Shown here in pieces: positions 1-64,000 of a stretch of DNA of 64,000 nucleotides. Position numbers and translations under genes: made by a program. Position 1 is the first letter of the stretch; each line of letters starts with the position of its first letter. The notes beneath the pieces are model-generated. The model saw nothing but the letters and a program-made list of their open reading frames with translations. It was not told the origin of the DNA and did not search any database. The DNA is from Pyrinomonadaceae bacterium (GTDB taxonomy: Bacteria; Acidobacteriota; Blastocatellia; Pyrinomonadales; Pyrinomonadaceae), in assembly GCA_030841085.1 (NCBI GenBank), contig JAVEDP010000022.1:186001-250000 (forward strand). Direction: 5' to 3'.

Positions 1-944
1 GCTTGCGCAGTCGCCATTCCATAACCGGGAACGAACACGACCTGCTTTGCATATGCCATTTGCGTGGCAATGTCTTCCATGCTGACTTCACGCATCGTGC
101 CCGTTTGTTCACCCTGCGTGCTCGAGGCGGCAGCGCTTCCGAAAGCGCCAAACAGCACGTTCGTCATCGAACGATTCATCGCGCGACACATCAGGATCGA
201 AAGAATGAATCCGGAGAAACCGTCAAGCGTGCCGGCAATGATCAGAACGTTGTTTGATAAGACAAAGCCTGTCGCCGCCGACGCCAGACCCGCATAAGAA
301 TTGAGCAGCGACATCACTACCGGCATGTCTGCCGCGCCGATTGGCATGACCAGCAGCAGTCCGAAGATAAATGCCAGCCCGACCATCGTGAAGAACAGCG
401 GCATCGAGCCGGGTACAAAGATGAGGTAAACAAAAATGCCGACCGTCGTGGCCAGCAGCGCCATGTTGAAAATGTTTTGGCCTTTGTACGTGAACGGCGT
501 GCCGCGCACCAGGCTCTGCAACTTCGCGAAGGCCAGCAAGCTTCCGGTCGTGGTCAACGCGCCGAGCATTACTTCAAAGCCGAGCGCCGCCATCGTGATC
601 GTTTCGAGATGACCCGCGTGACGATAGAACTCGGAAATACCCACCAGCGCCGCGGCGAAAGCACCGAATGCGTGCGACAGCGCAGTTCGTTGCGGCATCG
701 CAGTCATCGGCACCCAAAGACCCATTGCCAAACCAACCAGCGAGCCCAGCACCAGACCGGTGATGATCCAGGTGAAGGTAATGATCTCGTAATGCATCAG
801 CGTGCCGATGATGGCCATCAACATGCCAAACTCCGCCAGATGCATGCCGCGCTTGGCAGACTCCGGATGGCTCAATCCTTTTAGCCCGAGAATGAAAAGG
901 ATCGAGGCCAGCAGGTAGCTTAGTTCGATGAAGTAGGTGCGCAC
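1..944 (-). CDS. pntB: NAD(P) transhydrogenase subunit beta (partial, runs off the left edge)
   Basis: This is the N-terminal two thirds of the beta subunit of proton-translocating transhydrogenase, an inner-membrane enzyme that moves hydride from NADH to NADP+ using proton flow. My minus-strand translation from the GTG at 944 gives a run of hydrophobic helices (YFIELSYLLASILFILGLKG, then GLVLGSLVGLAMG, FTMVGLAFIFGLLLVMPIGA). After a linker the NADP-binding domain begins as QVVFVPGYGMATAQ, which is the start of domain III of PntB. About 314 residues are visible and the 3' end lies outside the window. No ATG is close, so GTG is the likely start. The two alpha genes lie just upstream in the same direction. 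Family assignment is firm; the start is less so. Confidence 0.9.
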   Translation of the reverse strand, partial: MRTYFIELSYLLASILFILGLKGLSHPESAKRGMHLAEFGMLMAIIGTLMHYEIITFTWIITGLVLGSLVGLAMGLWVPMTAMPQRTALSHAFGAFAAALVGISEFYRHAGHLETITMAALGFEVMLGALTTTGSLLAFAKLQSLVRGTPFTYKGQNIFNMALLATTVGIFVYLIFVPGSMPLFFTMVGLAFIFGLLLVMPIGAADMPVVMSLLNSYAGLASAATGFVLSNNVLIIAGTLDGFSGFILSILMCRAMNRSMTNVLFGAFGSAAASSTQGEQTGTMREVSMEDIATQMAYAKQVVFVPGYGMATAQ

Positions 945-1040
945 TGAATTTGGAATTTGGAATCTGGAATTTTGGACTTAGTATCTGCTTTTTGGTCCTT
1001 GCCTTGGTTCTGCCGACTGCCTACTGCTCCTGCCGACTGC

Positions 1041-1349
1041 CTACTTCTTTTCTTCCTTCGCCGCAGGCTTGCGCTTGAACATCCTCAGCATGCGATCGGT
1101 GATCACAAATCCGCCCACAACATTCGTGGTCGAACAAAAGACCGCAGTGAAACCAAGAATCGTGCTGATCGTGTTGTAATGAGCGCCGGCTGTAACGATG
1201 GACCCGACCAGCGAGATTCCCGAGATGGCATTCGTCGCCGACATCAGCGGCGTGTGCAACAGCGGCGGCACTCGCGAAATAACCTGGTAACCGAGAAAGG
1301 CCGCGAGCGCGAAAACGTAAAGCGCGGAAATTAATGTTGCTGCAGTCAT
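1041..1349 (-). CDS. pntAB: NAD(P) transhydrogenase subunit alpha part 2 (membrane segment)
   Basis: This 102-residue protein is the separate membrane part of the alpha subunit, as in three-subunit transhydrogenases. It starts MTAATLISALYVFALAAFLG and has three hydrophobic segments with the typical VPPLLHTPLMSATNAISG region that contributes to the proton channel. The C-terminus is basic and charged (KRKPAAKEEKK). The open frame extends further upstream, but the start at 1349 is preferred because GGAGGG lies 8-9 bases before it and the upstream part is palindromic repeat sequence. It sits between pntA1 (upstream) and pntB (downstream) and is surely part of the same membrane complex. Confidence 0.93.
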   Translation of the reverse strand: MTAATLISALYVFALAAFLGYQVISRVPPLLHTPLMSATNAISGISLVGSIVTAGAHYNTISTILGFTAVFCSTTNVVGGFVITDRMLRMFKRKPAAKEEKK

Positions 1350-1418
1350 AATCCGACGACCCTCCAAATCATGAGTGGGAATTTCCGATCCGGAAACACC
1401 AGCACTCAACCAGACTTG

Positions 1419-1577
1419 CGGCTTTGCTGCGGCCCGTGCGGTAAGGCTGTGCCTTACCGCAAGCTCTCTTCTACTTCCGGAGGCTATGCCTCTTCCGAAT
1501 CGGAGGCGTAGCCTCAAATACAAAATTTAGATCGCCGGTAAGGCGGAGCCTTACCGCACGGGTGGCGGCAAAGCCGC
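1419..1577. repeat. Inverted-repeat element between the two pntA genes
   Basis: About 159 bases form a large inverted repeat: the left arm around 1419-1447 (GCGGCTTTGC then GTGCGGTAAGGC) is mirrored by the right arm at 1548-1577 (GCCTTACCGCAC then GGCAAAGCCGC). Smaller palindromes lie within, such as GCGGTAAGGC-TGT-GCCTTACCGC and two GGAGGC(T/G)TAGCCTC-like units. The right end touches the pntA1 stop codon directly. It looks like a non-autonomous palindromic (MITE or REP-pair type) element. Confidence 0.7.
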
Positions 1578-2717
1578 TCAAGCAACAGCGCTCAACGCCG
1601 CTGCTACTCTTTGATTCACAACCTCGCCCTGATGCGTGACGCAGGATGGACCAACCACGTCATCGTTCATATCGATGCTCAATTCCCCGTTTTTGATCAG
1701 CAAACCGAGGAACGCCGTGACGTTGCGCGAATACAACTGACTCGCATGGACCGGAACGGTGGCGGCCAAATTGGTAGGCGCGATGATCGTCACGCCATTT
1801 CGTTCTACAGATTGATCGGGCTTGCTCCCGACAACGTTACCTCCAGTCGATCCGGCCAGGTCGATGATCACTGAGCCCCGCTTCATACCGCTTACGGCGG
1901 ATTCATCCATCAGCAACGGCGCGCGGCGCCCCGGAACTTGCGCAGTTGTGACCACCACGTCTGCGGTTTTGGCATGCTCCGCGATCAAGTCGCGACCGCG
2001 CTGTAAAGCCTCTTCAGACAACTCCAACGCGTAACCGCCGGCGTCTTCTGTTTTCAGTCCGCCCAGATCAACTTCCAAAAACGTTGCGCCCAGCGAACGC
2101 ACTTGTTCACCAGCCGCAGCCCGCACGTCGTACCCTTCAACCACTGCGCCTAACCGCCGCGCAGTTGCAATCGCCTGCAGTCCAGCCACGCCCGCGCCCA
2201 ACACCAGCACGCGCGCCGGCGGCACCGTGCCCGCGGCCGTCATGAGCAACGGAAACATTCGCGGAATCTGCGCCGCTCCAATGATCACCGCTTTGTAACC
2301 CGCAACGGTGGCCATCGACGACAGCGCGTCCATCGCCTGCGCGCGCGTAATGCGCGGCACTAGTTCCATCGCGAACGTGGTGACACCCTGCGCGACAGCC
2401 GGCGCTAACGCTTCCGGCTCGTCAAGCGGTCGCAGAAAACCAAGCACGACTGCGTCTTTTTTGAGTTGTGAAAAAACTTCTTTAGGCGGGCGATTGACTG
2501 TGACTAAAACGTCGGCTGCGGCAAGCATCGCATTGCGGTCGGCAGAAATTTCCGCTCCGGCCTGCGCGTAATCATCATCGGATCGCGCCGCAGCCAGGCC
2601 AGCGTCGTGTTCGATGATCACTGCGACCTTTAATGCGACCAGCTTCTTCACCGACTCGGGCATAAGCGCCACCCGCGCTTCACCGGAGGTGCTGTCGCGC
2701 AACACGACGATGTTCAT
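1578..2717 (-). CDS. pntAA: NAD(P) transhydrogenase subunit alpha part 1 (NAD-binding)
   Basis: This 379-residue protein is the soluble NAD(H)-binding domain I of transhydrogenase, related to alanine dehydrogenase. It begins MNIVVLRDSTSGEARVALMP, has the family segment RAQAMDALSSMATVAGYKAV near residue 125, and a Rossmann glycine motif GAGVAGLQAIATARRLGA followed by GYDVRA near residues 175-200. The length is right for the split form of PntA. The small membrane part is encoded 228 bases downstream instead of being fused, and the space is filled by an inverted-repeat element. It is the first gene of the pntA1-pntA2-pntB group and probably carries its promoter, as no gene is upstream on this strand. 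Confidence 0.95.
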   Translation of the reverse strand: MNIVVLRDSTSGEARVALMPESVKKLVALKVAVIIEHDAGLAAARSDDDYAQAGAEISADRNAMLAAADVLVTVNRPPKEVFSQLKKDAVVLGFLRPLDEPEALAPAVAQGVTTFAMELVPRITRAQAMDALSSMATVAGYKAVIIGAAQIPRMFPLLMTAAGTVPPARVLVLGAGVAGLQAIATARRLGAVVEGYDVRAAAGEQVRSLGATFLEVDLGGLKTEDAGGYALELSEEALQRGRDLIAEHAKTADVVVTTAQVPGRRAPLLMDESAVSGMKRGSVIIDLAGSTGGNVVGSKPDQSVERNGVTIIAPTNLAATVPVHASQLYSRNVTAFLGLLIKNGELSIDMNDDVVGPSCVTHQGEVVNQRVAAALSAVA

Positions 2718-3075
2718 CTTTTTCTCAAACGATTGCGCTGAACTTGAATGAAGTTGGAATTACAGGACGAGAGTATAACACCCGAAAAAATGCGCCTACA
2801 ATTTTTGTTGGCCTTGCTCGATTCAAGAAAAGATCCAAAGATTACGCAGCTTACACCGATTTACAGAAACCCGACTGGTCATGCCTATGTCCGCATTTGC
2901 CCTGACCAGGCGCGCGGCAATGGCGAGGCCGTCCTGAAGGGATGGGCCTTCTTCCAATCTTAAGGATCAATCTGTGAAATCTGCGTAATCTGCGGATCGC
3001 TCTTCAGCCTGTCTCGTTATGATCAGGCCAAACTTGCGAAGGCGACAGCTCGGTACCTATAATCCTTCCGACCAC
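2718..3075. other. Intergenic stretch between pntAA and tRNA-Glu
   Basis: No convincing gene is present. A 71-codon open frame at 2748-2963 lacks a ribosome site and family features. Bases 2969-3000 contain a run of the type AATCTGCGTAATCTGCGGAT, a simple environmental repeat also related to the element at 54739-54875. The region must hold the divergent pntA promoter and the tRNA promoter, but I cannot place them with confidence. Confidence 0.5.
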
Positions 3076-3152
3076 GGCGCATTGGTGTAGTTGGTTAACA
3101 CGCTGCCCTCTCAAGGCAGAGATCACGGGTTCGAGTCCCGTATGCGCTACCA
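3076..3152 (+). tRNA. tRNA-Glu (anticodon CTC)
   Basis: A full cloverleaf can be folded by hand. The acceptor stem is GGCGCAT/ATGCGCT with a G-U pair at the end, and the D stem is GTGT/ACAC. The anticodon stem is CTGCC/GGCAG around the loop CTCTCAA, giving anticodon CTC. The T arm is ACGGG-TTCGAGT-CCCGT. A discriminator A and an encoded CCA (3150-3152) follow. CTC reads GAG, hence glutamate. It stands alone between pntAA and the methyltransferase gene. Confidence 0.95.
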
Positions 3153-3191
3153 ATTTTTCGTCGCTACCCGCCTGTTGATTCAAATTATTTC

Positions 3192-3959
3192 ATGAAGACA
3201 AAAGATTACGCGGACCTGCATGCTCTCGAAGAAGAATTTTGGTGGTTTGCAGGGATGCGCGACATCACGGGTGCGCTGCTCGATCCCATTTGTGCCGGCG
3301 CACGCGATCGCATGATCCTTGACGCCGGCTGCGGCACTGGAGGCAATCTTTCATGGCTCGCGCGCTACGCCGGAAATGGAAAAGTGATCGGCATTGATGT
3401 GGCGGCGGAGGCGCTCGGGTTTTGTGCTGCCGGCCAACACGAAGGTTTGATCCAGAGCTCGGCCACGCATTTACCTTTTGCCGATTCGTCCTTTGATCTG
3501 GTCACAAGCTTTGACGTGCTCATGCAACTGCCGGGCGACCGGTCGGATGAGCAAGCTATTCGGGAAATGTATCGTGTGCTGCGAACCGGCGGGCTCGTGT
3601 TCGTGCGGGTCGCTGCTTACGAATGGATGCGCAGCGGTCACGACGAGGCGCTCGCGACCCAGCGCCGTTACACTCTTGGTGAACTGAATGAGAAGATGAG
3701 GAATGCGGGCTTCAACATTCTTCGTGCGACCTACGCTAACACGCTGTTACTGCCGGCTGCCGCAGTAAGGCGGCTCCTGTTAAAGCGTATTGGCCTCGCC
3801 GATAAAGGCTCGGACGTGACGCCGTTGCCGCCTAAGTTCGAATGGCTGAATCGCTTCCTCGCCAATGCGCTCCGAAGCGAAGCGCGAATCCTGAGAAATC
3901 CGCGCGCGCGTTTGCCAGCCGGCCTTTCCGCTATTTGCATCGCCGAAAAAACCAAATGA
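3192..3959 (+). CDS. Class I SAM-dependent methyltransferase
   Basis: This 255-residue protein has the class I Rossmann methyltransferase core: motif I ILDAGCGTGGNLSWLA near residue 42 for SAM binding, the acidic residue of strand 2 in VIGIDVAAEAL, and motif IV-like FDLVTSFDVLMQL. A SAM-binding Methyltransf_11/25 type fold is clear, but the substrate cannot be read from the sequence. It begins 40 bases after tRNA-Glu. The sugar-modifying genes at 6261-9298, on the opposite strand, make a role in glycan or lipid modification possible, although this is only context. No strong ribosome site precedes the ATG. Confidence 0.85.
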   Translation: MKTKDYADLHALEEEFWWFAGMRDITGALLDPICAGARDRMILDAGCGTGGNLSWLARYAGNGKVIGIDVAAEALGFCAAGQHEGLIQSSATHLPFADSSFDLVTSFDVLMQLPGDRSDEQAIREMYRVLRTGGLVFVRVAAYEWMRSGHDEALATQRRYTLGELNEKMRNAGFNILRATYANTLLLPAAAVRRLLLKRIGLADKGSDVTPLPPKFEWLNRFLANALRSEARILRNPRARLPAGLSAICIAEKTK

Positions 3960-4009
3960 GTGAGTCAAGTACGTTTGTCTCTGCGGTGGATCTTTATTAG
4001 CGATTGCTC

Positions 4010-4056
4010 ACCACTGAGACACAGAGAACACCAAGGACGCACAGAGATTACGCCAA
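4010..4056. repeat. Short environmental repeat (GAGACACAGAGAACACC type)
   Basis: Bases 4010-4056 read ACTGAGACACAGAGAACACC followed by AAGGACGCACAGAGATTACG. This low-complexity intergenic sequence is of the kind that recurs in many uncultured bacterial genomes. Only one copy is in this window, so repeat status here rests on general knowledge. Confidence 0.4.
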
Positions 4057-4117
4057 ACAAGGACAGCACCAAACATTCTTGCGATCTAAGGATCTCATCG
4101 GTCCGCTTCGGGCGTGC

Positions 4118-5962
4118 TTATTTGACTGCCATCGCACTCGTTTTTTGAATGATGTGCTTCCCGGCAAGTGGTGCGGCCTTGCCCGTACGCGCGTCAAAAG
4201 CCCAGGCGCTAATTATCAGGGGGTTCCTGGGCAGGCCACTAATAGAGAAAGACTTTTGCCAGCGGGCGTACTCGGACGGCGGTTTGCTTCGCCACATTCG
4301 TGCCAGCAGACCTCCGTTCTCGTCTGGATTAGCAATAGCGAAAATAACAGAATCTCCCTCTTCCCGATCATAAGTAAGAAGAATGGCATCCGCAGGGTGA
4401 TCCCACCCAGGCAACATCGCCCAGCCCGCAGCCGTATAAATGTCGGCGCCGGTTTGGGTGACGGAATCTATTGACCCATACGATCCGGAGGGTTGCGCGA
4501 CCCCAATTGCGATGTCCTGCACTCTATTGCTTTTGATCAAGGCGGGTCGCAAGAAACCCAGACCGTCCAAACTATTTGCGGTGTGCTTGAGATACTCAAC
4601 ATCCGGATAGACCTTCAGAGCGAGGCAGTGGTCGTCGGCCGCCACGTTGATGAGAAGCAAGCAAGCCTTGCTTTGTTCAAGCAATTGGCTGAACAGGAGC
4701 ATGTGCCTGATGTAATAAGGGTAGATTACCAATTGCAGGGCGACGACGACTCCCGCCAAAAGTATAAGCAGCCTTCTTTTCACGCCAGCCAGTTTGCCTG
4801 CGGTGATCTCGGTGTCAAGTACGATTGGGATTAGATGGAGCAAGGCGATTGGTAAATACAGCGTGAACGTTGTGTAGCGTGAAGAAAAAGCCTGTTCAAC
4901 GCCAAAGCCGACGCGCCCGACGGTTATTAACACAGCGGTCGCGAGGGAATAGGTTCCGAGCATCAACCATGCCGCGGCGCGGCGGTCTCGTTTCATCTCT
5001 CTTCGCAAATAAAACGTCGACACCACGAAAAACGCAACCAATAACAGTCCCGTAATGCCGGCGATGATCTTTTGCAGCGTGCGAGAAAGCCCCAATACGG
5101 AAAAGGCCTCTCCCGGCTCAAGCGCTTTACCTAAGAGCACCAGGAAATAACTTAATGCCTTTACCGGATGAATGAGAGATTCGGAAAGGCTGGGATGGCC
5201 CACGGGGTTATGGTAACCATGAAAGTAAAGCGCAGCACTGGCGACGAACGCGGCAATCCATACGAGCATTAACCATTTCCTGTTAGTCTGCCGCGGCGAG
5301 GTGGTCCAACCAAGCAAAGGGAGCACCAGCAACCAGCATAAGATTCCGTTGGCCGACGAGAAGGTGCTGATCGTCGCCAGCCCCATGCACAACAAAAGTT
5401 TCACGCGCGGGCCGAGTTGCGAATAAGTGATCACGAGACAGGTAGTCACGCAAGCGATGGGCATGAAATAGACGATCTGCATGCCCAGCAGCCAGTTCTG
5501 GTATTGCAGCGGGGAAAATATGAGGAGATTGGCTAGAACATAAATCGTTATGCGTCGCGCGGGGCTGCCGCCGATTGTGAGTTTTTCCAGACGATAAATG
5601 TTAATAGAGACGAGACTCGCGAGCGCGAGGCTCACCAGCAACTCGTATCTTTTGTCCCACCTGGTCAGCCACCCGAGGCCGACAAAGATAAGATTTGGGA
5701 AGAACTGGCGAAACTCGTTCTGTTGCGCAAAGAGATCGCCGAGAGTAAGAGTTCCCTGCGAAAATTTCTCGAAAAACTTGACGTATAGCCATTCGTCCCA
5801 GTGTGGTACGTCGACGCCGTATTTCAAGATTAGCGCGAGAATGAGGCACGCAGGTAATATCGACAAGCAAACGGCCAACACTTGCGTCAACTTGTAAGAC
5901 GTTTGCAGTTTCATGGCATCGCTTTCCACAACGCTTGAACTATCCAGGATGTCGCCATTCAA
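4118..5962 (-). CDS. Polytopic membrane protein, unknown function (glycosyltransferase-C-like architecture)
   Basis: This 614-residue protein has about ten or more hydrophobic segments through residues 25-430, then a soluble C-terminal domain of about 180 residues. After the first helix it carries VDVPHWDEWLYVKFF. An acidic loop in this position resembles the first periplasmic loop of GT-C type glycosyltransferases, though I do not recognise the exact family. The start is uncertain: 5962 gives the longest frame, while the ATG at 5914 (MKLQTSYKL) would put the first helix nearer the N-terminus. The neighbouring aminotransferase, epimerase and GT2 genes on the same strand suggest a role in polysaccharide or glycolipid assembly. 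That role is inference. Confidence 0.65.
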   Translation of the reverse strand: MNGDILDSSSVVESDAMKLQTSYKLTQVLAVCLSILPACLILALILKYGVDVPHWDEWLYVKFFEKFSQGTLTLGDLFAQQNEFRQFFPNLIFVGLGWLTRWDKRYELLVSLALASLVSINIYRLEKLTIGGSPARRITIYVLANLLIFSPLQYQNWLLGMQIVYFMPIACVTTCLVITYSQLGPRVKLLLCMGLATISTFSSANGILCWLLVLPLLGWTTSPRQTNRKWLMLVWIAAFVASAALYFHGYHNPVGHPSLSESLIHPVKALSYFLVLLGKALEPGEAFSVLGLSRTLQKIIAGITGLLLVAFFVVSTFYLRREMKRDRRAAAWLMLGTYSLATAVLITVGRVGFGVEQAFSSRYTTFTLYLPIALLHLIPIVLDTEITAGKLAGVKRRLLILLAGVVVALQLVIYPYYIRHMLLFSQLLEQSKACLLLINVAADDHCLALKVYPDVEYLKHTANSLDGLGFLRPALIKSNRVQDIAIGVAQPSGSYGSIDSVTQTGADIYTAAGWAMLPGWDHPADAILLTYDREEGDSVIFAIANPDENGGLLARMWRSKPPSEYARWQKSFSISGLPRNPLIISAWAFDARTGKAAPLAGKHIIQKTSAMAVK

Positions 5963-5989
5963 TATTCTATCCGTTGACTAACGCACATT

Positions 5990-6211
5990 GTGAAAAGTCC
6001 AAAACGCATTGGTGCTTTAATACTGACCGGGTTCTTTGCATTCGCGCCTCCGGGAACATTGATTTTCGGCTTTATGATCATCCTGGCGGTTATTGGTAAT
6101 CGCCGGATCGTCATTGCAGGCGCGGTGGTCCTTATCGGATTGGGAGCGACGTGGTTAATGATTCGAAGAAGACGAGCCCATAACAAGAGGAACGGACGAC
6201 CACAATCCTAA
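5990..6211 (+). CDS. Small two-helix membrane protein (hypothetical)
   Basis: A 73-residue frame starting at GTG 5990 encodes two hydrophobic segments (ALILTGFFAFAPPGTLIFGF and VIAGAVVLIGLGATWLMI) ending in a basic tail (RRRRAHNKRNGR). The composition looks like a genuine small membrane protein with positive residues inside. However, there is no clear ribosome site and it lies alone on the plus strand, divergent from the membrane protein gene. I do not recognise a family. Confidence 0.4.
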   Translation: MKSPKRIGALILTGFFAFAPPGTLIFGFMIILAVIGNRRIVIAGAVVLIGLGATWLMIRRRRAHNKRNGRPQS

Positions 6212-6260
6212 GCACGACGCAATTCCGCAATTCCGATCACGAAAGAAATAAAACTCCGGG

Positions 6261-7367
6261 TCAATTCTCAAAAGCCATTATTTCCGCTGCGACTTCTTCA
6301 ACTTCGTTCCGCGACAGTTGCGGATAGAGCGGCAATGAAACGATCCTCCTCGCTACATGTTCCGCAATGGGGATAGCGGCTTGCTGGCCCGTTTTTCGGA
6401 ATAGCGGCTGCTGATGGAGCAAAAAGGGGTAGTGAATCATTGTCTCGATTTCTCGATCGAACAAGTATCTGCGCAGGCGTTCACGTTCGGGATGCTGTAC
6501 GACGTATAAATGAAAGTTGTGTGACTCTCCGCCAACCGGAAATGGGGTTTCGATTCGCGAGCCTCGAAATGCGTCGTCATAAATCTGCGCCAGCTCGATT
6601 CTTTTGCGGTTCCAATCCATCAGATGTTTTAGCTTGACGCGCAACACCGCTGCCTGAACTTCGTCCATCCGCGAATTGCGCCCGGCGGTACTCATTTGCA
6701 TAGCAGCCACGTGTCCGCCCTGGCGTAATATTTTTATTTGTTCGATTAGCTCGACGTCGTCAGACGTCACCGCACCGCCGTCTCCGTAAGCTCCCAGATT
6801 TTTCGTTGGGTAGAAACTGAAGGCCGCGGCATGTCCGTGGGCCCCGGCACGTTTGCCATTCAGAGACGCCCCATGCGCCTGGGCAGCATCTTCGATTACG
6901 ATCAATCCATGGCGTGAGGCTATCTCGGTGATAGCGTTCATGTCCGCCATCTGGCCATACAGATGCACCGCCACGATGGCACGCGTCCTGGAAGTTATTG
7001 CTTTCTCTATTGCCGCCGGAGCGATGGTGTAGCGCCGGGGATCAATGTCGACAAAAAGCGGTACGCCGCCGGCATTGATCACCGCGAGCGCCGTGTAGCC
7101 GGACGATAGCGCCGGCAGAATGACTTCGTCTGCCGCGCCCTCACGTGTAGCCCCGGTAGCGATCAGCGCAAGTATCAGGGCATCGGTGCCGCTGTTGAGC
7201 GTTGCGGCCGCGCGTACGCCGCAAAAGTTTGCCCATTCGGCTTCGAAACTGTTCACTTCAGCGCCGAGAATATAGGAACCTCCATCAAGCACACCCGCAA
7301 CGGCGCGCGAAACTTCGGATCCTATTTCACGATACTGTCGTTTGAGATCGAGAAAGGGTATCCGCAT
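6261..7367 (-). CDS. DegT/DnrJ/EryC1/StrS-type sugar aminotransferase
   Basis: This roughly 368-residue PLP enzyme belongs to the family that aminates nucleotide-linked keto-sugars. It shows the N-terminal family start MRIPFLDLKRQYREIGSEV, the SGTDALILAL segment, the cofactor region VIEDAAQAHGA, and the Schiff-base lysine in FYPTKNLGAYGDGGAV. The start at 7367 is chosen because the family consensus begins here; the frame itself opens at 7409. The gene overlaps the upstream epimerase gene by about 40 bases, which implies a shared transcript. Together they would make an amino sugar for surface glycan. The exact sugar is unknown. Confidence 0.92.
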   Translation of the reverse strand: MRIPFLDLKRQYREIGSEVSRAVAGVLDGGSYILGAEVNSFEAEWANFCGVRAAATLNSGTDALILALIATGATREGAADEVILPALSSGYTALAVINAGGVPLFVDIDPRRYTIAPAAIEKAITSRTRAIVAVHLYGQMADMNAITEIASRHGLIVIEDAAQAHGASLNGKRAGAHGHAAAFSFYPTKNLGAYGDGGAVTSDDVELIEQIKILRQGGHVAAMQMSTAGRNSRMDEVQAAVLRVKLKHLMDWNRKRIELAQIYDDAFRGSRIETPFPVGGESHNFHLYVVQHPERERLRRYLFDREIETMIHYPFLLHQQPLFRKTGQQAAIPIAEHVARRIVSLPLYPQLSRNEVEEVAAEIMAFEN

Positions 7368-8376
7368 CAACATTCCAATAATGGTCGCGATGTTTTTGAT
7401 AAAACTCAATTGTGCGAATCAGGCCTTCACGTAGAGATGTGCGTGGGCGCCAGCCGGTGAGTGACTGGATCTTCTCGGCGCTGGAGTAAGCGTTGCCGAT
7501 TTCTATCGACTGCCGCTCGGGAGGAAAGGGCAAACATCTAACCGAGCCATGACCGGTCAGGCTTATCAACTCTTCAGCCAGAGCAGAAAGCATAATTGGT
7601 TCCGTGCCCCCAAGGTTAAAAACTTCTCCCTCGGCCGCCTCGCTTGCTCCTGCTCCCAACAGCGCTTCAATAACGTCGTCAACATAATTAAGATCGCGCC
7701 GCTGTTTACCCTCGCCAAATAATTCGATTACGCCGCCATCCATCGCCTGCCGGATAAACCAGGCAATAAAACTCTGCCGATCGTGCAGCAATAATTGGCG
7801 GGGACCGTACGTGTTAGTGAGGCGCAGGCATACCGAACGAATGCCGTAAACGCGCCGGTAAAGCAGGTGATACTGTTCCGCAGCGAGCTTATGTATACCG
7901 TTGATGTCTGGCGGTTCGACCCGATGTCGCTCATCTAAAGGTAAGTAGACCGGCGTCCCATAAATCTGGCGCGTGCTGGTGAATATGATCTTAACGTGCG
8001 GATTAAAACTGCGACATGCTTCTAACAGCGTCAGTTGCGCGGCGCAATTTAGCTCCAGGTCCCGCAGCGGGTTATTCATCGAATCGAGATGGCTGACGCT
8101 GCCCGCCAGATTGAAAATGTAATCTACGCCGCCGACCAGGTGGTTGATGACAGTGTTGCTGCCCATGTCGGCTATTTGCAGCTTGACGCGATCGCGTATC
8201 CCTTCGATGTTATGAAGATTACCGCCTTGACCCGGCACGAGAGAGTCGAGGATCGTTACGTCCACTCCACCAATTTCTACCAGCGCACGCGCCAGATTAC
8301 TGCCGATGAATCCAAGGCCGCCCGTAATCAAGACGGAGCGACCTTTGTATTCGACGAAATGCTCTTGTGCCATCAT
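7327..8376 (-). CDS. NAD-dependent epimerase/dehydratase (extended SDR) with substituted catalytic tyrosine
   Basis: This 349-residue protein is an extended short-chain dehydrogenase for nucleotide sugars. It has the dinucleotide motif TGGLGFIGSNLARAL near the N-terminus, the NLAGSVSH segment, FTSTRQIYGTP, and C-terminal substrate residues including LRLTNTYGPRQ. At the position of the YxxxK catalytic pair it reads NGIHK (around 7900-7902 for the Asn), so the lysine is kept but tyrosine is Asn. The start at 8376 is preferred because GGGAGG lies nine bases upstream; the longer frame to 8385 opens with TTG. It is co-directional with and overlaps the DegT aminotransferase gene. Confidence 0.88.
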   Translation of the reverse strand: MMAQEHFVEYKGRSVLITGGLGFIGSNLARALVEIGGVDVTILDSLVPGQGGNLHNIEGIRDRVKLQIADMGSNTVINHLVGGVDYIFNLAGSVSHLDSMNNPLRDLELNCAAQLTLLEACRSFNPHVKIIFTSTRQIYGTPVYLPLDERHRVEPPDINGIHKLAAEQYHLLYRRVYGIRSVCLRLTNTYGPRQLLLHDRQSFIAWFIRQAMDGGVIELFGEGKQRRDLNYVDDVIEALLGAGASEAAEGEVFNLGGTEPIMLSALAEELISLTGHGSVRCLPFPPERQSIEIGNAYSSAEKIQSLTGWRPRTSLREGLIRTIEFYQKHRDHYWNVDADTLSRSQTTVS

Positions 8377-8530
8377 GCTCAACAACCTCCCGACAGTTTT
8401 CCCAGTTGAGGCGCAGACCTCAATAAACTTTCAAAATCCGGAGGAAGGATCTCTTTATTCTGTGAGTGTTGAGTTACTTTCTGACAGCGAGTTGTTGGGT
8501 GGGAGACCTCTTACTCGTTGAGGAGAAAGA

Positions 8531-9298
8531 TCAAGTCGACGAAGCTTTCAAAATCCTACTGACTCCAGGTAGCTGCGGCCGCAGGACCAGCGTTAACCAG
8601 AGCATAAAGAAGTCGACTGCAGTTTTGGCAATCCTTCTAAAAGTGAAAAACTGCGACCGACCGTGTTTGCGGGAATAGTGGTGTACGGGTGTCTCCACGA
8701 AAAGACATCCTGCCACAGCGAGCTTGCGAACCAGTTCTACGCAGATAACACCGCTTGACGAAACCAAGTCCAATTCCTGGACAGCCTGCCGCCGCATCAG
8801 CCGAAAATCACAATCGACATCGCGGATCGGAAGATTGAATAGGCCACGCGCCAACCAATTGTATAGCGCACCAATCACAATTCTAAATCGGTTGTCAGAA
8901 CGTTTGACCTTGTAGCCATTGACCACGCTGACCTTGTGGGTCATTAGCGGATAGAGAACGGCGAGTTCGCGCACGTCATACTGACCGTCGCCATCGGTAT
9001 AAAAAATTAGTTCCTTACTTGCATGCGTGAATCCTGAACGAAGCGCCGCACCATAACCGAGGTTACGCTCATGATGAATGACATTTACGTTGGGAAACTG
9101 GGAGGCCAACCGGTCCAGGACCGCATGAGTGGAGTCGCTACTGCCGTCGTTTACGACGAGCACTTCAAAATCATCGCTCAAGCTGGAGACTGTAGCGAGC
9201 GCATTTGTGACTAGCGCTGCGATGCTTTGCTCATCATTGAAGGCAGGCAGGAAAACGGTGATGCTGCTATTGGTCAAAACCTTAGGGGCTGTAGGCAT
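8531..9298 (-). CDS. Family 2 glycosyltransferase
   Basis: This 255-residue GT-A fold enzyme begins MPTAPKVLTNSSITVFLPAF. It has the nucleotide-binding start FLPAFNDEQSI, the VLVVNDGSSDST segment, and the metal-binding DXD region YTDGDGQYDVREL. Near the C-terminus is a hydrophobic stretch (FFMLWLTLVLR), as in polyprenyl-phosphate glycosyltransferases of the DPM1/GtrB type, which fits a sugar-lipid product. The open frame extends to a GTG at 9370; the ATG at 9298 is preferred since the extra residues are not family-like. It heads the minus-strand sugar group, 150 bases upstream of the epimerase gene. Confidence 0.9.
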   Translation of the reverse strand: MPTAPKVLTNSSITVFLPAFNDEQSIAALVTNALATVSSLSDDFEVLVVNDGSSDSTHAVLDRLASQFPNVNVIHHERNLGYGAALRSGFTHASKELIFYTDGDGQYDVRELAVLYPLMTHKVSVVNGYKVKRSDNRFRIVIGALYNWLARGLFNLPIRDVDCDFRLMRRQAVQELDLVSSSGVICVELVRKLAVAGCLFVETPVHHYSRKHGRSQFFTFRRIAKTAVDFFMLWLTLVLRPQLPGVSRILKASST

Positions 9299-9533
9299 TT
9301 GATTGTATAAGCGGGGTAGCTTACTTACTGTAGTCCGGTTTATGCAAGTGCTCTTACAAACTGCCGACACTCAAAGCCCACGCCTTGACCTAATACGGGC
9401 TCTTCGGACCCGTGGGTGCAGTCAATTCCAGGTTCTACTCTTGCTCACCTTTTCGTGCTCGTCTCTTGTGACTTATGCATGCCTGTAATAAAGTCGTGCT
9501 CATACTTTCTAAACAAGTTTTTGAAGGGGATTG

Positions 9534-10982
9534 ATGAAAACGTCTCTATCTGACAGTTCTGTGCGCGATCTCGCCCGCCGACTTGCTGAGGCCAACAACG
9601 CCTTTGCCGCCACTTATCCGGGTGAAACCGGGAAGCGCCAGCCGGTGCACACCGTCTATGGCGGCGCGCATCTCTTTAAATCGGATTCAGCTTCGCGCCT
9701 GGGGGCGCTGGCACGTCGCTCGCTCGATCAGTTTGCTCCTGACTTCATCGCTTTCGCGAAAGCCATTGGTTTGTCCGGTGCCGACGAGCTACCGGAATCG
9801 ACAGAAGAAGACAACGGCTTGCGCGCCGATTTGGAAAATAATCCCGAGAGTGTTCGGCAGAAACACAAGACAGCGTGGCTGGCCCACACAATTTACAACC
9901 GCGTCATCGAGAAACTACGCCGTGAGCCGGTCGAGGATTTTCGCATTGACTTTGAAGACGGCTATGGCAATCGTCCCGACGAGGAAGAAGATGGCCACGC
10001 CGCCGCGGCCGCAGCAGAAGTCGCCGAGGGCATCCTGAACGTTACGCTGCCGCCGTTTATTGGCATTCGCATCAAGCCGTTTACTGAAGAGTTGCGCGCG
10101 CGCAGCATGCGCACTCTCGATATCTTTATTTCCACGCTGGTCGAGAAATCGGGCGGCAAACTTCCGGACAACTTCGTCGTGACGCTGCCAAAGATTACGA
10201 TCCCGGAACAGGTCAGCGCGCTCGCCGACGTGTTTGACGCACTCGAGCAAGCAAACGCTCTTGCTTCAAATTCACTCAAACTCGAAATGATGATCGAAAC
10301 TACTCAGTCGATCATCAACGATAGCGGCGCAATCAATCTGCCGTTGCTGCTCCGGGCCGCGCGCGGTCGTTGTGTCGCCGCGCACTTTGGCACCTACGAC
10401 TACACCGCGAGTTGCAGCATCACCGCAGCGCACCAGCACATGATGCATCCGGCCTGCGACTTTGCTAAAAACATGATGCAGGTTTCATTTGCCGGCAGCG
10501 GCATTTGGCTTTCCGATGGCGCGACAAACATCATGCCGGTGGCGCCGCATCGCTTCAGCGAAGGTGGTACACCGTTAACTGCGGAACAGATCAATGAAAA
10601 CCGCGAGGTGGTCCATCGCGCCTGGAAGCTCCATTACGATCACATCCAGCATTCGCTCGTAACTGCTTTTTATCAGGGTTGGGATTTGCATCCGGCGCAA
10701 CTGCCGACGCGCTATGCGGCCGTATATTCGTTCTTCCTGGAGAGTCTCGATGCGGCTTCTGAGCGTTTGAAGAATTTTGTAGACAAGGCCGCGAAGGCGA
10801 CTCTGGTGGGTGACGTTTTCGACGACGCCGCTACCGGCCAGGGTTTGTTGAATTACTTCCTGCGCGCGATTAACAGCGGCGCGTTGACGGAAGAAGAAGC
10901 CGTTGAACTTTCCGGATTGACGGTTGCCGAATTGCGCTCCGGCTCGTTTGTTAAGATTCTGAACAATCGACAGAATCTCTAA
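9534..10982 (+). CDS. DUF6986 family protein (HpcH/HpaI aldolase / citrate-lyase-like)
   Basis: This 482-residue protein resembles the DUF6986 group of the TIM-barrel aldolase/citrate lyase superfamily. Visible features are RIDFEDGYGNRPDEEE near residue 140, GIRIKPF, the metal-binding acidic segment LEMMIETTQSI near residue 247, and RCVAAHFGTYDYTASCSI near residue 282. The ATG at 9534 is chosen because AAGGGG lies five bases upstream. The reaction is not established. Proteins of this superfamily cleave or form C-C bonds of 2-oxo acids or CoA esters. From memory, DUF6986 genes occur near purine-degradation genes in some bacteria, and such a cluster follows here at 14580-26088, but on the other strand. 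Confidence 0.8.
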   Translation: MKTSLSDSSVRDLARRLAEANNAFAATYPGETGKRQPVHTVYGGAHLFKSDSASRLGALARRSLDQFAPDFIAFAKAIGLSGADELPESTEEDNGLRADLENNPESVRQKHKTAWLAHTIYNRVIEKLRREPVEDFRIDFEDGYGNRPDEEEDGHAAAAAAEVAEGILNVTLPPFIGIRIKPFTEELRARSMRTLDIFISTLVEKSGGKLPDNFVVTLPKITIPEQVSALADVFDALEQANALASNSLKLEMMIETTQSIINDSGAINLPLLLRAARGRCVAAHFGTYDYTASCSITAAHQHMMHPACDFAKNMMQVSFAGSGIWLSDGATNIMPVAPHRFSEGGTPLTAEQINENREVVHRAWKLHYDHIQHSLVTAFYQGWDLHPAQLPTRYAAVYSFFLESLDAASERLKNFVDKAAKATLVGDVFDDAATGQGLLNYFLRAINSGALTEEEAVELSGLTVAELRSGSFVKILNNRQNL

Positions 10983-11269
10983 CACCTGGGGAGGAATTAG
11001 CACGCGGAATACAACAGCGCGCGCAGGCGATTTTGCTCACCCACAGCGCGCCAGTGCGGGTCCCTGCTGAAGCGCGTGTTTGAACAGTCCTATGCCTTGA
11101 CAAAGCCTCTGACGAGAGTCATATTCTCGGCACGCAATGGCAGGCCCACACCTGCGCAGCACCAATTCACTCTGTTTACCGGGACCACCCTTACAAGATC
11201 CACGTAACCTAAAGGGCAACTCGCAGAGCGATTGGATTTCCCACAAACTACCCACCAAAGGAGTGTTTT

Positions 11270-11764
11270 ATGAGCACAGCAAACATGAACATCTGGGTCA
11301 CAGGATTCGGTGATCCATGCCACATCGAGGACACGGATAACTGGTTCGTCCACATCGTGGATTGCGAAGGCAAGCCGCTGAAATATTGCGGCAAGATCTA
11401 CGCATTCCTGGAAGCGAAGTGCGGGCACCTGGAGGTCAACGTTCCGCCAGGCTGCTATGCGGTCTTTGCTGGCCACAGCCCAAAACCTTCGGCCCCGCAT
11501 CCGTTCGGTAACCGGCTAACGCATGTGTCGGTAGTGCGCGTGAACTGCGGTGATCACGCGTGCGTCACATTGTTCTCGCCAACGATGTGGTTCTGCGGCA
11601 ACTGGTTCGCGCATGCGGTCCAAACGCAAACGGCTGCGCTGGAGCAGGCCAAGATCGACCCCAAGCTTGCCACGAATGCAGTGCAGGCGGTTCGGGCGCT
11701 GCTCGAGAAGCTTCCGGTTGATCCGTTCACGGCGAACACGCGCCAGTTCGAAAAGGACAGATAG
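11270..11764 (+). CDS. Cysteine-rich hypothetical protein
   Basis: This 164-residue protein has no signal peptide. AAAGGAG seven bases before the ATG supports the start. It holds eight cysteines at roughly residues 17, 32, 40, 51, 62, 93, 98 and 109, many in short GxC or CG contexts (YCGKIYAF, VNCGDHAC, FCGNWF). The middle, VDCEGKPLKYCG then GHLEVNVPPGCYAVFAGH, reads like a small beta-sandwich of the carboxypeptidase-regulatory/CnaB kind. The C-terminal third is helical and lacks cysteine. I do not recognise a family or a function. Metal binding or a redox role would be a guess. Confidence 0.75.
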   Translation: MSTANMNIWVTGFGDPCHIEDTDNWFVHIVDCEGKPLKYCGKIYAFLEAKCGHLEVNVPPGCYAVFAGHSPKPSAPHPFGNRLTHVSVVRVNCGDHACVTLFSPTMWFCGNWFAHAVQTQTAALEQAKIDPKLATNAVQAVRALLEKLPVDPFTANTRQFEKDR

Positions 11765-12278
11765 GGTGGTCGAGGCTCGCCTCTCGCGTCCCACGCATCC
11801 CAAAGAAATCCGCACAACGAAGATTTCAGTAAGGAAGATGTAAGTAATGGTCGAGAGTATGAGTCACCCTAGGGCACAACCGTCTGTTTCCCAGCGGGTA
11901 GGCCATAATAGAGGGTCTGCTCGCTGGGGAAAGACTTAGCAGCGGCGCCACGAACTTGCCTCAGTTCGTCAAGGAACGCTTTTCTGAAGCGAGCATTCTT
12001 GCGTTACGATCTGCCGCTGGGTGGAGTTGTGCGCGCACGAAACGCTCGCGGCTTTTTGCTGCAAGCGGCGCGGGTTTGCCGTGGTGAGACGCGCGGCGCA
12101 TGGAAATTACAGCGCCTCTGGTTGATCACGTTATCGCGCGCGCCGGTGCGGCAATGACTGCTGTCATTTCCGATCCCGCTCCGCAGCCTCTTCGCTGTCC
12201 ATCCCGAACTGCTCGCGCTAGCATTACAGATCATTCAGTTGTACTCTGAACTTCTTGAGGGCGTTTCCGGAGGTCTAA
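11765..12278. other. Intergenic stretch with one long hairpin
   Basis: No supported gene lies here. GTCTGTTTCCCAGCG at 11882-11896 can pair with CGCTGGGGAAAGAC at 11922-11935, giving a long stem with a loop of about 25 bases. No T-run follows, so it is not a simple terminator. The remainder is ordinary GC-rich sequence. The last bases before 12279 contain a strong ribosome site (GGAGGT) for the next gene. Confidence 0.45.
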
Positions 12279-13955
12279 ATGAAAATCGTTCTTAGCTTGC
12301 TGCTTCTATCGACACTTTTGCTGAGCAGTATTTCAGGAATGCAAAAACGAAATACACGGAAGGCAGCCGGCGATCCGGATCTGGCAAAGAAGATTGCCCG
12401 CTTCGCGCCAACGACATTGACGGCCAGTCTCACTAAATTATCCGCGCGTGATCGACAGGCGCTTATCAAGATCATTGCCGCCGCAAAACTTCTGGATCCG
12501 CTGTTTCTTCGTCAAGTGTGGAGCGGCAACGATGCTTTGAAAGCAAAGCTCGAGGCCGACAAGACTGCGGCTGGCCGCCAGCGTCTGCACTATTTTCTGA
12601 TCAACGATGGACCATGGTCTCGGCTGGATAGCAATGAACCGTTTATCGAGGGCGTGCCCAAAGAGAAACCGCCGCAAGCGAATTTTTATCCGGACGACAT
12701 CACCAAAGACGAATTCAATTCCTGGCTAGCGGGTTTGCCGGGCTCCGAGAAAGAAAACGCAACTGGCTACTTTTACACCATTCGCCGCGACGCGAGCCGC
12801 AAGTTAATGAGCGTGCCGTACAGCCAGGAGTATCGCGAGTTTCTTGAACCCGCCGCAAAACTCTTGCGCGAGGCTGCAGCATTGACCACCAACCGCACGC
12901 TGAAGAATTTCCTCAGCAAGCGCGCCGATGCGTTTACTTCAAATGACTATTACGCAAGCGATGTTGCCTGGATGGACCTCGATGCGCCTATCGACGTCAC
13001 CATCGGTCCTTACGAAACATACGAAGACGAACTTTTCGGTTATAAAGCCGCGTTCGAGGCGTACGTAACGCTGACCGACGCCGTCGAATCGGCAAAGCTC
13101 AAGAAGTTCAGTCAATATCTTCAGGAGATCGAAAACAATCTTCCGCTCGACGCGCGGTATCGCAATCCGAAACTCGGCGCGTCCTCGCCGATGCGGGTCG
13201 TCAACGAAGTATTCGCTTCCGGTGAAGGAAACAACGGCGTGCAAACCGCGGCGTTCAATCTTCCCAACGACGAGCGGGTGGTTAAAGAAAAAGGCTCTGC
13301 TCGAATCATGTTAAAGAATGTGCAGGACGCCAAGTTCAACAAGGTTCTGATTCCTATCTCGAGCGAAGTACTGACCGTTGCCCAGCAGCGCGATATTGCG
13401 TTCGATTCGTTCTTCACGCACATTCTGATGCACGAGCTGATGCACGGACTTGGACCACATAACATCTCGGTTGCGGGACAAGCGACCACGGTGCGTTTGC
13501 AACTCAAGGATAAATATTCCGCGATTGAAGAGGCCAAGGCGGATGTGACCGGCTTATGGGCGCTGCAATATTTGATCGACAAGGGCGTGATCGACAAACA
13601 AATGCAGCGCACGCTGTACACCACTTATCTGGCAAGCATGTTTCGTTCAGTTCGTTTTGGACTAACTGAATCGCACGCGCGCGGGGTGGCCATGCAGTTC
13701 AACTACTTCGCGGACGAAGGCGCGATCAAGTTTGACGAACGCACCAACAAGTTCAGTGTCGACAATGCGAAGATAAAAGACGCTGTGCGGAAGCTGACGC
13801 ACGAGTTGTTGACGATTGAGGCGGAAGGGTCCTACGACAAGGCGAAGGCGATACTCGATAAGTATTCGTTGATTCGGCCGCCGATGAAGGGCGCGCTGGA
13901 TCGATTGGCGACTGTGCCGGTTGATATTGAACCAATCTTCCCGCTGGCAAAGTAA
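12279..13955 (+). CDS. Secreted zinc metallopeptidase, dipeptidyl-peptidase III (M49)-like
   Basis: This 558-residue protein starts with a signal peptide (MKIVLSLLLLSTLLLSSISG) and is preceded by a perfect GGAGGT. The catalytic zinc motif is HELMHGLGPHNI near residue 385 (HExxH), followed about 45 residues later by EEAKADVTGLW, supplying the second glutamate. This combination matches the bacterial DPP III-like proteins annotated as family M49, in which the classical HExxGH is replaced by HExxH. It probably trims peptides outside the cytoplasm. It stands alone between gaps, with yefM-yoeB 54 bases downstream. Confidence 0.82.
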   Translation: MKIVLSLLLLSTLLLSSISGMQKRNTRKAAGDPDLAKKIARFAPTTLTASLTKLSARDRQALIKIIAAAKLLDPLFLRQVWSGNDALKAKLEADKTAAGRQRLHYFLINDGPWSRLDSNEPFIEGVPKEKPPQANFYPDDITKDEFNSWLAGLPGSEKENATGYFYTIRRDASRKLMSVPYSQEYREFLEPAAKLLREAAALTTNRTLKNFLSKRADAFTSNDYYASDVAWMDLDAPIDVTIGPYETYEDELFGYKAAFEAYVTLTDAVESAKLKKFSQYLQEIENNLPLDARYRNPKLGASSPMRVVNEVFASGEGNNGVQTAAFNLPNDERVVKEKGSARIMLKNVQDAKFNKVLIPISSEVLTVAQQRDIAFDSFFTHILMHELMHGLGPHNISVAGQATTVRLQLKDKYSAIEEAKADVTGLWALQYLIDKGVIDKQMQRTLYTTYLASMFRSVRFGLTESHARGVAMQFNYFADEGAIKFDERTNKFSVDNAKIKDAVRKLTHELLTIEAEGSYDKAKAILDKYSLIRPPMKGALDRLATVPVDIEPIFPLAK

Positions 13956-13968
13956 AAGAGATCGGCAC

Positions 13969-14009
13969 TTGACGGCTTATTCAAGTATACGTACAGTAAG
14001 ACTGTACAT
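13969..14009 (+). promoter_or_regulatory. yefM-yoeB promoter with overlapping TGTACA operator
   Basis: TTGACG (13969-13974) and TACAGT (13992-13997) form a sigma70-like pair with a 17-base spacer. Overlapping the -10 box is the inverted repeat GTACAG (13991-13996) / CTGTAC (14002-14007), with a full TGTACA core at 14003-14008 right before the ATG. TGTACA palindromes are the known operator core for the YefM-YoeB complex in E. coli, so autorepression is likely. Confidence 0.72.
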
Positions 14010-14300
14010 ATGGCACACCGAACAACCTACACCAACGCAAGGGCTAACTTTGCCACTCTGTGTGACAAGGTGGCTGACGATCGTGAAGTCATAATCATCA
14101 CAAGACGAAACTCGGCGGACGTCGCACTGGTGGCGGCACAAGAGTTATCCAGCTTATTGGAAACGGCTCATCTTTTGAGATCACCCAAAAATGCCCGGCG
14201 CCTTCTCTCGGCCATGAACCGAGCCAAGGCGGGAAAAGGCAAGGCCCAGTCGCTAAACAAATTGCGTCGGGAGATGGGGCTTGAGCCAGTCAAAGAATAA
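14010..14300 (+). CDS. yefM: Type II antitoxin, Phd/YefM family
   Basis: This 96-residue protein has the YefM fold sequence: YTNARANFATLCDKVADDRE at the N-terminus, VIIITRRNSADVALVAAQEL in the middle (the DNA-binding dimer part), and a basic, flexible C-terminal half that would wrap the toxin. The start at 14010 is only one base after the TGTACA operator, so the message has a very short leader. It overlaps the toxin gene by 20 bases. The complex with YoeB should bind the operator and repress the pair. Confidence 0.92.
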   Translation: MAHRTTYTNARANFATLCDKVADDREVIIITRRNSADVALVAAQELSSLLETAHLLRSPKNARRLLSAMNRAKAGKGKAQSLNKLRREMGLEPVKE

Positions 14301-14568
14301 TCCTCAACTCAAACGTGAAGCTGTCTTTGAACCGGAATTCAGGGAAGATCTGCGTTATTGGATTAAGGCTGACAGGAAGACTGCTCTGCGGGCTTTCGAC
14401 TTGATCGAAGCGATTATGCGCGATCCCTTTCAGGGCATTGGAAAGCCTGAACCGCTTCGCCATTTTCTGTCTGGAGCCTGGTCACGCCGCTTAACTGAGG
14501 AGCATCGAGTCGTATATGTCGTCACCAAAGACCGTATCGATTTTTTGCAAGCTCGTTATCACTACTGA
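14281..14568 (+). CDS. yoeB: Type II toxin, YoeB family mRNA interferase
   Basis: This 95-residue protein is a RelE-fold ribosome-dependent mRNA endonuclease. Family landmarks are FREDLRYWIKADRKTALRAF, FQGIGKPEPLRHFLSGAWSR, the EEHRVVYVV strand and the C-terminal ARYHY, whose His and Tyr complete the active site. The probable start is TTG at 14281 with GGGAGATGGGG just upstream, and it overlaps the antitoxin. The gene ends 11 bases from the convergent puuD gene, so no room remains for a separate terminator. Confidence 0.92.
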   Translation: MSQSKNNPQLKREAVFEPEFREDLRYWIKADRKTALRAFDLIEAIMRDPFQGIGKPEPLRHFLSGAWSRRLTEEHRVVYVVTKDRIDFLQARYHY

Positions 14569-14579
14569 AGCCTTTTTCT

Positions 14580-15407
14580 TTACGCTCTGCGAATAAACTT
14601 CGCCGCAACCCAGCCGACCAAGATCAAAATTGCGAGAATGACCCAGTTGTAGCGGTCGCCATAAGTAACGCCCGGAAAGTGATTGCTGATCATGAGGAAC
14701 ACGAGCGGCACGGCCATGAAGGTATTTTGTTTTGAGCGCAGCTTTGCCTGCGCACTCAAACGATCGTCAGGTTTTTCTCCGGCGTTGATGGCTGCGATCA
14801 TTTTCTTTTGCGCCGGCAGAATGCGTATCCAGACATTCGCCGCCATGATTGTTCCCATCATCGCGCCCACATGAATGTACACCGCGCGCGCGCTCAGGAA
14901 ACCAGTCAATACGAAACCGACGCCAACCAGCAACACGTAAGCAACCACAGCAAACGCTTTTTCATTCTTTCCCAAAGGCGAGAGCATTAGCAGATCGTAA
15001 ACAATCCAGCCGCCGATTAGCACGCCAACGCCGAGCGCCACCGCCGCGCCGACGCTGATGTCACACACATCCGGATCAACCAGCGCCCCGCCGCCCATGT
15101 AAAACAGCAGAACTAAAAGCGCCATACCGCTCAGCCAGGTCGTGCCTGCTTCCCAGCGAAACCAATGCAGCGTGCGCGAAGCCAGGTCAGGTACCTTGCG
15201 TTTCTCGACCACATAAAAGCCGCCGCTATGGACCATCCAAATCTGTGCTGCTTGACCGGTATTCGCCATGGCCTTTTCTTCTTCGGTCAGGCGCGCGTCG
15301 AGCCAGGTGAAATAGTAAGTAGTGCCGACCCACATGATGCCCGCGAATACATGTATCCAGCGGAAGATTAGGTTCAGCCATTCACTGATGGTTGGATTGA
15401 TGTTCAT
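14580..15407 (-). CDS. puuD: Urate hydroxylase PuuD (membrane domain only)
   Basis: This 275-residue membrane protein corresponds to the N-terminal urate oxidase domain of PuuD, which converts urate to 5-hydroxyisourate. It starts with LNLIFRWIHVFAGIMWVGTT and shows the conserved WMVHSGGFYVVEKRKVP segment and about seven or eight transmembrane helices. Classical PuuD carries a C-terminal cytochrome c domain; here the protein ends right after the last helix (LAILILVGWVAAKFIRRA), with no CxxCH. Electrons must therefore pass to another carrier. It is the last gene of the purine run, 147 bases after uraH, with a palindromic repeat between. Confidence 0.9.
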   Translation of the reverse strand: MNINPTISEWLNLIFRWIHVFAGIMWVGTTYYFTWLDARLTEEEKAMANTGQAAQIWMVHSGGFYVVEKRKVPDLASRTLHWFRWEAGTTWLSGMALLVLLFYMGGGALVDPDVCDISVGAAVALGVGVLIGGWIVYDLLMLSPLGKNEKAFAVVAYVLLVGVGFVLTGFLSARAVYIHVGAMMGTIMAANVWIRILPAQKKMIAAINAGEKPDDRLSAQAKLRSKQNTFMAVPLVFLMISNHFPGVTYGDRYNWVILAILILVGWVAAKFIRRA

Positions 15408-15463
15408 TTCTTATTTTTTCTAACCCGCGCAGCGGGTGGAAGCCGCGCTTCGCGGCTCTTGCC

Positions 15464-15550
15464 GTAAAGCAAACTGTTAGTTTGCGTTGGCTGGTGGTCA
15501 CTTAGATGAAAGGTGTTCCGAGCCGTCCGCAAACTAACAGTTTGCTTTAC
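15464..15550. repeat. REP-pair element, GTAAAGC family, copy A
   Basis: Two copies of a 23-base unit, 15464-15486 and 15528-15550, face each other. Each holds the small palindrome GCAAACTGTTAGTTTGC, so each unit forms a hairpin and the pair forms a larger one. The same unit is present at 18074-18157, 42638-42722 and 53282-53436. It lies between puuD and uraH, three bases after the uraH stop. Confidence 0.88.
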
Positions 15551-15553
15551 AAT

Positions 15554-15898
15554 TTAACTGCCGCGATAAGTCGAATAGCCGTACGGGCTGAGCAAAAGTG
15601 GAATGTGATAATGCTGCGCGGCATCTTCAACGCGAAAGACCACCGCGACCTGCGGATAGAAACACTCAACATTAAGAGTCGAGAAATAAGCTTCGGTGTC
15701 GAACACAAGCCGGTAGGTGCCTCGCTCGATAGGTTCGTCTACCAGAAAAAAAGGTTTCACGCGCCCGTCGGTGTCGGTCGACGCGTGACTAAGCTCGGTC
15801 CAACTTTCATCAGTGTTTTGAATTGCGAGCGAGACAGCAACGCCACTGGCCGGCGCCCCCCGCGCGATGTCGAGAATATGCGTTGAGATCGTGCTCAT
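15554..15898 (-). CDS. uraH: 5-hydroxyisourate hydrolase
   Basis: This 114-residue transthyretin-like enzyme hydrolyses 5-hydroxyisourate to OHCU. It has the N-terminal STISTHILDIARGAPASGVAV with the active His, the central TDTDGRVKPF segment with the conserved Arg, and the family's signature end YRGS. The length is typical. It sits 106 bases downstream of uraD in the purine cluster, and a GTAAAGC repeat begins three bases after its stop. Confidence 0.95.
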   Translation of the reverse strand: MSTISTHILDIARGAPASGVAVSLAIQNTDESWTELSHASTDTDGRVKPFFLVDEPIERGTYRLVFDTEAYFSTLNVECFYPQVAVVFRVEDAAQHYHIPLLLSPYGYSTYRGS

Positions 15899-15903
15899 TG
15901 TTT

Positions 15904-16000
15904 GGTCAGTCTGTTGTCAGTGGTCAGTCGTCTTGTCAGTTGGATTCCAAGCGCCGTCAGTTTACCAGACAACTGACAACGAACCACGGACCACGGACAA
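15904..16000. repeat. Intergenic GGTCAGT/TGTCAGT simple repeat
   Basis: Between uraH and uraD the plus strand carries repeats of GTCAGT (TTGTCAGTGGTCAGTCGTC) and then the opposite sense (CAACTGACAACGAACCACGG, ACCACGGACAACCAACT). This makes an imperfect inverted pair, another of the palindromic intergenic elements of this genome. Confidence 0.45.
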
Positions 16001-16004
16001 CCAA

Positions 16005-16520
16005 CTAAACTTCAACCAGCTTCTGCAAACGCAACTTAGTAATCTTTGCTTGTTCGGCGGCGGCGATGCGCAATTCTTCAGCGGGATTATTTTCTAAGCG
16101 ACTGCGAAGAATTGCCAGCATCTCCTCGGAACTCTTGCCGCTGGCGCAAACAATAAAGATGTAACCAAATTTGTCTTCGTATTTCTGATTGAGCTCGGCA
16201 AGCGTCGTCAGGGTGCTGTTTGTGGCGTCAGCGATGCCGGCTTGTTCCGCCTCGGACCATTGTTTGGATTGTTCGGAAGTTGCGGCGGCTGCTTTCTGCT
16301 CGCCGATTTTTGGATGACTAAGAAAAGCTTCCAGCCAATCACCAGGCTCGAGCGACCACCAAACGCGATCCGCTTCGGCGATCAAGTCGTCAAAACTTTC
16401 AAAAGGCAACTGGGCAGACATCCGTTCAGCCCATTGTTTTGAGCCGCAGCACTTGAGTAGTTCATTCTTCGCTTCGGCAGCCGTCAATGAATTCAACGAA
16501 GCAAGTTTTGATGTTTTCAA
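16005..16520 (-). CDS. uraD: OHCU decarboxylase
   Basis: This 171-residue enzyme makes S-allantoin from OHCU. It shows the catalytic histidine motif SHPKIGEQKA near residue 71, the EAEQAGI segment with conserved Glu, and the strongly conserved KFGYIFIVCASGKSSEEML near residue 115. The length matches the family. It lies between alc (upstream) and uraH (downstream), completing the urate-to-allantoin steps with puuD and uraH. Confidence 0.95.
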   Translation of the reverse strand: MKTSKLASLNSLTAAEAKNELLKCCGSKQWAERMSAQLPFESFDDLIAEADRVWWSLEPGDWLEAFLSHPKIGEQKAAAATSEQSKQWSEAEQAGIADATNSTLTTLAELNQKYEDKFGYIFIVCASGKSSEEMLAILRSRLENNPAEELRIAAAEQAKITKLRLQKLVEV

Positions 16521-16560
16521 GTTTGCTTGAATCCAATTCTTGTTCGCGCTTCGCGCTCAT

Positions 16561-16676
16561 TGCGGGCGAGACGCCCGCAGTCCCAGTAGCGACCGGATGT
16601 TACACGCATGTTGAATATAGAAGGTCAGAAAATTAGTTTGGCCGCACGGTTGAGTGGTTGCATCCGGTCGCTACCG
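16561..16676. repeat. Inverted repeat, GTAGCGACCGG family, copy A
   Basis: CAGTAGCGACCGGATG (16584-16599) is mirrored by CATCCGGTCGCTACCG (16661-16676). A separate GC hairpin TGCGGGCGAGACGCCCGCA lies at 16561-16579. A longer relative is at 46973-47142. The element fills the space between uraD and alc. Confidence 0.7.
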
Positions 16677-16729
16677 CTCGCGGTTCCGCAATAAAGCCCT
16701 TCTCTTTGAGGGTAATTTCCTATTTGAAC

Positions 16730-17734
16730 CTATTCGCTCAAGGTTCCATACACGCGCAAGCGGCTGACACCGCCATCGGGGAAAATGTTGAAGCGCAGAT
16801 GCGAAACCTGACCGGCGTCAAGGATTTCTTTTTCAAAAAAATGGCGCGTGTGTGCTTGCAACTTTGTACGCGGCAGAATGCTGTTCCAGACAACCGACAA
16901 ATCCGTCAGCGCCGCTGCGGTTGACTCGGTGGCCTGCGTCGCTTCCAAAGCACAGCTCTCGGGAAAATTTCCTTTGAACCAGGCCGTGTCAACTTCCAGG
17001 CGCCGCACCTGTCCCACCGCGCCGAGCTTGATGATGGCCCAATCGTGGCCCGGCCCGCGACGCCGTTTTGTTTCCCAGCCGTCGCTCATGTTTGCTGCCC
17101 GTCCCGGCATGATCAGGTTGTGACGATGCCCAAAAAACATGTCGCTGCAAGCAATCACTCGACCGCCATTTTCCACCGCCGCCAAGTCGACGTCGCCGCC
17201 GATGCGTTGCAGACGCTCCCAGTCGGGCAGGACCTCGCCATAAACTCGCAAGCGCGCGACACCGCCATCAGGATAAATCTTGAAGCGAAGATGCGTTGCG
17301 CGCTGCGCCCCTTCGACGGCAATAGAGTTTTGCGAATCGCCGGTCAACGGCATCTGCGGTAGTAGCGGTATCCAGTTGACGGCATCGCTTTGCAAATCTT
17401 CAGCCGTCGGTTGCCCTGCAAGCGCGCAGGCTTCGAGTGAAAAGTGTTCAGGGTAATTGCCGCGAAAAAACCTGGTATCAACTACGACGCCGCGAATGAT
17501 TCCCGGCAGCCCGAGACGAATGATGCACCAATCAAAACCGGGCGTGCGTCGCCGTCTTGTTTCCCAACCGTCCATCCACTTGCCCAAGTCGGTATACTTG
17601 CCTTCGATAAAAATCGGCGCGCTGGGTTTAAGTAAATTTTCTTTCGGCGCAAAAAACTCATCGTTAGCGACAAGCACGGCGCCGCCAACTTTCTCGGCCG
17701 CCAGGTCGACCAGTTCTGTGAAGTCCATTCCCAT
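16730..17734 (-). CDS. alc: Allantoicase
   Basis: This 334-residue enzyme splits allantoate to ureidoglycolate and urea. It is built of two homologous halves. Each has DGWET(R/K)RRR followed by FDWCIIRLG or HDWAIIKLG, then VDT(R/A)(F/W)F(R/K)GN(Y/F)PE and a closing HLRF(K/N)I(Y/F)PDGG...RLRVYG. Two such beta-sandwich repeats are the mark of allantoicase. It follows the small cupin gene with only three bases between them, so the two are almost certainly translated from one message. Confidence 0.96.
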   Translation of the reverse strand: MGMDFTELVDLAAEKVGGAVLVANDEFFAPKENLLKPSAPIFIEGKYTDLGKWMDGWETRRRRTPGFDWCIIRLGLPGIIRGVVVDTRFFRGNYPEHFSLEACALAGQPTAEDLQSDAVNWIPLLPQMPLTGDSQNSIAVEGAQRATHLRFKIYPDGGVARLRVYGEVLPDWERLQRIGGDVDLAAVENGGRVIACSDMFFGHRHNLIMPGRAANMSDGWETKRRRGPGHDWAIIKLGAVGQVRRLEVDTAWFKGNFPESCALEATQATESTAAALTDLSVVWNSILPRTKLQAHTRHFFEKEILDAGQVSHLRFNIFPDGGVSRLRVYGTLSE

Positions 17735-17737
17735 TCT

Positions 17738-18055
17738 CTAACCCTCGGGATAAAAAACAAAAATTGTGCAACCGGTTTTCGATTGCGGCACATGCGCAGA
17801 ACCTTTTGGATTGTGAATGAAACTTCCAGCCGGATAATCGCGCACTCCGTCGTTGAAGACGCCCGATACAACGTAAACCTCTTCCGGTCCAGGCTCATGG
17901 ACATCCAGGCCTTCCCAACATGCGCCCGGATCCAATTCAACAACCTGCGCGGTCGGCCCATCAGTTGAACGCCATAACGTTCGCACTCGCACGGTGCCGC
18001 CAAACTTTTCTTTTACCGGCGCGTCTTCCGAAAGCGCCCATTCAATTTCTGACAT
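17738..18055 (-). CDS. ChrR-like single-domain cupin in the allantoin cluster
   Basis: This 105-residue cupin has motif 1 as VHEPGPEEVYVVSGVFNDG and motif 2 as YPAGSFIHNPKGSAHVPQS, with metal-ligand candidates His, Glu and the last His. It resembles the cupin half of ChrR rather than AllA or the double-cupin ureidoglycine aminohydrolase. The start at 18055 is supported by GGAG seven bases upstream; the longer frame runs into a repeat. It lies between allB and alc, three bases before alc. Since no gene for ureidoglycolate breakdown is visible, this protein is a candidate for that step, but a regulatory or accessory role is equally possible. Confidence 0.78.
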   Translation of the reverse strand: MSEIEWALSEDAPVKEKFGGTVRVRTLWRSTDGPTAQVVELDPGACWEGLDVHEPGPEEVYVVSGVFNDGVRDYPAGSFIHNPKGSAHVPQSKTGCTIFVFYPEG

Positions 18056-18073
18056 AGATAAACTCCGGTTCTT

Positions 18074-18157
18074 GTAAAGCAAACTGTTAGTTTGCGGGGG
18101 TTCGTTACCGCTCAACTTGAAGGTTGCCCACCAACGCAAACTAACAGTTTGCTTTAC
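18074..18157. repeat. REP-pair element, GTAAAGC family, copy B
   Basis: Facing units lie at 18074-18096 and 18135-18157, with the same GCAAACTGTTAGTTTGC palindrome as copy A. The outer end GTAAAGC overlaps the allB gene: the allB stop codon (18154-18156 on the minus strand) is the TAA of the repeat itself. Confidence 0.88.
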
Positions 18158-19590
18158 GAGGTCAACAAAACCCCGCGCGGTCCGCCAACGAATTCGCCGT
18201 CATCATATATCTTCCGGCCGCGAAGAAAAGTTTTCTCGACGATACCGGAAAGCTTTTTGCCTTCGTAGGGCGTCAGTTTATGACGATGGTGCAGCCGTTG
18301 TCCGGCCACCTCGAATTGCTTTTCCGGATTCCAAATTACCAAATCGGCATCCCAGCCGGCTGCGATTTTGCCCTTACGATTTTGCAACCCAACGAGCTGC
18401 GCGGGCGCGGCGCACAGCCAGCGACTCAAGTCGTCGAGGGAATGACCGCGTCGCTGGGCTTCTGTCCAGACAAGCGGCAGCCGCAACTGCAAAGATGAGA
18501 TGCCACCCCAGGCGGCGAGAAAATCGCCGCTTTCGCGCAACTTCATTTCCGGCGGGCAAGGCGAATGATCCGATACGATCATGTCCAGCGTTCCATCGCC
18601 CAGCGCGGCCCACAGCTGTTCACAGTTTTCACGCTCGCGAATTGGCGGACAACACTTGAACTCGGTCGCGCCATCCGGAATGTCTTCCGAAGCCAGCGTC
18701 AAATAATGCGGACAAGTTTCAGCAGTGATTTTCAAGCCCGCGGTTTTCGCGGCTCGCAATTCGCCGAGCGCATCCGAAGATGAATGATGAACGATGTGCA
18801 CACGCGTGCCGAATTCGCGTGCCAACTTGATCATCAACTCGACCGCTTCGTTCTCCGCTGCCCGAGGTCGCGATGCGAGGAACGTTTCGTATCGAGTAGG
18901 ACAGACATTCCTGTCTGTCCCGATTTCTTTCTCAGTAGGATAGACATTCCTGTCTGTCCCGATTTCCTTTTCAGCGACATTGGGACAGGCAGGAATGCCT
19001 GTCCTACTGATTGGCCCGGGAAGTTCGGCATGAACAATCAAGATCGCGCCCAATCGCGTCAGCTCAGGCAGCGCAGTTCGCAAATCTCCTTCCGTAACAT
19101 TAGGAAATTCATCGACGCCGGAATGAATCAGAAAACATTTGAACCCAACCACGCCCGCCGCTAGCAAAGGCGCCAGTTCGCTTGTGTTTCCGGGAACCAC
19201 ACCGCCCCAGAAACCAACATCAACCGAACATTTACTTTTCGCGGCTGCTAATTTTTCTTCAAACCCGACGCGCGTTGTCGTGGGCGGAATTGAATTCAGC
19301 GGCATGTCTACAATCGTTGTAATGCCGCCCGCGGCTGCCGCACGCGTTGCTGTTTCAAATCCTTCCCATTCGGTCCGGCCGGGTTCGTTGACGTGAACGT
19401 GACTATCGACCAGGCCCGGCATCACAATCGATTGCTCGCCCACTTCCACCAATTCAGAACCGGCGGGAACATCTTCGTAATCCGCAACCGTTGCGATCTT
19501 GTCTTGCGAAATATGTATAGCCGCCGCCGCGATTCCGTGCGGCAGCACTACTTGTTTTGCGCGAATGACAAGATTCGATCGTAGTAGCAT
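18154..19590 (-). CDS. allB: Allantoinase with in-frame repeat insertion
   Basis: This 478-residue amidohydrolase opens allantoin to allantoate. Metal ligands are visible in DSHVHVNEPGRTEWEG, GFKCFLIHSG (carbamylated Lys), ILIVHAELPG, VHIVHHSS and IVSDHSPCP. Right after HAELPGPI, about 38 extra residues (SRTGIPACPN ... NVCPTR) are encoded by three copies of a palindromic repeat (18895-19008). Without them the length would be about 440, normal for AllB. The start at 19590 is within another repeat (19584-19606); the frame stays open to 19653 but upstream residues are repeat-encoded. The stop codon belongs to the repeat at 18074-18157. It is likely active, because the insert lies in a loop after the third ligand. 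Confidence 0.93.
   Translation of the reverse strand: MLLRSNLVIRAKQVVLPHGIAAAAIHISQDKIATVADYEDVPAGSELVEVGEQSIVMPGLVDSHVHVNEPGRTEWEGFETATRAAAAGGITTIVDMPLNSIPPTTTRVGFEEKLAAAKSKCSVDVGFWGGVVPGNTSELAPLLAAGVVGFKCFLIHSGVDEFPNVTEGDLRTALPELTRLGAILIVHAELPGPISRTGIPACPNVAEKEIGTDRNVYPTEKEIGTDRNVCPTRYETFLASRPRAAENEAVELMIKLAREFGTRVHIVHHSSSDALGELRAAKTAGLKITAETCPHYLTLASEDIPDGATEFKCCPPIRERENCEQLWAALGDGTLDMIVSDHSPCPPEMKLRESGDFLAAWGGISSLQLRLPLVWTEAQRRGHSLDDLSRWLCAAPAQLVGLQNRKGKIAAGWDADLVIWNPEKQFEVAGQRLHHRHKLTPYEGKKLSGIVEKTFLRGRKIYDDGEFVGGPRGVLLTS
18895..19008. repeat. Three GTAGGACAG-family palindromes inserted in frame in allB
   Basis: Two direct copies (GTAGGACAGACATTCC at 18896 and GTAGGATAGACATTCC at 18935) and one inverted copy (from 18981, ending GCCTGTCCTAC at 19007) form a 114-base block, a multiple of three. 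The family also occurs at 37691, 50492 and at both ends of 57847-58120. In the allB frame it is read as RTGIPACP and EIGTDRNV(Y/C)PT peptides. Confidence 0.88.
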
Positions 19591-19641
19591 AGACTTTAGT
19601 CTGTGCTCGCGGACATCGCCACAGACTGAAGTCTGTGCCAC
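19584..19641. repeat. ACAGACT/AGTCTGT palindrome pair over the allB start
   Basis: GTAGCATAGACTTTAGTCTG (19584-19603) and ACAGACTGAAGTCTGTG (19621-19637) are related palindromes in inverted order. The allB ATG is formed inside the first unit. Relatives are at 39971-40062 and 41111-41228. Confidence 0.78.
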
Positions 19642-19656
19642 AGGCGCGATCATTTT

Positions 19657-20403
19657 TCAGGCGAAGGTCGGCGGCGGCGGCGGCAAATTCGGTTGCGGCT
19701 CGCCCTCTGCCAAACCAAACACTTGCTCGTAAGCGGTGGCGATGGCCGCAAATGTAATCGGCAGTACCAGGAAGGCGCCCACGTAACAAAACAGCAGGCC
19801 GACAAAACTAACGAGCCCGTTGAGCAAAAGCATCCCGAGCAGTTGCCAAAAGTTTGCCATGCCGGCCTTAATGCTCAGCTTCACGGCATTAAGTCCGGAA
19901 AGACGGCGGTCCACAATCAAGGGATACGCAAAAGTGAATCCAACTGAAACCAGAATCACCAACACCATCATGACCAGCCAGAACACCGCGAACAGACCAA
20001 AAAAACCAAACATAGCGCGCGGGTCCGGCTCGCCGTTCCGCGGCATGAGAAAGAAAATCCCGATGTAGAAAACAATATAAGAAGGAACAAACACCACCAG
20101 AATCGGAACCATGTGCAATAAGGTCGCGATCAAGCTGTCGCCAAAATAGTCGAACCCTTTGAAGAGATCGCCAAATTCGATCGGCTGTCCCCGTCTGGTT
20201 TTGAATAGTGCCAAGTAGATGCCACACATCATTGGACCAAGCAGTATTCCGAACGGCACAACACTCCCAATCAATAGGCCGACTGCGGTGATGCCCACGA
20301 AGAGCCAGTATCGATTTCTGATCAGGTCCCAACCGGCCTTAATACAAACGACGGGCTCGACGGCTTTGCGGCGAAACTCGGGCAAGTCGAAGGAGGCGCT
20401 CAT
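19657..20403 (-). CDS. Integral membrane protein (hypothetical)
   Basis: This 248-residue protein has about five or six hydrophobic segments (YWLFVGITAVGLLIGSVVPF, LLHMVPILVVFVPSYIVFYI, LFAVFWLVMMVLVILVSVGF, LLGMLLLNGLVSFVGLLFCY) and ends in a proline-rich tail (GEPQPNLPPPPPTFA). GAGGAG nine bases before the ATG supports the start. The layout resembles uncharacterised bacterial membrane proteins of the DUF975 kind, but I am not sure of the family. It lies 13 bases after the SGNH gene and upstream of allB, in the purine run. Transport of a purine or ureide is conceivable, but it does not look like a known permease. Confidence 0.7.
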   Translation of the reverse strand: MSASFDLPEFRRKAVEPVVCIKAGWDLIRNRYWLFVGITAVGLLIGSVVPFGILLGPMMCGIYLALFKTRRGQPIEFGDLFKGFDYFGDSLIATLLHMVPILVVFVPSYIVFYIGIFFLMPRNGEPDPRAMFGFFGLFAVFWLVMMVLVILVSVGFTFAYPLIVDRRLSGLNAVKLSIKAGMANFWQLLGMLLLNGLVSFVGLLFCYVGAFLVLPITFAAIATAYEQVFGLAEGEPQPNLPPPPPTFA

Positions 20404-20416
20404 TTATTACTTCTCC

Positions 20417-21613
20417 TCAGGGAAGCGGTTCGGATTTTCTCTCTCTGCGCCAACCGGCCTTATCGATCATCCACTGCAGGTGTCCCTTGATCGCCTCGGT
20501 ATACACCAGTGCGCCCATTTCGTTCGGATGGCCCAACGACGCATAGCGACAAATGAGCAGACGGTCTTTGCGCGCACTTTTTTCAGCAGGAGTCTCCTTA
20601 ACGTCTTTCGGTTCTTTGAATGTTTCCTTGCAGCTACGAATGCGGGCTTCGCGAACTTCGTCATTGGGTTTGTAGGCATTCGTGCCAAACGAGAGGATGA
20701 CAATAAATTTGCGCAGACCGGAAAGGTTCGTCGAGCCGAAGATGAAATTCCATAGCAGCGTTTCAGCGGCGGAAAATGAGTGCTCTGGCCAGAAGTCAAT
20801 CTCGACGAAGGACACTCTCGGCGGCAAATTTCCCGCGGCAAGCTCGCCGTTCACCGCGTCGACAGCTGCGCGAAGATCCGCCGTTGACTGTCTGTACCAA
20901 ACCTCCGAAAGCTTGATCAGCCGATCACGCAGCTCTTTATCGGACATGCGTCGCGCTTCGGGTCTCTCGTTATTCAGACTTTTCGCCAGCAACCTGATAA
21001 AGGCGTTGTCGGCCGTGCTGTCAGAAACGATCCGGTAATAACTCGGCACGATCACTTGCGCATTTGGAAAACTTTCTGTTACCCGCTTCAACAAATCGTG
21101 CATGCCGGCTTTACAGCTTGTATCGATTCGTTCGCGCAGCCAGTTCGCGTCAGTAGTAACGTTCAGGAGGTTACTGACGTCGACGTCATTGATGCACCCG
21201 TCAAGCAAAATCAGATTTACTTTGGTATTGCCTGGGCCATAGAAAGCGCGCGCGTGATCGAGTTCCTCATTGATCGAAGGATAAGGAAGGTTTACCTCGC
21301 CATCGTTTGACTTGAACCTTGGTGATTCGGACGAGCCGGTCAAGAGCGCACCTGAATGCGCGAAGACTTGTTGTGTGACCTCTCTATTTGTCTTTTCCTG
21401 AAGCCAACATTTAATGCGCCAGGAGAACTTCTGCTCAGGCATAAGCCCCTGGCCCCACATGATCGAATCGCCAAGCACTAGCATCTGCAGCGGCTCGCCG
21501 GCGGTCGGCTTAAAGTCGCCGGGACAATTCGCACGCGCGCTGCTTGAAACCGTGAGCAGCAGGCCAAGGGTAAATGCTAGGCCAAGCGTTTTACTGATTT
21601 GGGTTCGGATCAT
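20417..21613 (-). CDS. Secreted SGNH/GDSL-type hydrolase
   Basis: This roughly 398-residue protein starts with a signal peptide (MIRTQISKTLGLAFTLGLLL, cleavage near SSARANC). Catalytic blocks are LVLGDSIMWGQG (nucleophile Ser) near residue 46, LDGCINDVD (Asn block) and ASLGHPNEMG (His block) near residue 370. In the last block the usual DxxH aspartate is a serine (SLGH), so it may work with a dyad. The frame opens at 21673, overlapping the preceding gene; 21613 is preferred because it places the signal peptide at the start. It is an odd neighbour in a purine cluster, placed between xdh and the allantoin genes. Confidence 0.82.
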   Translation of the reverse strand: MIRTQISKTLGLAFTLGLLLTVSSSARANCPGDFKPTAGEPLQMLVLGDSIMWGQGLMPEQKFSWRIKCWLQEKTNREVTQQVFAHSGALLTGSSESPRFKSNDGEVNLPYPSINEELDHARAFYGPGNTKVNLILLDGCINDVDVSNLLNVTTDANWLRERIDTSCKAGMHDLLKRVTESFPNAQVIVPSYYRIVSDSTADNAFIRLLAKSLNNERPEARRMSDKELRDRLIKLSEVWYRQSTADLRAAVDAVNGELAAGNLPPRVSFVEIDFWPEHSFSAAETLLWNFIFGSTNLSGLRKFIVILSFGTNAYKPNDEVREARIRSCKETFKEPKDVKETPAEKSARKDRLLICRYASLGHPNEMGALVYTEAIKGHLQWMIDKAGWRRERKSEPLP

Positions 21614-21669
21614 GATCGAAACGTACCGAACGTTAGGTGCGCGCTGGGGAGTCTTCGCGAATACTAAAC

Positions 21670-22533
21670 TCAAGCACTAAGCTGTCGCAGAAAGTCTTCA
21701 AGCAAATTAAGACTTACCTGGTGACGATAATTGCTGGTGGAACGAATATCGTCAATAGGAACAATTTCATTTGCCAGTACCGCGCGAGCCTGAGCGATTG
21801 CTGGTTGATTGAGCTCGCTGCCGCGCAAGGCGTCCTCGGTCTTCACGCAGCGAAGCGGAACTGGAGCAATGCTGCCTAAAGCTATGCGCAAATCTTCGAT
21901 CTTTCCGTCGCGCACCTGCGCCGTGCCGGCGAAACAAACTTTCGAGATAGCCTGCGCCTTTCTCGTTCCTACTTTGCGGTAGTAGTGCTGCAATTTGTCT
22001 GCGCTTCGCGGCAGACGAATGCGCGTCAACAACTCGTCGGGCCGGATGATCATTTGTTTGTAGCCGGTATGAAAGCCGTGATAGGCGACCCAGCGCGCGC
22101 CTCCCAAAGAAATCAATTCAAGTTCTGCATCATAGGTCAGCAAGGCCGGCGGTGAATCGGCAGCAGGCGACGCGTTCACAATGTTGCCGCCGAGCGTGCC
22201 ACGATTTTGAATTGCCAAGCCACCGGTTTCACTCGCCGCCTGGCACAGCATGGGAAACTCTTCTTGCAAAACTTTTTCTTGCTGAACTTCGGTGTAGGTG
22301 GTCAAAGCGCCGAGAGTGACATGCTGCGCCGTAACTTCAATGCCGCGCAATTCTTTCAAGTTCCAGATGTTGAGATAGTTTTTGTGCGGTAGTTTGCCTG
22401 CTTCCAGCAGCACCATTAAATCCGTGCCGCCGGCGAAGGGCCGCCACACGCCGCCATCCGCCGCGAGAACATCAAGCGCCTCGCCTAAACTTGGCGGCGT
22501 TACCAATTGATAACTAGGAATGTATGCGCGCAT
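21670..22533 (-). CDS. xdhB: Xanthine dehydrogenase FAD-binding subunit
   Basis: This 287-residue flavin subunit of a molybdenum hydroxylase carries the FAD motifs PFAGGTDLMVLLEAG near residue 33 and TLGGNIVNASPAADSPPALL near residue 112, plus the KVGTRKAQAISKV segment typical of XdhB/CoxM proteins. It passes electrons from the iron-sulfur subunit to NAD or another acceptor. It is encoded downstream of the 2Fe-2S gene, separated by a stretch that holds a 61-codon frame overlapping it by 20 bases. Confidence 0.93.
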   Translation of the reverse strand: MRAYIPSYQLVTPPSLGEALDVLAADGGVWRPFAGGTDLMVLLEAGKLPHKNYLNIWNLKELRGIEVTAQHVTLGALTTYTEVQQEKVLQEEFPMLCQAASETGGLAIQNRGTLGGNIVNASPAADSPPALLTYDAELELISLGGARWVAYHGFHTGYKQMIIRPDELLTRIRLPRSADKLQHYYRKVGTRKAQAISKVCFAGTAQVRDGKIEDLRIALGSIAPVPLRCVKTEDALRGSELNQPAIAQARAVLANEIVPIDDIRSTSNYRHQVSLNLLEDFLRQLSA

Positions 22534-22699
22534 GTTTGGCTGTTTTCTTATTCCTGGATTTCACCGTCTTGCTTTCACACTCTATTTCGGCGGTTAGATA
22601 TAGAGTGATCTTCGCTTGTATCTCAACATCTCCCAAGGCTCCCCAACGCTTAAGCCGCGCCGTAACGGCCTCTGACGACAGATCAACTTTGGTTTTCAT
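22514..22699 (-). CDS. Possible 61-residue protein between xdh subunits
   Basis: A frame starting at ATG 22699 (MKTKVDLSSEAVTARLKRWG) ends at 22514, overlapping the FAD-subunit start by 20 bases and beginning 19 bases after the 2Fe-2S stop. The N-terminal part has a folded-helix look and the C-terminus is basic (KSRNKKTAKHARIHS). The spacing fits an operon gene. I know no family with certainty and it could be a chance frame. Confidence 0.35.
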   Translation of the reverse strand: MKTKVDLSSEAVTARLKRWGALGDVEIQAKITLYLTAEIECESKTVKSRNKKTAKHARIHS

Positions 22700-22718
22700 A
22701 TACGTGCTCAACCACTCT

Positions 22719-23183
22719 TCAACGCTCCTGACAGGCCCGCACCACGGATTCAAAAATCTTGATGTAGCCGGTGCAGCGGCAAAGATTGCCCGCGAGGCCA
22801 GTACGAATTTCGGCATCAGTGGGATTCGGATTACGCTCCAGCAGATCGACCGCGGCCAGCACCATGCCCGGCGTGCAGATGCCGCATTGCGCGCCGCCAC
22901 AATCGATGAACGCCTGTTGCACCGCATGAAGTTGATTGTCGGTTGCAATGCCTTCGATGGTTTTGATTTCGGCGCCTTCCACCTGCGCGACTGGAACCAG
23001 ACAACTGTTTACAATTTTTCCGTTTATGAAAACTGAACAAGCGCCGCACTCGCCTTCGCCGCAACCTTCCTTCGTTCCCGTCAGATGCAATTGCTCGCGC
23101 AACACATCAAGCAAGCGCGCCATCGGATGTACGTTCAGAACAATGCTTTCACGGTTAACGACACAAGGAAGTTCGATTGTCAT
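22719..23183 (-). CDS. xdhC: Xanthine dehydrogenase 2Fe-2S subunit
   Basis: This 154-residue ferredoxin-like subunit holds two 2Fe-2S centres. The plant-type cluster is CGEGECGACSVFINGK...SC near residues 40-62, and the helical-domain cluster is CGGAQCGICTPGMV with CRCTGYIKIF near residue 137. It belongs to the xanthine dehydrogenase/CoxS family. Its ATG overlaps the stop of the upstream vapC gene in an ATGA junction. Its catalytic partner lies upstream of that toxin-antitoxin pair, so vapBC interrupts the operon without breaking it. The gene letter follows one convention; others call it xdhS or coxS. Confidence 0.94.
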   Translation of the reverse strand: MTIELPCVVNRESIVLNVHPMARLLDVLREQLHLTGTKEGCGEGECGACSVFINGKIVNSCLVPVAQVEGAEIKTIEGIATDNQLHAVQQAFIDCGGAQCGICTPGMVLAAVDLLERNPNPTDAEIRTGLAGNLCRCTGYIKIFESVVRACQER

Positions 23184-23599
23184 TTGTCCATTACCAGCCT
23201 AAACGATTTGCCGCGCGGCGTTCGATAAGCCGAAAAACCTCGCCGGTCGAGCGTTGCAATCTCATAAGCACTTAATTGGTCCGCTAACAAGACCAGAGTC
23301 GCATCGGCAAAGTCCATAGGTGTGTTTGCGTATTTGCGCATCAGACGCGTGGCATCTTTCAATTGAGATGGTTGCGCGCAGTCATGTACCAACAAGCGCG
23401 CGGCGTGCGCAAAGTTGGCCAGGGCTTCCGGCCCCTCAGAATTGCTGCTGACGAAATACATCGCTTCCGTGATCACCGCACTGGTCGTAACGAGGCTGCC
23501 GGTAAAAGCGCCGAGGAATTCGTCGGCCTGGTCGTGAGCGGGATCGCGGGAATCGAGATAGGCTACGAGTGGCCCCGTATCCAGTAACCATAGTTTCAC
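23180..23599 (-). CDS. vapC: VapC-type PIN-domain toxin
   Basis: This 139-residue PIN-domain ribonuclease has the acidic residues of the active site: LLDTGPLVAYLD near residue 7, VITEAMYF near residue 45 (Glu), and MDFADATLVLLAD near residue 100. The closing strand is IATLDRRGFSAYR. It starts four bases inside the antitoxin stop (ATGA) and ends four bases inside the start of the xdh 2Fe-2S gene. It therefore sits in the middle of the xanthine dehydrogenase operon. Confidence 0.92.
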   Translation of the reverse strand: MKLWLLDTGPLVAYLDSRDPAHDQADEFLGAFTGSLVTTSAVITEAMYFVSSNSEGPEALANFAHAARLLVHDCAQPSQLKDATRLMRKYANTPMDFADATLVLLADQLSAYEIATLDRRGFSAYRTPRGKSFRLVMDK

Positions 23600-23826
23600 T
23601 CGCGCCAGTTTCTCTCCTTAATTTTGCGGGCCCAGGCGTCGCGAGGTTGAGGCAGGCTCAATCGTCCTTTCAGGTGGCCCGCCTTCGCACCAATCGAGCG
23701 CTGAGCCAAAGCTTCTTGCAAGATTTCACGAACCAGCACAGAAACGCTTTTCCCAAGCATTTTTGCGGTTTCGTCAAGTTTTTGCTGCTGTTCTGTATCG
23801 AGCCGAATGGTTAATGTCTTCTCCAT
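23596..23826 (-). CDS. vapB: VapB-type antitoxin with ribbon-helix-helix domain
   Basis: This 76-residue protein has an N-terminal ribbon-helix-helix pattern (KTLTIRLDTEQQQKLDETAK, then KSVSVLVREILQEAL), followed by a basic, probably flexible toxin-binding tail (SLPQPRDAWARKIKERNWRE). It begins three bases after the stop of the molybdenum subunit gene and overlaps vapC by four. As the DNA-binding partner it could add autorepression to the xdh operon, if an internal promoter exists. Confidence 0.88.
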   Translation of the reverse strand: MEKTLTIRLDTEQQQKLDETAKMLGKSVSVLVREILQEALAQRSIGAKAGHLKGRLSLPQPRDAWARKIKERNWRE

Positions 23827-23829
23827 GCC

Positions 23830-26088
23830 TTACAGTGTAATACCGTGTAAGACGTTCGTCAAATTTTCCATAATCGCTTCCGGCATCAGCGGCACGTGAT
23901 CAAAGCTAACACCCGTCGCGTTCTCAATCGCATTTAGAATTGCCGGCGCTGGTCCATCCATCGGCAACTCGCCAATTCCCTTGGCGCCGCCTGGTCCATA
24001 CGCATATGGATTCTCTTCAAAGTAAACGCGAATCGGTGGAATGTCCGCCGGCGTAGGCATGATGTAGTTCGTCATCTGGTTGTTGGCCATGCGTCCGTTT
24101 TGCCAGACCACGTTTTCAAAAAGTGTGAAACCAATACCCTGCGCGACGCCGCCTTCAATTTGTCCGGTTGCCAGCACCGGATTAATCACGCGGCCAACTT
24201 CCTGGAGCGCGACAAAGTCTTCAACTTGAGCTTCGTACGTCAACGAATCCACTGAAACTTCCGCCACGTAAACTGCCCACGCGTAAGCGCCATACGCATC
24301 GCCCTGGTACTTCTCATCGTTCCAGTGAATGTTCGGAGGCGCCTGGTAGGTGCTGAACGTTTTCAAAGGCCCAAACTTTTCAATGTGAGTACGGCAGGCC
24401 TCTTGAAATTCGCTTTGGCTGTAGTCTTCTCTCAGCAAGCCGCTTCCGACCAGCGTCTGTTTCAAAGCGAGCACCGCCGATTCCACCAGCTTGCCGACAA
24501 CCATGCAGGTGCGCGACGCGACCGTTGGTCCACTGTTCGGCACATTCGCGGTGTCGGGTTGCGCGACCTCGATCAAATCGCTGTCAACGCCCAAAGCTTC
24601 CGAGGCGATTTGGGCGAAGATCGTATTGGTTCCCTGTCCAATCTCTGTGCTGGCCGCAAGAATTTTCACGCGTCCTTCGCTCGTTGCTTCCGCGCCCACG
24701 ACGGATGCGAGATAAACTTCGCCGGATCCGGTAAAGCCGGCGCCGTGCATGAACGTTGCGAAGCCAATGCCTTTCTTAACGCGCGATTGCTCATTCTCTT
24801 TCGCGAACCGCTGGCGCTTTTCATGATAGCCGGTCAATTCAAACGCGCGGTCGAGCAATCCAGCCATATCAACTTTCTCGCGAATGATTTGACTGGTCGC
24901 GGTCGTCTCGCCCTGTTGAATGAAATTGCGGCGGCGAAACTCGTCCGGAGTTAGCCCAACTGCTTTCGCAACCTTATCCAGATGGCGCTCGAGCGCGAAG
25001 ATACCTTGCGGCGCTCCAAATCCTCGGAACGCACCGTGCGGGGGAATGTTCGTAGCCACGGCGCTTGAGCGAATGCGCACGTTGGGAGAAAAGTAAGGAC
25101 CGGCAGCGTGAATCGTACCGCGCGAAAGGACCACCGGCGAGAGCGTGCAGTAAGCGCCACCATCGATGACGAATTCAATGTCCATGGCGACTAACTTGCC
25201 GTCTTTTGTGACCGCAGTTTTGTGTCGCGTGCGGGACGGATGCCGCTTCGTGGTGGCGACCATGTCTTCCGCGCGATCGTAAATAATTTTGACTGGCTTA
25301 CCGCATTTCAATGACAACAGCGCGGCGTGGCCCGCGATAATCGACGGGTATTCTTCCTTGCCACCAAACCCGCCGCCGGTTTCAGTTTGAATCACGCGAA
25401 CTTTGTCTTCCGGCAACGCAAACAGTTTGATGAGCGCTTTATGAACGTAGTAAGGACATTGCATCGAGCCCCAGACAGTGACGCCATCGTGTTCGTTCGC
25501 GATTGCGATGACGCCGTTGTTCTCAATGTAGAGCTGTTCCTGCGCGCCGGTGAAATACTCGCCTTCGACAATTAGGTCCGCGTTGGTCCATGCTTCATCG
25601 ACGTTGCCTTTGTCCACCAAAAACGTTTTGAAGACGTTGTCTTCGCCCCAAATAATCTCTTTCTTGTCGACCGAATCTTCGAGCGTGAGGATTGCCGGCA
25701 GCTCTTCGTATTCAATGCGCACATTGCGGCGCGCCTCTTCGAGCAGATATTTATTTGGATGGGCCAGGAGAACTATCGCCTCTTCAGCATGATTGACAAC
25801 TTCGTCGGCGAGGTACGGCTGATCGTTGAGAATCAGCGCAACATAGTTTTCGCCGCCGATGTCGCGAATATCTTTCGCGGTGACGATCGTGAACTCGTCC
25901 CAGGGAGTATCGCCTGCAAATGAAATGTTGGTGATGCGCCCACGCGGCACAGAGCTGCGCACCGTCACGCCGTAGATCATTTCCGCAAAGGAAATGTCGT
26001 CAACATACAGCGCCTGGCCCGTGACCTTTTTGCGGCCTTCCTTGCGGGGAACAGATTTGCCGATGGGGTGATTAGGACTTGCGCTCAT
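23830..26088 (-). CDS. xdhA: Xanthine dehydrogenase molybdopterin-binding subunit
   Basis: This 752-residue subunit is the catalytic part that oxidises hypoxanthine and xanthine to urate with a molybdopterin cofactor. Visible motifs are GKSVPRKEGRKKVTGQALYV at the start, TGGGFGGKEEYP near residue 240 (cofactor loop), GAFRGFGAPQG near residue 350, ASTEIGQGTNT near residue 480, and the catalytic glutamate in GAKGIGELPMDGPAPAI near residue 710. The length is normal. The gene starts 15 bases after hicA and is followed after three bases by vapB. Confidence 0.94.
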   Translation of the reverse strand: MSASPNHPIGKSVPRKEGRKKVTGQALYVDDISFAEMIYGVTVRSSVPRGRITNISFAGDTPWDEFTIVTAKDIRDIGGENYVALILNDQPYLADEVVNHAEEAIVLLAHPNKYLLEEARRNVRIEYEELPAILTLEDSVDKKEIIWGEDNVFKTFLVDKGNVDEAWTNADLIVEGEYFTGAQEQLYIENNGVIAIANEHDGVTVWGSMQCPYYVHKALIKLFALPEDKVRVIQTETGGGFGGKEEYPSIIAGHAALLSLKCGKPVKIIYDRAEDMVATTKRHPSRTRHKTAVTKDGKLVAMDIEFVIDGGAYCTLSPVVLSRGTIHAAGPYFSPNVRIRSSAVATNIPPHGAFRGFGAPQGIFALERHLDKVAKAVGLTPDEFRRRNFIQQGETTATSQIIREKVDMAGLLDRAFELTGYHEKRQRFAKENEQSRVKKGIGFATFMHGAGFTGSGEVYLASVVGAEATSEGRVKILAASTEIGQGTNTIFAQIASEALGVDSDLIEVAQPDTANVPNSGPTVASRTCMVVGKLVESAVLALKQTLVGSGLLREDYSQSEFQEACRTHIEKFGPLKTFSTYQAPPNIHWNDEKYQGDAYGAYAWAVYVAEVSVDSLTYEAQVEDFVALQEVGRVINPVLATGQIEGGVAQGIGFTLFENVVWQNGRMANNQMTNYIMPTPADIPPIRVYFEENPYAYGPGGAKGIGELPMDGPAPAILNAIENATGVSFDHVPLMPEAIMENLTNVLHGITL

Positions 26089-26103
26089 TAAATGATTATG
26101 AAA

Positions 26104-26289
26104 TCAAAGTTCCGGAACCGAGAGATTGCGACAGATCTTTTTGGCCAGTTGGTTTGATACTTCTGTATGGCGTGGCACTGCTTCGACCGCTCCAGTCTTA
26201 GGATTGATCCACAGCGAATGCTCGCGACCTTCCCGCTTTAGATAGCAGCCGTATTTGCGCAAGTGACGCAGCAAAGAACTGCGTTTCAT
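26104..26289 (-). CDS. hicA: HicA-type mRNA interferase toxin
   Basis: This 61-residue protein is a small double-stranded-RNA-binding-like toxin that cleaves mRNA. It reads KRSSLLRHLRKYGCYLKREG, then the catalytic histidine in REHSLWINP, and the usual VPRHTEVSNQLAKKICR end. It overlaps hicB by four bases and ends 15 bases upstream of xdhA. The order hicB then hicA is the less common arrangement of the pair. Confidence 0.92.
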   Translation of the reverse strand: MKRSSLLRHLRKYGCYLKREGREHSLWINPKTGAVEAVPRHTEVSNQLAKKICRNLSVPEL

Positions 26290-26501
26290 TGGACGACTAC
26301 CAAGTCCTTAATGGCATCAGGCGGTGCTCCGCGCAAGCCATCTTCACGTCTGTCTTCTAGAATTAAAGCAATCGCGGCGGATAAATTGGCCCGACATTCT
26401 TCAACCGTGTGGCCCTGTCCGTTTGCACCGGGAATTTCCGGACAATAACCAATGAACCATTCCCCGTCTTCCTCAATCACTGATGTGAATTCGTTGCGCA
26501 T
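26286..26501 (-). CDS. hicB: HicB-type antitoxin
   Basis: This 71-residue protein has the partial RNase H-like HicB fold: FTSVIEEDGEWFIGYCPEIP, then GANGQGHTVEECRANLSAAI and a short C-terminus without an evident DNA-binding domain. A perfect AAGGAGGT lies six bases before the ATG, the strongest ribosome site in this area. That fits a need for more antitoxin than toxin. It overlaps hicA by four bases. Confidence 0.93.
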   Translation of the reverse strand: MRNEFTSVIEEDGEWFIGYCPEIPGANGQGHTVEECRANLSAAIALILEDRREDGLRGAPPDAIKDLVVVQ

Positions 26502-26566
26502 AAAGGACCTCCTTCTAGATAACGAGCAATAAACAATGCCGTCGCGATCGCTTAATAACTACCGGA

Positions 26567-27934
26567 TTAATCTCTCCCTCCTCTGGCTCGATTGCAATAG
26601 CGATGCGCCAGTCTGGCGTTTTCGGGAATAGTCTTGCCGCCCCGCCAATAGTGGGTAACGTGGTCGACCTCGGCATCGTCCAGTTCCCGAATTTTTTGGC
26701 TGCAGATTTGGCAGGTTGGATCGTCATCGTACAATTCTTGTTTCAGGGCCAAAGAGAAATTGCGCGGCTCCTTATCGGACACCGAGTCCTGCAAACGCTT
26801 GCGCCAAGTTTCAGCTCGATAATGTATGCGATCTGGCTTGTCTGTGGTGCTACTGATATATTCGGTGAAAACCTCATCACCCGTTACAACATCCAGAAAT
26901 TCTTCCAAAACAGCGTCAGCAATAGGAATGATCTGGCTTTTGTCAAAAAACCCGAACGTGTAAAGCAATGTGTCCCAGAGAGCAACGTTGAGTTTTCTAG
27001 CCTCCCATTTTCCGTTGGGATTACCCTCCTGACCTTTATTAAAACGTCGAAATGCGCTTGCCCCAAAGACGGAATAAGCCATCTCTATAGATTTCTCAAA
27101 TAATTTCCGCATGTCGGCAAGTTCTTTGTCGCTGGGATTCCGGTGCTCCTCCATTTCACGATTTAAGAAAAGCTTCATTGGCGCTTTATATTTCAGATGC
27201 GTGTTGCGCCACATAGCGAAGAATCGCAGGATGAGTTGCCTATCCGCCATACGGTTATGCGGATGAGTTGCGCCTAATATCTTGAGCAGATGTGAATTCC
27301 AAGACAGCTCCCGGAGTAATTCATTGTACTTGCCGCGGTACATGCTGTTCCGAAGCTCTTGATCGTTGAGTTTTACCGCACCCAGGTTCAACCTTTCAAA
27401 GACTTCGAATTTCACGTCCTTATCGGAGTCGTGGTCAATAATGATTAGCCTAACAATCGCGCTCGAAATTGCTTCTTGTAAATCAGTCGTTAGCTCCTTG
27501 AAGAGCTTTCCGTTTAGTTCAGTTAGGACTTGCAGACCTGAGAGGCTGAAGTCTTTTCCATCAGGGAACTTACCGGCGATGTACGCATGAATACTTGTAA
27601 TGCGCTGTTGCCCATCGACCACCGAATAGGTCTTGTTAGCCTCCTCGGCAACGTAGACCACAGGAATAGGAATATCCAACAGGAGCGATTCGATAAGACG
27701 GCTTGCCTTGACGTGATTCCACACATAATAACGTTGGAACTCTGGCTGAGGGTTGATTTTACCTCGGGACACCCAATTGAAAATTGTATCTACGGGCAAA
27801 TCGCTTTTTTCGGTTCTCACGCGCCTACGATCAGGCGGTATCTCAAGTGAGCTTTCATCCTCGTCTTGTTCAATGAGGACTTCCGGTATGTCTGGAACGG
27901 TTTCTGCTGCCATTTGAAGCTCCGGTGTGGTCAT
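26567..27934 (-). CDS. DUF262 protein with C-terminal HNH endonuclease
   Basis: This 455-residue protein has an N-terminal DUF262 (ParB/Srx-like) domain with the hallmarks INPQPEFQRYYVWN and YSVVDGQQRITS near residues 60-105, a helical middle, and a C-terminal HNH nuclease: CQICSQKIRELDDAEVDH near residue 417, then RLAHRYCNRARGG. DUF262 uses nucleotide binding to control nuclease action in GmrSD-type anti-phage enzymes. GmrS/GmrD proper has DUF262 plus DUF1524, so this is a relative, not the same enzyme. It lies upstream of hicBA and downstream of the DUF2283 pair. A defence role is likely but inferred. Confidence 0.88.
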   Translation of the reverse strand: MTTPELQMAAETVPDIPEVLIEQDEDESSLEIPPDRRRVRTEKSDLPVDTIFNWVSRGKINPQPEFQRYYVWNHVKASRLIESLLLDIPIPVVYVAEEANKTYSVVDGQQRITSIHAYIAGKFPDGKDFSLSGLQVLTELNGKLFKELTTDLQEAISSAIVRLIIIDHDSDKDVKFEVFERLNLGAVKLNDQELRNSMYRGKYNELLRELSWNSHLLKILGATHPHNRMADRQLILRFFAMWRNTHLKYKAPMKLFLNREMEEHRNPSDKELADMRKLFEKSIEMAYSVFGASAFRRFNKGQEGNPNGKWEARKLNVALWDTLLYTFGFFDKSQIIPIADAVLEEFLDVVTGDEVFTEYISSTTDKPDRIHYRAETWRKRLQDSVSDKEPRNFSLALKQELYDDDPTCQICSQKIRELDDAEVDHVTHYWRGGKTIPENARLAHRYCNRARGGRD

Positions 27935-28235
27935 TCTAACCTCTGATTTCGCGGGTCATTTTGGGGTTCTTCATTGTACAGCGTACTCCACGCGCAACGC
28001 ATGCGGTGATTCACGTAATGTCTCACTTTGTTGCTGGGAACGGATGCTTATGAAAACTTGCATGGTTCCAGCGCAGTCCGATTGAAACAGCCTTCAGCGC
28101 ATACCTTACCGAGTGAATTTCTCTGCGCTGCCGACACACGATTACGTAAAGCCGAACCTGCGAGATAGGCTCCAAAGAATTCCTGCGTGTTTATGAACGT
28201 GAGCGGTAAGAATCAACTAGAGTAAGGTAGGCAGT
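27935..28235. other. Gap holding a decayed coding remnant
   Basis: No intact gene lies here. The stretch 28050-28176 resembles 29840-29985 in sequence and in minus-strand translation (separate entry). The rest, including the promoter of the DUF262 gene just right of 27934, has no clear feature. Confidence 0.5.
28050..28176 (-). pseudogene. Remnant of an unknown membrane protein, copy 1
   Basis: On the minus strand this stretch reads LYVIVCRQRREIHSVRYAL then KAVSIGLRWNHASF, which aligns with copy 2 at 29838-30023 (LYLMVGRRKEIHPAMYAL, AFVSIGLLLLEHAKF) with one inserted residue. The DNA also aligns (GAAAACTTG, CATG, TCCAGC and CGAT blocks in the same order). It has no start codon. It is most simply a decaying 3' end of a gene, although a non-coding repeat is also possible. 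Confidence 0.5.
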
Positions 28236-28517
28236 TCAGGACGGGTTGGCGTATTTCAACTGACCGGAAATATCCAGGATCTCGATGCCAACGAGCGTGT
28301 CATTCTCGTAGTCATATATTACCGAGTCATCCAGCTTTGTTTTGCTATGGGTCGGATTGGCGTTCTTCTTGAGAGAGATATAAAGCGTGTCGACATCGTC
28401 CTGGTAATCAAGCTCCAGCGGAGCATCCGGCAACTCGACCCGCTTCGCGGCTAACGCCAGCAACTCTTCAGTGCTTGGCGGTTGGGTTACAGGCTGTTTC
28501 AATTGTCTCTGCGCCAT
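28236..28517 (-). CDS. DUF2283 domain protein (putative antitoxin)
   Basis: This 93-residue protein has a DUF2283 core: LELDYQDDVDTLYISLKKNA, DDSVIYDYENDTLVGIEILD and a short tail, preceded by a helix (PPSTEELLALAAKRVELP). Small DUF2283 proteins often accompany small nuclease-like proteins. Its start overlaps the end of the upstream gene by 19 bases, so the two form a unit. The antitoxin role is an inference from this arrangement. Confidence 0.75.
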   Translation of the reverse strand: MAQRQLKQPVTQPPSTEELLALAAKRVELPDAPLELDYQDDVDTLYISLKKNANPTHSKTKLDDSVIYDYENDTLVGIEILDISGQLKYANPS

Positions 28518-28807
28518 ATTATCTTAGACCTATGTAACTCTGGTTCAATGCGCGCCGTTATGATGAAACCATCCGTTTGGCTAAGCTCCCGATAGACGAC
28601 ATTCAAATAGGAACGCCCTCCCAAGTGCGTTACCGCGATTAGCCTACCTTTATGGCCACGTAAAATATACTCCGGGTCCTCAATGGCATCAAGAATGGTT
28701 TCAATGAAGGAAGCCATGTTTGGCTTGCGGTCAAGAATATGTTCCCACCTCTCATCAGTAAGGCGAATCGGTACTCCATTGAGCGAGTCGGCGATGCCCA
28801 GAATCAT
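28499..28807 (-). CDS. PBECR-like small protein (putative toxin partner of DUF2283)
   Basis: This 102-residue protein reads GVPIRLTDERWEHILDRKPN, then ILDAIEDPEYILRGHKGRLI, SYLNVVYREL and DGFIITARIEPEL. The pattern of an initial helix with WEHI, a YIL-GHKG strand and a DGFIITA strand resembles phage-Barnase-EndoU-ColicinE5/D-RelE-like (PBECR) nucleases, which are known in toxin contexts. It overlaps the DUF2283 gene. I am fairly sure of the resemblance but not of activity. Confidence 0.65.
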   Translation of the reverse strand: MILGIADSLNGVPIRLTDERWEHILDRKPNMASFIETILDAIEDPEYILRGHKGRLIAVTHLGGRSYLNVVYRELSQTDGFIITARIEPELHRSKIIWRRDN

Positions 28808-29322
28808 AAGTCAAATGAGCAAGGGAGTGATCAACGCTTACGTTTGCAACCAAACTGTCTGCTTCGGAAACATCTCTGCCACATTCGGTTCAAAGCGAAT
28901 CGTCCCAGAGAACTTTCGCGGCAAGTACGGCATTCTGACTTGCAAAGCTCGCAAATCGCAGTCCGACCGAAGATGATCCTCCATGTCCGGTTTGATTCTG
29001 TTCAGCGGCTTAAAGGGTAGAGACGTATCTTAGCACCGTTCTAACCAGCTCGGAATAGGCTTTAGGTTAGCTGCGGGGTCATTCCGGCAATAACGATACC
29101 AAATTTGAAGGGGCACGCCGTGCCTTGTCCCTAGTTTGACCTAGACGATGCGGACAGTTCCGCTAACGTTTGACCGCAGGTGTTGTCGGTCGTCGTGAAC
29201 TGCAGCCTTGGCCGCTTGCAGAAGCTCCACTATTTTTACTTACCTGTGTATGATGCCTGCGCTCTTCCATCCCCTACGAAAGGTTCAGCGCCACAGGGTT
29301 AGCTGAATATCAGGAGCTTTAC
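28808..29322. other. Intergenic stretch between divergent genes
   Basis: No gene could be supported in these 515 bases. Bases near 29108-29130 carry GGGGCACGCCGTGCC followed by TTGTCCC, a short palindrome that looks like a single arm of another repeat family. A good ribosome site (AGGAG) precedes the lipoprotein gene at 29323. Promoters for the divergent genes must be here but I cannot place them. Confidence 0.4.
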
Positions 29323-29715
29323 ATGTTAATCAAGATTTCATTATGCGTAATTTGCACCATCGTCCTAATCGGATGTGCCAAGACCGGACCGGCGAACAAT
29401 TCAAGTTCAACGACCGGCAACTCAAATAAGGCTGCAACCGCGGCCGCCAGCCCAGCCACAGCAACCGCCGCTACGGCCGGAGAAAAAATCGGAGTTCCGG
29501 AATGCGATGAGTTTATCGCTGCTTACGACGCTTGTGTTTCCAGCAAAGTCCCCGAGACAGCTCGCGCGCAATACAAAACTGCTATCGCGCAATGGCGTAG
29601 CTCCTGGAGCAAACTCGCCGCGAATCCAAACACCAAGGCAACCTTAGCGGCGGCTTGCAAGCAATCAGCCGAGTCTGCGCGCGCCTCGATGAAGTCGTAC
29701 GGCTGCACATTCTAA
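29323..29715 (+). CDS. Small lipoprotein of unknown function
   Basis: This 130-residue protein has a lipoprotein signal (LIKISLCVICTIVLIGCAK, lipobox LIGC at residues 15-18), followed by a low-complexity Asn/Ser/Thr/Ala linker and a folded domain of about 75 residues. The domain reads IGVPECDEFIAAYDACV, QWRSSWSKLAANP, LAAACKQSAESARAS and ends KSYGCTF. The four cysteines in the domain (ECDE, DACV, AACK, YGC) suggest two disulfides in a helical fold. AGGAG precedes the ATG by seven bases. A strong hairpin terminator follows at 29771. The function is unknown. Confidence 0.8.
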   Translation: MLIKISLCVICTIVLIGCAKTGPANNSSSTTGNSNKAATAAASPATATAATAGEKIGVPECDEFIAAYDACVSSKVPETARAQYKTAIAQWRSSWSKLAANPNTKATLAAACKQSAESARASMKSYGCTF

Positions 29716-29770
29716 GATTTTGAAGTTCTTTTGGAGAGAAACAAAGTCGAGAGAATAACTCAAGTCAAAG

Positions 29771-29812
29771 AGTCTCTCAGGTTGGGAAGCAACCTGAGAG
29801 ACTTTCAATTTT
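29771..29812 (+). terminator. Rho-independent terminator after the lipoprotein gene
   Basis: AGTCTCTCAGGTTG (29771-29784) pairs perfectly with CAACCTGAGAGACT (29790-29803) around the loop GGAAG, giving a 14-base-pair stem. It is followed by TTCAATTTT. It lies 56 bases after the lipoprotein stop. Confidence 0.88.
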
Positions 29813-29837
29813 GGGTGATAAGCGACCGGACCCTTCT

Positions 29838-30023
29838 TCACGAAAACTTGGCATGCTCCAGCAGTAATAATCCGATCGAAACAAACGCCAACGCGTACAT
29901 CGCTGGATGAATTTCTTTACGACGGCCGACCATCAGGTACAAGCTCACGTGCGAGTGCGGCCCGCAACTCTCTAACGCCGGAACGGAATTTATTGTTAAA
30001 ATCCACCACGATTTCCGGCAGTG
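29838..30023 (-). pseudogene. Remnant of an unknown membrane protein, copy 2
   Basis: The minus strand is open from after a TGA (30024-30026) to a TGA at 29838-29840. It reads ...SWWILTINSVPALES, then HVSLYLMVGRRKEIHPAMYA and LAFVSIGLLLLEHAKFS. There is no ATG at the front, only a GTG before SLYLM. A hydrophobic helix precedes the end, as in a membrane-protein C-terminus. It resembles the stretch at 28050-28176. I treat it as a remnant, though a 36-residue peptide from the GTG is possible. Confidence 0.5.
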
Positions 30024-30058
30024 TCAGGACGCGCGATCAGGCGCCATGCCAGCAGTTC

Positions 30059-30113
30059 AGAGTACAAGCTTTAGCTTGAGTCTTTGGAATCAGCAGCCTA
30101 AAGGCTGGACTGT
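30059..30113. repeat. Short palindrome pair (CAAGCTTTAGCTTG type)
   Basis: ACAAGCTTTAGCTTGAG (30064-30080) and CAGCCTAAAGGCTGG (30094-30108) are two small palindromes with a TTTAG/CTAAAG core, like the ACAGACTTTAGTCTGTG family. Only one such pair is in the window. Confidence 0.5.
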
Positions 30114-30192
30114 AAACTGCTTGAATCTTTTCGTCGATTCGTCGATTTGAAGGCGCGCTCTTCAGCAGTTGAACTCCTTATCCTGATCGAAA

Positions 30193-33024
30193 ATGACCAT
30201 CGAAGTCGGCACTAAACTCGGTCGCTATGAAATCCGCTCCAAGATTGGCGCGGGCGGAATGGGCGAGGTCTACCTGGCGCAGGATACTGAATTAGATCGG
30301 AAAGTCGCGCTTAAGATTCTTCCGGCTGATGTAGCTCTGAAACAGGGCCGAATGCGTCGCTTTGTACAAGAAGCAAAAGCGGCCGCGGCGCTGAACCATC
30401 CGAACATCGCGCACATTTACGAAATCGGTGAAGCCGGCGGGTTGAACTTTATCGCCCTGGAGTTTGTTGACGGATTCACTTTACGAGAGGCAATTCATCG
30501 CGAACACACCGAACTCAGAAAACTCCTTCGCTATCTGCAACAAGCTGCTGAAGGTTTGGCGAAAGCCCATGCGGCGGGGATTGTCCATCGCGATTTGAAA
30601 CCTGACAACATAATGATTACCCGCGACGGCTACGCGAAAATCCTGGATTTTGGCTTAGCGAAATTAGTCGATGCGCACTCGGAAAATCTCGCGACTGATT
30701 CCGCACTCAGCGAAGTGGCAACAGCAATGATGCCGCAGCATTCCCTACCCGGAACAGTGATGGGCACCGTCGGTTACATGTCGCCCGAACAAGCGCAGGG
30801 GCGCGTGAAGGAAATTGATCACCGTTCAGATGTCTTCGCCTTTGGCTGCATTCTTTTTGAAGCGGCGACGAGACGAAAAGCATTTGAAGGAAAAGACACT
30901 CTGGATTCTCTTCACAATATCGTTCATGCGCCGACGCCGGTAATCAAAGATTTTAATTCGATGGCGCCTGAGGATTTGCAACGAATCGTGCGTCGCTGCC
31001 TCGCAAAAGATCCGGAAAAGCGCTACCAGTCCATCAAGGAAGTTTCCATTGAACTGGATGAAGTTCGACAAGAACTAAAGCTTAGTTCAGAGGTTCACGA
31101 TTCAGTCCACCAAACCACTTCCAACCCCGTTTCCACAACGAGCGATCAAAGCCACCAAAGTGCGACTTTTGAGCAATCTGCTGCCAGCTCAACACAATTG
31201 AGACCAGCATCAACTTCAAGCGCGCAGACAATTCTTAACGAGCTGACGCGTAGTAAGCGCGGCGTCGCGATCATACTAATGGCAGTAGTATTGGTTGTTG
31301 CGGCGGCGATCACTTTGTGGTTGAGGTTTGGCGGCAATAAGCCAGTCGCGTCTAGTGGAAAGATGCAGATTACCAGGCTGGTAACCGGACTAACTGGCCG
31401 CCCGGGTCAGGTTGGCATTTCGCCTGACGGTAAGTATATCGCCTACTCAGTATACGAAGCCGGCAAGGCGGGTCTGTGGGTTAGACAAGTGTCGCAGGAT
31501 ACTTCGCTGCAAGTTGTTCCGCCGGTTGAAGAAACCTGGTTCGGTGGGACGACGTTTTCCAATGACGGCGAACTCATCTACTTCGTCAGTGGTAACAATA
31601 AGACCGACACGCTTGGTACGCTTTATCAAATTCCCGTGCTGGGCGCACGTGAACCGAAAAAGATTTTGGCGCATGTCAGTTCGCCAGTCTCTTTTTCACC
31701 GGATGGAAAACAGTTCGCATTTGTTCGGTATCACGAGAACACCGGCGAGAGCGCATTGTTCATTGCCAATACGGATGGCAGCGGCGAGCCGAAGAAGTTA
31801 GCATCGCGCTCCGGTGAATCCTGGCTAGGCCAGGGCGGTGCGTGGTCACCTGATGGCAAAACAATCGCTTTCATGAGCGCGACTACTGCGGGAGGCTTCA
31901 AGAATAGTCTGGTTGGGATCCCAGCCGCGGGGGGAGACGAAAGACCAATATCGGATCATAAATGGAGTAACAATCTTTTTCGCGTCCTCTGGATAAAGAA
32001 TGGCGCTGGTTTAATCGTCAATGGCAGCGAACGTCCGGACGATCCCATTCAAATCTGGAGCGTCTCTTATCCGGAAGGACGCGTAAGCAAAATAACAAAC
32101 GATGTCAACGAATATGGCGCTCAGAGCCTGGGAGTAACTTCAGACTCCTCAACGATAGCCACACTTTTGGGCGAGTGGTCTACAAAGATATGGATAGCTG
32201 CTCCCAACGACGACGAGAGCCACGCTAAAAGAATTACAAACGGCAAGCAAGACGGGCGATCGGGCATTTCTACCATGCCGGATGGCCGTATAGTCTATTC
32301 GGCAAAGGTCGGTGAGAATTCCGATATCTGGATCATGAATGCGGACGGCTCGGGTGCAAAAGCGCTCACGTCAGATGCCTTCACTGATAGTCATCCAGTG
32401 GTTTCACCTGACGGAAAATACATAGTTTACCAATCCTTCCGTCCTGACAACGTGCCACACATTTGGCGAATGGATGCGGATGGCAGCAACCAGAAGCAAC
32501 TCACCTCAGGCACCGAAGATCGCAATCCTACAATTTCTCCTGACGGACGCTGGATCGCATTTCACTCTTTTCGAACGGGCAAAGGGAATTTATGGAAGAT
32601 GACAATTGACGGGGGCGAATTAGCGCAGATCTCCGACCGGATCGCCTATAACGCGAATTTCTCGCCTGATGGGAAATTGCTCTCGTGCAACATTTTCGAT
32701 GAGTCGGTAAGTCCAGCAAGATATAGGCAGGCAATCCTATCTTTTGCGGATGGAGCGCTGGTGCGAGTGCTTGATTTACCGACTACTGCGGGCACGGTAA
32801 GTTGGCTTCCCGGGGGCAAAGATTACGTTTACGTTGATAAACCCCACGATATAGGCAATATCTGGAGCCAACCCGTTGCCGGCGGCCCTGCGAAACAGTT
32901 AACCAAATTCGGCTCGGACTTTATCGACTACTTTGATGTGAGTCGCGACGGCAAGCGCTTCATAGTATCCCGCTCGACGGGGGGCAACGACATAATTCTA
33001 ATCAAGAACTTTTTGAACGATTGA
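30193..33024 (+). CDS. Membrane Ser/Thr protein kinase with PD40/TolB-like sensor domain
   Basis: This 943-residue protein has an N-terminal Hanks-type kinase. The P-loop is KIGAGGMGEVYLA near residue 18, followed by the ATP lysine in VALKIL, the catalytic loop VHRDLKPDNIM near residue 137, DFGLAKL near 156 and GYMSPEQAQG near 197. A Ser/Thr/Gln-rich linker leads to one transmembrane helix near residues 356-376 (VAIILMAVVLVVAAAITLWL). The exported C-terminal half carries WD40-like PD40 repeats (ISPDGKYIAY, FSPDGKQFAF, VSPDGKYIVYQ, ISPDGRWIAF). This architecture is abundant in Acidobacteriota. It should sense an extracytoplasmic signal, which is unknown. It seems to be a stand-alone gene. Confidence 0.93.
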   Translation: MTIEVGTKLGRYEIRSKIGAGGMGEVYLAQDTELDRKVALKILPADVALKQGRMRRFVQEAKAAAALNHPNIAHIYEIGEAGGLNFIALEFVDGFTLREAIHREHTELRKLLRYLQQAAEGLAKAHAAGIVHRDLKPDNIMITRDGYAKILDFGLAKLVDAHSENLATDSALSEVATAMMPQHSLPGTVMGTVGYMSPEQAQGRVKEIDHRSDVFAFGCILFEAATRRKAFEGKDTLDSLHNIVHAPTPVIKDFNSMAPEDLQRIVRRCLAKDPEKRYQSIKEVSIELDEVRQELKLSSEVHDSVHQTTSNPVSTTSDQSHQSATFEQSAASSTQLRPASTSSAQTILNELTRSKRGVAIILMAVVLVVAAAITLWLRFGGNKPVASSGKMQITRLVTGLTGRPGQVGISPDGKYIAYSVYEAGKAGLWVRQVSQDTSLQVVPPVEETWFGGTTFSNDGELIYFVSGNNKTDTLGTLYQIPVLGAREPKKILAHVSSPVSFSPDGKQFAFVRYHENTGESALFIANTDGSGEPKKLASRSGESWLGQGGAWSPDGKTIAFMSATTAGGFKNSLVGIPAAGGDERPISDHKWSNNLFRVLWIKNGAGLIVNGSERPDDPIQIWSVSYPEGRVSKITNDVNEYGAQSLGVTSDSSTIATLLGEWSTKIWIAAPNDDESHAKRITNGKQDGRSGISTMPDGRIVYSAKVGENSDIWIMNADGSGAKALTSDAFTDSHPVVSPDGKYIVYQSFRPDNVPHIWRMDADGSNQKQLTSGTEDRNPTISPDGRWIAFHSFRTGKGNLWKMTIDGGELAQISDRIAYNANFSPDGKLLSCNIFDESVSPARYRQAILSFADGALVRVLDLPTTAGTVSWLPGGKDYVYVDKPHDIGNIWSQPVAGGPAKQLTKFGSDFIDYFDVSRDGKRFIVSRSTGGNDIILIKNFLND

Positions 33025-33088
33025 GGTGGATCAGTCACCTGAGTGGAAACGCTGCGGTCTCGCCAACCAAGTTTATTGACTCTTACCA

Positions 33089-33637
33089 ATGCAAATGCCT
33101 AACTCACGAACGCGCACGATAACCTGGGAAGACCCACGCGTATTGGCCAAGGCTGCGGTTGGTTTATCAGGAATGGAATACTTGCAAAAGATTGTTGCCG
33201 GCGAACTGCCGCCGCCGCCGATTGGCGTGCTGATGAACTTTCGCATGGCGGAACTGAGTGAAGGCCGTGCGGTGTTCACGGTCGAACCTGCCGAGTATCA
33301 CTACAATCCGATCGGCGTGGTCCACGGCGGGCTGGCAGCGACACTGCTCGACTCCGCGATGGGCTGCGCGGTCCATTCAACTCTGCCGGCGGGCGCGAGT
33401 TATACAACGTTGGAAATCAAGGTCAACTTTCTGCGGGCGATGTCTGCCGAGACTGGATTGGTGCGTTGCGAAGCAAATATCATTCATATCGGCGGCCGCA
33501 CGGCAGTCGCTGAGGGGAAAATTCTCGACCAGCAGGGCAAACTCTACGCTCACGGAACTACCACCTGCATAGTGTTCCATCCGTCTGGTAACCCACTGAA
33601 GAATTCAAGAAGGAGACGAAATGGCAATAACGAATAG
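33089..33637 (+). CDS. PaaI-family hotdog thioesterase
   Basis: This 182-residue protein has a hotdog fold of the PaaI/YdiI type. Landmarks are EYHYNPIGVVHGGLAATLLD near residue 70, with the HGG motif and acidic residue of the active site, and AVHSTLPAGASYTTLEIKVN. It should hydrolyse an aromatic or fatty acyl-CoA thioester. The C-terminus (KNSRRRRNGNNE) runs over the start of a small membrane protein gene by 17 bases, and its ribosome site AAGGAG lies within this gene. Confidence 0.87.
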   Translation: MQMPNSRTRTITWEDPRVLAKAAVGLSGMEYLQKIVAGELPPPPIGVLMNFRMAELSEGRAVFTVEPAEYHYNPIGVVHGGLAATLLDSAMGCAVHSTLPAGASYTTLEIKVNFLRAMSAETGLVRCEANIIHIGGRTAVAEGKILDQQGKLYAHGTTTCIVFHPSGNPLKNSRRRRNGNNE

Positions 33638-33794
33638 TTTGGCTGGCCGAAATCTGGGAATGATTTTGCTGGGGCTATGGTTAATTCTCACCAACCTCTT
33701 GCCGCTGCTTAGCATGAGAGTTTCCACAACCGTGACTACTGGCCTGGCAGTGCTTGGCATCATTGCTGGAATATTAATTCTACTCAGACGCTAA
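33621..33794 (+). CDS. 57-residue small membrane protein
   Basis: ATG at 33621, preceded by AAGGAG at a spacing of five, opens a frame of 57 residues. It encodes two hydrophobic segments (LGMILLGLWLILTNLLPLL and VLGIIAGILILL) and ends in RR. The clear ribosome site, overlap with the thioesterase gene and membrane-like composition support it. Its last four bases overlap the end of the convergent oxidoreductase gene. Short proteins of this kind with two helices are often called DUF-type or bactofilin-associated, but I do not recognise this one. Confidence 0.65.
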   Translation: MAITNSLAGRNLGMILLGLWLILTNLLPLLSMRVSTTVTTGLAVLGIIAGILILLRR

Positions 33795-34801
33795 ACTCCG
33801 GTGTCCGCAACTTTGACGATTTGCTTGCCGAGGTTATCGCCGCTGAACAGGCCGATGAAAGCCTGCGGCGTGTTTTCAAATCCCTCGACGATCGTTTCCG
33901 CGTATTTCAGTTTTCCCGCCGTCAGCCATTGGGCCAAACGCGAAACACCTTCAGCAAACCGGGCAGCGTACGCAGTAATAATGAAACCTTTCATCAGGGC
34001 GCTGTTCACCAGCAGGTAAGTTTGCGGGCGTGGGCCAACGTCCGGCCGCTCGAGGCAATAAAGCGATATCTGGCCACAAATGACTATGCGCGCGCCCTGG
34101 TTGAGCAGCGGCAACACAGCATCGGAAATTTCGCCGCCAACGTTGTCGAAATAGACATCGATGCGATCGGGACAAGCCGCTTTCAAGGCTTGCGCAACGT
34201 TCTCAGTTTTGTAATTGATGACTGCGTCGACGCCCAGTTCATCGCGCAAGTATTTATTCTTGTCATCGTTGCCGGCGATGCCTACCACGCGACAGCCTTT
34301 GATTTTTGCGAGCTGGCAAACAGTTACTCCGACTGCGCCCGCGGCGCCGGAGACGACGACAGTTTCGCCAGTTCTTGGCTGGCCGATGTCGAGCAAACCA
34401 AAGTACGCAGTCAAACCCGGCATGCCCAAAACTCCCAACGCGGTGGTAACCGGAGCGATATTGGGATCGACTTTTCTCAGTTCGCCGGGCTTCGCGATGT
34501 TATAGAGCCGCCAACCCAGCATGCCGGTAACAATGTCGCCAGTTGCAAACTCCGGCGCGCGTGACTCGACGACTTCGCCCACTACAGCGCTCGTAATCAC
34601 CTGGCCGATTTGAAAAGGCGGAACGTACGAGCGGCCCTCGCGCATGCGCCCGCGCAGGTATGGATCGACGGAGATGTAGAGCGTGCGAACCCACACCTCG
34701 CCGTCGTTCGGTTGCGGCGTTTCGCTGTCGACGAGCTGGAAGTTCTCCAGAGTAGGCAAACCAGTCGGGCGGCTGCTGAAGCGGATCTCTTTATTTTGCA
34801 T
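33791..34801 (-). CDS. NADP-dependent medium-chain oxidoreductase (CurA/prostaglandin-reductase type)
   Basis: This 336-residue zinc-free MDR enzyme starts MQNKEIRFSSRPTGLPTLEN. It has VDPYLRGRM near residue 48, the dinucleotide motif SGAAGAVGVTVCQLAKIKGC near residue 150, and VDVYFDNVGGE-like segment IDVYFDNVGGEISDAVLPLL near residue 215. The pattern fits the leukotriene B4 dehydrogenase/CurA group, which reduces enones with NADPH. Start 34801 is preferred over 34816, as the upstream residues are not family-like. It is convergent with the small membrane protein gene. Confidence 0.9.
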   Translation of the reverse strand: MQNKEIRFSSRPTGLPTLENFQLVDSETPQPNDGEVWVRTLYISVDPYLRGRMREGRSYVPPFQIGQVITSAVVGEVVESRAPEFATGDIVTGMLGWRLYNIAKPGELRKVDPNIAPVTTALGVLGMPGLTAYFGLLDIGQPRTGETVVVSGAAGAVGVTVCQLAKIKGCRVVGIAGNDDKNKYLRDELGVDAVINYKTENVAQALKAACPDRIDVYFDNVGGEISDAVLPLLNQGARIVICGQISLYCLERPDVGPRPQTYLLVNSALMKGFIITAYAARFAEGVSRLAQWLTAGKLKYAETIVEGFENTPQAFIGLFSGDNLGKQIVKVADTGV

Positions 34802-34877
34802 GGCGTGATAATACACCGCGGGATAACGGAAGCAGACCGGCGGGGGGCTGTTTCTGTAACGTGACTCTTCCCCTACG

Positions 34878-35174
34878 CTATCTCGTCAGTCGCTCGACCC
34901 AGTAGTTTGGTTCGCGATGAGAATGCGCGATTGCGATGACAACAATCATTTGATCGTCAATGCCGTAAACTAAAGAATAGGGAAAGCGAGCGAACAGGCA
35001 CCGTCGGATTTCTTGTTCGATTGCAGGAGACGCCAAGGGATAGACCTTGACAAGGCGAACAACTCTATCGAGTTCATCCAGAAATTCCCGCCCCTTACCC
35101 TTCGCCTTTTCCTCGTACCAGACAAAGGCCTCATCAGCTTCTTTTTGTGCGAGTGTGAGGAACCGGACATTCAT
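34878..35174 (-). CDS. RelE/ParE-family toxin
   Basis: This 98-residue protein reads MNVRFLTLAQKEADEAFVWY, GREFLDELDRVVRLVKVYPL, RRCLFARFPYSLVYGI and ends with IAIAHSHREPNYWVERL. The FPYSLVY strand and the AHxxREPxYW end are typical of the ParE/RelE plasmid-stabilisation type. The longer frame begins at 35270; the ATG at 35174 is chosen because it overlaps the antitoxin stop by one base (TGATG). Confidence 0.92.
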   Translation of the reverse strand: MNVRFLTLAQKEADEAFVWYEEKAKGKGREFLDELDRVVRLVKVYPLASPAIEQEIRRCLFARFPYSLVYGIDDQMIVVIAIAHSHREPNYWVERLTR

Positions 35175-35392
35175 CACCGGTTGTATTTGGCCATCAAGTC
35201 TTCGTAGGAAACCGTCGAAAGGCGCCCGGCTTGATAGGCTGCCCAACGTTTGCGGGCTTCGTTCGCCCAAATACGATCAATTTCGGGGTCGGGCTTGTCC
35301 AGGTCGGTGAGCAGGGCATCTAGCAAGCGGAGCTTTTCTTCATCCGGTAAGGAATGAATCTCAGATACCAGCGTTTCAGCATCTATCGCCAT
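35174..35392 (-). CDS. Addiction-module antitoxin component
   Basis: This 72-residue protein belongs to the putative addiction module component family: AIDAETLVSEIHSLPDEEKL then LRLLDALLTDL, followed by IDRIWANEARKRWAAYQAGR. The ATG at 35392 has GGAGGG six bases upstream. It forms a TGATG junction with the toxin gene. A related but diverged pair is at 48913-49457. Confidence 0.9.
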   Translation of the reverse strand: MAIDAETLVSEIHSLPDEEKLRLLDALLTDLDKPDPEIDRIWANEARKRWAAYQAGRLSTVSYEDLMAKYNR

Positions 35393-35508
35393 GCTTGCCC
35401 TCCAATCCGGAGTCAATATACAACTTTATGACCTAATCGTGAACGGTTTCAGAGGCGGTGAATCGTGAAGAGTAATCTTAAAGCCGACACTCATTTCAGA
35501 CTCCGCGT

Positions 35509-37200
35509 TCACCTGAGAATTCTGCGGCTGATCTCGTTCCGGTACGCGGCCGTCTCCTGAGCGACGCGGTGCGCGGACCAACCGAGATGCTTTTGCGCGA
35601 TGCCTGCCGCCGCCTCAACGGCATCCAGCCCACAAGTTGAATTCAACCCGACCATCGTACGGCGCAGCAGACAATCGGAAAGCGTCTGCGCAAACTCAGA
35701 CTTGAAAGCGAATACTACCTCGGCCGCAATCGCGCCGGTTTCGGGATCGAATATCTCGCCAAGCGAAAAGTCGTCACTGATCAATTTTTTGACTGCTGAC
35801 GAGCGCGTTCCGTAGATTCGCGCAAAGCGATGGTTTGTCTGTTCCGATAGCTTAGGCAGCTCAACTATCTCGTGTTGGACCATCGCTCCAGGCAAGGCTA
35901 CTTGATCTGTTGTGCAGGTTGGTTTGTTTTTGCCTAGCCGCTTCAAAATCAGATCGACTGTTTCTTGGGCAAGACTGCGATACGTCGTCAGCTTGCCGCC
36001 GACAATGGAAAAGAGATTATCTCGTTGCGGCGACGCACGAATGAAACGTTTTCGCGTGATGCTCTGCGCTTCTTTGTCATTCACAAACGGCAACGGTCGC
36101 ACTCCAGAATAGGTGTAGAGAATATGCGCGCGATTTAGCTGTGCTGTTGGAATCACTCGATTCGTTTCGCGCAGCAGGTATTCAATCTCTTCCGCTTCAA
36201 TTCGCACGCGATCCAGGTCGCCATGGTAGCGAATATCGGTGGTGCCTATTAGATAGTTTCCATTCCAGGGAATGATGAAGAAGGGACGGCGGTCAGTTTC
36301 GGCTTCGACGTAGATGGCGCTGTCGGGAGCGCCGGCAAATGGAGCAATGACGAGGTGGCTGCCTTTCGTGCCACCGATTAGACGTGATGAATCCGCACCG
36401 CTCGTCATCAATACCTGATCTATCCAGGGTCCAGCGGCGTTGATAACAATGGGCGCAGTTGCCACGCGTTGTGCCCGCAGAGGAAGAGCGGGGGCAAGCC
36501 CGGGGTCCCCGGCGGGGCAGCCCCGCTGGGGTGGAAGCCCGCCTTCCTGACCACGAGATACTCTATCTTGTTTTTTGAACCCGGGACTTTGGACCACGCT
36601 GTACTCAACGCCGCAGACTTTTCCATTTTCGATGAGAAGTCTCTCGACGTGCGCATAGGTGATAACAGTAGCGCCGTGCTCGATCGCAGCGAGAACGTTC
36701 TCGAGCACGAGGCGCTCGGCAAATTCCACCTGCGCGTCAAAGTAGACGGCCGCGCCCAGGAGGTCTTCACGATTGAGCCCGGGCGCTTGCCGCAAGGTTT
36801 CACTAACCGAGAGCATTCGATGACGTGGCAGCGACTTACCAAACGAGAGGACGTCGTAAGCAATCATCCCTGCGCGAATTGTCCACCCGCCGCGATGCGC
36901 ATGTTTGTAGATCGGCAGCAGAATTTGCAAAGGACGAACCAGGTGCGGAGCGATATTCAGCAGGCAGTCTCGTTCGCGAAGTGACTCGCGCACCAACCCA
37001 AGCTCGCCATGTTCCAGATAACGCAAGCCGCCATGAATCAGCCGCGTGGACCAGCTCGAGGTGCCGCCGCCGATGTCGCCCTTGTCCAGGACCAACACCT
37101 TTAGCCCACGCATCGCCGCATCGCGCGCGATCCCGGCGCCGTTAATTCCGGCGCCGATCACGATCACATCAAAATCAGCGATGGAAATTTCCTTCGCCAT
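35509..37200 (-). CDS. glpD: Glycerol-3-phosphate dehydrogenase (FAD) with in-frame repeat insertion
   Basis: This 563-residue flavoenzyme oxidises glycerol-3-phosphate to DHAP at the membrane. It shows VIGAGINGAGIARDAAMRG near residue 15, GTSSWSTRLIHGGLRYLEHG near residue 46, VINAAGPWIDQV near residue 252, GTTDIRYHGDLD and SGVRPLP, with a C-terminal DAO_C-like domain. Between VCGVEYSVV (residue 203) and ATAPIVINAAGPW (about 247) lies a Gly/Pro/Arg-rich stretch (QEGGLPPQRGCPAGDPGLAP) encoded by a GC-rich repeat. It sits in the loop before the GPW strand, so activity may be kept. It stands alone, 116 bases upstream of the toxin-antitoxin pair. Confidence 0.93.
   Translation of the reverse strand: MAKEISIADFDVIVIGAGINGAGIARDAAMRGLKVLVLDKGDIGGGTSSWSTRLIHGGLRYLEHGELGLVRESLRERDCLLNIAPHLVRPLQILLPIYKHAHRGGWTIRAGMIAYDVLSFGKSLPRHRMLSVSETLRQAPGLNREDLLGAAVYFDAQVEFAERLVLENVLAAIEHGATVITYAHVERLLIENGKVCGVEYSVVQSPGFKKQDRVSRGQEGGLPPQRGCPAGDPGLAPALPLRAQRVATAPIVINAAGPWIDQVLMTSGADSSRLIGGTKGSHLVIAPFAGAPDSAIYVEAETDRRPFFIIPWNGNYLIGTTDIRYHGDLDRVRIEAEEIEYLLRETNRVIPTAQLNRAHILYTYSGVRPLPFVNDKEAQSITRKRFIRASPQRDNLFSIVGGKLTTYRSLAQETVDLILKRLGKNKPTCTTDQVALPGAMVQHEIVELPKLSEQTNHRFARIYGTRSSAVKKLISDDFSLGEIFDPETGAIAAEVVFAFKSEFAQTLSDCLLRRTMVGLNSTCGLDAVEAAAGIAQKHLGWSAHRVAQETAAYRNEISRRILR
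36477..36590. repeat. GC-rich repeat inserted in frame in glpD
   Basis: This plus-strand stretch (GGAAGAGCGGGGGCAAGCCC, then GGCGGGGCAGCCCCGC, then AAGCCCGCCTTCCTGACCA) is palindromic and far richer in GC than the surrounding gene. Its right part, CCTTCCTGACCACGAGAT, matches CCTTCCCGACCATGAGAT at 54004-54022, and both continue to a TTGAA. This marks a repeat family with one copy in an intergenic region and one inside glpD. Confidence 0.68.
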
Positions 37201-37332
37201 TGCGGCTGTTAATTCAAACTAATCGGAGTCAAGTTATTCGGTTATATGAAGCGCGCACCATATAGTGCCAATCCTGCACCTTCTCGGGCAAAGATTTTAC
37301 GGCTTCAGAGTCGGGGCGGCTCGGCGCGAAGC

Positions 37333-37490
37333 CATCTCATTAGCACCGCGGCTTCAGCCCGGTGACAACGATCACATCAGAGTCCTTTAACCGTTTCAAC
37401 GGTTTTCGGCGTGCGGGTAAACCGTTAAAACGGTTAAGGAAGGTGAACGCTCCTTTATCACCGGGCTAAAGCCACGGTGCTAATGAGATC
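37333..37490. repeat. Large inverted repeat (CATTAGCACCG family)
   Basis: CTCATTAGCACCGCGGCTTC (from 37336) with CAGCCCGGTGA is mirrored by TCACCGGGCTAAAGCCACGG with TGCTAATGAG (37458-37487). Inside lies a second symmetry: CCTTTAACCGTTTCAACGGT (from 37384) against ACCGTTAAAACGGTTAAGGA (to 37440). The whole could fold into one long cruciform. It is the only copy in the window. Confidence 0.8.
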
Positions 37491-37690
37491 GCTCTGCGCG
37501 ATGAGGATTGAGCGAATTATCGCAGCTCGGTGGCCACGCCGACTCTTATTCAAAGCAGTCTCGACGCTGGTCTTTCAAGTCAGATCCGATGCTTAGTTGA
37601 ACGCCTCGGAGGGTCCTACATTACTCACAAGAGGCATGCGCCTTGCTGTTGGCCAAGCCAGCAAGTTAAGCCTTTATCAGACTCCACGAA

Positions 37691-37717
37691 GGGACAGACA
37701 GGAATGTCTATCCTACG
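37691..37717. repeat. Single GTAGGACAG-family palindrome
   Basis: GGGACAGACAGGAATGTCTA followed by TCCTACG is the inverted form of the units found in allB at 18896-19007. Only one arm is present here, in an intergenic position. Confidence 0.75.
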
Positions 37718-37811
37718 GCTTAACTCTTCCAACACGCGCAACGCGTTTCCCTTCTCGCCCCGAGTGCTTGCGCGCGATGATGGTCCAAACAATTGAATAA
37801 GGAGCGTTGCT

Positions 37812-39962
37812 ATGCGTTCTACCCGACCTGCCTATTTCACCGTCCTTTCGCTTTTCCTGTTCCTGTTCACAATCAACCTAACCGCGCGCGCAGCAGACGA
37901 TGACGATGCAGACGACTATGACGTCAAGGCGCGCGTCGTTCGCATCAGCTTGGTCGCCGGTGTGGTGACGTTGAAACGCGGCGCTAGTACTGAAGTTGAG
38001 AACGCGCGCGTTAACTCTCCGCTGGTTGAAGGCGACATGCTCTCGACCGATCACGATGGGCGCGTCGAGATTCAGATTGACGCGCGAAACTTCCTGCGCC
38101 TGGGCGGTGACTCAGTGCTGCAAATTACAACGCTGCGTGACGATGGTATTGCGCTTAGTTTGAGTCAAGGAACAGCGAGCGTCAGGCTGGCGAAGTTTGA
38201 TCACGATCACGAGTATTTTGAAATCGACGCTCCAAAGACAACCTTAGCCGCTGAAAAAGAGGGGCGCTACCGGCTCGATGTCTCAAGCGATGGCCGGGTG
38301 CGAATGACGGCGCGCGGTGGCGGGCGGGCGCGGATTTATTCTGAGACTTCCGGGTTCGTTTTGCGCGACGGACGCACCGCCGAACTTATCAACGATGGAC
38401 CAGACGCCGGCGATTGGGAATTCACAACCGCGCTTGCCGCCGATTCATGGGACACCTGGGTTGATGACCGCGACCGCTATCTCGCTGAGCGCATGCACAA
38501 TGACGCGCAGTATTACGATAACTATTTGTGGGGCGCGGAAGATCTCGATGCCTACGGCAGTTGGGCGCAGGCGGACGAATACGGTTGGGTTTGGCGACCG
38601 AATGCCATCGCAATTAATAGTTATCCCAATTGGGCGCCGTATCGCTATGGCAGTTGGGTCTGGCTTTCACCTTACGGGTGGACTTGGGTGGGCAACGAAC
38701 CCTGGGGCTGGGCGCCTTATCACTATGGCCGCTGGGTCTATTACCACAACTACTGGGCCTGGTGTCCGCGCAGCGAGTTCTACCGGAAGCGCAGTTGGTG
38801 GCGCCCGGCGCTGGTGGCATTCGTGGTGGATATTTCATTCGGCGATAACTATTGCTGGTACCCGCTTCACTATCATCAAAGAGATCCGCATTCGCGAAAC
38901 TACGAAGCGCGCAATCGCCGATATGACAGACACGATCATGATTGGAATGATTTTCGCCGCCACAATCCCGCAGACCACCGCGCAATTAGTTACATACCAC
39001 GGCGCGAATGGGGAAATGATCGCGGACATTTGAGGGCCGCGGACGATAGATTGGCGCATCGTGTGTTTGCGACTGAGCCAACAGCAACTGATTTGCCGGG
39101 CCGGCTCGCGGGCCGCAGACCTGCCATTGTTAGGGAGCCGAACGGAGAGGCGGCGACAGCACGAGGAACTCGGCCGGCTGATTTTGGCCGCGGGCAAACG
39201 GGCGCAGGCACGCGCCACGCGGGCGTTCCGCTGGACAATGACCTGCGTCAATCGCGAATTTTCAACGGTCGTGGCGCGCAGCCAGGTTTTCCCATTACGT
39301 CTGCAGGCGCGGGGCCGGTTGAGCGCCGACCGATGGGAGCAGTGCCCAGGCCAGTGCGCCCACCTCGCGGCAACGATCCGCGCGACGACGCAGGACGCGA
39401 TGCGCAACGAGATTCGGATGCAGCGGATCATCCGACAAACAGCACGACTCCAAGGAATGATGTACATACGCGTCCACCTCGCGGCGTAGATCCGCGCGAC
39501 GATGCGGGACGCGACGCGCAACGAGATTCGGATGCAGCGGATCATCCAGTAAACGGCCCGCCAGTCCCGCGGGATGCTGCACCGGCGACTCATGAGCGCA
39601 TCGAGGGACCAGCACCGCGAGACGATAGCGACCGCGATCAGGGCCGCCGAATGGAAAACTCCGCGCCGCGGCCTGTACCGGCTGAACGCAGAAGCGATCC
39701 CCCTCGGTATTATCCGCCGCCGCGCAGCGATCCACCACCACCGCGTAACGATCCGCCGCCGCGTAACGATCCACCGCCGCGTAACGATCCGCCGCCGCGC
39801 AATGATCCGCCGCCGCGTAACGATCCACCGCCGCGTAACGATCCGCCGCCGCGTAACGATCCGCCGCCGCGCAACGATCCGCCGCCGCGTAACGATCCGC
39901 CGCCGCAACGGTCTGAGTCCAAAGAGGAGCGCGCACCGGCCAAAATAAAGGATCCGCGGTAG
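37812..39962 (+). CDS. Secreted FecR/DUF6600 protein with RNDPPP repeat tail
   Basis: This 716-residue protein has a signal peptide (SLFLFLFTINLTARAA), then an acidic stretch and a FecR-like beta domain (VRISLVAGVVTLKRG, LSTDHDGRVEIQID, LRLGGDSVLQI). A DUF6600 region follows, rich in Trp/Tyr/Gly (YGSWAQADEYGWVWRPN, YGWTWVGNEPWGWAPYHYGR). The C-terminal 270 residues are Arg/Asp/Pro-rich and of low complexity. They contain a 74-base direct repeat (PPRG(N/V)DPRDDAGRDAQRD twice) and nine RNDPPP hexapeptides. The protein should act in the periplasm or at the surface; the function is unknown. It is preceded by GGAG within about ten bases of the ATG. Similar proteins are frequent in Acidobacteriota. 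Confidence 0.88.
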   Translation: MRSTRPAYFTVLSLFLFLFTINLTARAADDDDADDYDVKARVVRISLVAGVVTLKRGASTEVENARVNSPLVEGDMLSTDHDGRVEIQIDARNFLRLGGDSVLQITTLRDDGIALSLSQGTASVRLAKFDHDHEYFEIDAPKTTLAAEKEGRYRLDVSSDGRVRMTARGGGRARIYSETSGFVLRDGRTAELINDGPDAGDWEFTTALAADSWDTWVDDRDRYLAERMHNDAQYYDNYLWGAEDLDAYGSWAQADEYGWVWRPNAIAINSYPNWAPYRYGSWVWLSPYGWTWVGNEPWGWAPYHYGRWVYYHNYWAWCPRSEFYRKRSWWRPALVAFVVDISFGDNYCWYPLHYHQRDPHSRNYEARNRRYDRHDHDWNDFRRHNPADHRAISYIPRREWGNDRGHLRAADDRLAHRVFATEPTATDLPGRLAGRRPAIVREPNGEAATARGTRPADFGRGQTGAGTRHAGVPLDNDLRQSRIFNGRGAQPGFPITSAGAGPVERRPMGAVPRPVRPPRGNDPRDDAGRDAQRDSDAADHPTNSTTPRNDVHTRPPRGVDPRDDAGRDAQRDSDAADHPVNGPPVPRDAAPATHERIEGPAPRDDSDRDQGRRMENSAPRPVPAERRSDPPRYYPPPRSDPPPPRNDPPPRNDPPPRNDPPPRNDPPPRNDPPPRNDPPPRNDPPPRNDPPPRNDPPPQRSESKEERAPAKIKDPR
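39359..39547. repeat. 74-base tandem duplication inside the DUF6600 gene
   Basis: The stretch at 39359-39433 (CCACCTCGCGG ... GATTCGGATGCAGCGGATCA) recurs at 39471-39547 with a few substitutions. Both copies are read in the same frame as PPRGxDPRDDAGRDAQRDSD. It is a simple internal duplication. Confidence 0.75.
39744..39905. repeat. 18-base minisatellite encoding RNDPPP
   Basis: Nine tandem units of the form CGTAACGATCCGCCGCCG span 162 bases, with third-position variants (CGC for CGT, CCA for CCG, AAT for AAC). This suggests that copies have aged and are under selection for the peptide. Each unit encodes Arg-Asn-Asp-Pro-Pro-Pro. Copy number is likely variable. Confidence 0.92.
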
Positions 39963-39970
39963 CTGTTTTG

Positions 39971-40062
39971 AGTGGCACAGACTTTAGTCTGTGGCCGCTA
40001 ACGAAGACACAGACTGAAGTCTATGCCACTTACGGAAACGCAGACTGAAGTCTATGCCACTC
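39971..40062. repeat. ACAGACT/AGTCTGT palindromes, three units
   Basis: GGCACAGACTTTAGTCTGTG (39974-39993), ACAGACTGAAGTCTATG (40009-40025) and CAGACTGAAGTCTATGCC (40041-40058) are three units of one family; the first is inverted to the others. They fill the space after the DUF6600 gene. Other copies are at 19584-19641 and 41111-41228. Confidence 0.85.
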
Positions 40063-40119
40063 AGTCCCGCTTGCGGGAAACAAAGGCCTCGACAACCGCT
40101 TACATTCGGAGGAGATCAA

Positions 40120-40638
40120 ATGAAATTCTTAAAACACTTTCCCGTGTTTCTATCGCTGCTGGTGCTGGTCTGTGTCTCGGCTTCGGCACAGGACCGGGTA
40201 CGAATGATTAGTGCTTCGCTTGCCGATGATCATTCGGTCGTCAGGCGAGTTACCGATCCCACCTTCATCCCCGGCGGCTCGAGAGTGTATGTGGCTGATA
40301 TCAACGGCCTGGCGGGTTTTGAAAATAATCTCGTCGCCGCGTTTCAGAAGAAACGGGTGAACTTGATTGTCGTGACTGACCGGTCCCAGGCGGATTTTGA
40401 GATCAATGGATTTGCTGAGACTCAAAAAGCCGGCTGGGCCAAGATTATCTTTCGGCATGGGTTGCCGGAATCAGAAGCCAGCATGCAGATGGTGAATCTG
40501 CGCAACGGTGTGGTCGCGTACGCGGTCGCGTCTTACAAGGTCGAAGCCCGCAACGGCAACAAGAGCACCGCCGAGCATCTCGCAAAGAATCTCAGGCAAA
40601 AGATGGAGCGGGATGAAAAAAGACTGCTACAAAAGTAA
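40120..40638 (+). CDS. Secreted protein of unknown function
   Basis: This 172-residue protein has a signal peptide (MKFLKHFPVFLSLLVLVCVS, cleavage near ASAQ) and GGAGGAGATC before the ATG at 40120. The upstream part of the longer frame is repeat sequence. The mature part reads GGSRVYVADINGLAGFENNL, VNLIVVTDRSQADFEINGFA and NGVVAYAVASYKVEARNGN. It resembles the small periplasmic proteins in which a DUF-type beta domain is followed by a helix (HLAKNLRQKMERDEKRL). It could relate to the preceding FecR/DUF6600 protein. The function is not recognised. Confidence 0.75.
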   Translation: MKFLKHFPVFLSLLVLVCVSASAQDRVRMISASLADDHSVVRRVTDPTFIPGGSRVYVADINGLAGFENNLVAAFQKKRVNLIVVTDRSQADFEINGFAETQKAGWAKIIFRHGLPESEASMQMVNLRNGVVAYAVASYKVEARNGNKSTAEHLAKNLRQKMERDEKRLLQK

Positions 40639-40660
40639 TCGACAAGGGCCAACGCCCTGC

Positions 40661-40999
40661 TTATGACGAGGCTGCTTCGCTGGCTGCCGCGGGCGGGGTC
40701 TCGTCGTGATGCTCAGTCGTGTACAGACGGAGGATGTCCTGGCCTTGCCGCGATCGCGGATCGATAGTGCGGACATGCTTGCGGCCCTGCATTTCCCAAA
40801 TCGCCGTTACCACTCCGTCTTTCTCGACGGCGTGATAGGAAATTTCTTCGGTGCTGGCGGCTGCGGGTGTTGTGCTCTCGTTAGATTCAGCTGCGCCGGC
40901 AGTTTGGGGGGCGCTAACTTCCGCGGTGGCGGTCTCGTTTGTATTAACCGCTGGGTCGGCACTCGCATTGTTGCCAATTGCGGTCTCGTTCTCGGACAT
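40661..40999 (-). CDS. Hypothetical acidic protein
   Basis: This 112-residue protein begins with a low-complexity Asn/Thr/Ala/Glu half and has a short conserved-looking core (ISYHAVEKDGVVTAIWEMQG, RKHVRTIDPRSRQGQDILRL). GGAGTACC lies about ten bases before the ATG. It has no signal peptide or membrane segment. The family is not recognised. It lies convergent to the secreted protein gene and 111 bases downstream of the repeat that follows the S8 protease gene. Confidence 0.6.
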   Translation of the reverse strand: MSENETAIGNNASADPAVNTNETATAEVSAPQTAGAAESNESTTPAAASTEEISYHAVEKDGVVTAIWEMQGRKHVRTIDPRSRQGQDILRLYTTEHHDETPPAAASEAASS

Positions 41000-41110
41000 G
41001 TTTCGGTGGTACTCCTCTTTAAAAATTCGAACTCTTAGCTTGTCTTTGTTGGTTTCCCGAATTGTTGCACACGCTCGCGCTCGTGTCCAACAGCAGTGGC
41101 ATAGACCTTG

Positions 41111-41228
41111 GGTGGCATGGACTTTAGTCTGTGCTTTCGTGAGTAGCCACAGAGTTCTGCTTGTAGCTGAGCGGCAACGACGTCAGTATGTGGTTGCTGC
41201 GAAGACACAGACTCAAGTCTTTGCCCCC
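41111..41228. repeat. ACAGACT/AGTCTGT palindromes, copy after the S8 gene
   Basis: GGCATGGACTTTAGTCTGTG (41114-41133) and GACACAGACTCAAGTCTTTG (41204-41223) form the inverted pair of this family. The right end lies one base before the S8 protease stop codon (41229-41231 on the minus strand). Confidence 0.8.
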
Positions 41229-42593
41229 TCAACTCGCGCGCAACGCCAGCGCAACCTCGACAGCTTTGCGCGGAACGACCACGCCCCACCCCTGTCGCTC
41301 AATTTCAACACCCGGCACGCGCTCGGCCGTGTCGATAAGAATCCGCTTCACTTGTTGCGGCGTCAGCTTGGGGTTGGCTTCCAGCATGCACGCCACGATC
41401 GATGCGACGATCGGAGATGCGAACGAAGTGCCATCGACGTACTTATAGTTGCCGTTGATCACATTGCCTTCGCGCAACTTGATCGTGATCAACTGTCGCA
41501 GCAACGGAACCAGCAAGTCGCGAGCGCCGTCAAAGTCTTTGTCGACGCCAGGATTGCATTCGATGATTGCCTGCAACTCATCGTCGGGCGCCGCATCAAG
41601 CGCTGAATAAAGTCGGGCCTGATCGGCAGTCGGAGTCGAGGGAAGAATCGGCGCCGCAACCCAAATTCCGGGGGCGATAATTTCGGGCTTTTGCAGGCCG
41701 TCAATGGTTGGACCATACGACGAGCGGTACATGCCGCGCTTGGCGCGATCCAGCGAATTCTGATCGTCGAGCCCACCGACGGAAATCGCTGCCGGCGAGC
41801 TGGCGGGCGGCAAGACCGGATGGCCCGGCGCCATGCCGGCATTACCAACGGCACAAACAACAATAAGCCCGGCACGCACGGCGCGGTCGACAGTTTGGCA
41901 AAGAGAATTTTCAAGATACGTTTGTTCGAAGTCGCCGCCCGCAGAAATGTTGACGACGCGAATGCCAAACTCCGTCGCGTGATCGATGATCCATTCGAGA
42001 CCCTGTTGAATATTTTTTTCCGGGATGCGACCGGTGCGGCCGACTTTGACCAGCACGACGTTCGCGTCGGGAGCGATGCCGCGATAAAAACCCTCTGAGA
42101 GGTAACCGTTTCCCGCCGCCACCACCGACGTCATCATTCCATGCCAACTCGCGACGTCGCTTTTCTTAAGCGCACTCAGATCGTCGTCCGCTGAAAAGAT
42201 ATTGTGATAAGCGACAATCCTGTCGTGCGGTTTTGTAAGATCCTCATGCGCGTAGAATCCGGAATCAAGAAAAGCAATCGTCACGCCGCGGCCCGTGAAA
42301 GCTTCATGCGCGTCCATTCGCAGCGGCGTGGGGAGCACATGGTCGTTCTGATCAAATATCGAGAGATGGGAATCGACCTGGGCTTTTGCCCTTTGCAAAA
42401 GTTCAAGACACTCGGCACATATCGCCGGCGATTCCTTGCTGGGAATATTTGCCTGCACCAGTCCCTTAAGCTCAGCGCTGGCCGGCGTCGCAAGACTCTG
42501 CGAATCGCGCCGCCGTCCGCAGAAGTGACACGACGGCGCGAGACTCTTCTCACCAATAACCGGTGTCGGAGTTGAAACCAATGGTTCAGACAT
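41229..42593 (-). CDS. Subtilisin-like (S8) protease with N-terminal ClpX-type zinc finger
   Basis: This 454-residue protein has the S8 triad: Asp in TIAFLDSGFYAHEDL near residue 105, His in SWHGMMTSVVAAGNG near residue 152, and Ser in DGTSFASPIVAS near residue 395, with the oxyanion Asn in AVGNAGMAPG. The N-terminus carries SCHFCGRRR and, 35 residues on, ICAECLEL. This CxxC...CxxC spacing is like the zinc domain of ClpX. There is no signal peptide, so it should be cytoplasmic. The ATG at 42593 is chosen because the extra residues of the longer frame (42629) do not resemble either domain. Its 3' end touches a repeat. Confidence 0.9.
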   Translation of the reverse strand: MSEPLVSTPTPVIGEKSLAPSCHFCGRRRDSQSLATPASAELKGLVQANIPSKESPAICAECLELLQRAKAQVDSHLSIFDQNDHVLPTPLRMDAHEAFTGRGVTIAFLDSGFYAHEDLTKPHDRIVAYHNIFSADDDLSALKKSDVASWHGMMTSVVAAGNGYLSEGFYRGIAPDANVVLVKVGRTGRIPEKNIQQGLEWIIDHATEFGIRVVNISAGGDFEQTYLENSLCQTVDRAVRAGLIVVCAVGNAGMAPGHPVLPPASSPAAISVGGLDDQNSLDRAKRGMYRSSYGPTIDGLQKPEIIAPGIWVAAPILPSTPTADQARLYSALDAAPDDELQAIIECNPGVDKDFDGARDLLVPLLRQLITIKLREGNVINGNYKYVDGTSFASPIVASIVACMLEANPKLTPQQVKRILIDTAERVPGVEIERQGWGVVVPRKAVEVALALRAS

Positions 42594-42637
42594 GTCTTCG
42601 CAGTTTACTCGATTCGCGAAGGAATTCAACGACGCCC

Positions 42638-42722
42638 GTAAAGCAAACTGTTAGTTTGCGGTGGTCGCCCAATTTTCCAGTGGGGCTACAACCAACCACC
42701 GCAAACTAACAGTTTGCTTTAC
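42638..42722. repeat. REP-pair element, GTAAAGC family, copy C
   Basis: Facing 23-base units at 42638-42660 and 42700-42722 carry the GCAAACTGTTAGTTTGC palindrome. It lies between the divergent S8 gene and the gene at 42791. Confidence 0.88.
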
Positions 42723-42790
42723 ACTCCACGCGCGCCGCGTGTAAGGTATTACGCGCAAGCAACCAATTAAGCAGCAACTTCTCGCACACG

Positions 42791-43219
42791 ATGGCCCAGG
42801 AAACTTCGAGCGTCGCCGATCTCTTTCGTCGCGCGCAGGCAATGCGACGCGAGCATCCGCAGGCGTCCTATAAAGACCTCAAAGCGCAGCTTGTCAAAGA
42901 ATTTTCCGGCCGGCCTTTTCCGTCTCTTTTTAACGTGACCATACCGGAACAGGACGCGCGCGCGCCCGAAGAAGATTGGACCGCCGGACTGCCGCTGGTG
43001 CGCCGCGGTATCCAGTTTGAGGATTGGAAAGAGATTGCCAACGGAATTATTTTGAGTTTGGAACAGACTGAAAACTACGAAAGCCAACGAGGGCCCGAAG
43101 GCGATCGCGATGATTGGCACGATCGCACTGTCGGCATTGAAGAACCTACCAAAAAAGCGCTCGGCAAGTGGATGCCGGAAGAATTAATGAAGCTCGCGGA
43201 ACGCAGCGTAAAGAAGTAA
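42791..43219 (+). CDS. Hypothetical protein
   Basis: This 142-residue soluble protein has a helical N-terminus (SVADLFRRAQAMRREHPQAS, then KDLKAQLVKEF) and a charged C-terminus (GRPFPSLFNVTIPE, LGKWMPEELMKLAERSVKK). It has no signal peptide, membrane segment or known motif. It is followed by three small genes at short distances in the same direction (42 bases to the next), so it may head that group. The family is not recognised and no ribosome site is clear. Confidence 0.6.
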   Translation: MAQETSSVADLFRRAQAMRREHPQASYKDLKAQLVKEFSGRPFPSLFNVTIPEQDARAPEEDWTAGLPLVRRGIQFEDWKEIANGIILSLEQTENYESQRGPEGDRDDWHDRTVGIEEPTKKALGKWMPEELMKLAERSVKK

Positions 43220-43261
43220 CGCTGTATCCTCTCAGAACTTTCGACCGCAAACGGAGCACGT

Positions 43262-43711
43262 ATGGACAATCATTCCCAATTGATGACGACCTTTCCGTTG
43301 TTCAAGGGCTTCACCGAAAACGGCACGAAACGACTGCTCGACGCGGGCGAGATTACGCCACACGCGCCCGGCGAAGTGCTGCTTAAGGAAGGCGACACCG
43401 CAGAGTTTGTGCTGCTTGTCTTGACGGGCAAGCTGGAAGTGTTTGTTGAGCGGCAGGGGAAAGATTTGGTGCTCACCGAAGCTGGTCCCGGCGCGATACT
43501 TGGAGAGCTGGCCGTGCTGTGTGGCATTCCGCGTTCGGCGTCTGTGCGCGCAAAAGAAGCGTCCACCACGTTGAAGTGGGACGATGAAAAATTTCGCTCG
43601 TTGTTGCTGCGCGATCACTCGTTATCGCAACGCGTATTCAGCGGCGCGCTGCGCACGTTAGTCGACAAGGAGCGGTCGCTGATCGATTCTTTAATTGCAG
43701 CGCAAGGTTAA
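43262..43711 (+). CDS. Cyclic-nucleotide-binding domain protein
   Basis: This 149-residue protein is almost only one cNMP-binding domain: FPLFKGFTENGTKRLLDAGE, PGEVLLKEGDTAEFVLLVLT, then the phosphate cassette GELAVLCGIPRSASVRA near residue 82. It lacks a DNA-binding helix-turn-helix, unlike CRP/FNR, so it probably acts by contact with another protein. CGGAG precedes the ATG by five bases. The next gene begins 12 bases downstream. Confidence 0.88.
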   Translation: MDNHSQLMTTFPLFKGFTENGTKRLLDAGEITPHAPGEVLLKEGDTAEFVLLVLTGKLEVFVERQGKDLVLTEAGPGAILGELAVLCGIPRSASVRAKEASTTLKWDDEKFRSLLLRDHSLSQRVFSGALRTLVDKERSLIDSLIAAQG

Positions 43712-43723
43712 GAGCTAAGCGTT

Positions 43724-43942
43724 ATGGGAATCTTGAAAGGCAAACCAGATGGCGGACAGGGTGGCAAACGCGGCCACTCAAATATGGACCATTGGGTATA
43801 CACCGAAGAGATCAAAGAAGCCTCTCGCAAACGCCGGCGCATTTCGGCGAAATTAGAAATACGCGAAGGATTAATTGAAGACACAACTGCTCACGACGAT
43901 AAATTAGATCCGCCAGAGACTACCGATGAGTTTTCTAAATAA
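43724..43942 (+). CDS. Small charged hypothetical protein
   Basis: This 72-residue protein is very polar: GKPDGGQGGKRGHSNMDHWV, YTEEIKEASRKRRRISAK, then an acidic end. A HSNMDHWxYTEEIKEASRKRR core of this sort looks conserved, but I cannot name a family. It overlaps the following oxidoreductase gene by 17 bases and lies 12 bases after the cyclic-nucleotide-binding gene, so it is probably translated with them. Confidence 0.6.
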   Translation: MGILKGKPDGGQGGKRGHSNMDHWVYTEEIKEASRKRRRISAKLEIREGLIEDTTAHDDKLDPPETTDEFSK

Positions 43943-44606
43943 CCTAATCAAAGATCCGCTGTATCAAAACGGTGAGCCGCGCCAACCTGAAGAAGTTGCC
44001 GACGTGGACATCATCAGCCCCGACACGCGTCGCGAGAATCGGATTCCGCCAGGGCAGTCGCGCACGAAGAAGTGGCCGGTGCTTGATGCGCACGGAACTC
44101 CGGAAGTTGATCTCGCGACCTGGTCGTTTGAAGTTGATGGCTTAGTCGAAAATCCGCTGCAGTGGTCGCTGGATGAATTCATGCAACTGCCGGCGGTGAA
44201 GGTTTATGCCGACTTTCATTGCGTGACGCGCTGGTCGCGGCTCGACAATGTTTGGGGTGGAGTACCGGCGAGGGAAATCGCAAAGCTTGCCGGCGTCAAA
44301 CCGGAAGCGAAATTCGTTTTGGCTCTCGCCTACGATTACGGTTGGACCACCAACGTGCCCATCGAATATTTTCTCAACGAAGATTCGTTGTTTGCCTGGT
44401 CGCACGATGGTCAGCCCATTCCGCTCGAGCATGGTGGCCCAGTGCGTTTGATCATTCCGCAACTTTACGCCTGGAAGTCGGCGAAATGGGTCAAGGGCGT
44501 GCGCTTTCTCGAACACGATCAGGCCGGGTATTGGGAAGAAGGTGGCTATCACATGCGCGGCGTGCCGTGGGGACCGGGCGATGGTGAGCGTTTCCGCTGG
44601 TCGTAA
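43926..44606 (+). CDS. Sulfite-oxidase-like molybdopterin oxidoreductase
   Basis: This 226-residue protein has the Mo-pterin domain of the sulfite oxidase/YedY type. It reads ATWSFEVDGLVENPLQWSLD, the Mo-ligand cysteine in YADFHCVTRWSRLDNVWGGV near residue 100, GPVRLIIPQLYAWKSAKWVK near residue 176 and an RGVPWGPGD end. No twin-arginine signal or membrane anchor is seen, so it is a cytoplasmic member. The substrate is unknown. It overlaps the 72-residue upstream gene by 17 bases. Confidence 0.88.
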   Translation: MSFLNNLIKDPLYQNGEPRQPEEVADVDIISPDTRRENRIPPGQSRTKKWPVLDAHGTPEVDLATWSFEVDGLVENPLQWSLDEFMQLPAVKVYADFHCVTRWSRLDNVWGGVPAREIAKLAGVKPEAKFVLALAYDYGWTTNVPIEYFLNEDSLFAWSHDGQPIPLEHGGPVRLIIPQLYAWKSAKWVKGVRFLEHDQAGYWEEGGYHMRGVPWGPGDGERFRWS

Positions 44607-44635
44607 GCTAAGTGTTTCCATTGCTTTCAGAATCC

Positions 44636-44962
44636 ATGAGCGAAACTTTGAACAGGATTCGTGAGCTGGTCGACCGCCGAGAAGTTTACGTGTCGGACCA
44701 CGGTTATGATGAGTTGGCAAATGACGGTATTTTCATTCAAGATATTCTGGATGGAATCGAGCAGGCGGTAGTCATAGAGGATTATCCAGACTACTACAAG
44801 GGTCCAAGCGTATTGGTCTTGCAACGAGATGAGAAGAGCGCTATCCATGTTGTTTGGGGAGTCGGCAAAAACACTACTTCGCCAGCCGTCTTAATTACGG
44901 CGTACCGTCCTGATTCAGACAAATGGACCAGTGATTACCAACGGAGAAAACCGAGTGCCTAA
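44636..44962 (+). CDS. DUF4258 domain protein (putative toxin)
   Basis: This 108-residue protein fits DUF4258: [60 protein letters not shown] and [16 protein letters not shown]4258 proteins are related to the BrnT/RelE superfamily and are often toxins. The ATG at 44636 is preferred over the frame start at 44612. It overlaps the downstream gene by eight bases. Confidence 0.85.
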
Positions 44963-45170
44963 ACGTCCACACACTAAACTCATCCACGAAGGACAGTACG
45001 CTGCTGAGGTCGATGTGCAGCTGATTGACGAAGACGGAGGATGGTCGCCCTATTTATCTGTCGAGGATGCTCAAAAACTTGACGAAGTAAGGAAAGCGCT
45101 ACTTCGAGAAGACATCAAACGGGCATTGGAATTGGCGCGGGTCTTTGAACTAACTCCTGTTCGCCTGTGA
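44955..45170 (+). CDS. Putative antitoxin partner of DUF4258
   Basis: This 71-residue protein starts at GTG 44955, with GGAGA eight bases upstream, and overlaps the DUF4258 gene. It reads [39 protein letters not shown] and a helical end. This type of small protein commonly follows DUF4258 genes. It has an N-terminal beta part and a C-terminal helix, without an obvious DNA-binding motif. The antitoxin role is inferred from pairing. Confidence 0.7.
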
Positions 45171-45206
45171 ACTGAAGGGTTTTTCGTTAACAAATAGTCG
45201 TCGAAG

Positions 45207-45434
45207 ATGCATGAGGTAGATATTAAAGAAGCACAAAGGTGCTTGTCGGATCTGATCGACGAGGCTTTGCAGGGCAAAGAGATCGTGATCAGGAAGGACG
45301 CGTATTTGGCCGTCAGGTTGGTTCCTATTTCAGGTAACGGAGGTCTGCCAACCTTCGGGAGCGCGAAGGGTCTGATCCATATTTCCGATGACTTCGCCGC
45401 GCCGCTCGACAACTTTCAAGCCTACGTGAAATGA
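45207..45434 (+). CDS. Orphan Phd/YefM-type antitoxin
   Basis: This 75-residue protein has the Phd fold start MHEVDIKEAQRCLSDLIDEA, then GKEIVIRKDAYLAVRLVPI, and a C-terminal part FGSAKGLIHISDDFAAPLDN of the kind that usually contacts a PIN or Doc toxin. The gene that should encode the toxin is absent; instead the next frame (ATGA overlap) is a NUDIX-MBL hydrolase. It may be an orphan from a lost pair or a regulator of the downstream gene. Confidence 0.85.
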   Translation: MHEVDIKEAQRCLSDLIDEALQGKEIVIRKDAYLAVRLVPISGNGGLPTFGSAKGLIHISDDFAAPLDNFQAYVK

Positions 45435-46939
45435 CTGTTCCCAAAAACGCCGCTGCGGTAATTCTTCTTCGTCACCAAACTAATCCAAAAAATCCCGAAG
45501 TCTTTCTCGTCAAGCGCAGCGAAAAGCTCGCGTTTCTCGGCGGCTATCATGCATTTCCCGGCGGCCAGTTTGATGCGACAGACGTCGAAGCTCCGGTTGA
45601 GAATTGTCCTGAGATGGAAACGCGCGCGGCAATCAGTTGCGCTGCGCGGGAGTTATTTGAAGAGACACAGGTCCTCGTCGCTCGCGGCGGAGAGGCGCTG
45701 ACGAAAGGGCAACGCGAGTCGTTGTTTGATGATCTGCAGTCGGGCCGCATGTCGTGGCCCGCGCTTCTAAAACATTACGAACTGCACCTCGATGCTAACG
45801 ATTTTACCTTTGTCGGTCGTTGGGTGACGCCACCGTTCGCTGCTCGGCGCTTTGATACGTTGTTCTTTCTGGCCAAGTGCCCGCCGAAACAGAATCCCCA
45901 AATCGGCGAAGATGCAGAATTAGAAAGCGGGCAATGGATCGCGGCCAGTGAGGCAGTCGGACGCTGGGAACGTTCGGAGATGCTGGCTGTCCCGCCGGTA
46001 CTTCATGCATTGAAAACGTTGGCGGGGGGATTGACAGAAGATCTCGTGCAAAGGTTCCTGGCCGCGCCGAATGCGAACGGCGAACCAACCAGACGAATTG
46101 AGTTTCGCCCCAACTACATCTGCTTTCCGGTACGCACACCAACAAGGCCGCCGGCCACGCACACTAACTGCTACTTAATTTACACCTCGCAGGAACTTCT
46201 CATCATCGATCCGGGTTCGCCTTACGAAGATGAACAACAAGCCCTCGCTGAAACTGTTGATAATTTGATCGCAGAAGGTCGTAGCGTGCGCGAGATAGTT
46301 TTGACGCACATGCATCCGGATCATGTCGGCGGCGTGAATGCCCTTAGAAAACATTTGGGCCAATGGACGAAAGTAGCTGCGCACAAACTGACTGCCGAAC
46401 CGCTAGGCGAAAGCGTTCGAGTCGATCGATTGATCAAGGACAATGACTTAATCGATTTGAAAGGATCGCCGGAGTTAAGTTTGCGCGCAATGCACACGCC
46501 CGGTCACGCGCGCGGTCATCTTTGTTTTCATGAAGAGCGAACCGGAACCCTGGTCTCTGGCGACAACATCGTCGGTCTTGGTTCGGTGTTGATTGAACCT
46601 ACGGAAGGAAACATGCGCGACTATCTCGATTCGCTACAGCGCATGCGCGCGTTGCCGGACCTTTCTGTAATCTTTGGCGGCCATGGACCGGCAATCGCGA
46701 ATCCCTACACAAAACTTGACCAGTACATTTCTCATCGGCTGGAACGCGAGCAAAACATTCTGCAGGCGATCCGCGAAGGTGCGGCGACAGCGCAGAATGT
46801 CGTCGCTCGTGTTTACACCGACGTCTCTCCAAAGGCGCATGCGATGGCCGAGCAGGCGGTGCTGGCGCATGTCGACAAACTAGTCGATGACGGGCTGATA
46901 CAGAAAAGTACTGACGGACAATTCCTTCCGAGTAACTGA
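45431..46939 (+). CDS. NUDIX hydrolase fused to metallo-beta-lactamase-fold hydrolase
   Basis: This 502-residue protein has two enzyme parts. Residues 1-200 form a NUDIX domain (AFPGGQFDATD, then the box end RELFEETQVL). Residues 250-420 form an MBL fold with LTHMHPDHVGGV near residue 298 (HxHxDH), HTPGHARGHLCFH, and SGDNIVGLG, which resembles the LACTB2/glyoxalase-II group. A short winged-helix-like end follows (AMAEQAVLAHVDKLVDDGLI). It overlaps the antitoxin gene by four bases. The combination is seen in some bacteria. Hydrolysis of an acyl-CoA or nucleotide derivative is possible, but the substrate is unknown. Confidence 0.87.
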   Translation: MTVPKNAAAVILLRHQTNPKNPEVFLVKRSEKLAFLGGYHAFPGGQFDATDVEAPVENCPEMETRAAISCAARELFEETQVLVARGGEALTKGQRESLFDDLQSGRMSWPALLKHYELHLDANDFTFVGRWVTPPFAARRFDTLFFLAKCPPKQNPQIGEDAELESGQWIAASEAVGRWERSEMLAVPPVLHALKTLAGGLTEDLVQRFLAAPNANGEPTRRIEFRPNYICFPVRTPTRPPATHTNCYLIYTSQELLIIDPGSPYEDEQQALAETVDNLIAEGRSVREIVLTHMHPDHVGGVNALRKHLGQWTKVAAHKLTAEPLGESVRVDRLIKDNDLIDLKGSPELSLRAMHTPGHARGHLCFHEERTGTLVSGDNIVGLGSVLIEPTEGNMRDYLDSLQRMRALPDLSVIFGGHGPAIANPYTKLDQYISHRLEREQNILQAIREGAATAQNVVARVYTDVSPKAHAMAEQAVLAHVDKLVDDGLIQKSTDGQFLPSN

Positions 46940-47322
46940 ATAGCGCTATTGCGCTCCCTGCACTGTAACTCTGTGGGTCAATGAATACAGAACCGGGAGC
47001 CGTAGCGACCGGGTCTGCGACGGGTTGAGTTCATAGTCATTATCAGCTTCTGGTTTCGGCGGTTTTATAAAACCGAGAGGTCCTTATCGCAAGGTCAGAC
47101 CCGGTCGCTACCGCTTCCGGTTCTGTATTCGCCGACCCACGGCAGGCAGAGTTTCGATACGGTGTCGCATCTGCGTTGCTGACTCGCAGCCTGCCTGCCT
47201 GGATCAAACCGCTCCATTCGGGCCACCGCTACCTGTTTCTTCAGCGACTCGCGTAAGATACTCATCTCCCCCGGATTTTCGATTCAAGAACCAAGCAGAT
47301 AATTTTCAAGCTGATAATTTCT
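46940..47322. other. Gap with an inverted-repeat element
   Basis: No gene lies in these 383 bases. The main feature is the repeat at 46973-47142. To the right the sequence is unremarkable up to the ATG of the AAA ATPase at 47323, which has no strong ribosome site. Confidence 0.5.
46973..47142. repeat. Inverted repeat, GTAGCGACCGG family, copy B
   Basis: GTGGGTCAATGAATACAGAA and then CCGTAGCGACCGGGTCTG (to 47017) are mirrored by CAGACCCGGTCGCTACCG (47096-47113) with TTCTGTATTCGCCGACCCAC. The arms are about 45 bases. A smaller inner palindrome GGTTTTATAAAACC lies at 47061-47074. The family also occurs at 16584-16676. Confidence 0.82.
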
Positions 47323-48813
47323 ATGAGCAGTCCTAAAACTTTTCGTGAACTACCGCAGTCGTTCGGCGAACTTAAAGCGAGTGGCTACCGAAGCGTCCCC
47401 GTCAAAGACGAGCTGCGCGCGAACCTGATAACGAAACTCAAGCGCAGCGAAAAACTCTTTCCCGGCATCGTCGGTTACGACGAAACCGTCATTCCTCAAC
47501 TGGTCAATGCCATTCTGGCGAAGCACAACATCATTCTGTTGGGACTTAGGGGCCAAGCCAAGAGCCGCATCATTCGACAGTTGACCGAACTACTGGACGA
47601 TCACATTCCTATCATCGCTGGTTCCGAAGTGAACGATGATCCCTTTCATCCAATCTCGGCCTATGGTCGGCAGACCTTAGAGCTGCACGGCGATGCAGCT
47701 CAGATTGATTGGATCGAGCGCGATGCGCGCTTTGTTGAAAAGCTGGCGACGCCCGACGTTACGATCGCCGACATTATTGGCGACGTCGATCCGATTAAGG
47801 CTGCCAAGGGCGGGCACTTGCTGAGCGACGAGTTGACGATTCATTACGGCCTGCTGCCGCGCGCCAACCGCGGTATTTTTGCCATCAATGAATTGCCTGA
47901 TTTGGCGGGCAAGATTCAGGTTGGGCTTTTCAACATCATGCAGGAAGGCGATGTGCAGATTAAGGGTTATCCGGTTCGCCTGCCGCTTGACGTGATGCTG
48001 GTGTTTTCGGCAAACCCGGAAGACTACACCGCGCGTGGCAAGATCATCACGCCGCTAAAGGATCGAATCGGCACTGAGATCACCACTCACTATCCTTCAG
48101 AGATTCAAACTGCCGTCGAGATCACGCGTCAGGAAGCGTGGGTGATACGCGACGGACTCAAGGACCGATTGCACGTCCCGGATTTTATTCGCGAAGTCAT
48201 CGAGCAAATTGCTTTCGAGGCGCGCGATGACAATCGCGTCGACAAACATTCCGGTGTTTCCCAGCGCATGCCAATCACTGTCATCGAGTCGGTCATCTCA
48301 AACGCCGAACGCCGCGCTTTGCTGACTGAAGAAGAAGACATTGTGCCGCGCATCTCCGACATCTACGCGGCAACACCATCGATGACCGGCAAAATGGAGC
48401 TGGAATATGAAGGCGAGCAAATTGGCGCCAGCCGCATTGCGAAAGATTTGATCAAACGCGCGGCCGGCGAGATTTTCGAAGGCTACTTTGTCGGCATCGA
48501 CTTTGCGCAGACAGTGCAGTGGTTCGATCAGGGAAACAATTTACGTCTCGCAGACACGGCCTCGGCGGAAGAATGCCGAACACTGTTGGAAGCTGTGCCT
48601 GAGTTGATCGATACCGCTCTCATTCCCTTCGATTTCAAAGCAATCGATCAGGCAAAAGTTGTGGCCGCGTGCGAGCTGGTGCTGGAAGGCCTTTATGCGG
48701 AAAACAAGATCAGCCGCAATGAAGAAGGCGGCTACACCGCGGTGACGAAAGCAAAGAAAGATCGCCGCGGAATGATCTACGACGACCTGACCGAAACCGG
48801 AAAGTACAGCTGA
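47323..48813 (+). CDS. MoxR/ChlI-type AAA+ ATPase
   Basis: This 496-residue AAA+ protein resembles the ChlI subunit of magnesium chelatase and MoxR ATPases. Features are the Walker A region LLGLRGQAKSRIIRQL near residue 71, ATPDVTIADIIGDVDPIKAA near residue 145, the Walker B-like GIFAINELPDLAGKIQVGLF near residue 185, sensor SANPEDYTARGKIITPLKDR near residue 226, and a helical C-terminal domain. Its partner should be the VWA protein at 49474, with which it would form a chelatase-like or chaperone-like complex. A toxin-antitoxin pair lies between the two genes. Confidence 0.88.
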   Translation: MSSPKTFRELPQSFGELKASGYRSVPVKDELRANLITKLKRSEKLFPGIVGYDETVIPQLVNAILAKHNIILLGLRGQAKSRIIRQLTELLDDHIPIIAGSEVNDDPFHPISAYGRQTLELHGDAAQIDWIERDARFVEKLATPDVTIADIIGDVDPIKAAKGGHLLSDELTIHYGLLPRANRGIFAINELPDLAGKIQVGLFNIMQEGDVQIKGYPVRLPLDVMLVFSANPEDYTARGKIITPLKDRIGTEITTHYPSEIQTAVEITRQEAWVIRDGLKDRLHVPDFIREVIEQIAFEARDDNRVDKHSGVSQRMPITVIESVISNAERRALLTEEEDIVPRISDIYAATPSMTGKMELEYEGEQIGASRIAKDLIKRAAGEIFEGYFVGIDFAQTVQWFDQGNNLRLADTASAEECRTLLEAVPELIDTALIPFDFKAIDQAKVVAACELVLEGLYAENKISRNEEGGYTAVTKAKKDRRGMIYDDLTETGKYS

Positions 48814-48912
48814 CGGCCTGGTGGACAGCAATGTTCGTTTTTCCCGAACCGGAATTGCAGTCTTGCAGGGTGGAACATTCACGGGACCCACTTGATTTGT
48901 TAGACTGATTGC

Positions 48913-49149
48913 ATGAGTACTCAAGCAGATACGATTCTCGATACAGCGTTGTTGCTTCCTTCGGACGAACGCGCATGGCTCGCGGCGGAGCTAATAGCCA
49001 GTCTCAGCGGCGGTGGAGAGAAAGAAATCGAAGCGGCCTGGGCTGCCGAGATTGACAAGCGAATCGATGAAATTGAGACGGGCGAGGCTGCGACTTCAGG
49101 CTGGGAAGAAGCCCGGGCACGAATCCGGGCTGCTGTCATCAAATCGTGA
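48913..49149 (+). CDS. Addiction-module antitoxin component
   Basis: This 78-residue protein is of the putative addiction module component family: ILDTALLLPSDERAWLAAEL, then EAAWAAEIDKRIDEIETGEA, and an Ala/Arg-rich end. It overlaps the toxin gene by four bases in a GTGA junction. It is related in pattern to the pair at 34878-35392. It lies between the AAA ATPase and VWA genes. Confidence 0.9.
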   Translation: MSTQADTILDTALLLPSDERAWLAAELIASLSGGGEKEIEAAWAAEIDKRIDEIETGEAATSGWEEARARIRAAVIKS

Positions 49150-49457
49150 CCAAAGCGTTTCGAATTCACGGTCTGGCCGAAGATGAACTCACTAGTGCGG
49201 CGTCGTGGTATGAATCCAAGCAGGCTGGCTTGGGTGAATCCTTACTTGACCTGGTTGATAACATCGTTGACCGCATATGCTCAGGTAGCTTACCAAGCAG
49301 TCCTATTCCTGGGGTCGCGGCCAAAGGTGCCCGACGAGTTTTGCTGAGACGTTTCCCTTACTCAATCGTCTTCTATGAACGCCGTGAGGAGATAATGATC
49401 GTAGCCTTTGCTCACAGCAGCCAAAGGCCGGGCTATTGGCGTTCGCGAAAACTATAA
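49146..49457 (+). CDS. RelE/ParE-family toxin
   Basis: This 103-residue protein starts at GTG 49146 within the antitoxin stop. It reads AFRIHGLAEDELTSAASWYE, GLGESLLDLVDNIVDRI, RRVLLRRFPYSIVFYERREE and AFAHSSQRPGYWRSRK. The RRFPYSIVF and AHxxQRPxYW segments are typical ParE/RelE features. It ends 16 bases before the VWA gene, so it lies in the same transcript as its neighbours. Confidence 0.92.
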   Translation: MTKAFRIHGLAEDELTSAASWYESKQAGLGESLLDLVDNIVDRICSGSLPSSPIPGVAAKGARRVLLRRFPYSIVFYERREEIMIVAFAHSSQRPGYWRSRKL

Positions 49458-49473
49458 GCTCCCTCTCTCAGAT

Positions 49474-50823
49474 ATGAAGTTCACCCGCTACTCAAAATTC
49501 AAAGGTCTCGACGTTTCCGGCATCAACCTGGGCGACTTGATGGAAGGTCTGTCTGATTCGCTGCTCGATTCCGGTTATGACGACGATTACTACTGGACGC
49601 GCCAACGTTATCCGCAGGACACGTCGCTGGATGCACTGCGGCGTGCGCTGTTGCAGGCCTTGATGGACCAGGGACTCTTGAACGAATTTCAGGTGCAGGA
49701 GATGCTGGCCGACAACGAAGGCAAGTTCAAGGGTTCGCAGCTCGAGGAAATGCTCAACCAATTGATCGAGCGTTTGGTTGAAGAAGGTTATCTTTCACTT
49801 AAAGAAGAGCCGCCTCGGCAGCCGCGAGACCCGCGCGGTGGACGTGGCACTCCCGAAGTTTCAGAGCCATTGCCGCGCAACGTCAAATTTGAAGTCACCG
49901 AAAAAGGACTGGACTTTCTTGGTTATAAGACGCTGCGGAATCTGTTGGGAAGCTTGGGGAAAAGTTCTGTCGGCCGGCATGACACGCCGCACCTTTCCAC
50001 CGGCGTCGAAGCCGCGGCCGCCAGCAAGCCTTACGAGTTTGGCGACACAATCAATCTCGATGTGAACACCACGCTGCTTTCGGCAATTAAACGCGAAGGC
50101 CTCAGCGTTCCGCTCAATCTCGAGTACAGCGATCTGCACGTCCAACAGTGCGACTATCAATCCTCGTGCGCGACGGTAGTGATGTTGGACTGTTCGCATT
50201 CGATGATTCTTTACGGCGAGGATCGGTTTACGCCGGCGAAAAAAGTTGCGCTGGCGCTGGCGCATCTGATTCGCACTCAGTATCCGGGCGACTCGCTGAA
50301 GATCGTGTTGTTCCATGACAGCGCTGAAGAGTTGCCGCTGGCAAAACTCGCCGTGACGCAGGTTGGCCCGTATCACACCAACACGGCGGAAGGGCTGCGC
50401 CTGGCGCGTCGCATCCTGCAGGCACAACGCAAAGAGATGAAGCAGATCGTGATGGTGACGGACGGCAAACCAACCGCGTGCTTTGTTGAAGGTGTAGGAC
50501 AGGCATTCCTGCCTGTCAACCGTTCAAACAATGCGAGTGACATGCGAACCGGCAAGAATGCCGTTCCTACACGCCACATCTACAAAAACTCAATGGGCGG
50601 CGATCCGTTCGTAATGGAAGCAACCTTCAAGGAAGTTCAGGCTTGCCGCAAAGCCGGCATCATGATCAATACCTTCATGCTGGCCAGCGATTTTTATCTC
50701 GTCGAGTTCGTAAAGCAAATGACGGCAATGACCAATGGAAAGGCCTATTTCGCAAATCCTGCTAACCTCTCCCAGTTCGTTTTGATAGACTTTCTACGAC
50801 GACGGACCAGCCGGGTTCGTTAA
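49474..50823 (+). CDS. VWA-domain partner of the MoxR/ChlI-type ATPase, with in-frame repeat insertion
   Basis: This 449-residue protein has a charged helical N-terminal half and a C-terminal von Willebrand A domain. The MIDAS residues are in VVMLDCSHSMILYGEDRFTP (DxSxS) near residue 232 and MVTDGKPTA near residue 327. Just after this, residues about 340-367 (EGVGQAFLPVNR ... MRTGKNAVPTR) are encoded by an inverted pair of the GTAGGACAG-family palindrome. HIYKNSMGGDPFV then continues the domain. The start at 49474 (MKFTRYSKFKGLDVSG) fits better than the earlier frame start. It should act with the upstream ATPase as a ChlI/ChlD-like pair. Confidence 0.88.
   Translation: MKFTRYSKFKGLDVSGINLGDLMEGLSDSLLDSGYDDDYYWTRQRYPQDTSLDALRRALLQALMDQGLLNEFQVQEMLADNEGKFKGSQLEEMLNQLIERLVEEGYLSLKEEPPRQPRDPRGGRGTPEVSEPLPRNVKFEVTEKGLDFLGYKTLRNLLGSLGKSSVGRHDTPHLSTGVEAAAASKPYEFGDTINLDVNTTLLSAIKREGLSVPLNLEYSDLHVQQCDYQSSCATVVMLDCSHSMILYGEDRFTPAKKVALALAHLIRTQYPGDSLKIVLFHDSAEELPLAKLAVTQVGPYHTNTAEGLRLARRILQAQRKEMKQIVMVTDGKPTACFVEGVGQAFLPVNRSNNASDMRTGKNAVPTRHIYKNSMGGDPFVMEATFKEVQACRKAGIMINTFMLASDFYLVEFVKQMTAMTNGKAYFANPANLSQFVLIDFLRRRTSRVR
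50492..50573. repeat. GTAGGACAG-family palindrome pair inserted in the VWA gene
   Basis: GTGTAGGACAGGCATTCCTG (from 50492) and the inverted arm GAACCGGCAAGAATGCCGTT with CCTACAC (to 50573) flank a short spacer. The reading frame passes through all of it, giving VGQAFLPVNR and RTGKNAVPT peptides. Confidence 0.85.
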
Positions 50824-50879
50824 TGAATTCGACGCGGCCGAATTCGTAGTATCGGAAGTAAACCTGTTAAAGAAAATAT

Positions 50880-53285
50880 ATGCCGGAAAGCGGAGGCGGT
50901 TTGGAAGCTGACAACCCGAAAGCAAGACTTCGTCTGCCACGCCGCATCCTTACTGCTTACACCGTCCTCATTGCCGGTCTATTCGGCACGGTCATCGTCA
51001 GCAGTTACCTGGAAGAAAGGGCTTTGCCTTACACGGTCACGGCCGGATTAATAATAAGTTTACTTCTGTTCTGGTTGGCGCATTTACAGACGCGCGCCCG
51101 CCATGCGGCTGAAAGTTTCGCCGGCAAACTTCAACTTTCCGAATCGACCGTCAGGACCATGCTTGCCGAACGCGAGCGCGCGGAAAAAGCGCTGAAAGAG
51201 AGTGAAGAGCGTTATCGCGATCTGGTCGAAAACGCAAACGACATCGTTTATACAATGGATCTGAGTGGCTATCTGACTTCCATTAACAAAGCGGCAGAAC
51301 TGATCACCGGTTATGAACGCGCGGACCTGCTCACAAAAAACCTGGGCGAATTCATCACACCCGAATCGATGGAGACTACGCGCCAAATGCTCGAGCGCAA
51401 GTTGCTCGGCGAAGAGCGCACAAATTATGAGATGGATTTCAGAACGCCCGATGGACGCGAGTTGACGCTTGAAATAAGCAGCAAGCTGATGCTCAAGGAT
51501 GGCAAGCCGATCAGTGTTCAAGGTATTGCGCGCGACATCACATCACGGCGGCGGGCCGAAGAGACTCTGCGACAAGCGGACCAGCGCGCGCTTTCAACTT
51601 ATGAACGCCTGCTGGAACGAGTTTCCGGCCTGGCCCAGATGTTCGGCACCGCGCGCGATCTGGCCGCGATCTTTCGAGCCTTAAGAGAGTTCACGCTGGT
51701 CTCCGTTCCCTGTCAGGGGCTTTTCGTTTCTCTTTACGACTCGGTTCGTGACGTGCGTACCGCGGTTTACGGCTGGGCGGATGGCGTTGAACTGGACACC
51801 TCGCAACTGCCGCCGATGCCGGTTACTGCGAGCGGACCAAACAGTCGCGCGGTAAGAACGAATCAGGTTGTGATCACCAGCGACTACATGGAGGAGACGC
51901 GCGGCCATCCGGCTGTGCTCGTCGGGCCAGACAACGGCCTGCGACCACAGTCGTCGCTGGCGGCGCCGATGTCCGTGATGGGTCGAGTGATTGGCACCAT
52001 TGAAGTGCAAACGTATGACGCGGCCGCCTATGCCGAGGAACACGCGACCGCAATGCGTATGGCTGCCAATCTCGCCGCCGTCGCAATCGAAAACGTGCGG
52101 CTGCTGGAACGCGAAAGCACGGCGCGTGCTGCCGCCGAAGAATCGAACCGGCTTAAAGATGAATTCCTGGCGACAGTTTCACATGAACTGCGCACGCCGC
52201 TGACGGCGATACTCGGGTGGTCGCGCATGCTCGAAGGCGGCTTGGAAACTGAGATGGCTGCGCGGGCCATAGAGACAATCAAGCGCAACGCAAAAGCCCA
52301 GGCGCAGATCATCGATGACATTCTTGACGTCTCGCGCATCATCACGGGCAATCTTTATCTTGAGCTGCATCCGATTGAACTCGCGCCGGTGTTGGAATCC
52401 GCCATCAATGTCGTACGTCCGACCGCCGAAGCGAAGGGCATTCAGATCGAGTCCAATTTTGAGCGTGAGCCGGCAGTCATTTCCGGTGATGCAAATCGTC
52501 TGCAACAGGTTTTCTGGAATTTGTTATCAAATGCAGTGAAGTTCACGCCGTCCGGCGGCAAAGTGACGCTATCGCTGCGCCAACTGGATGCTGAAGTGGA
52601 GCTTGAAATAACTGATACCGGGCAAGGGATTGATCCGAGTTTTTTGCCATTCGTTTTCGATCGCTTTCGTCAAGCGGACAGCACCTCGACGCGCCAACAT
52701 GGCGGACTGGGGTTGGGCCTGGCAATCGCGCGCCAACTGATTGAGATTCACGGTGGAAACATCAGCGCGGCCAGCGATGGAGACGGCAAGGGCGCGACTT
52801 TTCGCTTGCGCTTGCCGCTGATCGGTTCGCTTGCTAAGTTGAGCGCGCAACCGAACGGGGCCGAGCCGACCGCTCAACCTCAACAAGTGCAGGATGTTTT
52901 GGCCGGCGTCCAGGTGCTGGTGGTCGACGACGACATCGACACGCTGGAACTGTTAACGGCGGCGCTAAGACAACGCAGCGCAACTGTGACGGCGGTCTCT
53001 TCGGCGGCGGCGGCGATGGCTGCGATAATTGCTGCGAAACCGCACGTGCTGATTTCCGACATCGCAATGCCGGGCGAAGACGGCTATGACTTGATCAAGA
53101 AAGTTATCGCGCTCGAGCTGGTGCCAAGAATATCGGCCATCGCCATCACGGCCTACGCTAAAGAAGAAGACCGCGAACGCGCGCTGTTGGCAGGTTTTCA
53201 ACGCTATCTGTCGAAGCCGGTGGAGTTGGGTGAATTCATTTCAGCGGTGGCAGAAGCCGCGGAAACAAATCATCGCGTTTCGTAA
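50880..53285 (+). CDS. Membrane hybrid sensor histidine kinase (PAS-GAF-HK-REC)
   Basis: This 801-residue signalling protein has two N-terminal membrane helices (TVLIAGLFGTVIVSSYL and LIISLLLFWLAHL). A PAS domain with its PAC-like tail (YRDLVENANDIVYTMDLSGY, GIARDITSRRRAEE) and a GAF domain (residues about 250-400) follow. The HisKA motif is FLATVSHELRTPLTAILGWS (phospho-His near residue 434), followed by a HATPase domain (NLLSNAVKFTPSGGK, GLGLAIARQLIEIHGG). The C-terminal receiver has LVVDDDIDTLEL, the phospho-Asp in ISDIAMPGEDGYDL near residue 728, and KP in LSKPVELGEF. No DNA-binding output is fused. Its TAA stop is the first TAA of a GTAAAGC repeat. Confidence 0.94.
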   Translation: MPESGGGLEADNPKARLRLPRRILTAYTVLIAGLFGTVIVSSYLEERALPYTVTAGLIISLLLFWLAHLQTRARHAAESFAGKLQLSESTVRTMLAERERAEKALKESEERYRDLVENANDIVYTMDLSGYLTSINKAAELITGYERADLLTKNLGEFITPESMETTRQMLERKLLGEERTNYEMDFRTPDGRELTLEISSKLMLKDGKPISVQGIARDITSRRRAEETLRQADQRALSTYERLLERVSGLAQMFGTARDLAAIFRALREFTLVSVPCQGLFVSLYDSVRDVRTAVYGWADGVELDTSQLPPMPVTASGPNSRAVRTNQVVITSDYMEETRGHPAVLVGPDNGLRPQSSLAAPMSVMGRVIGTIEVQTYDAAAYAEEHATAMRMAANLAAVAIENVRLLERESTARAAAEESNRLKDEFLATVSHELRTPLTAILGWSRMLEGGLETEMAARAIETIKRNAKAQAQIIDDILDVSRIITGNLYLELHPIELAPVLESAINVVRPTAEAKGIQIESNFEREPAVISGDANRLQQVFWNLLSNAVKFTPSGGKVTLSLRQLDAEVELEITDTGQGIDPSFLPFVFDRFRQADSTSTRQHGGLGLGLAIARQLIEIHGGNISAASDGDGKGATFRLRLPLIGSLAKLSAQPNGAEPTAQPQQVQDVLAGVQVLVVDDDIDTLELLTAALRQRSATVTAVSSAAAAMAAIIAAKPHVLISDIAMPGEDGYDLIKKVIALELVPRISAIAITAYAKEEDRERALLAGFQRYLSKPVELGEFISAVAEAAETNHRVS

Positions 53286-53436
53286 AGCAAACTGTTAGTT
53301 TGCGCTCCGTCGTAAAGCAAACTGTTAGTTTGCGTGCGAGCGTTGCAACTCAACTCGAAGGTTATGTAATGCGGCGGTTGGGTATTTTTTTGTTGTTGAG
53401 TCCAGCGAACGACCGCAAACTAACAGTTTGCTTTAC
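53282..53436. repeat. REP element, GTAAAGC family, copy D (two direct and one inverted unit)
   Basis: Two direct units (53282-53304 and 53312-53334) and one inverted unit (53414-53436) carry the GCAAACTGTTAGTTTGC palindrome. The left end supplies the stop codon (53283-53285) of the histidine kinase. The right end lies just six bases before the thioesterase ATG. Confidence 0.9.
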
Positions 53437-53442
53437 CAACTA

Positions 53443-53871
53443 ATGCACAAAAAATATACGATTGAAGAGCGCGTGCGCTGGGGTGACGTTGATGCGGCGC
53501 GCATTATTTTTTACGGCGCCTACATTCGCTTCTTTGAATTTGCCGAGACGGAACTCTTTCGCGCGGTGAACTTGCCCTACAGCGTCATGTTTGACGAACT
53601 GGACGTGTGGCTGCCGCGGGTACACATCGAATGCGACTTTCATCACGCTGCGCAACTGGACGACCTGTTGGAAGTTTCTGTTTACGTCGGACGCTTTGGT
53701 AACAAGTCGATGCGCCTGGATTTCGAAGTGCGACGAAAAGGCGAGACTGACTTGATTGCAACCGCGTATTTCGTGCTTGCCGCAGTGCGACGCGACACGT
53801 TTGAAACTGTGCCGATTCCACAAGAACTAAGAACCCGACTGGCGGAATTCGTGAAACCATCAAGCAATTAG
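53443..53871 (+). CDS. 4-hydroxybenzoyl-CoA-thioesterase-type acyl-CoA thioesterase
   Basis: This 142-residue hotdog protein reads MHKKYTIEERVRWGDVDAAR, IIFYGAYIRFFEFAETELFR, VHIECDFHHAAQLDDLLEVS and TAYFVLAAVRRDTFETVPIP. The WGDVDAARIIFYGAYIRFF segment is the 4-HBA-CoA/YbgC type active-site loop, with Asp of the WGDxD motif. The frame opens at 53428 inside the repeat; the ATG at 53443 is the first after it. The substrate is unknown. Confidence 0.9.
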   Translation: MHKKYTIEERVRWGDVDAARIIFYGAYIRFFEFAETELFRAVNLPYSVMFDELDVWLPRVHIECDFHHAAQLDDLLEVSVYVGRFGNKSMRLDFEVRRKGETDLIATAYFVLAAVRRDTFETVPIPQELRTRLAEFVKPSSN

Positions 53872-53948
53872 AATAATGAGAATGTAGGAAATGCTGATTG
53901 GTGACCGTGATTTTTGCAGAAAGCAATCGAGTCACGCAGTTTCGAGGT

Positions 53949-54022
53949 TGGGAAGGGTGGTTTACCCCCGCTCTTTCCTCGGCAGCAGGGCGGGGGCAAG
54001 CCACCCTTCCCGACCATGAGAT
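53949..54022. repeat. GC-rich inverted repeat, intergenic copy of the glpD insertion family
   Basis: TTGGGAAGGGTGG (53947-53959) is mirrored by CCACCCTTCCCGACC (54001-54015). Inside, CCCCCGCTCTTTCCTC and GGCGGGGGCAAG echo the sequences of the block in glpD. The right flank GACCATGAGAT aligns with the glpD copy (GACCACGAGAT). Confidence 0.7.
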
Positions 54023-54074
54023 TATTTTGGTCTTGAACAATTCAACAAAAATTTGTAGCGGCCGGCCAAATTGA

Positions 54075-54707
54075 ATGAGTCAAAACGATAAGCAGAAATC
54101 TTCCCCTTCACTCGACGAAACAACGGTCGATCGCGATCCGATAAAGCTGTTTCGACTTTGGTTTGACGATGCCATCGCCTCGGGATCGCGTTTGCCGGAA
54201 TCAATGACGTTGGCAACAGCGACGCCGGATGGAAAGCCTTCGGCGCGGGTCGTGCTCTTGAAGAACGTCGACGCAAACGGGTTTGTTTTCTACACAAATT
54301 ATCGCAGCGCGAAAGCGCAAGAGCTGGATCAGAATCCGCACGCCGCGCTCGTGTTTTACTGGGTCGGGCTGGATCGACAGGTGCGAGTTGAGGGCGGCGT
54401 CGAACGAGTTTCGGCAGCCGAGTCAGACGAATATTTCAAGACGCGCCCGCGGGAAAGCCAGCTTGGCGCGCTCGCTTCGCCGCAAAGTGAAGTGATCGAA
54501 AGTCGTGAAGTTTTAGAAAGGCGTCTCCTCGCTTTAGAACAAGAGTACCGGGATCGCGAAGTTGAGCGCCCGGCGCACTGGGGCGGCTATCGGCTAAAAC
54601 CCGAGCGGATTGAGTTCTGGGAAAATCGTCCCGGCCGCTTGCACGACCGCATTGCTTACGACCTTCAAGCCGATGGTTCATGGAGCATCAAACGTCTGGC
54701 GCCATAG
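54075..54707 (+). CDS. pdxH: Pyridoxamine 5'-phosphate oxidase
   Basis: This 210-residue FMN enzyme makes pyridoxal 5'-phosphate from PNP or PMP. Landmarks are PESMTLATATPDGKPSARVV near residue 41, LLKNVDANGFVFYTNYRSAK, ALVFYWVGLDRQVRVEG near residue 94, SPQSEVIESREVL near residue 136, and the C-terminal PAHWGGYRLKPERIEFWEN with RLHDRIAYD. Length and motifs are typical for PdxH. No vitamin B6 gene partner is nearby. It lies alone between two repeats. Confidence 0.96.
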   Translation: MSQNDKQKSSPSLDETTVDRDPIKLFRLWFDDAIASGSRLPESMTLATATPDGKPSARVVLLKNVDANGFVFYTNYRSAKAQELDQNPHAALVFYWVGLDRQVRVEGGVERVSAAESDEYFKTRPRESQLGALASPQSEVIESREVLERRLLALEQEYRDREVERPAHWGGYRLKPERIEFWENRPGRLHDRIAYDLQADGSWSIKRLAP

Positions 54708-54738
54708 AATTCCCGACGCAATAGTGTACAAAATTTTA

Positions 54739-54875
54739 GCCGCGGATAACGCGGATTAACGCGAATCTGAAAACATTGAGTCTAACTAAAACATTGCAAG
54801 CCTTCCAGCGCCAATTGCCTCATAGTTTTTGATCGCTTTTCTCTAATCTGCGGGTATCTGCGCAAATCCGCGGCC
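54739..54875. repeat. Inverted repeat (CCGCGGAT family)
   Basis: GCCGCGGATAACGCGGATTA (54739-54758) with ACGCGAAT is mirrored imperfectly by ATCTGCGGGTATCTGCGCAA with ATCCGCGGCC (54846-54875). It fills most of the space between the convergent pdxH and reductase genes. The stretch near 2969 looks like a related fragment. Confidence 0.7.
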
Positions 54876-54906
54876 AATAATCTGCCGGGCAAAGCTGCTT
54901 CGTCAT

Positions 54907-56118
54907 CTAGATCGGCCGCAGCGCTTTGCGCGCCAGTTTCTTTTTCAAGCCGACATAACCTTGCTCGCCGGCTACCAGATCGCCCAGCACTTTCTTAATC
55001 CCGCGATGCCCGCGCGCGAACTCAATCATTCTTTCCGTAAACGGCGCGCCGAAGAAGTTTCCGTAGAAGCGCCGGCGCATTTGTGAAGCGCGGCGCAGCT
55101 CGCCGCCGAAATCTTTGCGCCAGTCTGCTTCATATTCTTCCGGCCGCTCTTCAAGGAAAGCAAAGGCGAAGAGTTCCGCTGAGCGCAACGCATAGTAAAT
55201 TCCCTCGCCTGTTACCGGATCGGCAAAGCCGGCGGCATCACCCAGCAGCGCCCAGTTTTCGCCTGACGCGCGCCGTTTGTCCCAGGTCTTGTCGGCGAGT
55301 CCGGGAATCCGCGCTGCATAGCGTTCGGCAGTCGCTCGCAAATTCTTTTCGATAGCCCGCGCCGCATCGTTATCAACCCGGGACCAGATTTTCGCTTTCG
55401 CATTTTCGCGTTGTTGGTAATAGCCAACCATGAATTGCCACATCAGCTCGTCCAAAGCTTTGTGATCAAAATCTTCCTGCGTCGTCGCGATGCCAAACGA
55501 GATATGGTCCAGGCGGGGGAACGCCCAGGCATAACCAACCCAGCGCGGCAGAAAGGCAACAACTGTCGGCGCCCCGGCTTTTTCCGGCAAGGGTGCACGG
55601 TAACCAAATGCGACTTCCATGTCGGCGGCGGCGAGTGGCCCCGCTAATTTCTTGGCAATGCCGCTGTTTGCTCCGTCGGCGGCGACTAGAAACTTGGTGG
55701 TCCAAATGACACCGCTCGCATCGCGCACTGACCAACCGTTTGTTGTTCGAGTTATTGCTCGCGCGGAAACTTTTTGCGAGACGACTTCTGCACCCGCTGC
55801 CTGGGCCCGATCGCGAAGATACGAATCGAACGCGATGCGCGAATAGATCGCGAACGGCTCGTCCAGTTTCAAATGCAAGCGCTGACCTGACGGCGAATAC
55901 AACTCCAACTCTCTGACTGTGCGGCCAACTGCGTCCAGCAAATGCGGCCACGCTTTGAGTGCCTTGGCCGTGACGCCGCCGCCGCAGGCTTTTGGTTCGC
56001 CTTCGGGCCGGCCATCGAACAGCGCCACGCGCGCGCCGCCTGCAGCCAAACGCTCAGCCGCAAACGAACCCGCGGGTCCGGCGCCGACAATCAAAACATC
56101 AAATGCTTCGGTCTTCAT
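54907..56118 (-). CDS. Geranylgeranyl-reductase-family FAD oxidoreductase
   Basis: This 403-residue flavoprotein starts with an FAD motif VLIVGAGPAGSFAAERLAAG, then KACGGGVTAKALKAWP (the CxxG-type loop of the GGR family) near residue 44. It has LVAADGANSGIAKKLAGP near residue 145 and the second FAD motif WALLGDAAGFADPVTGEGIY near residue 290. The family reduces isoprenoid double bonds of quinones, lipids or chlorophyll side chains. The exact substrate is uncertain. The ATG is at the edge of the repeat at 56119. Confidence 0.9.
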   Translation of the reverse strand: MKTEAFDVLIVGAGPAGSFAAERLAAGGARVALFDGRPEGEPKACGGGVTAKALKAWPHLLDAVGRTVRELELYSPSGQRLHLKLDEPFAIYSRIAFDSYLRDRAQAAGAEVVSQKVSARAITRTTNGWSVRDASGVIWTTKFLVAADGANSGIAKKLAGPLAAADMEVAFGYRAPLPEKAGAPTVVAFLPRWVGYAWAFPRLDHISFGIATTQEDFDHKALDELMWQFMVGYYQQRENAKAKIWSRVDNDAARAIEKNLRATAERYAARIPGLADKTWDKRRASGENWALLGDAAGFADPVTGEGIYYALRSAELFAFAFLEERPEEYEADWRKDFGGELRRASQMRRRFYGNFFGAPFTERMIEFARGHRGIKKVLGDLVAGEQGYVGLKKKLARKALRPI

Positions 56119-56259
56119 TTTGGAGTGCGGCGGCTCGACGCCGCTTTGGACTTCGGCGGCTTGACGCCGATTTTGGGTTAGCGCTGCGATCCTCGTAGTA
56201 AGAAAACACTCGAGTGTCTTCGTCTCGTTAAAGCGGCGTCGAGCCGCCGCGCTCCAAAT
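56119..56259. repeat. Inverted repeat (CGGCGGCTCGACGCCG family)
   Basis: TTGGAGTGCGGCGGCTCGAC with GCCGCTTT (56120-56148) is mirrored by AAGCGGCGTCGAGCCGCCGC with GCTCCAA (56230-56257). A smaller unit GGCGGCTTGACGCC sits next to the left arm. Its left end begins right at the start codon of the reductase gene. Confidence 0.82.
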
Positions 56260-56344
56260 TAGGGCCCTGTGATGATAGTGGCCTTCTAATGTTCAGAGCA
56301 ATTGGTGTGATAAAATCCGCGTGTTCCCTGACAGCAAAAAGAAG

Positions 56345-56447
56345 CACGTGGACGTCCTTTTGCGGCCACGTGACTTGGTAGTTCTTGACAGGATTTACAA
56401 GACGACGTGCGAAATGCGTCGACTCTTGTAATCAAGTAAATCCTGTC
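56345..56447. repeat. Inverted repeat (GACAGGATTTAC family)
   Basis: GACAGGATTTAC (56387-56398) pairs perfectly with GTAAATCCTGTC (56436-56447). To its left CACGTGGACGTCC and GGCCACGTG form a second small symmetry around 56345-56372. Confidence 0.72.
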
Positions 56448-56474
56448 TGAAGCTTTTCTGTTTCCGGAGGATCA

Positions 56475-57851
56475 ATGGGAAACACAAGCGCAATTGTTTT
56501 CTCGGGAATTGCTCCTCATCCGCCGATTATGGTTCCCGAGGTCGGCCGCGAAGCGATCGCCGAGGTACGCGGCTCAATCGATGCGATGGCGGAACTGACC
56601 CGTCGAATTATCCAGAGCGGCGCCGAAACAATCATCGTCATTTCGCCTCATGCGCCACTAAGTCCAGACGCGTTTGTCGCCTACCACTCGCAACCCCTTC
56701 ATGGAGATTTTGCAAACTTTCGCGCGCCAGCCACGACCGTCGAATTTCCCATCGATGAAGAGCTACTCGCCGCAATTGTTAACGCCGCGGCGAACGCTGA
56801 TTATGAGGTGCCCGCACTCGAGGGTCACGACCTGGACCATGGAACGGCGGTGCCGCTGTACTTTCTCGATCGTAACGGCTGGCAGGGACGCGTGGTCGCG
56901 CTTGGCTACAGCTTTCTCGCAAATGAAGATCATCTCAAGTTTGGCGAATGTATCCGGCGGGCGGCGGAAAAAGTTGGACGAAGTGTGGCTTTTATCGCCA
57001 GCGGAGATTTGAGTCACCGGCTGAAACCCGAAGCGCCCGCCGGCTATAACTCCTCGGCACATTTGTTTGATGAACAGGTTGTTGATGCGTTGACGCGCAA
57101 CACACCCAGGCAAATCATCGATATCGATCCGAATTTAAGGCGCATGGCCGGCGAGTGTGGCTATCGCTCAATACTTGTCGCGCTTGGCTTGGCGCAGAGT
57201 TTGCCGGCGGCTTGTGAGGTACTTCATTACGAAGCGCCATTTGGCGTTGGCTATCTCGTGGCGCAACTAACAAATGTTAAGTCGGACAATGATAGTGAAG
57301 TTGACTTCGCCATTAGCCAGCAAACTTCGGGTGACGAAGATTTGCCAGTTCTCGCTCGACGCGCCGTCGAAACCTTTGTCCGCAATGGCCGGCAAATTTC
57401 AGTTCCGCAAAACGCTGCCGAGATCCTGGGCGCGCGCGCGGCTTGCTTCGTCTCAATCAAAACGCGAGACGGCGATTTGCGCGGCTGCATCGGCACTATC
57501 GAACCGGTCAAGGAAACGCTTGGTGATGAACTTATTGCAAATGCGATAAGCGCAGCCACACGCGATCCGCGGTTTGCTCCTGTCCAAGAAAGCGAATTGC
57601 CTAACCTTAAGTATTCAGTCGATATTCTGAGTGCGCCCGAACCGGCGACTGTTGCGGATCTCGATCCGGCCATCTACGGCGTAATTGTCGAGGATGAATC
57701 GGGTTTGTTGCGCGGCTTGTTATTGCCCGACATTGAGGGTGTGGATACGGCCGAGCAACAGGTCAGCATCGCGGCGCGCAAGGCAGGGATTGCGCCGGGA
57801 ACGCCGCTCAAGCTTTCACGTTTTCGCGTGGATCGTTTTGGTGAGAAGTAG
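56475..57851 (+). CDS. Memo-AMMECR1 fusion (AmmeMemoRadiSam system proteins B and A)
   Basis: This 458-residue protein joins two domains. Residues 1-270 form a Memo-type domain (class III dioxygenase fold) with FSGIAPHPPIMVPEVG, VISPHAPLSPDAF, LEGHDLDHGTAVPLYF and IASGDLSHRL as the histidine-bearing loops. Residues 285-455 form an AMMECR1 domain with FVSIKTRDGDLRGCIGTIEP (the LRGCIG motif) near residue 325 and EDESGLLRGLLLP. These two usually act with a radical SAM protein, for which no gene is visible here. GGAGGATCA precedes the ATG by three to four bases. The TAG stop is within a GTAGGACAG repeat. Confidence 0.93.
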   Translation: MGNTSAIVFSGIAPHPPIMVPEVGREAIAEVRGSIDAMAELTRRIIQSGAETIIVISPHAPLSPDAFVAYHSQPLHGDFANFRAPATTVEFPIDEELLAAIVNAAANADYEVPALEGHDLDHGTAVPLYFLDRNGWQGRVVALGYSFLANEDHLKFGECIRRAAEKVGRSVAFIASGDLSHRLKPEAPAGYNSSAHLFDEQVVDALTRNTPRQIIDIDPNLRRMAGECGYRSILVALGLAQSLPAACEVLHYEAPFGVGYLVAQLTNVKSDNDSEVDFAISQQTSGDEDLPVLARRAVETFVRNGRQISVPQNAAEILGARAACFVSIKTRDGDLRGCIGTIEPVKETLGDELIANAISAATRDPRFAPVQESELPNLKYSVDILSAPEPATVADLDPAIYGVIVEDESGLLRGLLLPDIEGVDTAEQQVSIAARKAGIAPGTPLKLSRFRVDRFGEK

Positions 57852-58120
57852 GACAGGCATTCCTGCCTGTCCCTTGTCTTATTTACGATCACGGTCAGGT
57901 AAGTTGAAAGAGGAAGGAAGATTTTCCATTCATCATTTGCCATTTCTCATTTTTCATTGAAGTGAAGCGGAAAGAAGTGAGACGAGAATCAGGCACGGTT
58001 TCCTACCAGATCAGTTAGATGAAAAATGAGAAATGGCAAATGATGAATGGAAAATCTTTCCTGTTTTCTTCGGTCAGTACAATCGCCCGCTGTGGGAGAC
58101 AGGCAGAATGCCTGTCCTAC
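57847..58120. repeat. Composite repeat filling the Memo-gyrB gap
   Basis: The outer ends are GTAGGACAG-family arms: GTAGGACAGGCATTCCTG at 57848 and, inverted, CAGAATGCCTGTCCTAC at 58104-58120. Within is a long, almost perfect inverted repeat: 57916-57957 (GGAAGATTTTCCATTCATCA ... TTTTCAT) against 58019-58061, with one extra base. The Memo stop and the gyrB stop (58121-58123) are both touched by the element. Confidence 0.88.
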
Positions 58121-60646
<2,526 letters not shown>

Positions 60647-60651
60647 TCAAC

Positions 60652-61794
60652 TCAGTCGTTGGCCGCAACTGCCGAGAAAGTGCTTCGGTTCAACTCCGGT
60701 TGCACTGCCTGGCCCGCGGCAATCTCGTAAACGTTTGCTCTGGAAATGAACCCTTCAACGTGGCTTCGTTTCGAGGTGGTGATGAATGTCTGTGTGCGAC
60801 CTTCAAGGTATTCCAAAAGACGTCTTATCCGATTTTCGTCCAGCTCAGCGTCGACATCGTCGACCAGAAAAAGTGGGCGATCATCATGCCATGAATTATA
60901 CACTGAAATCGCCGCTAAGTCTAAGAGCAGCAAGGCGCTACGTTGCTGTCCAGAGCTGCCAAAAACGCGCAATTCCCGGCCTGCCAGATGCACCGCCAAA
61001 TCGTCTCGATGGGGACCCAGCAAAGCACGGCCGGCGGCCGCTTCGGCGGGCAATCTAAGTTGCAACCGTTCGTTTAAGAGCCCCTCGTAATTACTCAAAT
61101 CGCCCTTGCCGTCGAGCGACGATGAATAACGAATGTGAAGCTCGGCAGGCTCGAATAAGGATCGTTCGAGCTCATTGTTTAGCCGTTCAGTGTAATCAAC
61201 TCGTGCTTCATGAATTTCCGCCGCCAGTTGGACCAGTTGTTGGTTCCAGGGAGCTAAGAGATCCTGCAATTCCACCAGGCTGCGATTGTGTTCGAGGTTG
61301 TCCTGAAGAATTCGGTTCTTTTGTTTAATAACGCGGTTGTAATCGGAAACTGTGCGCACGTAGGCGGGACGCAATGAGGCAACGCCGCGATCGATGAAAT
61401 GCCGGCGCGCTTCCGGCATTCCGCGCACTACGTCCAGTTGGTCGGCGGTGAATGAAAACACCTGCAACTGGCCCAGGTACCTGGTGAGTTGTTCGCGCTT
61501 CCCATTGACCGCGATCGATTTGGTGTTCTCTTTTAGTGTTACGCGCAGATCGCGCTGCAGGTCGTCGCCACTTGAAACACGACCGGCGACAAACGCGCTG
61601 TCTTGTCCAAACCTGATCGTTTCCTGAAGCCGTTGCGTACGAAAGGACTTAGTTCTGGAGAGGAGATGAATGGCCTCGAGCCAGTTTGTCTTACCCTGAC
61701 CGTTGTCGCCATGAATGATATTTAACCCTGGACCCCAAAAGATCTTTCCGCTGAGGTTGCGAAAATTATCTACTTCAACAAAGTCGAGGATCAT
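60652..61794 (-). CDS. recF: DNA replication and repair protein RecF
   Basis: This 380-residue SMC-like ATPase loads RecA at gaps through RecR and RecO. It shows EVDNFRNLSGKIFWGPGLN at the start, Walker A IHGDNGQGKTNWLEA near residue 30, FIDRGVASLRPAYV near residue 130, the signature region GSSGQQRSALLLLDLAAISV near residue 280 and Walker B PLFLVDDVDAELDENR near residue 305. Gene order between dnaN and gyrB is classical. It is separated from dnaN by a terminator, so it probably has its own promoter in that gap. Confidence 0.97.
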   Translation of the reverse strand: MILDFVEVDNFRNLSGKIFWGPGLNIIHGDNGQGKTNWLEAIHLLSRTKSFRTQRLQETIRFGQDSAFVAGRVSSGDDLQRDLRVTLKENTKSIAVNGKREQLTRYLGQLQVFSFTADQLDVVRGMPEARRHFIDRGVASLRPAYVRTVSDYNRVIKQKNRILQDNLEHNRSLVELQDLLAPWNQQLVQLAAEIHEARVDYTERLNNELERSLFEPAELHIRYSSSLDGKGDLSNYEGLLNERLQLRLPAEAAAGRALLGPHRDDLAVHLAGRELRVFGSSGQQRSALLLLDLAAISVYNSWHDDRPLFLVDDVDAELDENRIRRLLEYLEGRTQTFITTSKRSHVEGFISRANVYEIAAGQAVQPELNRSTFSAVAAND

Positions 61795-61840
61795 CGATGG
61801 ATTTTAGCATGAGGACCAGGCAATCTGTGCTTCAGCCGTA

Positions 61841-61880
61841 CAAAAGCAAAAGCGCCCTTGTTCCGAAAAACAAGAGCGCT
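61841..61880 (-). terminator. Terminator after dnaN
   Basis: On the minus strand AGCGCTCTTGTT (61869-61880 complement) pairs with AACAAGGGCGCT (61851-61862 complement) around TTTCGG, followed by TTTGCTTTTG. The stem is interrupted by one mismatch. It lies 29 bases after the dnaN stop. Confidence 0.85.
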
Positions 61881-61909
61881 CTTTCCTTCACCTTCAGATT
61901 ACGACTCGA

Positions 61910-63019
61910 TCATAACCGCATCGGCATGACGACGTATTTGTAGTCGTAGTCTCCGCCTTCAGCTGGACGAAGTTGCGCCTGTGAATTACCGTCCTTGAAT
62001 TCAAAGGCGACTGCGCCTTCGCCGATCACGTTCAAAAACTCCAGCAGGTACTGCGCGTTGAAACCGATGTCAGTTTCCTCGCCGCTGTAGTCGGCCTGAA
62101 TCGTTTCGCTTGCCTCGCCTTCTTCCGCATTCTGTGAACTGATCACCAATTGATTCGGTTCTAGATGGAAGCGAATCGCATGCGAACGTTCATCCGACAT
62201 GAGCGCTACTCGCCTTACTGCCGAATTCAACTGTCCACAGTCGAACTGGACTGATTTGTCATTATTCTTGGGCATCACCATGTCGTAATTCGGAAACTGA
62301 CCGTACAACATGCGCGAAACCAAAAGCCGCGGTCCGACGTCGAAGAAGATGTGATTATTATCAAGACCCAGGCTGATTTCACCTTCAAAGCCGGCAGTTA
62401 GTTTTGTCAATTCTGCTAAGGTTTTTCGCGGAATCAGCGTGTCGATAGCTTCACTATTGTCCTTTGAAACGCCTTTTCGTTCCACGTAGGCCAGCCGGTG
62501 TCCGTCGGTCGTGACCATCTTTGCACCGGTGTCATCCATGATGAACTTCGCGCCGGAAAGCGTATAACGCGACTCTTCCTGTGTGATTGCAAAAATTGTC
62601 TTATCGATAAACGACTTGATGATCTCGGCTGACAGTTTGGTCGGTGTTGATTTGGAGGAAGGCACCTCGGGAAACGCGTCGCGCGCCACGCCGACCATCT
62701 TGAATTTTGTCTTGTCGCAGGTAACGGTTACCCAATCGTTGCTTTCTTTTTTGAAAGTTACGGGCGCATCAGGCAGCAAACGCGCTATCTCAAAAAGTTT
62801 TCTGGCTTGCACGCAGATAGAGCCGGCCGTTGAAACCTCAGCGTCCATGTCACAACGAATCGTGACGTCGAGATCGGTTCCTGTAAGCCGAATATTGTTT
62901 TCGCCGACAGACTCAATGAGAATGTTCGACAGGACAGGGATAGTGTTTTTCTTTTCCACTACGCCCTGCACGTACGCCAGTTCTCTTTGCAGATTCTGTT
63001 TGCTAACCACGAATTGCAT
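61910..63019 (-). CDS. dnaN: DNA polymerase III sliding clamp (beta subunit)
   Basis: This 369-residue protein is the ring-shaped processivity clamp. Its three similar domains are visible: MQFVVSKQNLQRELAYVQGV, then SNILIESVGENNIRLTGTDL; IAITQEESRYTLSGAKFIMD-like FAITQEESRYTLSGAKFI, GHRLAYVERK; and SVQFDCGQLNSAVRRVALMS with a VVMPMRL end that is the clamp's C-terminal signature. The ATG at 63019 has AAGGAG seven bases upstream and matches the family start; the frame opens earlier at 63058. It is preceded by the origin region and dnaA. Confidence 0.97.
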   Translation of the reverse strand: MQFVVSKQNLQRELAYVQGVVEKKNTIPVLSNILIESVGENNIRLTGTDLDVTIRCDMDAEVSTAGSICVQARKLFEIARLLPDAPVTFKKESNDWVTVTCDKTKFKMVGVARDAFPEVPSSKSTPTKLSAEIIKSFIDKTIFAITQEESRYTLSGAKFIMDDTGAKMVTTDGHRLAYVERKGVSKDNSEAIDTLIPRKTLAELTKLTAGFEGEISLGLDNNHIFFDVGPRLLVSRMLYGQFPNYDMVMPKNNDKSVQFDCGQLNSAVRRVALMSDERSHAIRFHLEPNQLVISSQNAEEGEASETIQADYSGEETDIGFNAQYLLEFLNVIGEGAVAFEFKDGNSQAQLRPAEGGDYDYKYVVMPMRL

Positions 63020-63363
63020 GTTCGACTCCTTAAGCTTTGCGCCTTCACTTACAGCCATAAATTTCTCCTCGACATTTTCTGTCTCTACCTAACACAAACA
63101 TTATATATATTTCCAGTAGTAGCAGTAGGGCCTGTTGATTTGTGGAAAACAGATTTCTAAACCAATCGATAACTGCTCGAACCGGTGTTGATAAGCAAGT
63201 GGAAGCTCTTGCAGAAATCAACAACGCTGTAGAAAAGTTTTCGCGCTACAAACTTATTCTAGTCTTTCACAAGCACGTTCTCAAACAACCTGAGGAATGC
63301 AAGATATTAGGTAAATTTGGTGCGCCTTTCAGGACTAAATCAATGAATCGGTTTGTGGAAAAA
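63020..63363. other. Candidate replication origin (oriC) between dnaA and dnaN
   Basis: This 344-base gap contains DnaA-box-like sites in one direction: TGTGGAAAA (63141-63149 and 63354-63362), TGTTGATAA (63186-63194), TGTAGAAAA (63228-63236) and a weak TGTTGATTT (63133-63141). Next to the first is GGGCC, then the triplets CAG-TAG-TAG-CAG-TAG (63114-63128), then the AT-rich ATTATATATATTT (63100-63112). The order on the minus strand is DnaA box, GC-rich, CTA/CTG triplets, AT-rich. It matches the basal unwinding layout known for Bacillus-type origins. The second TGTGGAAAA partly overlaps the end of dnaA. Confidence 0.75.
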
Positions 63364-64000
63364 CTACTTTTGTAGACTCTCAGCCAGATCGAGCAATAGT
63401 CTTTGAAAAGTCGAATCACTTGCCGCCATTGACTGAATCTTTTCGAACGAATGAATCACCGTTGTGTGGTGCTTGCCGCCGAAAGCCCTGCCGATTTCCG
63501 GATAGCTTCGGTTCGTCAGTCGCTTGCAAAGGTACATAGCAATCTGACGAGGAAAAGCGAATTGGCGCGAATTGTTTTTCGCAACCAACTGTTCGACTGA
63601 AAGCTTGTAAGCTGCCGCCACAGACTTTTGAATTTGAGGGATTGTTACCAAGCCTGGCTCTTCGTCACTGGCTATGTTTCTTATCGCGTCCCGGGCCAAA
63701 TCCTCATTGATCGGAATGCCGCGCAACGAAGATATAGCTAGCAATCTGATCAGCGATCCTTCTAATTCCCGCACGTTGTTTTTAACGCGGGTGGCGATAA
63801 AGAGCGCGACTTCATCGGGAATCGCGACTCCCATGGTTTCAGCTTTTCTTTTGAGAATTGCCACCTTCGTCTCTAAATCAGGCGGCTCAAGGTCAGCAAT
63901 CAGTCCCCATTCGAACCGCGAATGTAGTCTTTCTTCAAGCGTAGGTATTTCGCGCGGTGGGCAGTCCGAGCTAATCACAATCTGCTTCTGTTGTTCATAT
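63364..64000 (-). CDS. dnaA: Chromosomal replication initiator DnaA (C-terminal part; runs off the right edge)
   Basis: About 212 C-terminal residues are visible and the gene continues past 64000. The visible start is [20 protein letters not shown], followed by [20 protein letters not shown] of the AAA+ domain, then the lid ([16 protein letters not shown]) and the DNA-binding domain IV. The latter has [20 protein letters not shown] and the signature [16 protein letters not shown] that reads DnaA boxes. It heads the dnaA-dnaN-recF-gyrB series, and the candidate oriC follows its 3' end. Confidence 0.97.

Follow-up and report, generated by a model that had tools for sequence, protein, structure and literature searches.

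A GTAG-type REP palindrome read in frame in an allantoinase gene of a Pyrinomonadaceae bacterium and its probable decay among relatives

The allantoinase gene (allB) in the 64,000-nucleotide stretch of DNA analysed here, called the window in the following, contains three 25-bp units of GTAGGACAGnCATTCCTGnCTGTCC, a GTAG-type REP palindrome, in frame. Together they form a block of 114 bp at 18895..19008 on the minus strand, which encodes SRTGIPACPNVAEKEIGTDRNVYPTEKEIGTDRNVCPT. The block probably goes back to one old in-frame REP insertion that has been inherited since, with the palindrome being lost where the REP family dwindled. Below, the genome of the window is called G000 and the related genomes are numbered in the same way.

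The REP block in allB

The allB ORF runs over 18154..19653 on the minus strand (499 codons). It is identified as the AllB equivalog by NCBIfam TIGR03178, with 582.9 bits against a cut-off of 357.85, and it also matches PF01979. The residues H85, H87, K172, H208, H289 and D362 are invariant in 31 sequences, and they align with H59, H61, K146, H186, H242 and D315, which are the metal ligands of the E. coli allantoinase according to the excerpted text of PMC9863593. Downstream of allB there are a cupin gene and an allantoicase gene (16730..17734, minus strand; PF03561, E 4.9e-107), the latter providing pathway context. With no stop codon in the 114 bp at 18895-19008 and a TIGR03178 score above the cut-off, the claim of the preliminary description that three palindromic units are read in frame in an allantoinase is confirmed.

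Unit 1 (18983..19007, minus strand) is the 5' arm in the gene, is of the GGC...GCC type and matches the consensus without mismatch. Units 2 (18935..18959, plus strand, one mismatch) and 3 (18896..18920, plus strand, no mismatch) have the opposite orientation and are of the GAC...GTC type. There are also two tandem 39-bp repeats on the minus strand, 18934-18972 and 18895-18933 (18895..18972 as a whole), which are identical at 36 of the 39 positions. On the coding strand of allB, two of the units form an inverted, head-head pair whose GTAG ends point outwards, and the second half of this pair is repeated in tandem as a copy of 39 bp. In the allB of G014 the inverted pair is found without this tandem copy. 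The unit has a GTAG end beside a short palindromic stem-loop, that is, GTAG-GACAGGCA-TTCC-TGCCTGTC-C. As RNA, the block folds at −66.4 kcal/mol (z −10.8), and in the predicted fold one unit forms its own hairpin and the other two pair with each other. The 9-mer used in the preliminary description is weak evidence by itself, as it has 10 matches with at most one mismatch in the window compared to 5.4 expected, and 5 of 100 shuffles also reach 10.

Two more palindromes were observed at the ends of the ORF. A second family (AGACTTTAGTCTGTG / CACAGACTTCAGTCTGTG, inverted) occupies 19588-19640, corresponding to the first 21 codons. This part is probably the 5' leader of allB, and judging from the sequence the true start is probably the ATG at 19590 (M22). 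A third palindrome (CAAACTGTTAGTTTGC ... GCAAACTAACAGTTTGC) is located at 18077-18160 of the window, at the allB stop codon.

The AlphaFold2 model of the protein, built with 31 sequences, has a mean pLDDT of 87.4. Values below 50 are found at residues 224-247, which lie inside the insert and are flanked by ten-residue blocks of 88 and 86. Apart from the N terminus (1-24), this is the only listed segment with such low values. The closest solved structures are allantoinases, the best fold match being the E. coli enzyme 8hfd (E 1e-45). The modelling that the preliminary description had called for thus depicts the insert as a low-confidence loop on what appears to be an intact allantoinase barrel. 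The insert is placed after H208, the histidine aligned with E. coli H186, and its position differs from those of the two dynamic active-site loops, A58-R67 and G141-N165, given for the E. coli enzyme in the excerpts of PMC9863593. An intact barrel with the insert outside these loops would plausibly leave AllB active as an enzyme, with a floppy extra loop that is neutral for its function.

The REP family and its RAYT gene

The 22-bp palindrome has 159 matches in G000 with up to three mismatches, where one place could in principle count on both strands, compared to 0 for the reversed control. This abundance is far beyond chance. Units were surveyed in 58 fetched stretches of G000 and in the window, around the places listed, which for the 159 matches are the best 100. 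In this surveyed part we find 141 units (up to five mismatches; two overlapping self-matches were removed from 143) in 79 clusters, of which 39 are single units, 26 are plain inverted pairs and the remainder are larger. A head-head pair is present in 38 of the 40 multi-unit clusters among these 79, and a tail-tail pair in none.

A RAYT gene coding for 194 aa is located at L151:3489-4073 (−) and has REP units on both sides. It matches Y1_Tnp, and it reaches 80 bits with NCBIfam REP_Tyr_transpos, which is exactly at the cut-off of 80. Beside it there is an eight-unit REP array, L151:4128-4383 (G000:C9:95127-95382), seven units of which have the same orientation with a spacing of 30-33 bp. The excerpted text of Di Nocera et al. 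2013 (PMC3733652) characterizes GTAG REPs by a GTAG end, a short stem-loop, head-head dimers and REP-flanked RAYT genes. The stem-loop, the dispersal, the head-head dimers and the REP-flanked RAYT found here are features of this kind, and the allB palindrome is by its sequence a member of a GTAG-tagged REP family with an associated RAYT gene. The Rfam search of the window returned only a tRNA at 3076-3149.

The preliminary description had placed the other units of the window between genes. This holds for the single units at 37692..37716 (minus strand) and 57848..57872 (plus strand, with an imperfect partner at 58112-58120 on the minus strand), neither of which is spanned with a margin by an ORF of at least 100 codons. 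However, it does not hold for a second pair at 50494..50570 (plus strand), which is in frame in a VWA-domain ORF (49405-50820), has an imperfect second unit with five mismatches and is read as VGQAFLPVNRSNNASDMRTGKNAVPT.

In-frame units are in fact present in at least five further genes of G000, encoding an NRPS condensation domain, a GcvT-like protein, an Lhr helicase and two VWA proteins, one of 1029 codons and the one in the window. Left out of this count were two ORFs with units near the N terminus only, one for a hexapeptide transferase (L198) and one with a sub-threshold HD match (L185), as well as ORFs in L168, L173 and L147, the last without a Pfam match, and an ORF on the other strand in L190. 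G005 has, in addition, an in-frame block in an error-prone DNA polymerase gene (L329:1-2634, G005:C282; NCBIfam PRK05672 above cut-off). AllB is therefore not a unique conversion, and the idea that its block is the only one of its kind was rejected on the basis of these genes. The same REP-encoded peptides are found in unrelated proteins. In the Lhr-type helicase ORF (L191, G000:C29), the in-frame REP (GTGRNACPT) has TAGVPPAMS ... AGGMSAVP beside it, which looks like another palindrome family in frame.

The orthologs of three of these genes differ in what they carry. For the GcvT-like gene there is an exact unit in G005 and none in G014 or G011. For the 1029-codon VWA gene, G005 has a pair with two mismatches in each unit and G011 has none; at the position of these REPs, G014 has a different, longer insert (G014:C2:32299-32426, L265/L261). 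The ortholog of the VWA gene of the window contains a variant palindrome (GGACAGACTTTCCAGTCTGTC) in G014 and a worn one in G005, and no recognisable palindrome is seen in the orthologs of G011 or the sister clade introduced below.

The loop in related genomes

An AllB-like match is present in 114 of 115 genomes, G000 included. Of the 42 loci examined, 39 gave a readable loop between the HAE and SRP motifs, the exceptions being the genus members G002, G007 and G009. The loops of loci L024, L025 and L026 are identical to those of G011, G005 and G014, evidently the same species, and each was counted once. The loop has 56 residues in G000, 53 in G011, 57 in G005 and 44 in G014, with SRTGIP at the same codon in all four. 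It has 39-42 residues in the sister genomes G001, G006, G008 and G012, 24-29 in five further congeners, and 31-37 in the remaining 26 relatives except G043, which has 44. The insert is clear in G014 and G005 and eroded in G011, always at the codon where it is found in G000. The alignment to relatives proposed earlier thus finds AllB proteins free of the insert, but also three congeners that share it. Moreover, the units do encode the ca 38 residues previously reported as added, but since 30 of the 31 relatives that have neither a clear insert nor a trace of one possess loops of 24-37 residues (G043 again being the exception), compared to 56 in G000, the net gain is only ca 19-32 residues.

The orientation and the order of the arms, GGC type first and GAC type second, are the same in G000, G005 and G014. 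The linker residues between the arms differ among the REP-bearing species, and G005 carries an extra unit that is different from that of G000. The loops of the sister clade are intermediate in length and non-palindromic. We compared 37 of the 39 loops (all except G064 and G067) with the two REP arms by local alignment, against 1000 codon shuffles of each loop. For the summed score, all four REP-bearing loops have p 0.001, and the sisters have p 0.004 (G001), 0.008 (G006), 0.009 (G012) and 0.001 (G008). Taken separately, both arms are below 0.05 only in G006 and G008 among the four sisters, while the test fails for arm 1 in G001 (0.111) and arm 2 in G012 (0.513). In G008 the arm residues are echoed as R-A-A-V-P-A-C ... 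D-G-N-F-Y-P-S. Among the 29 other relatives, the p of the summed score is less than 0.05 for three (G043 0.049, G003 0.046, G020 0.028) and less than 0.01 for none. The value of G043 may be a hint of an older event.

These results bear on the possibility that the segment is an ancient domain, for which the preliminary description had named a segment conserved without DNA palindromes as the telling sign. Formally, the four sisters show just that, yet their loops still match the REP arms beyond the codon shuffles, and the decay of an old insert is therefore the better reading. The candidate of an ancient conserved domain was rejected, considering also the loop of 24-37 residues in 30 of the 31 others (44 in G043) and the presence of the same peptides in unrelated genes.

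In a tree calculated with the loop masked, the four REP-bearing genomes group together with support of 99/97, the four sisters with 100/99 and all eight with 95/90, and the state of the insert requires one change. AU tests do not reject trees in which the REP-bearing clade (p 0.277) or the sister clade (p 0.196) is joined with the short-loop congeners, so that a single insertion is favoured, not proven. It is important to point out that the reading frame of allB in G005 is interrupted by a TGA, which five codons separate from the HAE motif that follows. That copy may therefore be a pseudogene or contain a sequence error, recoding being another option, and the row of G005 in the tree consists only of the 263-residue part after the TGA.

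The course of events that we propose is as follows. A RAYT-associated inverted pair of GTAG REPs would have inserted in frame into the variable loop of AllB after H208, with the RAYT as the presumed inserter, and it would have been tolerated because it extends a disordered loop. The insertion would date back to an ancestor that the four REP-bearing genomes share with one another, and probably with the four-genome sister clade as well, and would then have been passed on vertically. In the lineage of the window, half of the insert would have been duplicated in tandem, the 39 bp keeping the frame.

An alternative is that REPs were inserted independently in G000, G005, G014 and G011, at a hot spot or a tolerant site after HAExPGP. 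REP-rich genomes keep inserting, the extra unit of G005 differs from that of G000, the identity of the arm DNA is above what a long shared history would lead one to expect, and the AU tests leave room for such a scenario. However, the codon is the same in all four genomes, the orientation and the arm order agree in three of them, and arm-like sequence is present in four sisters with almost no REPs. REP sites are, furthermore, commonly shared. Where the flanks of a G000 cluster match a fetched stretch of another REP-bearing genome, a REP lies no more than 250 bp away in 22 of 28 cases for G011, 11 of 14 for G014 and 10 of 13 for G005, counts that include some flanks of only 64-146 bp or sharing one target and cover part of the sites of each genome. 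If long flanks are required, allB and the cluster at G000 C11:16736 are the only sites common to all four in these stretches. We therefore regard independent insertions as unlikely.

An artefact of assembly or binning is hardly credible. Although the named relatives are metagenome assemblies and repeats are error-prone, the block occurs at the same codon in four genomes, with differing sequences and lengths.

Conservation of the palindromic DNA

We now consider how the palindrome has been kept. In a one-sided comparison of how often identical residues use the same codon in the loop and in the rest of the gene, the loop is more conserved for G000-G014 (16/19 vs 139/321, p 0.0005), G000-G005 (21/22 vs 91/195, p 4e-6), G005-G014 (16/18 vs 100/208, p 0.0006), G011-G014 (11/14 vs 141/331, p 0.008) and G011-G005 (16/22 vs 93/198, p 0.018). 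No significant difference is seen for G000-G011 (15/19 vs 257/382, p 0.21) or for the three pairs that include a sister-clade genome (p 0.85, 0.13 and 1), and the nine pairs share genomes, so they are not independent. In the linker between the arms, none of the nine aligned codons match between G000 and G014. Since the synonymous choices are conserved beyond the background of the gene, the conservation seems to have its cause at least partly in the palindromic DNA itself rather than in the peptide alone.

Purifying selection on the residues, with RTGIPAC...DRNVCPT being a functional loop of the enzyme, would account for the arm residues being conserved in the REP-bearing genomes and recognisable again in the sister clade, for example in G008. 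It does not account for the conservation of synonymous choices. Moreover, the linker residues vary, the loop length ranges over 44-57 residues among the four species, the same peptides are present in unrelated genes and the model gives no confident fold for the loop. This explanation is thus very improbable.

The REP counts track the state of the allB loop. With at most one mismatch, there are 120 matches in G000, 90 in G014, 38 in G005 and 14 in G011, and none in the other 12 of the 16 genus members. Any such match is found in only 8 of the 115 genomes (G000 included), the four outside the REP-bearing set having 1-2. Allowing three mismatches, the numbers are 159, 144, 107 and 38, respectively, compared to 0-4 elsewhere and 0-2 in the controls. 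The sister clade is within this range (G012 4, G001 3, G008 1, G006 0), with the count of G008 being below that of its control (2). The near-perfect share of the matches is 0.75 in G000, 0.62 in G014, 0.36 in G005 and 0.37 in G011, the value of G005 being lowered by the many of its listed units that differ at the last base. These whole-genome shares were preferred to the mismatches at orthologous sites of G000 and G011, because the G000 sites were drawn from the best-matching places.

The RAYT also differs among the four genomes. G014 has a REP-flanked ortholog that is 72% identical, G005 a 38-residue fragment between REP units, and G011 a best match of 42% identity with no REP unit in its fetched locus. 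Because the assemblies of G005 (about 300 contigs) and G011 (about 270) are drafts, a complete RAYT may have escaped detection in them.

We infer that renewal from other REP copies, by re-insertion or gene conversion, is what keeps the codons conserved. Where the REP family and the RAYT persist, the palindromic DNA would stay near the consensus, and in G011, with few REPs, and in the sister clade, with hardly any, the frame would be kept and the palindrome lost. The rival explanation is that selection preserves the hairpin itself in DNA or RNA, for instance for mRNA stability, polarity or protein binding. The very stable predicted RNA structure (z −10.8, see above) and the codon conservation are in line with it. 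However, the gene persists in G011 and in the sister clade although its palindrome is worn in the former and gone in the latter, and the intactness of the palindrome tracks the state of the REP family rather than the gene, which makes selection on the hairpin quite unlikely. Taking renewal one step further, one can speculate that a DNA parasite sets the sequence of an enzyme loop in trans, the allB REP evolving in concert with the other REPs of the genome through RAYT-driven re-insertion or gene conversion. The nucleotides of the loop would then be held constant as long as the REP family is alive, and would drift once the RAYT is lost. We consider this possible, although rather doubtful.

The fetched clusters located inside ORFs of at least 250 codons number 1 of 24 in G011 and 1 of 32 in G014, the allB block in both cases. 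In G005 they number 2 of 28, in the GcvT-like and error-prone DNA polymerase genes, the stop-bearing allB not qualifying.

Relation to known systems

Both intragenic REPs and palindrome inserts common to orthologs have been published before. According to the excerpts of Di Nocera et al. (PMC3733652), single GTAG REPs, dimers and groups occur inside ORFs in several phyla, where a dimer or group mostly codes for 20-30 residues; the targets in other phyla include error-prone DNA polymerase, and two recB genes of Xanthomonas have REPs in roughly the same position. The allB block resembles these intragenic GTAG REPs in its GTAG end, stem-loop, head-head dimer and REP-flanked RAYT, as does the polymerase target of G005. 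Unlike the two-gene recB case in these excerpts, one allB site is here traced over eight genomes, from intact to decayed. The REPIN/RAYT systems likewise have inverted REP pairs and a RAYT gene in the excerpted accounts (PMC3116915, PMC8049555), where they are described as extragenic, whereas the allB copy is coding.

The earlier idea of a non-coding repeat that has become protein is supported by the copy number, the flanked RAYT and the relatives free of the insert, with the qualification that the event is old, shared and paralleled in other genes. K. versatilis is an acidobacterium. In the excerpts of Di Nocera et al. (PMC3733652) it is described as having tyrosine transposase genes with long terminal repeats, and the phylum is therefore not wholly new to the subject. 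A search of the open-licence literature gave, among the matches listed, no title that dealt with REPs or with palindromes read in frame for Pyrinomonadaceae or Blastocatellia.

Palindromic elements of Rickettsia (RPEs) were reportedly treated by Ogata et al. in 2000. In the excerpted text of PMC3767692, these elements, including RPE-4/6/7, lie in frame in protein genes and are solvent-exposed, and orthologs share the insertion site, some of them without the typical palindrome. The allB block is similar in having palindromic DNA in frame at a site common to orthologs, some without the palindrome. It differs from the RPEs as described there, which have other sequences, are mostly longer repeats, have obligate intracellular hosts and, for RPE-4/6/7, frequently carry an ATGAC motif. 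This motif is absent from both strands of 18895-19008, a comparison that covers RPE-4/6/7. RPE-4 and RPE-6 are, in addition, classed with CGTC and not GTAG repeats in the excerpts of Di Nocera et al. (PMC3733652). No RAYT is described for the RPEs in the excerpts of PMC3767692, while the REP family of allB has a REP-flanked one.

The allB block is thus a well-resolved new case from the Acidobacteriota with an unusually clear decay series. The graded states of the loop, that is, short, intact, eroded and with a trace of the insert, illustrate how mobile palindromic DNA can turn into ordinary protein sequence in a bacterium of the soil. The genomes in which the RAYT is intact, broken or apparently missing constitute a natural comparison, which could show whether REP families undergo active renewal at existing sites.
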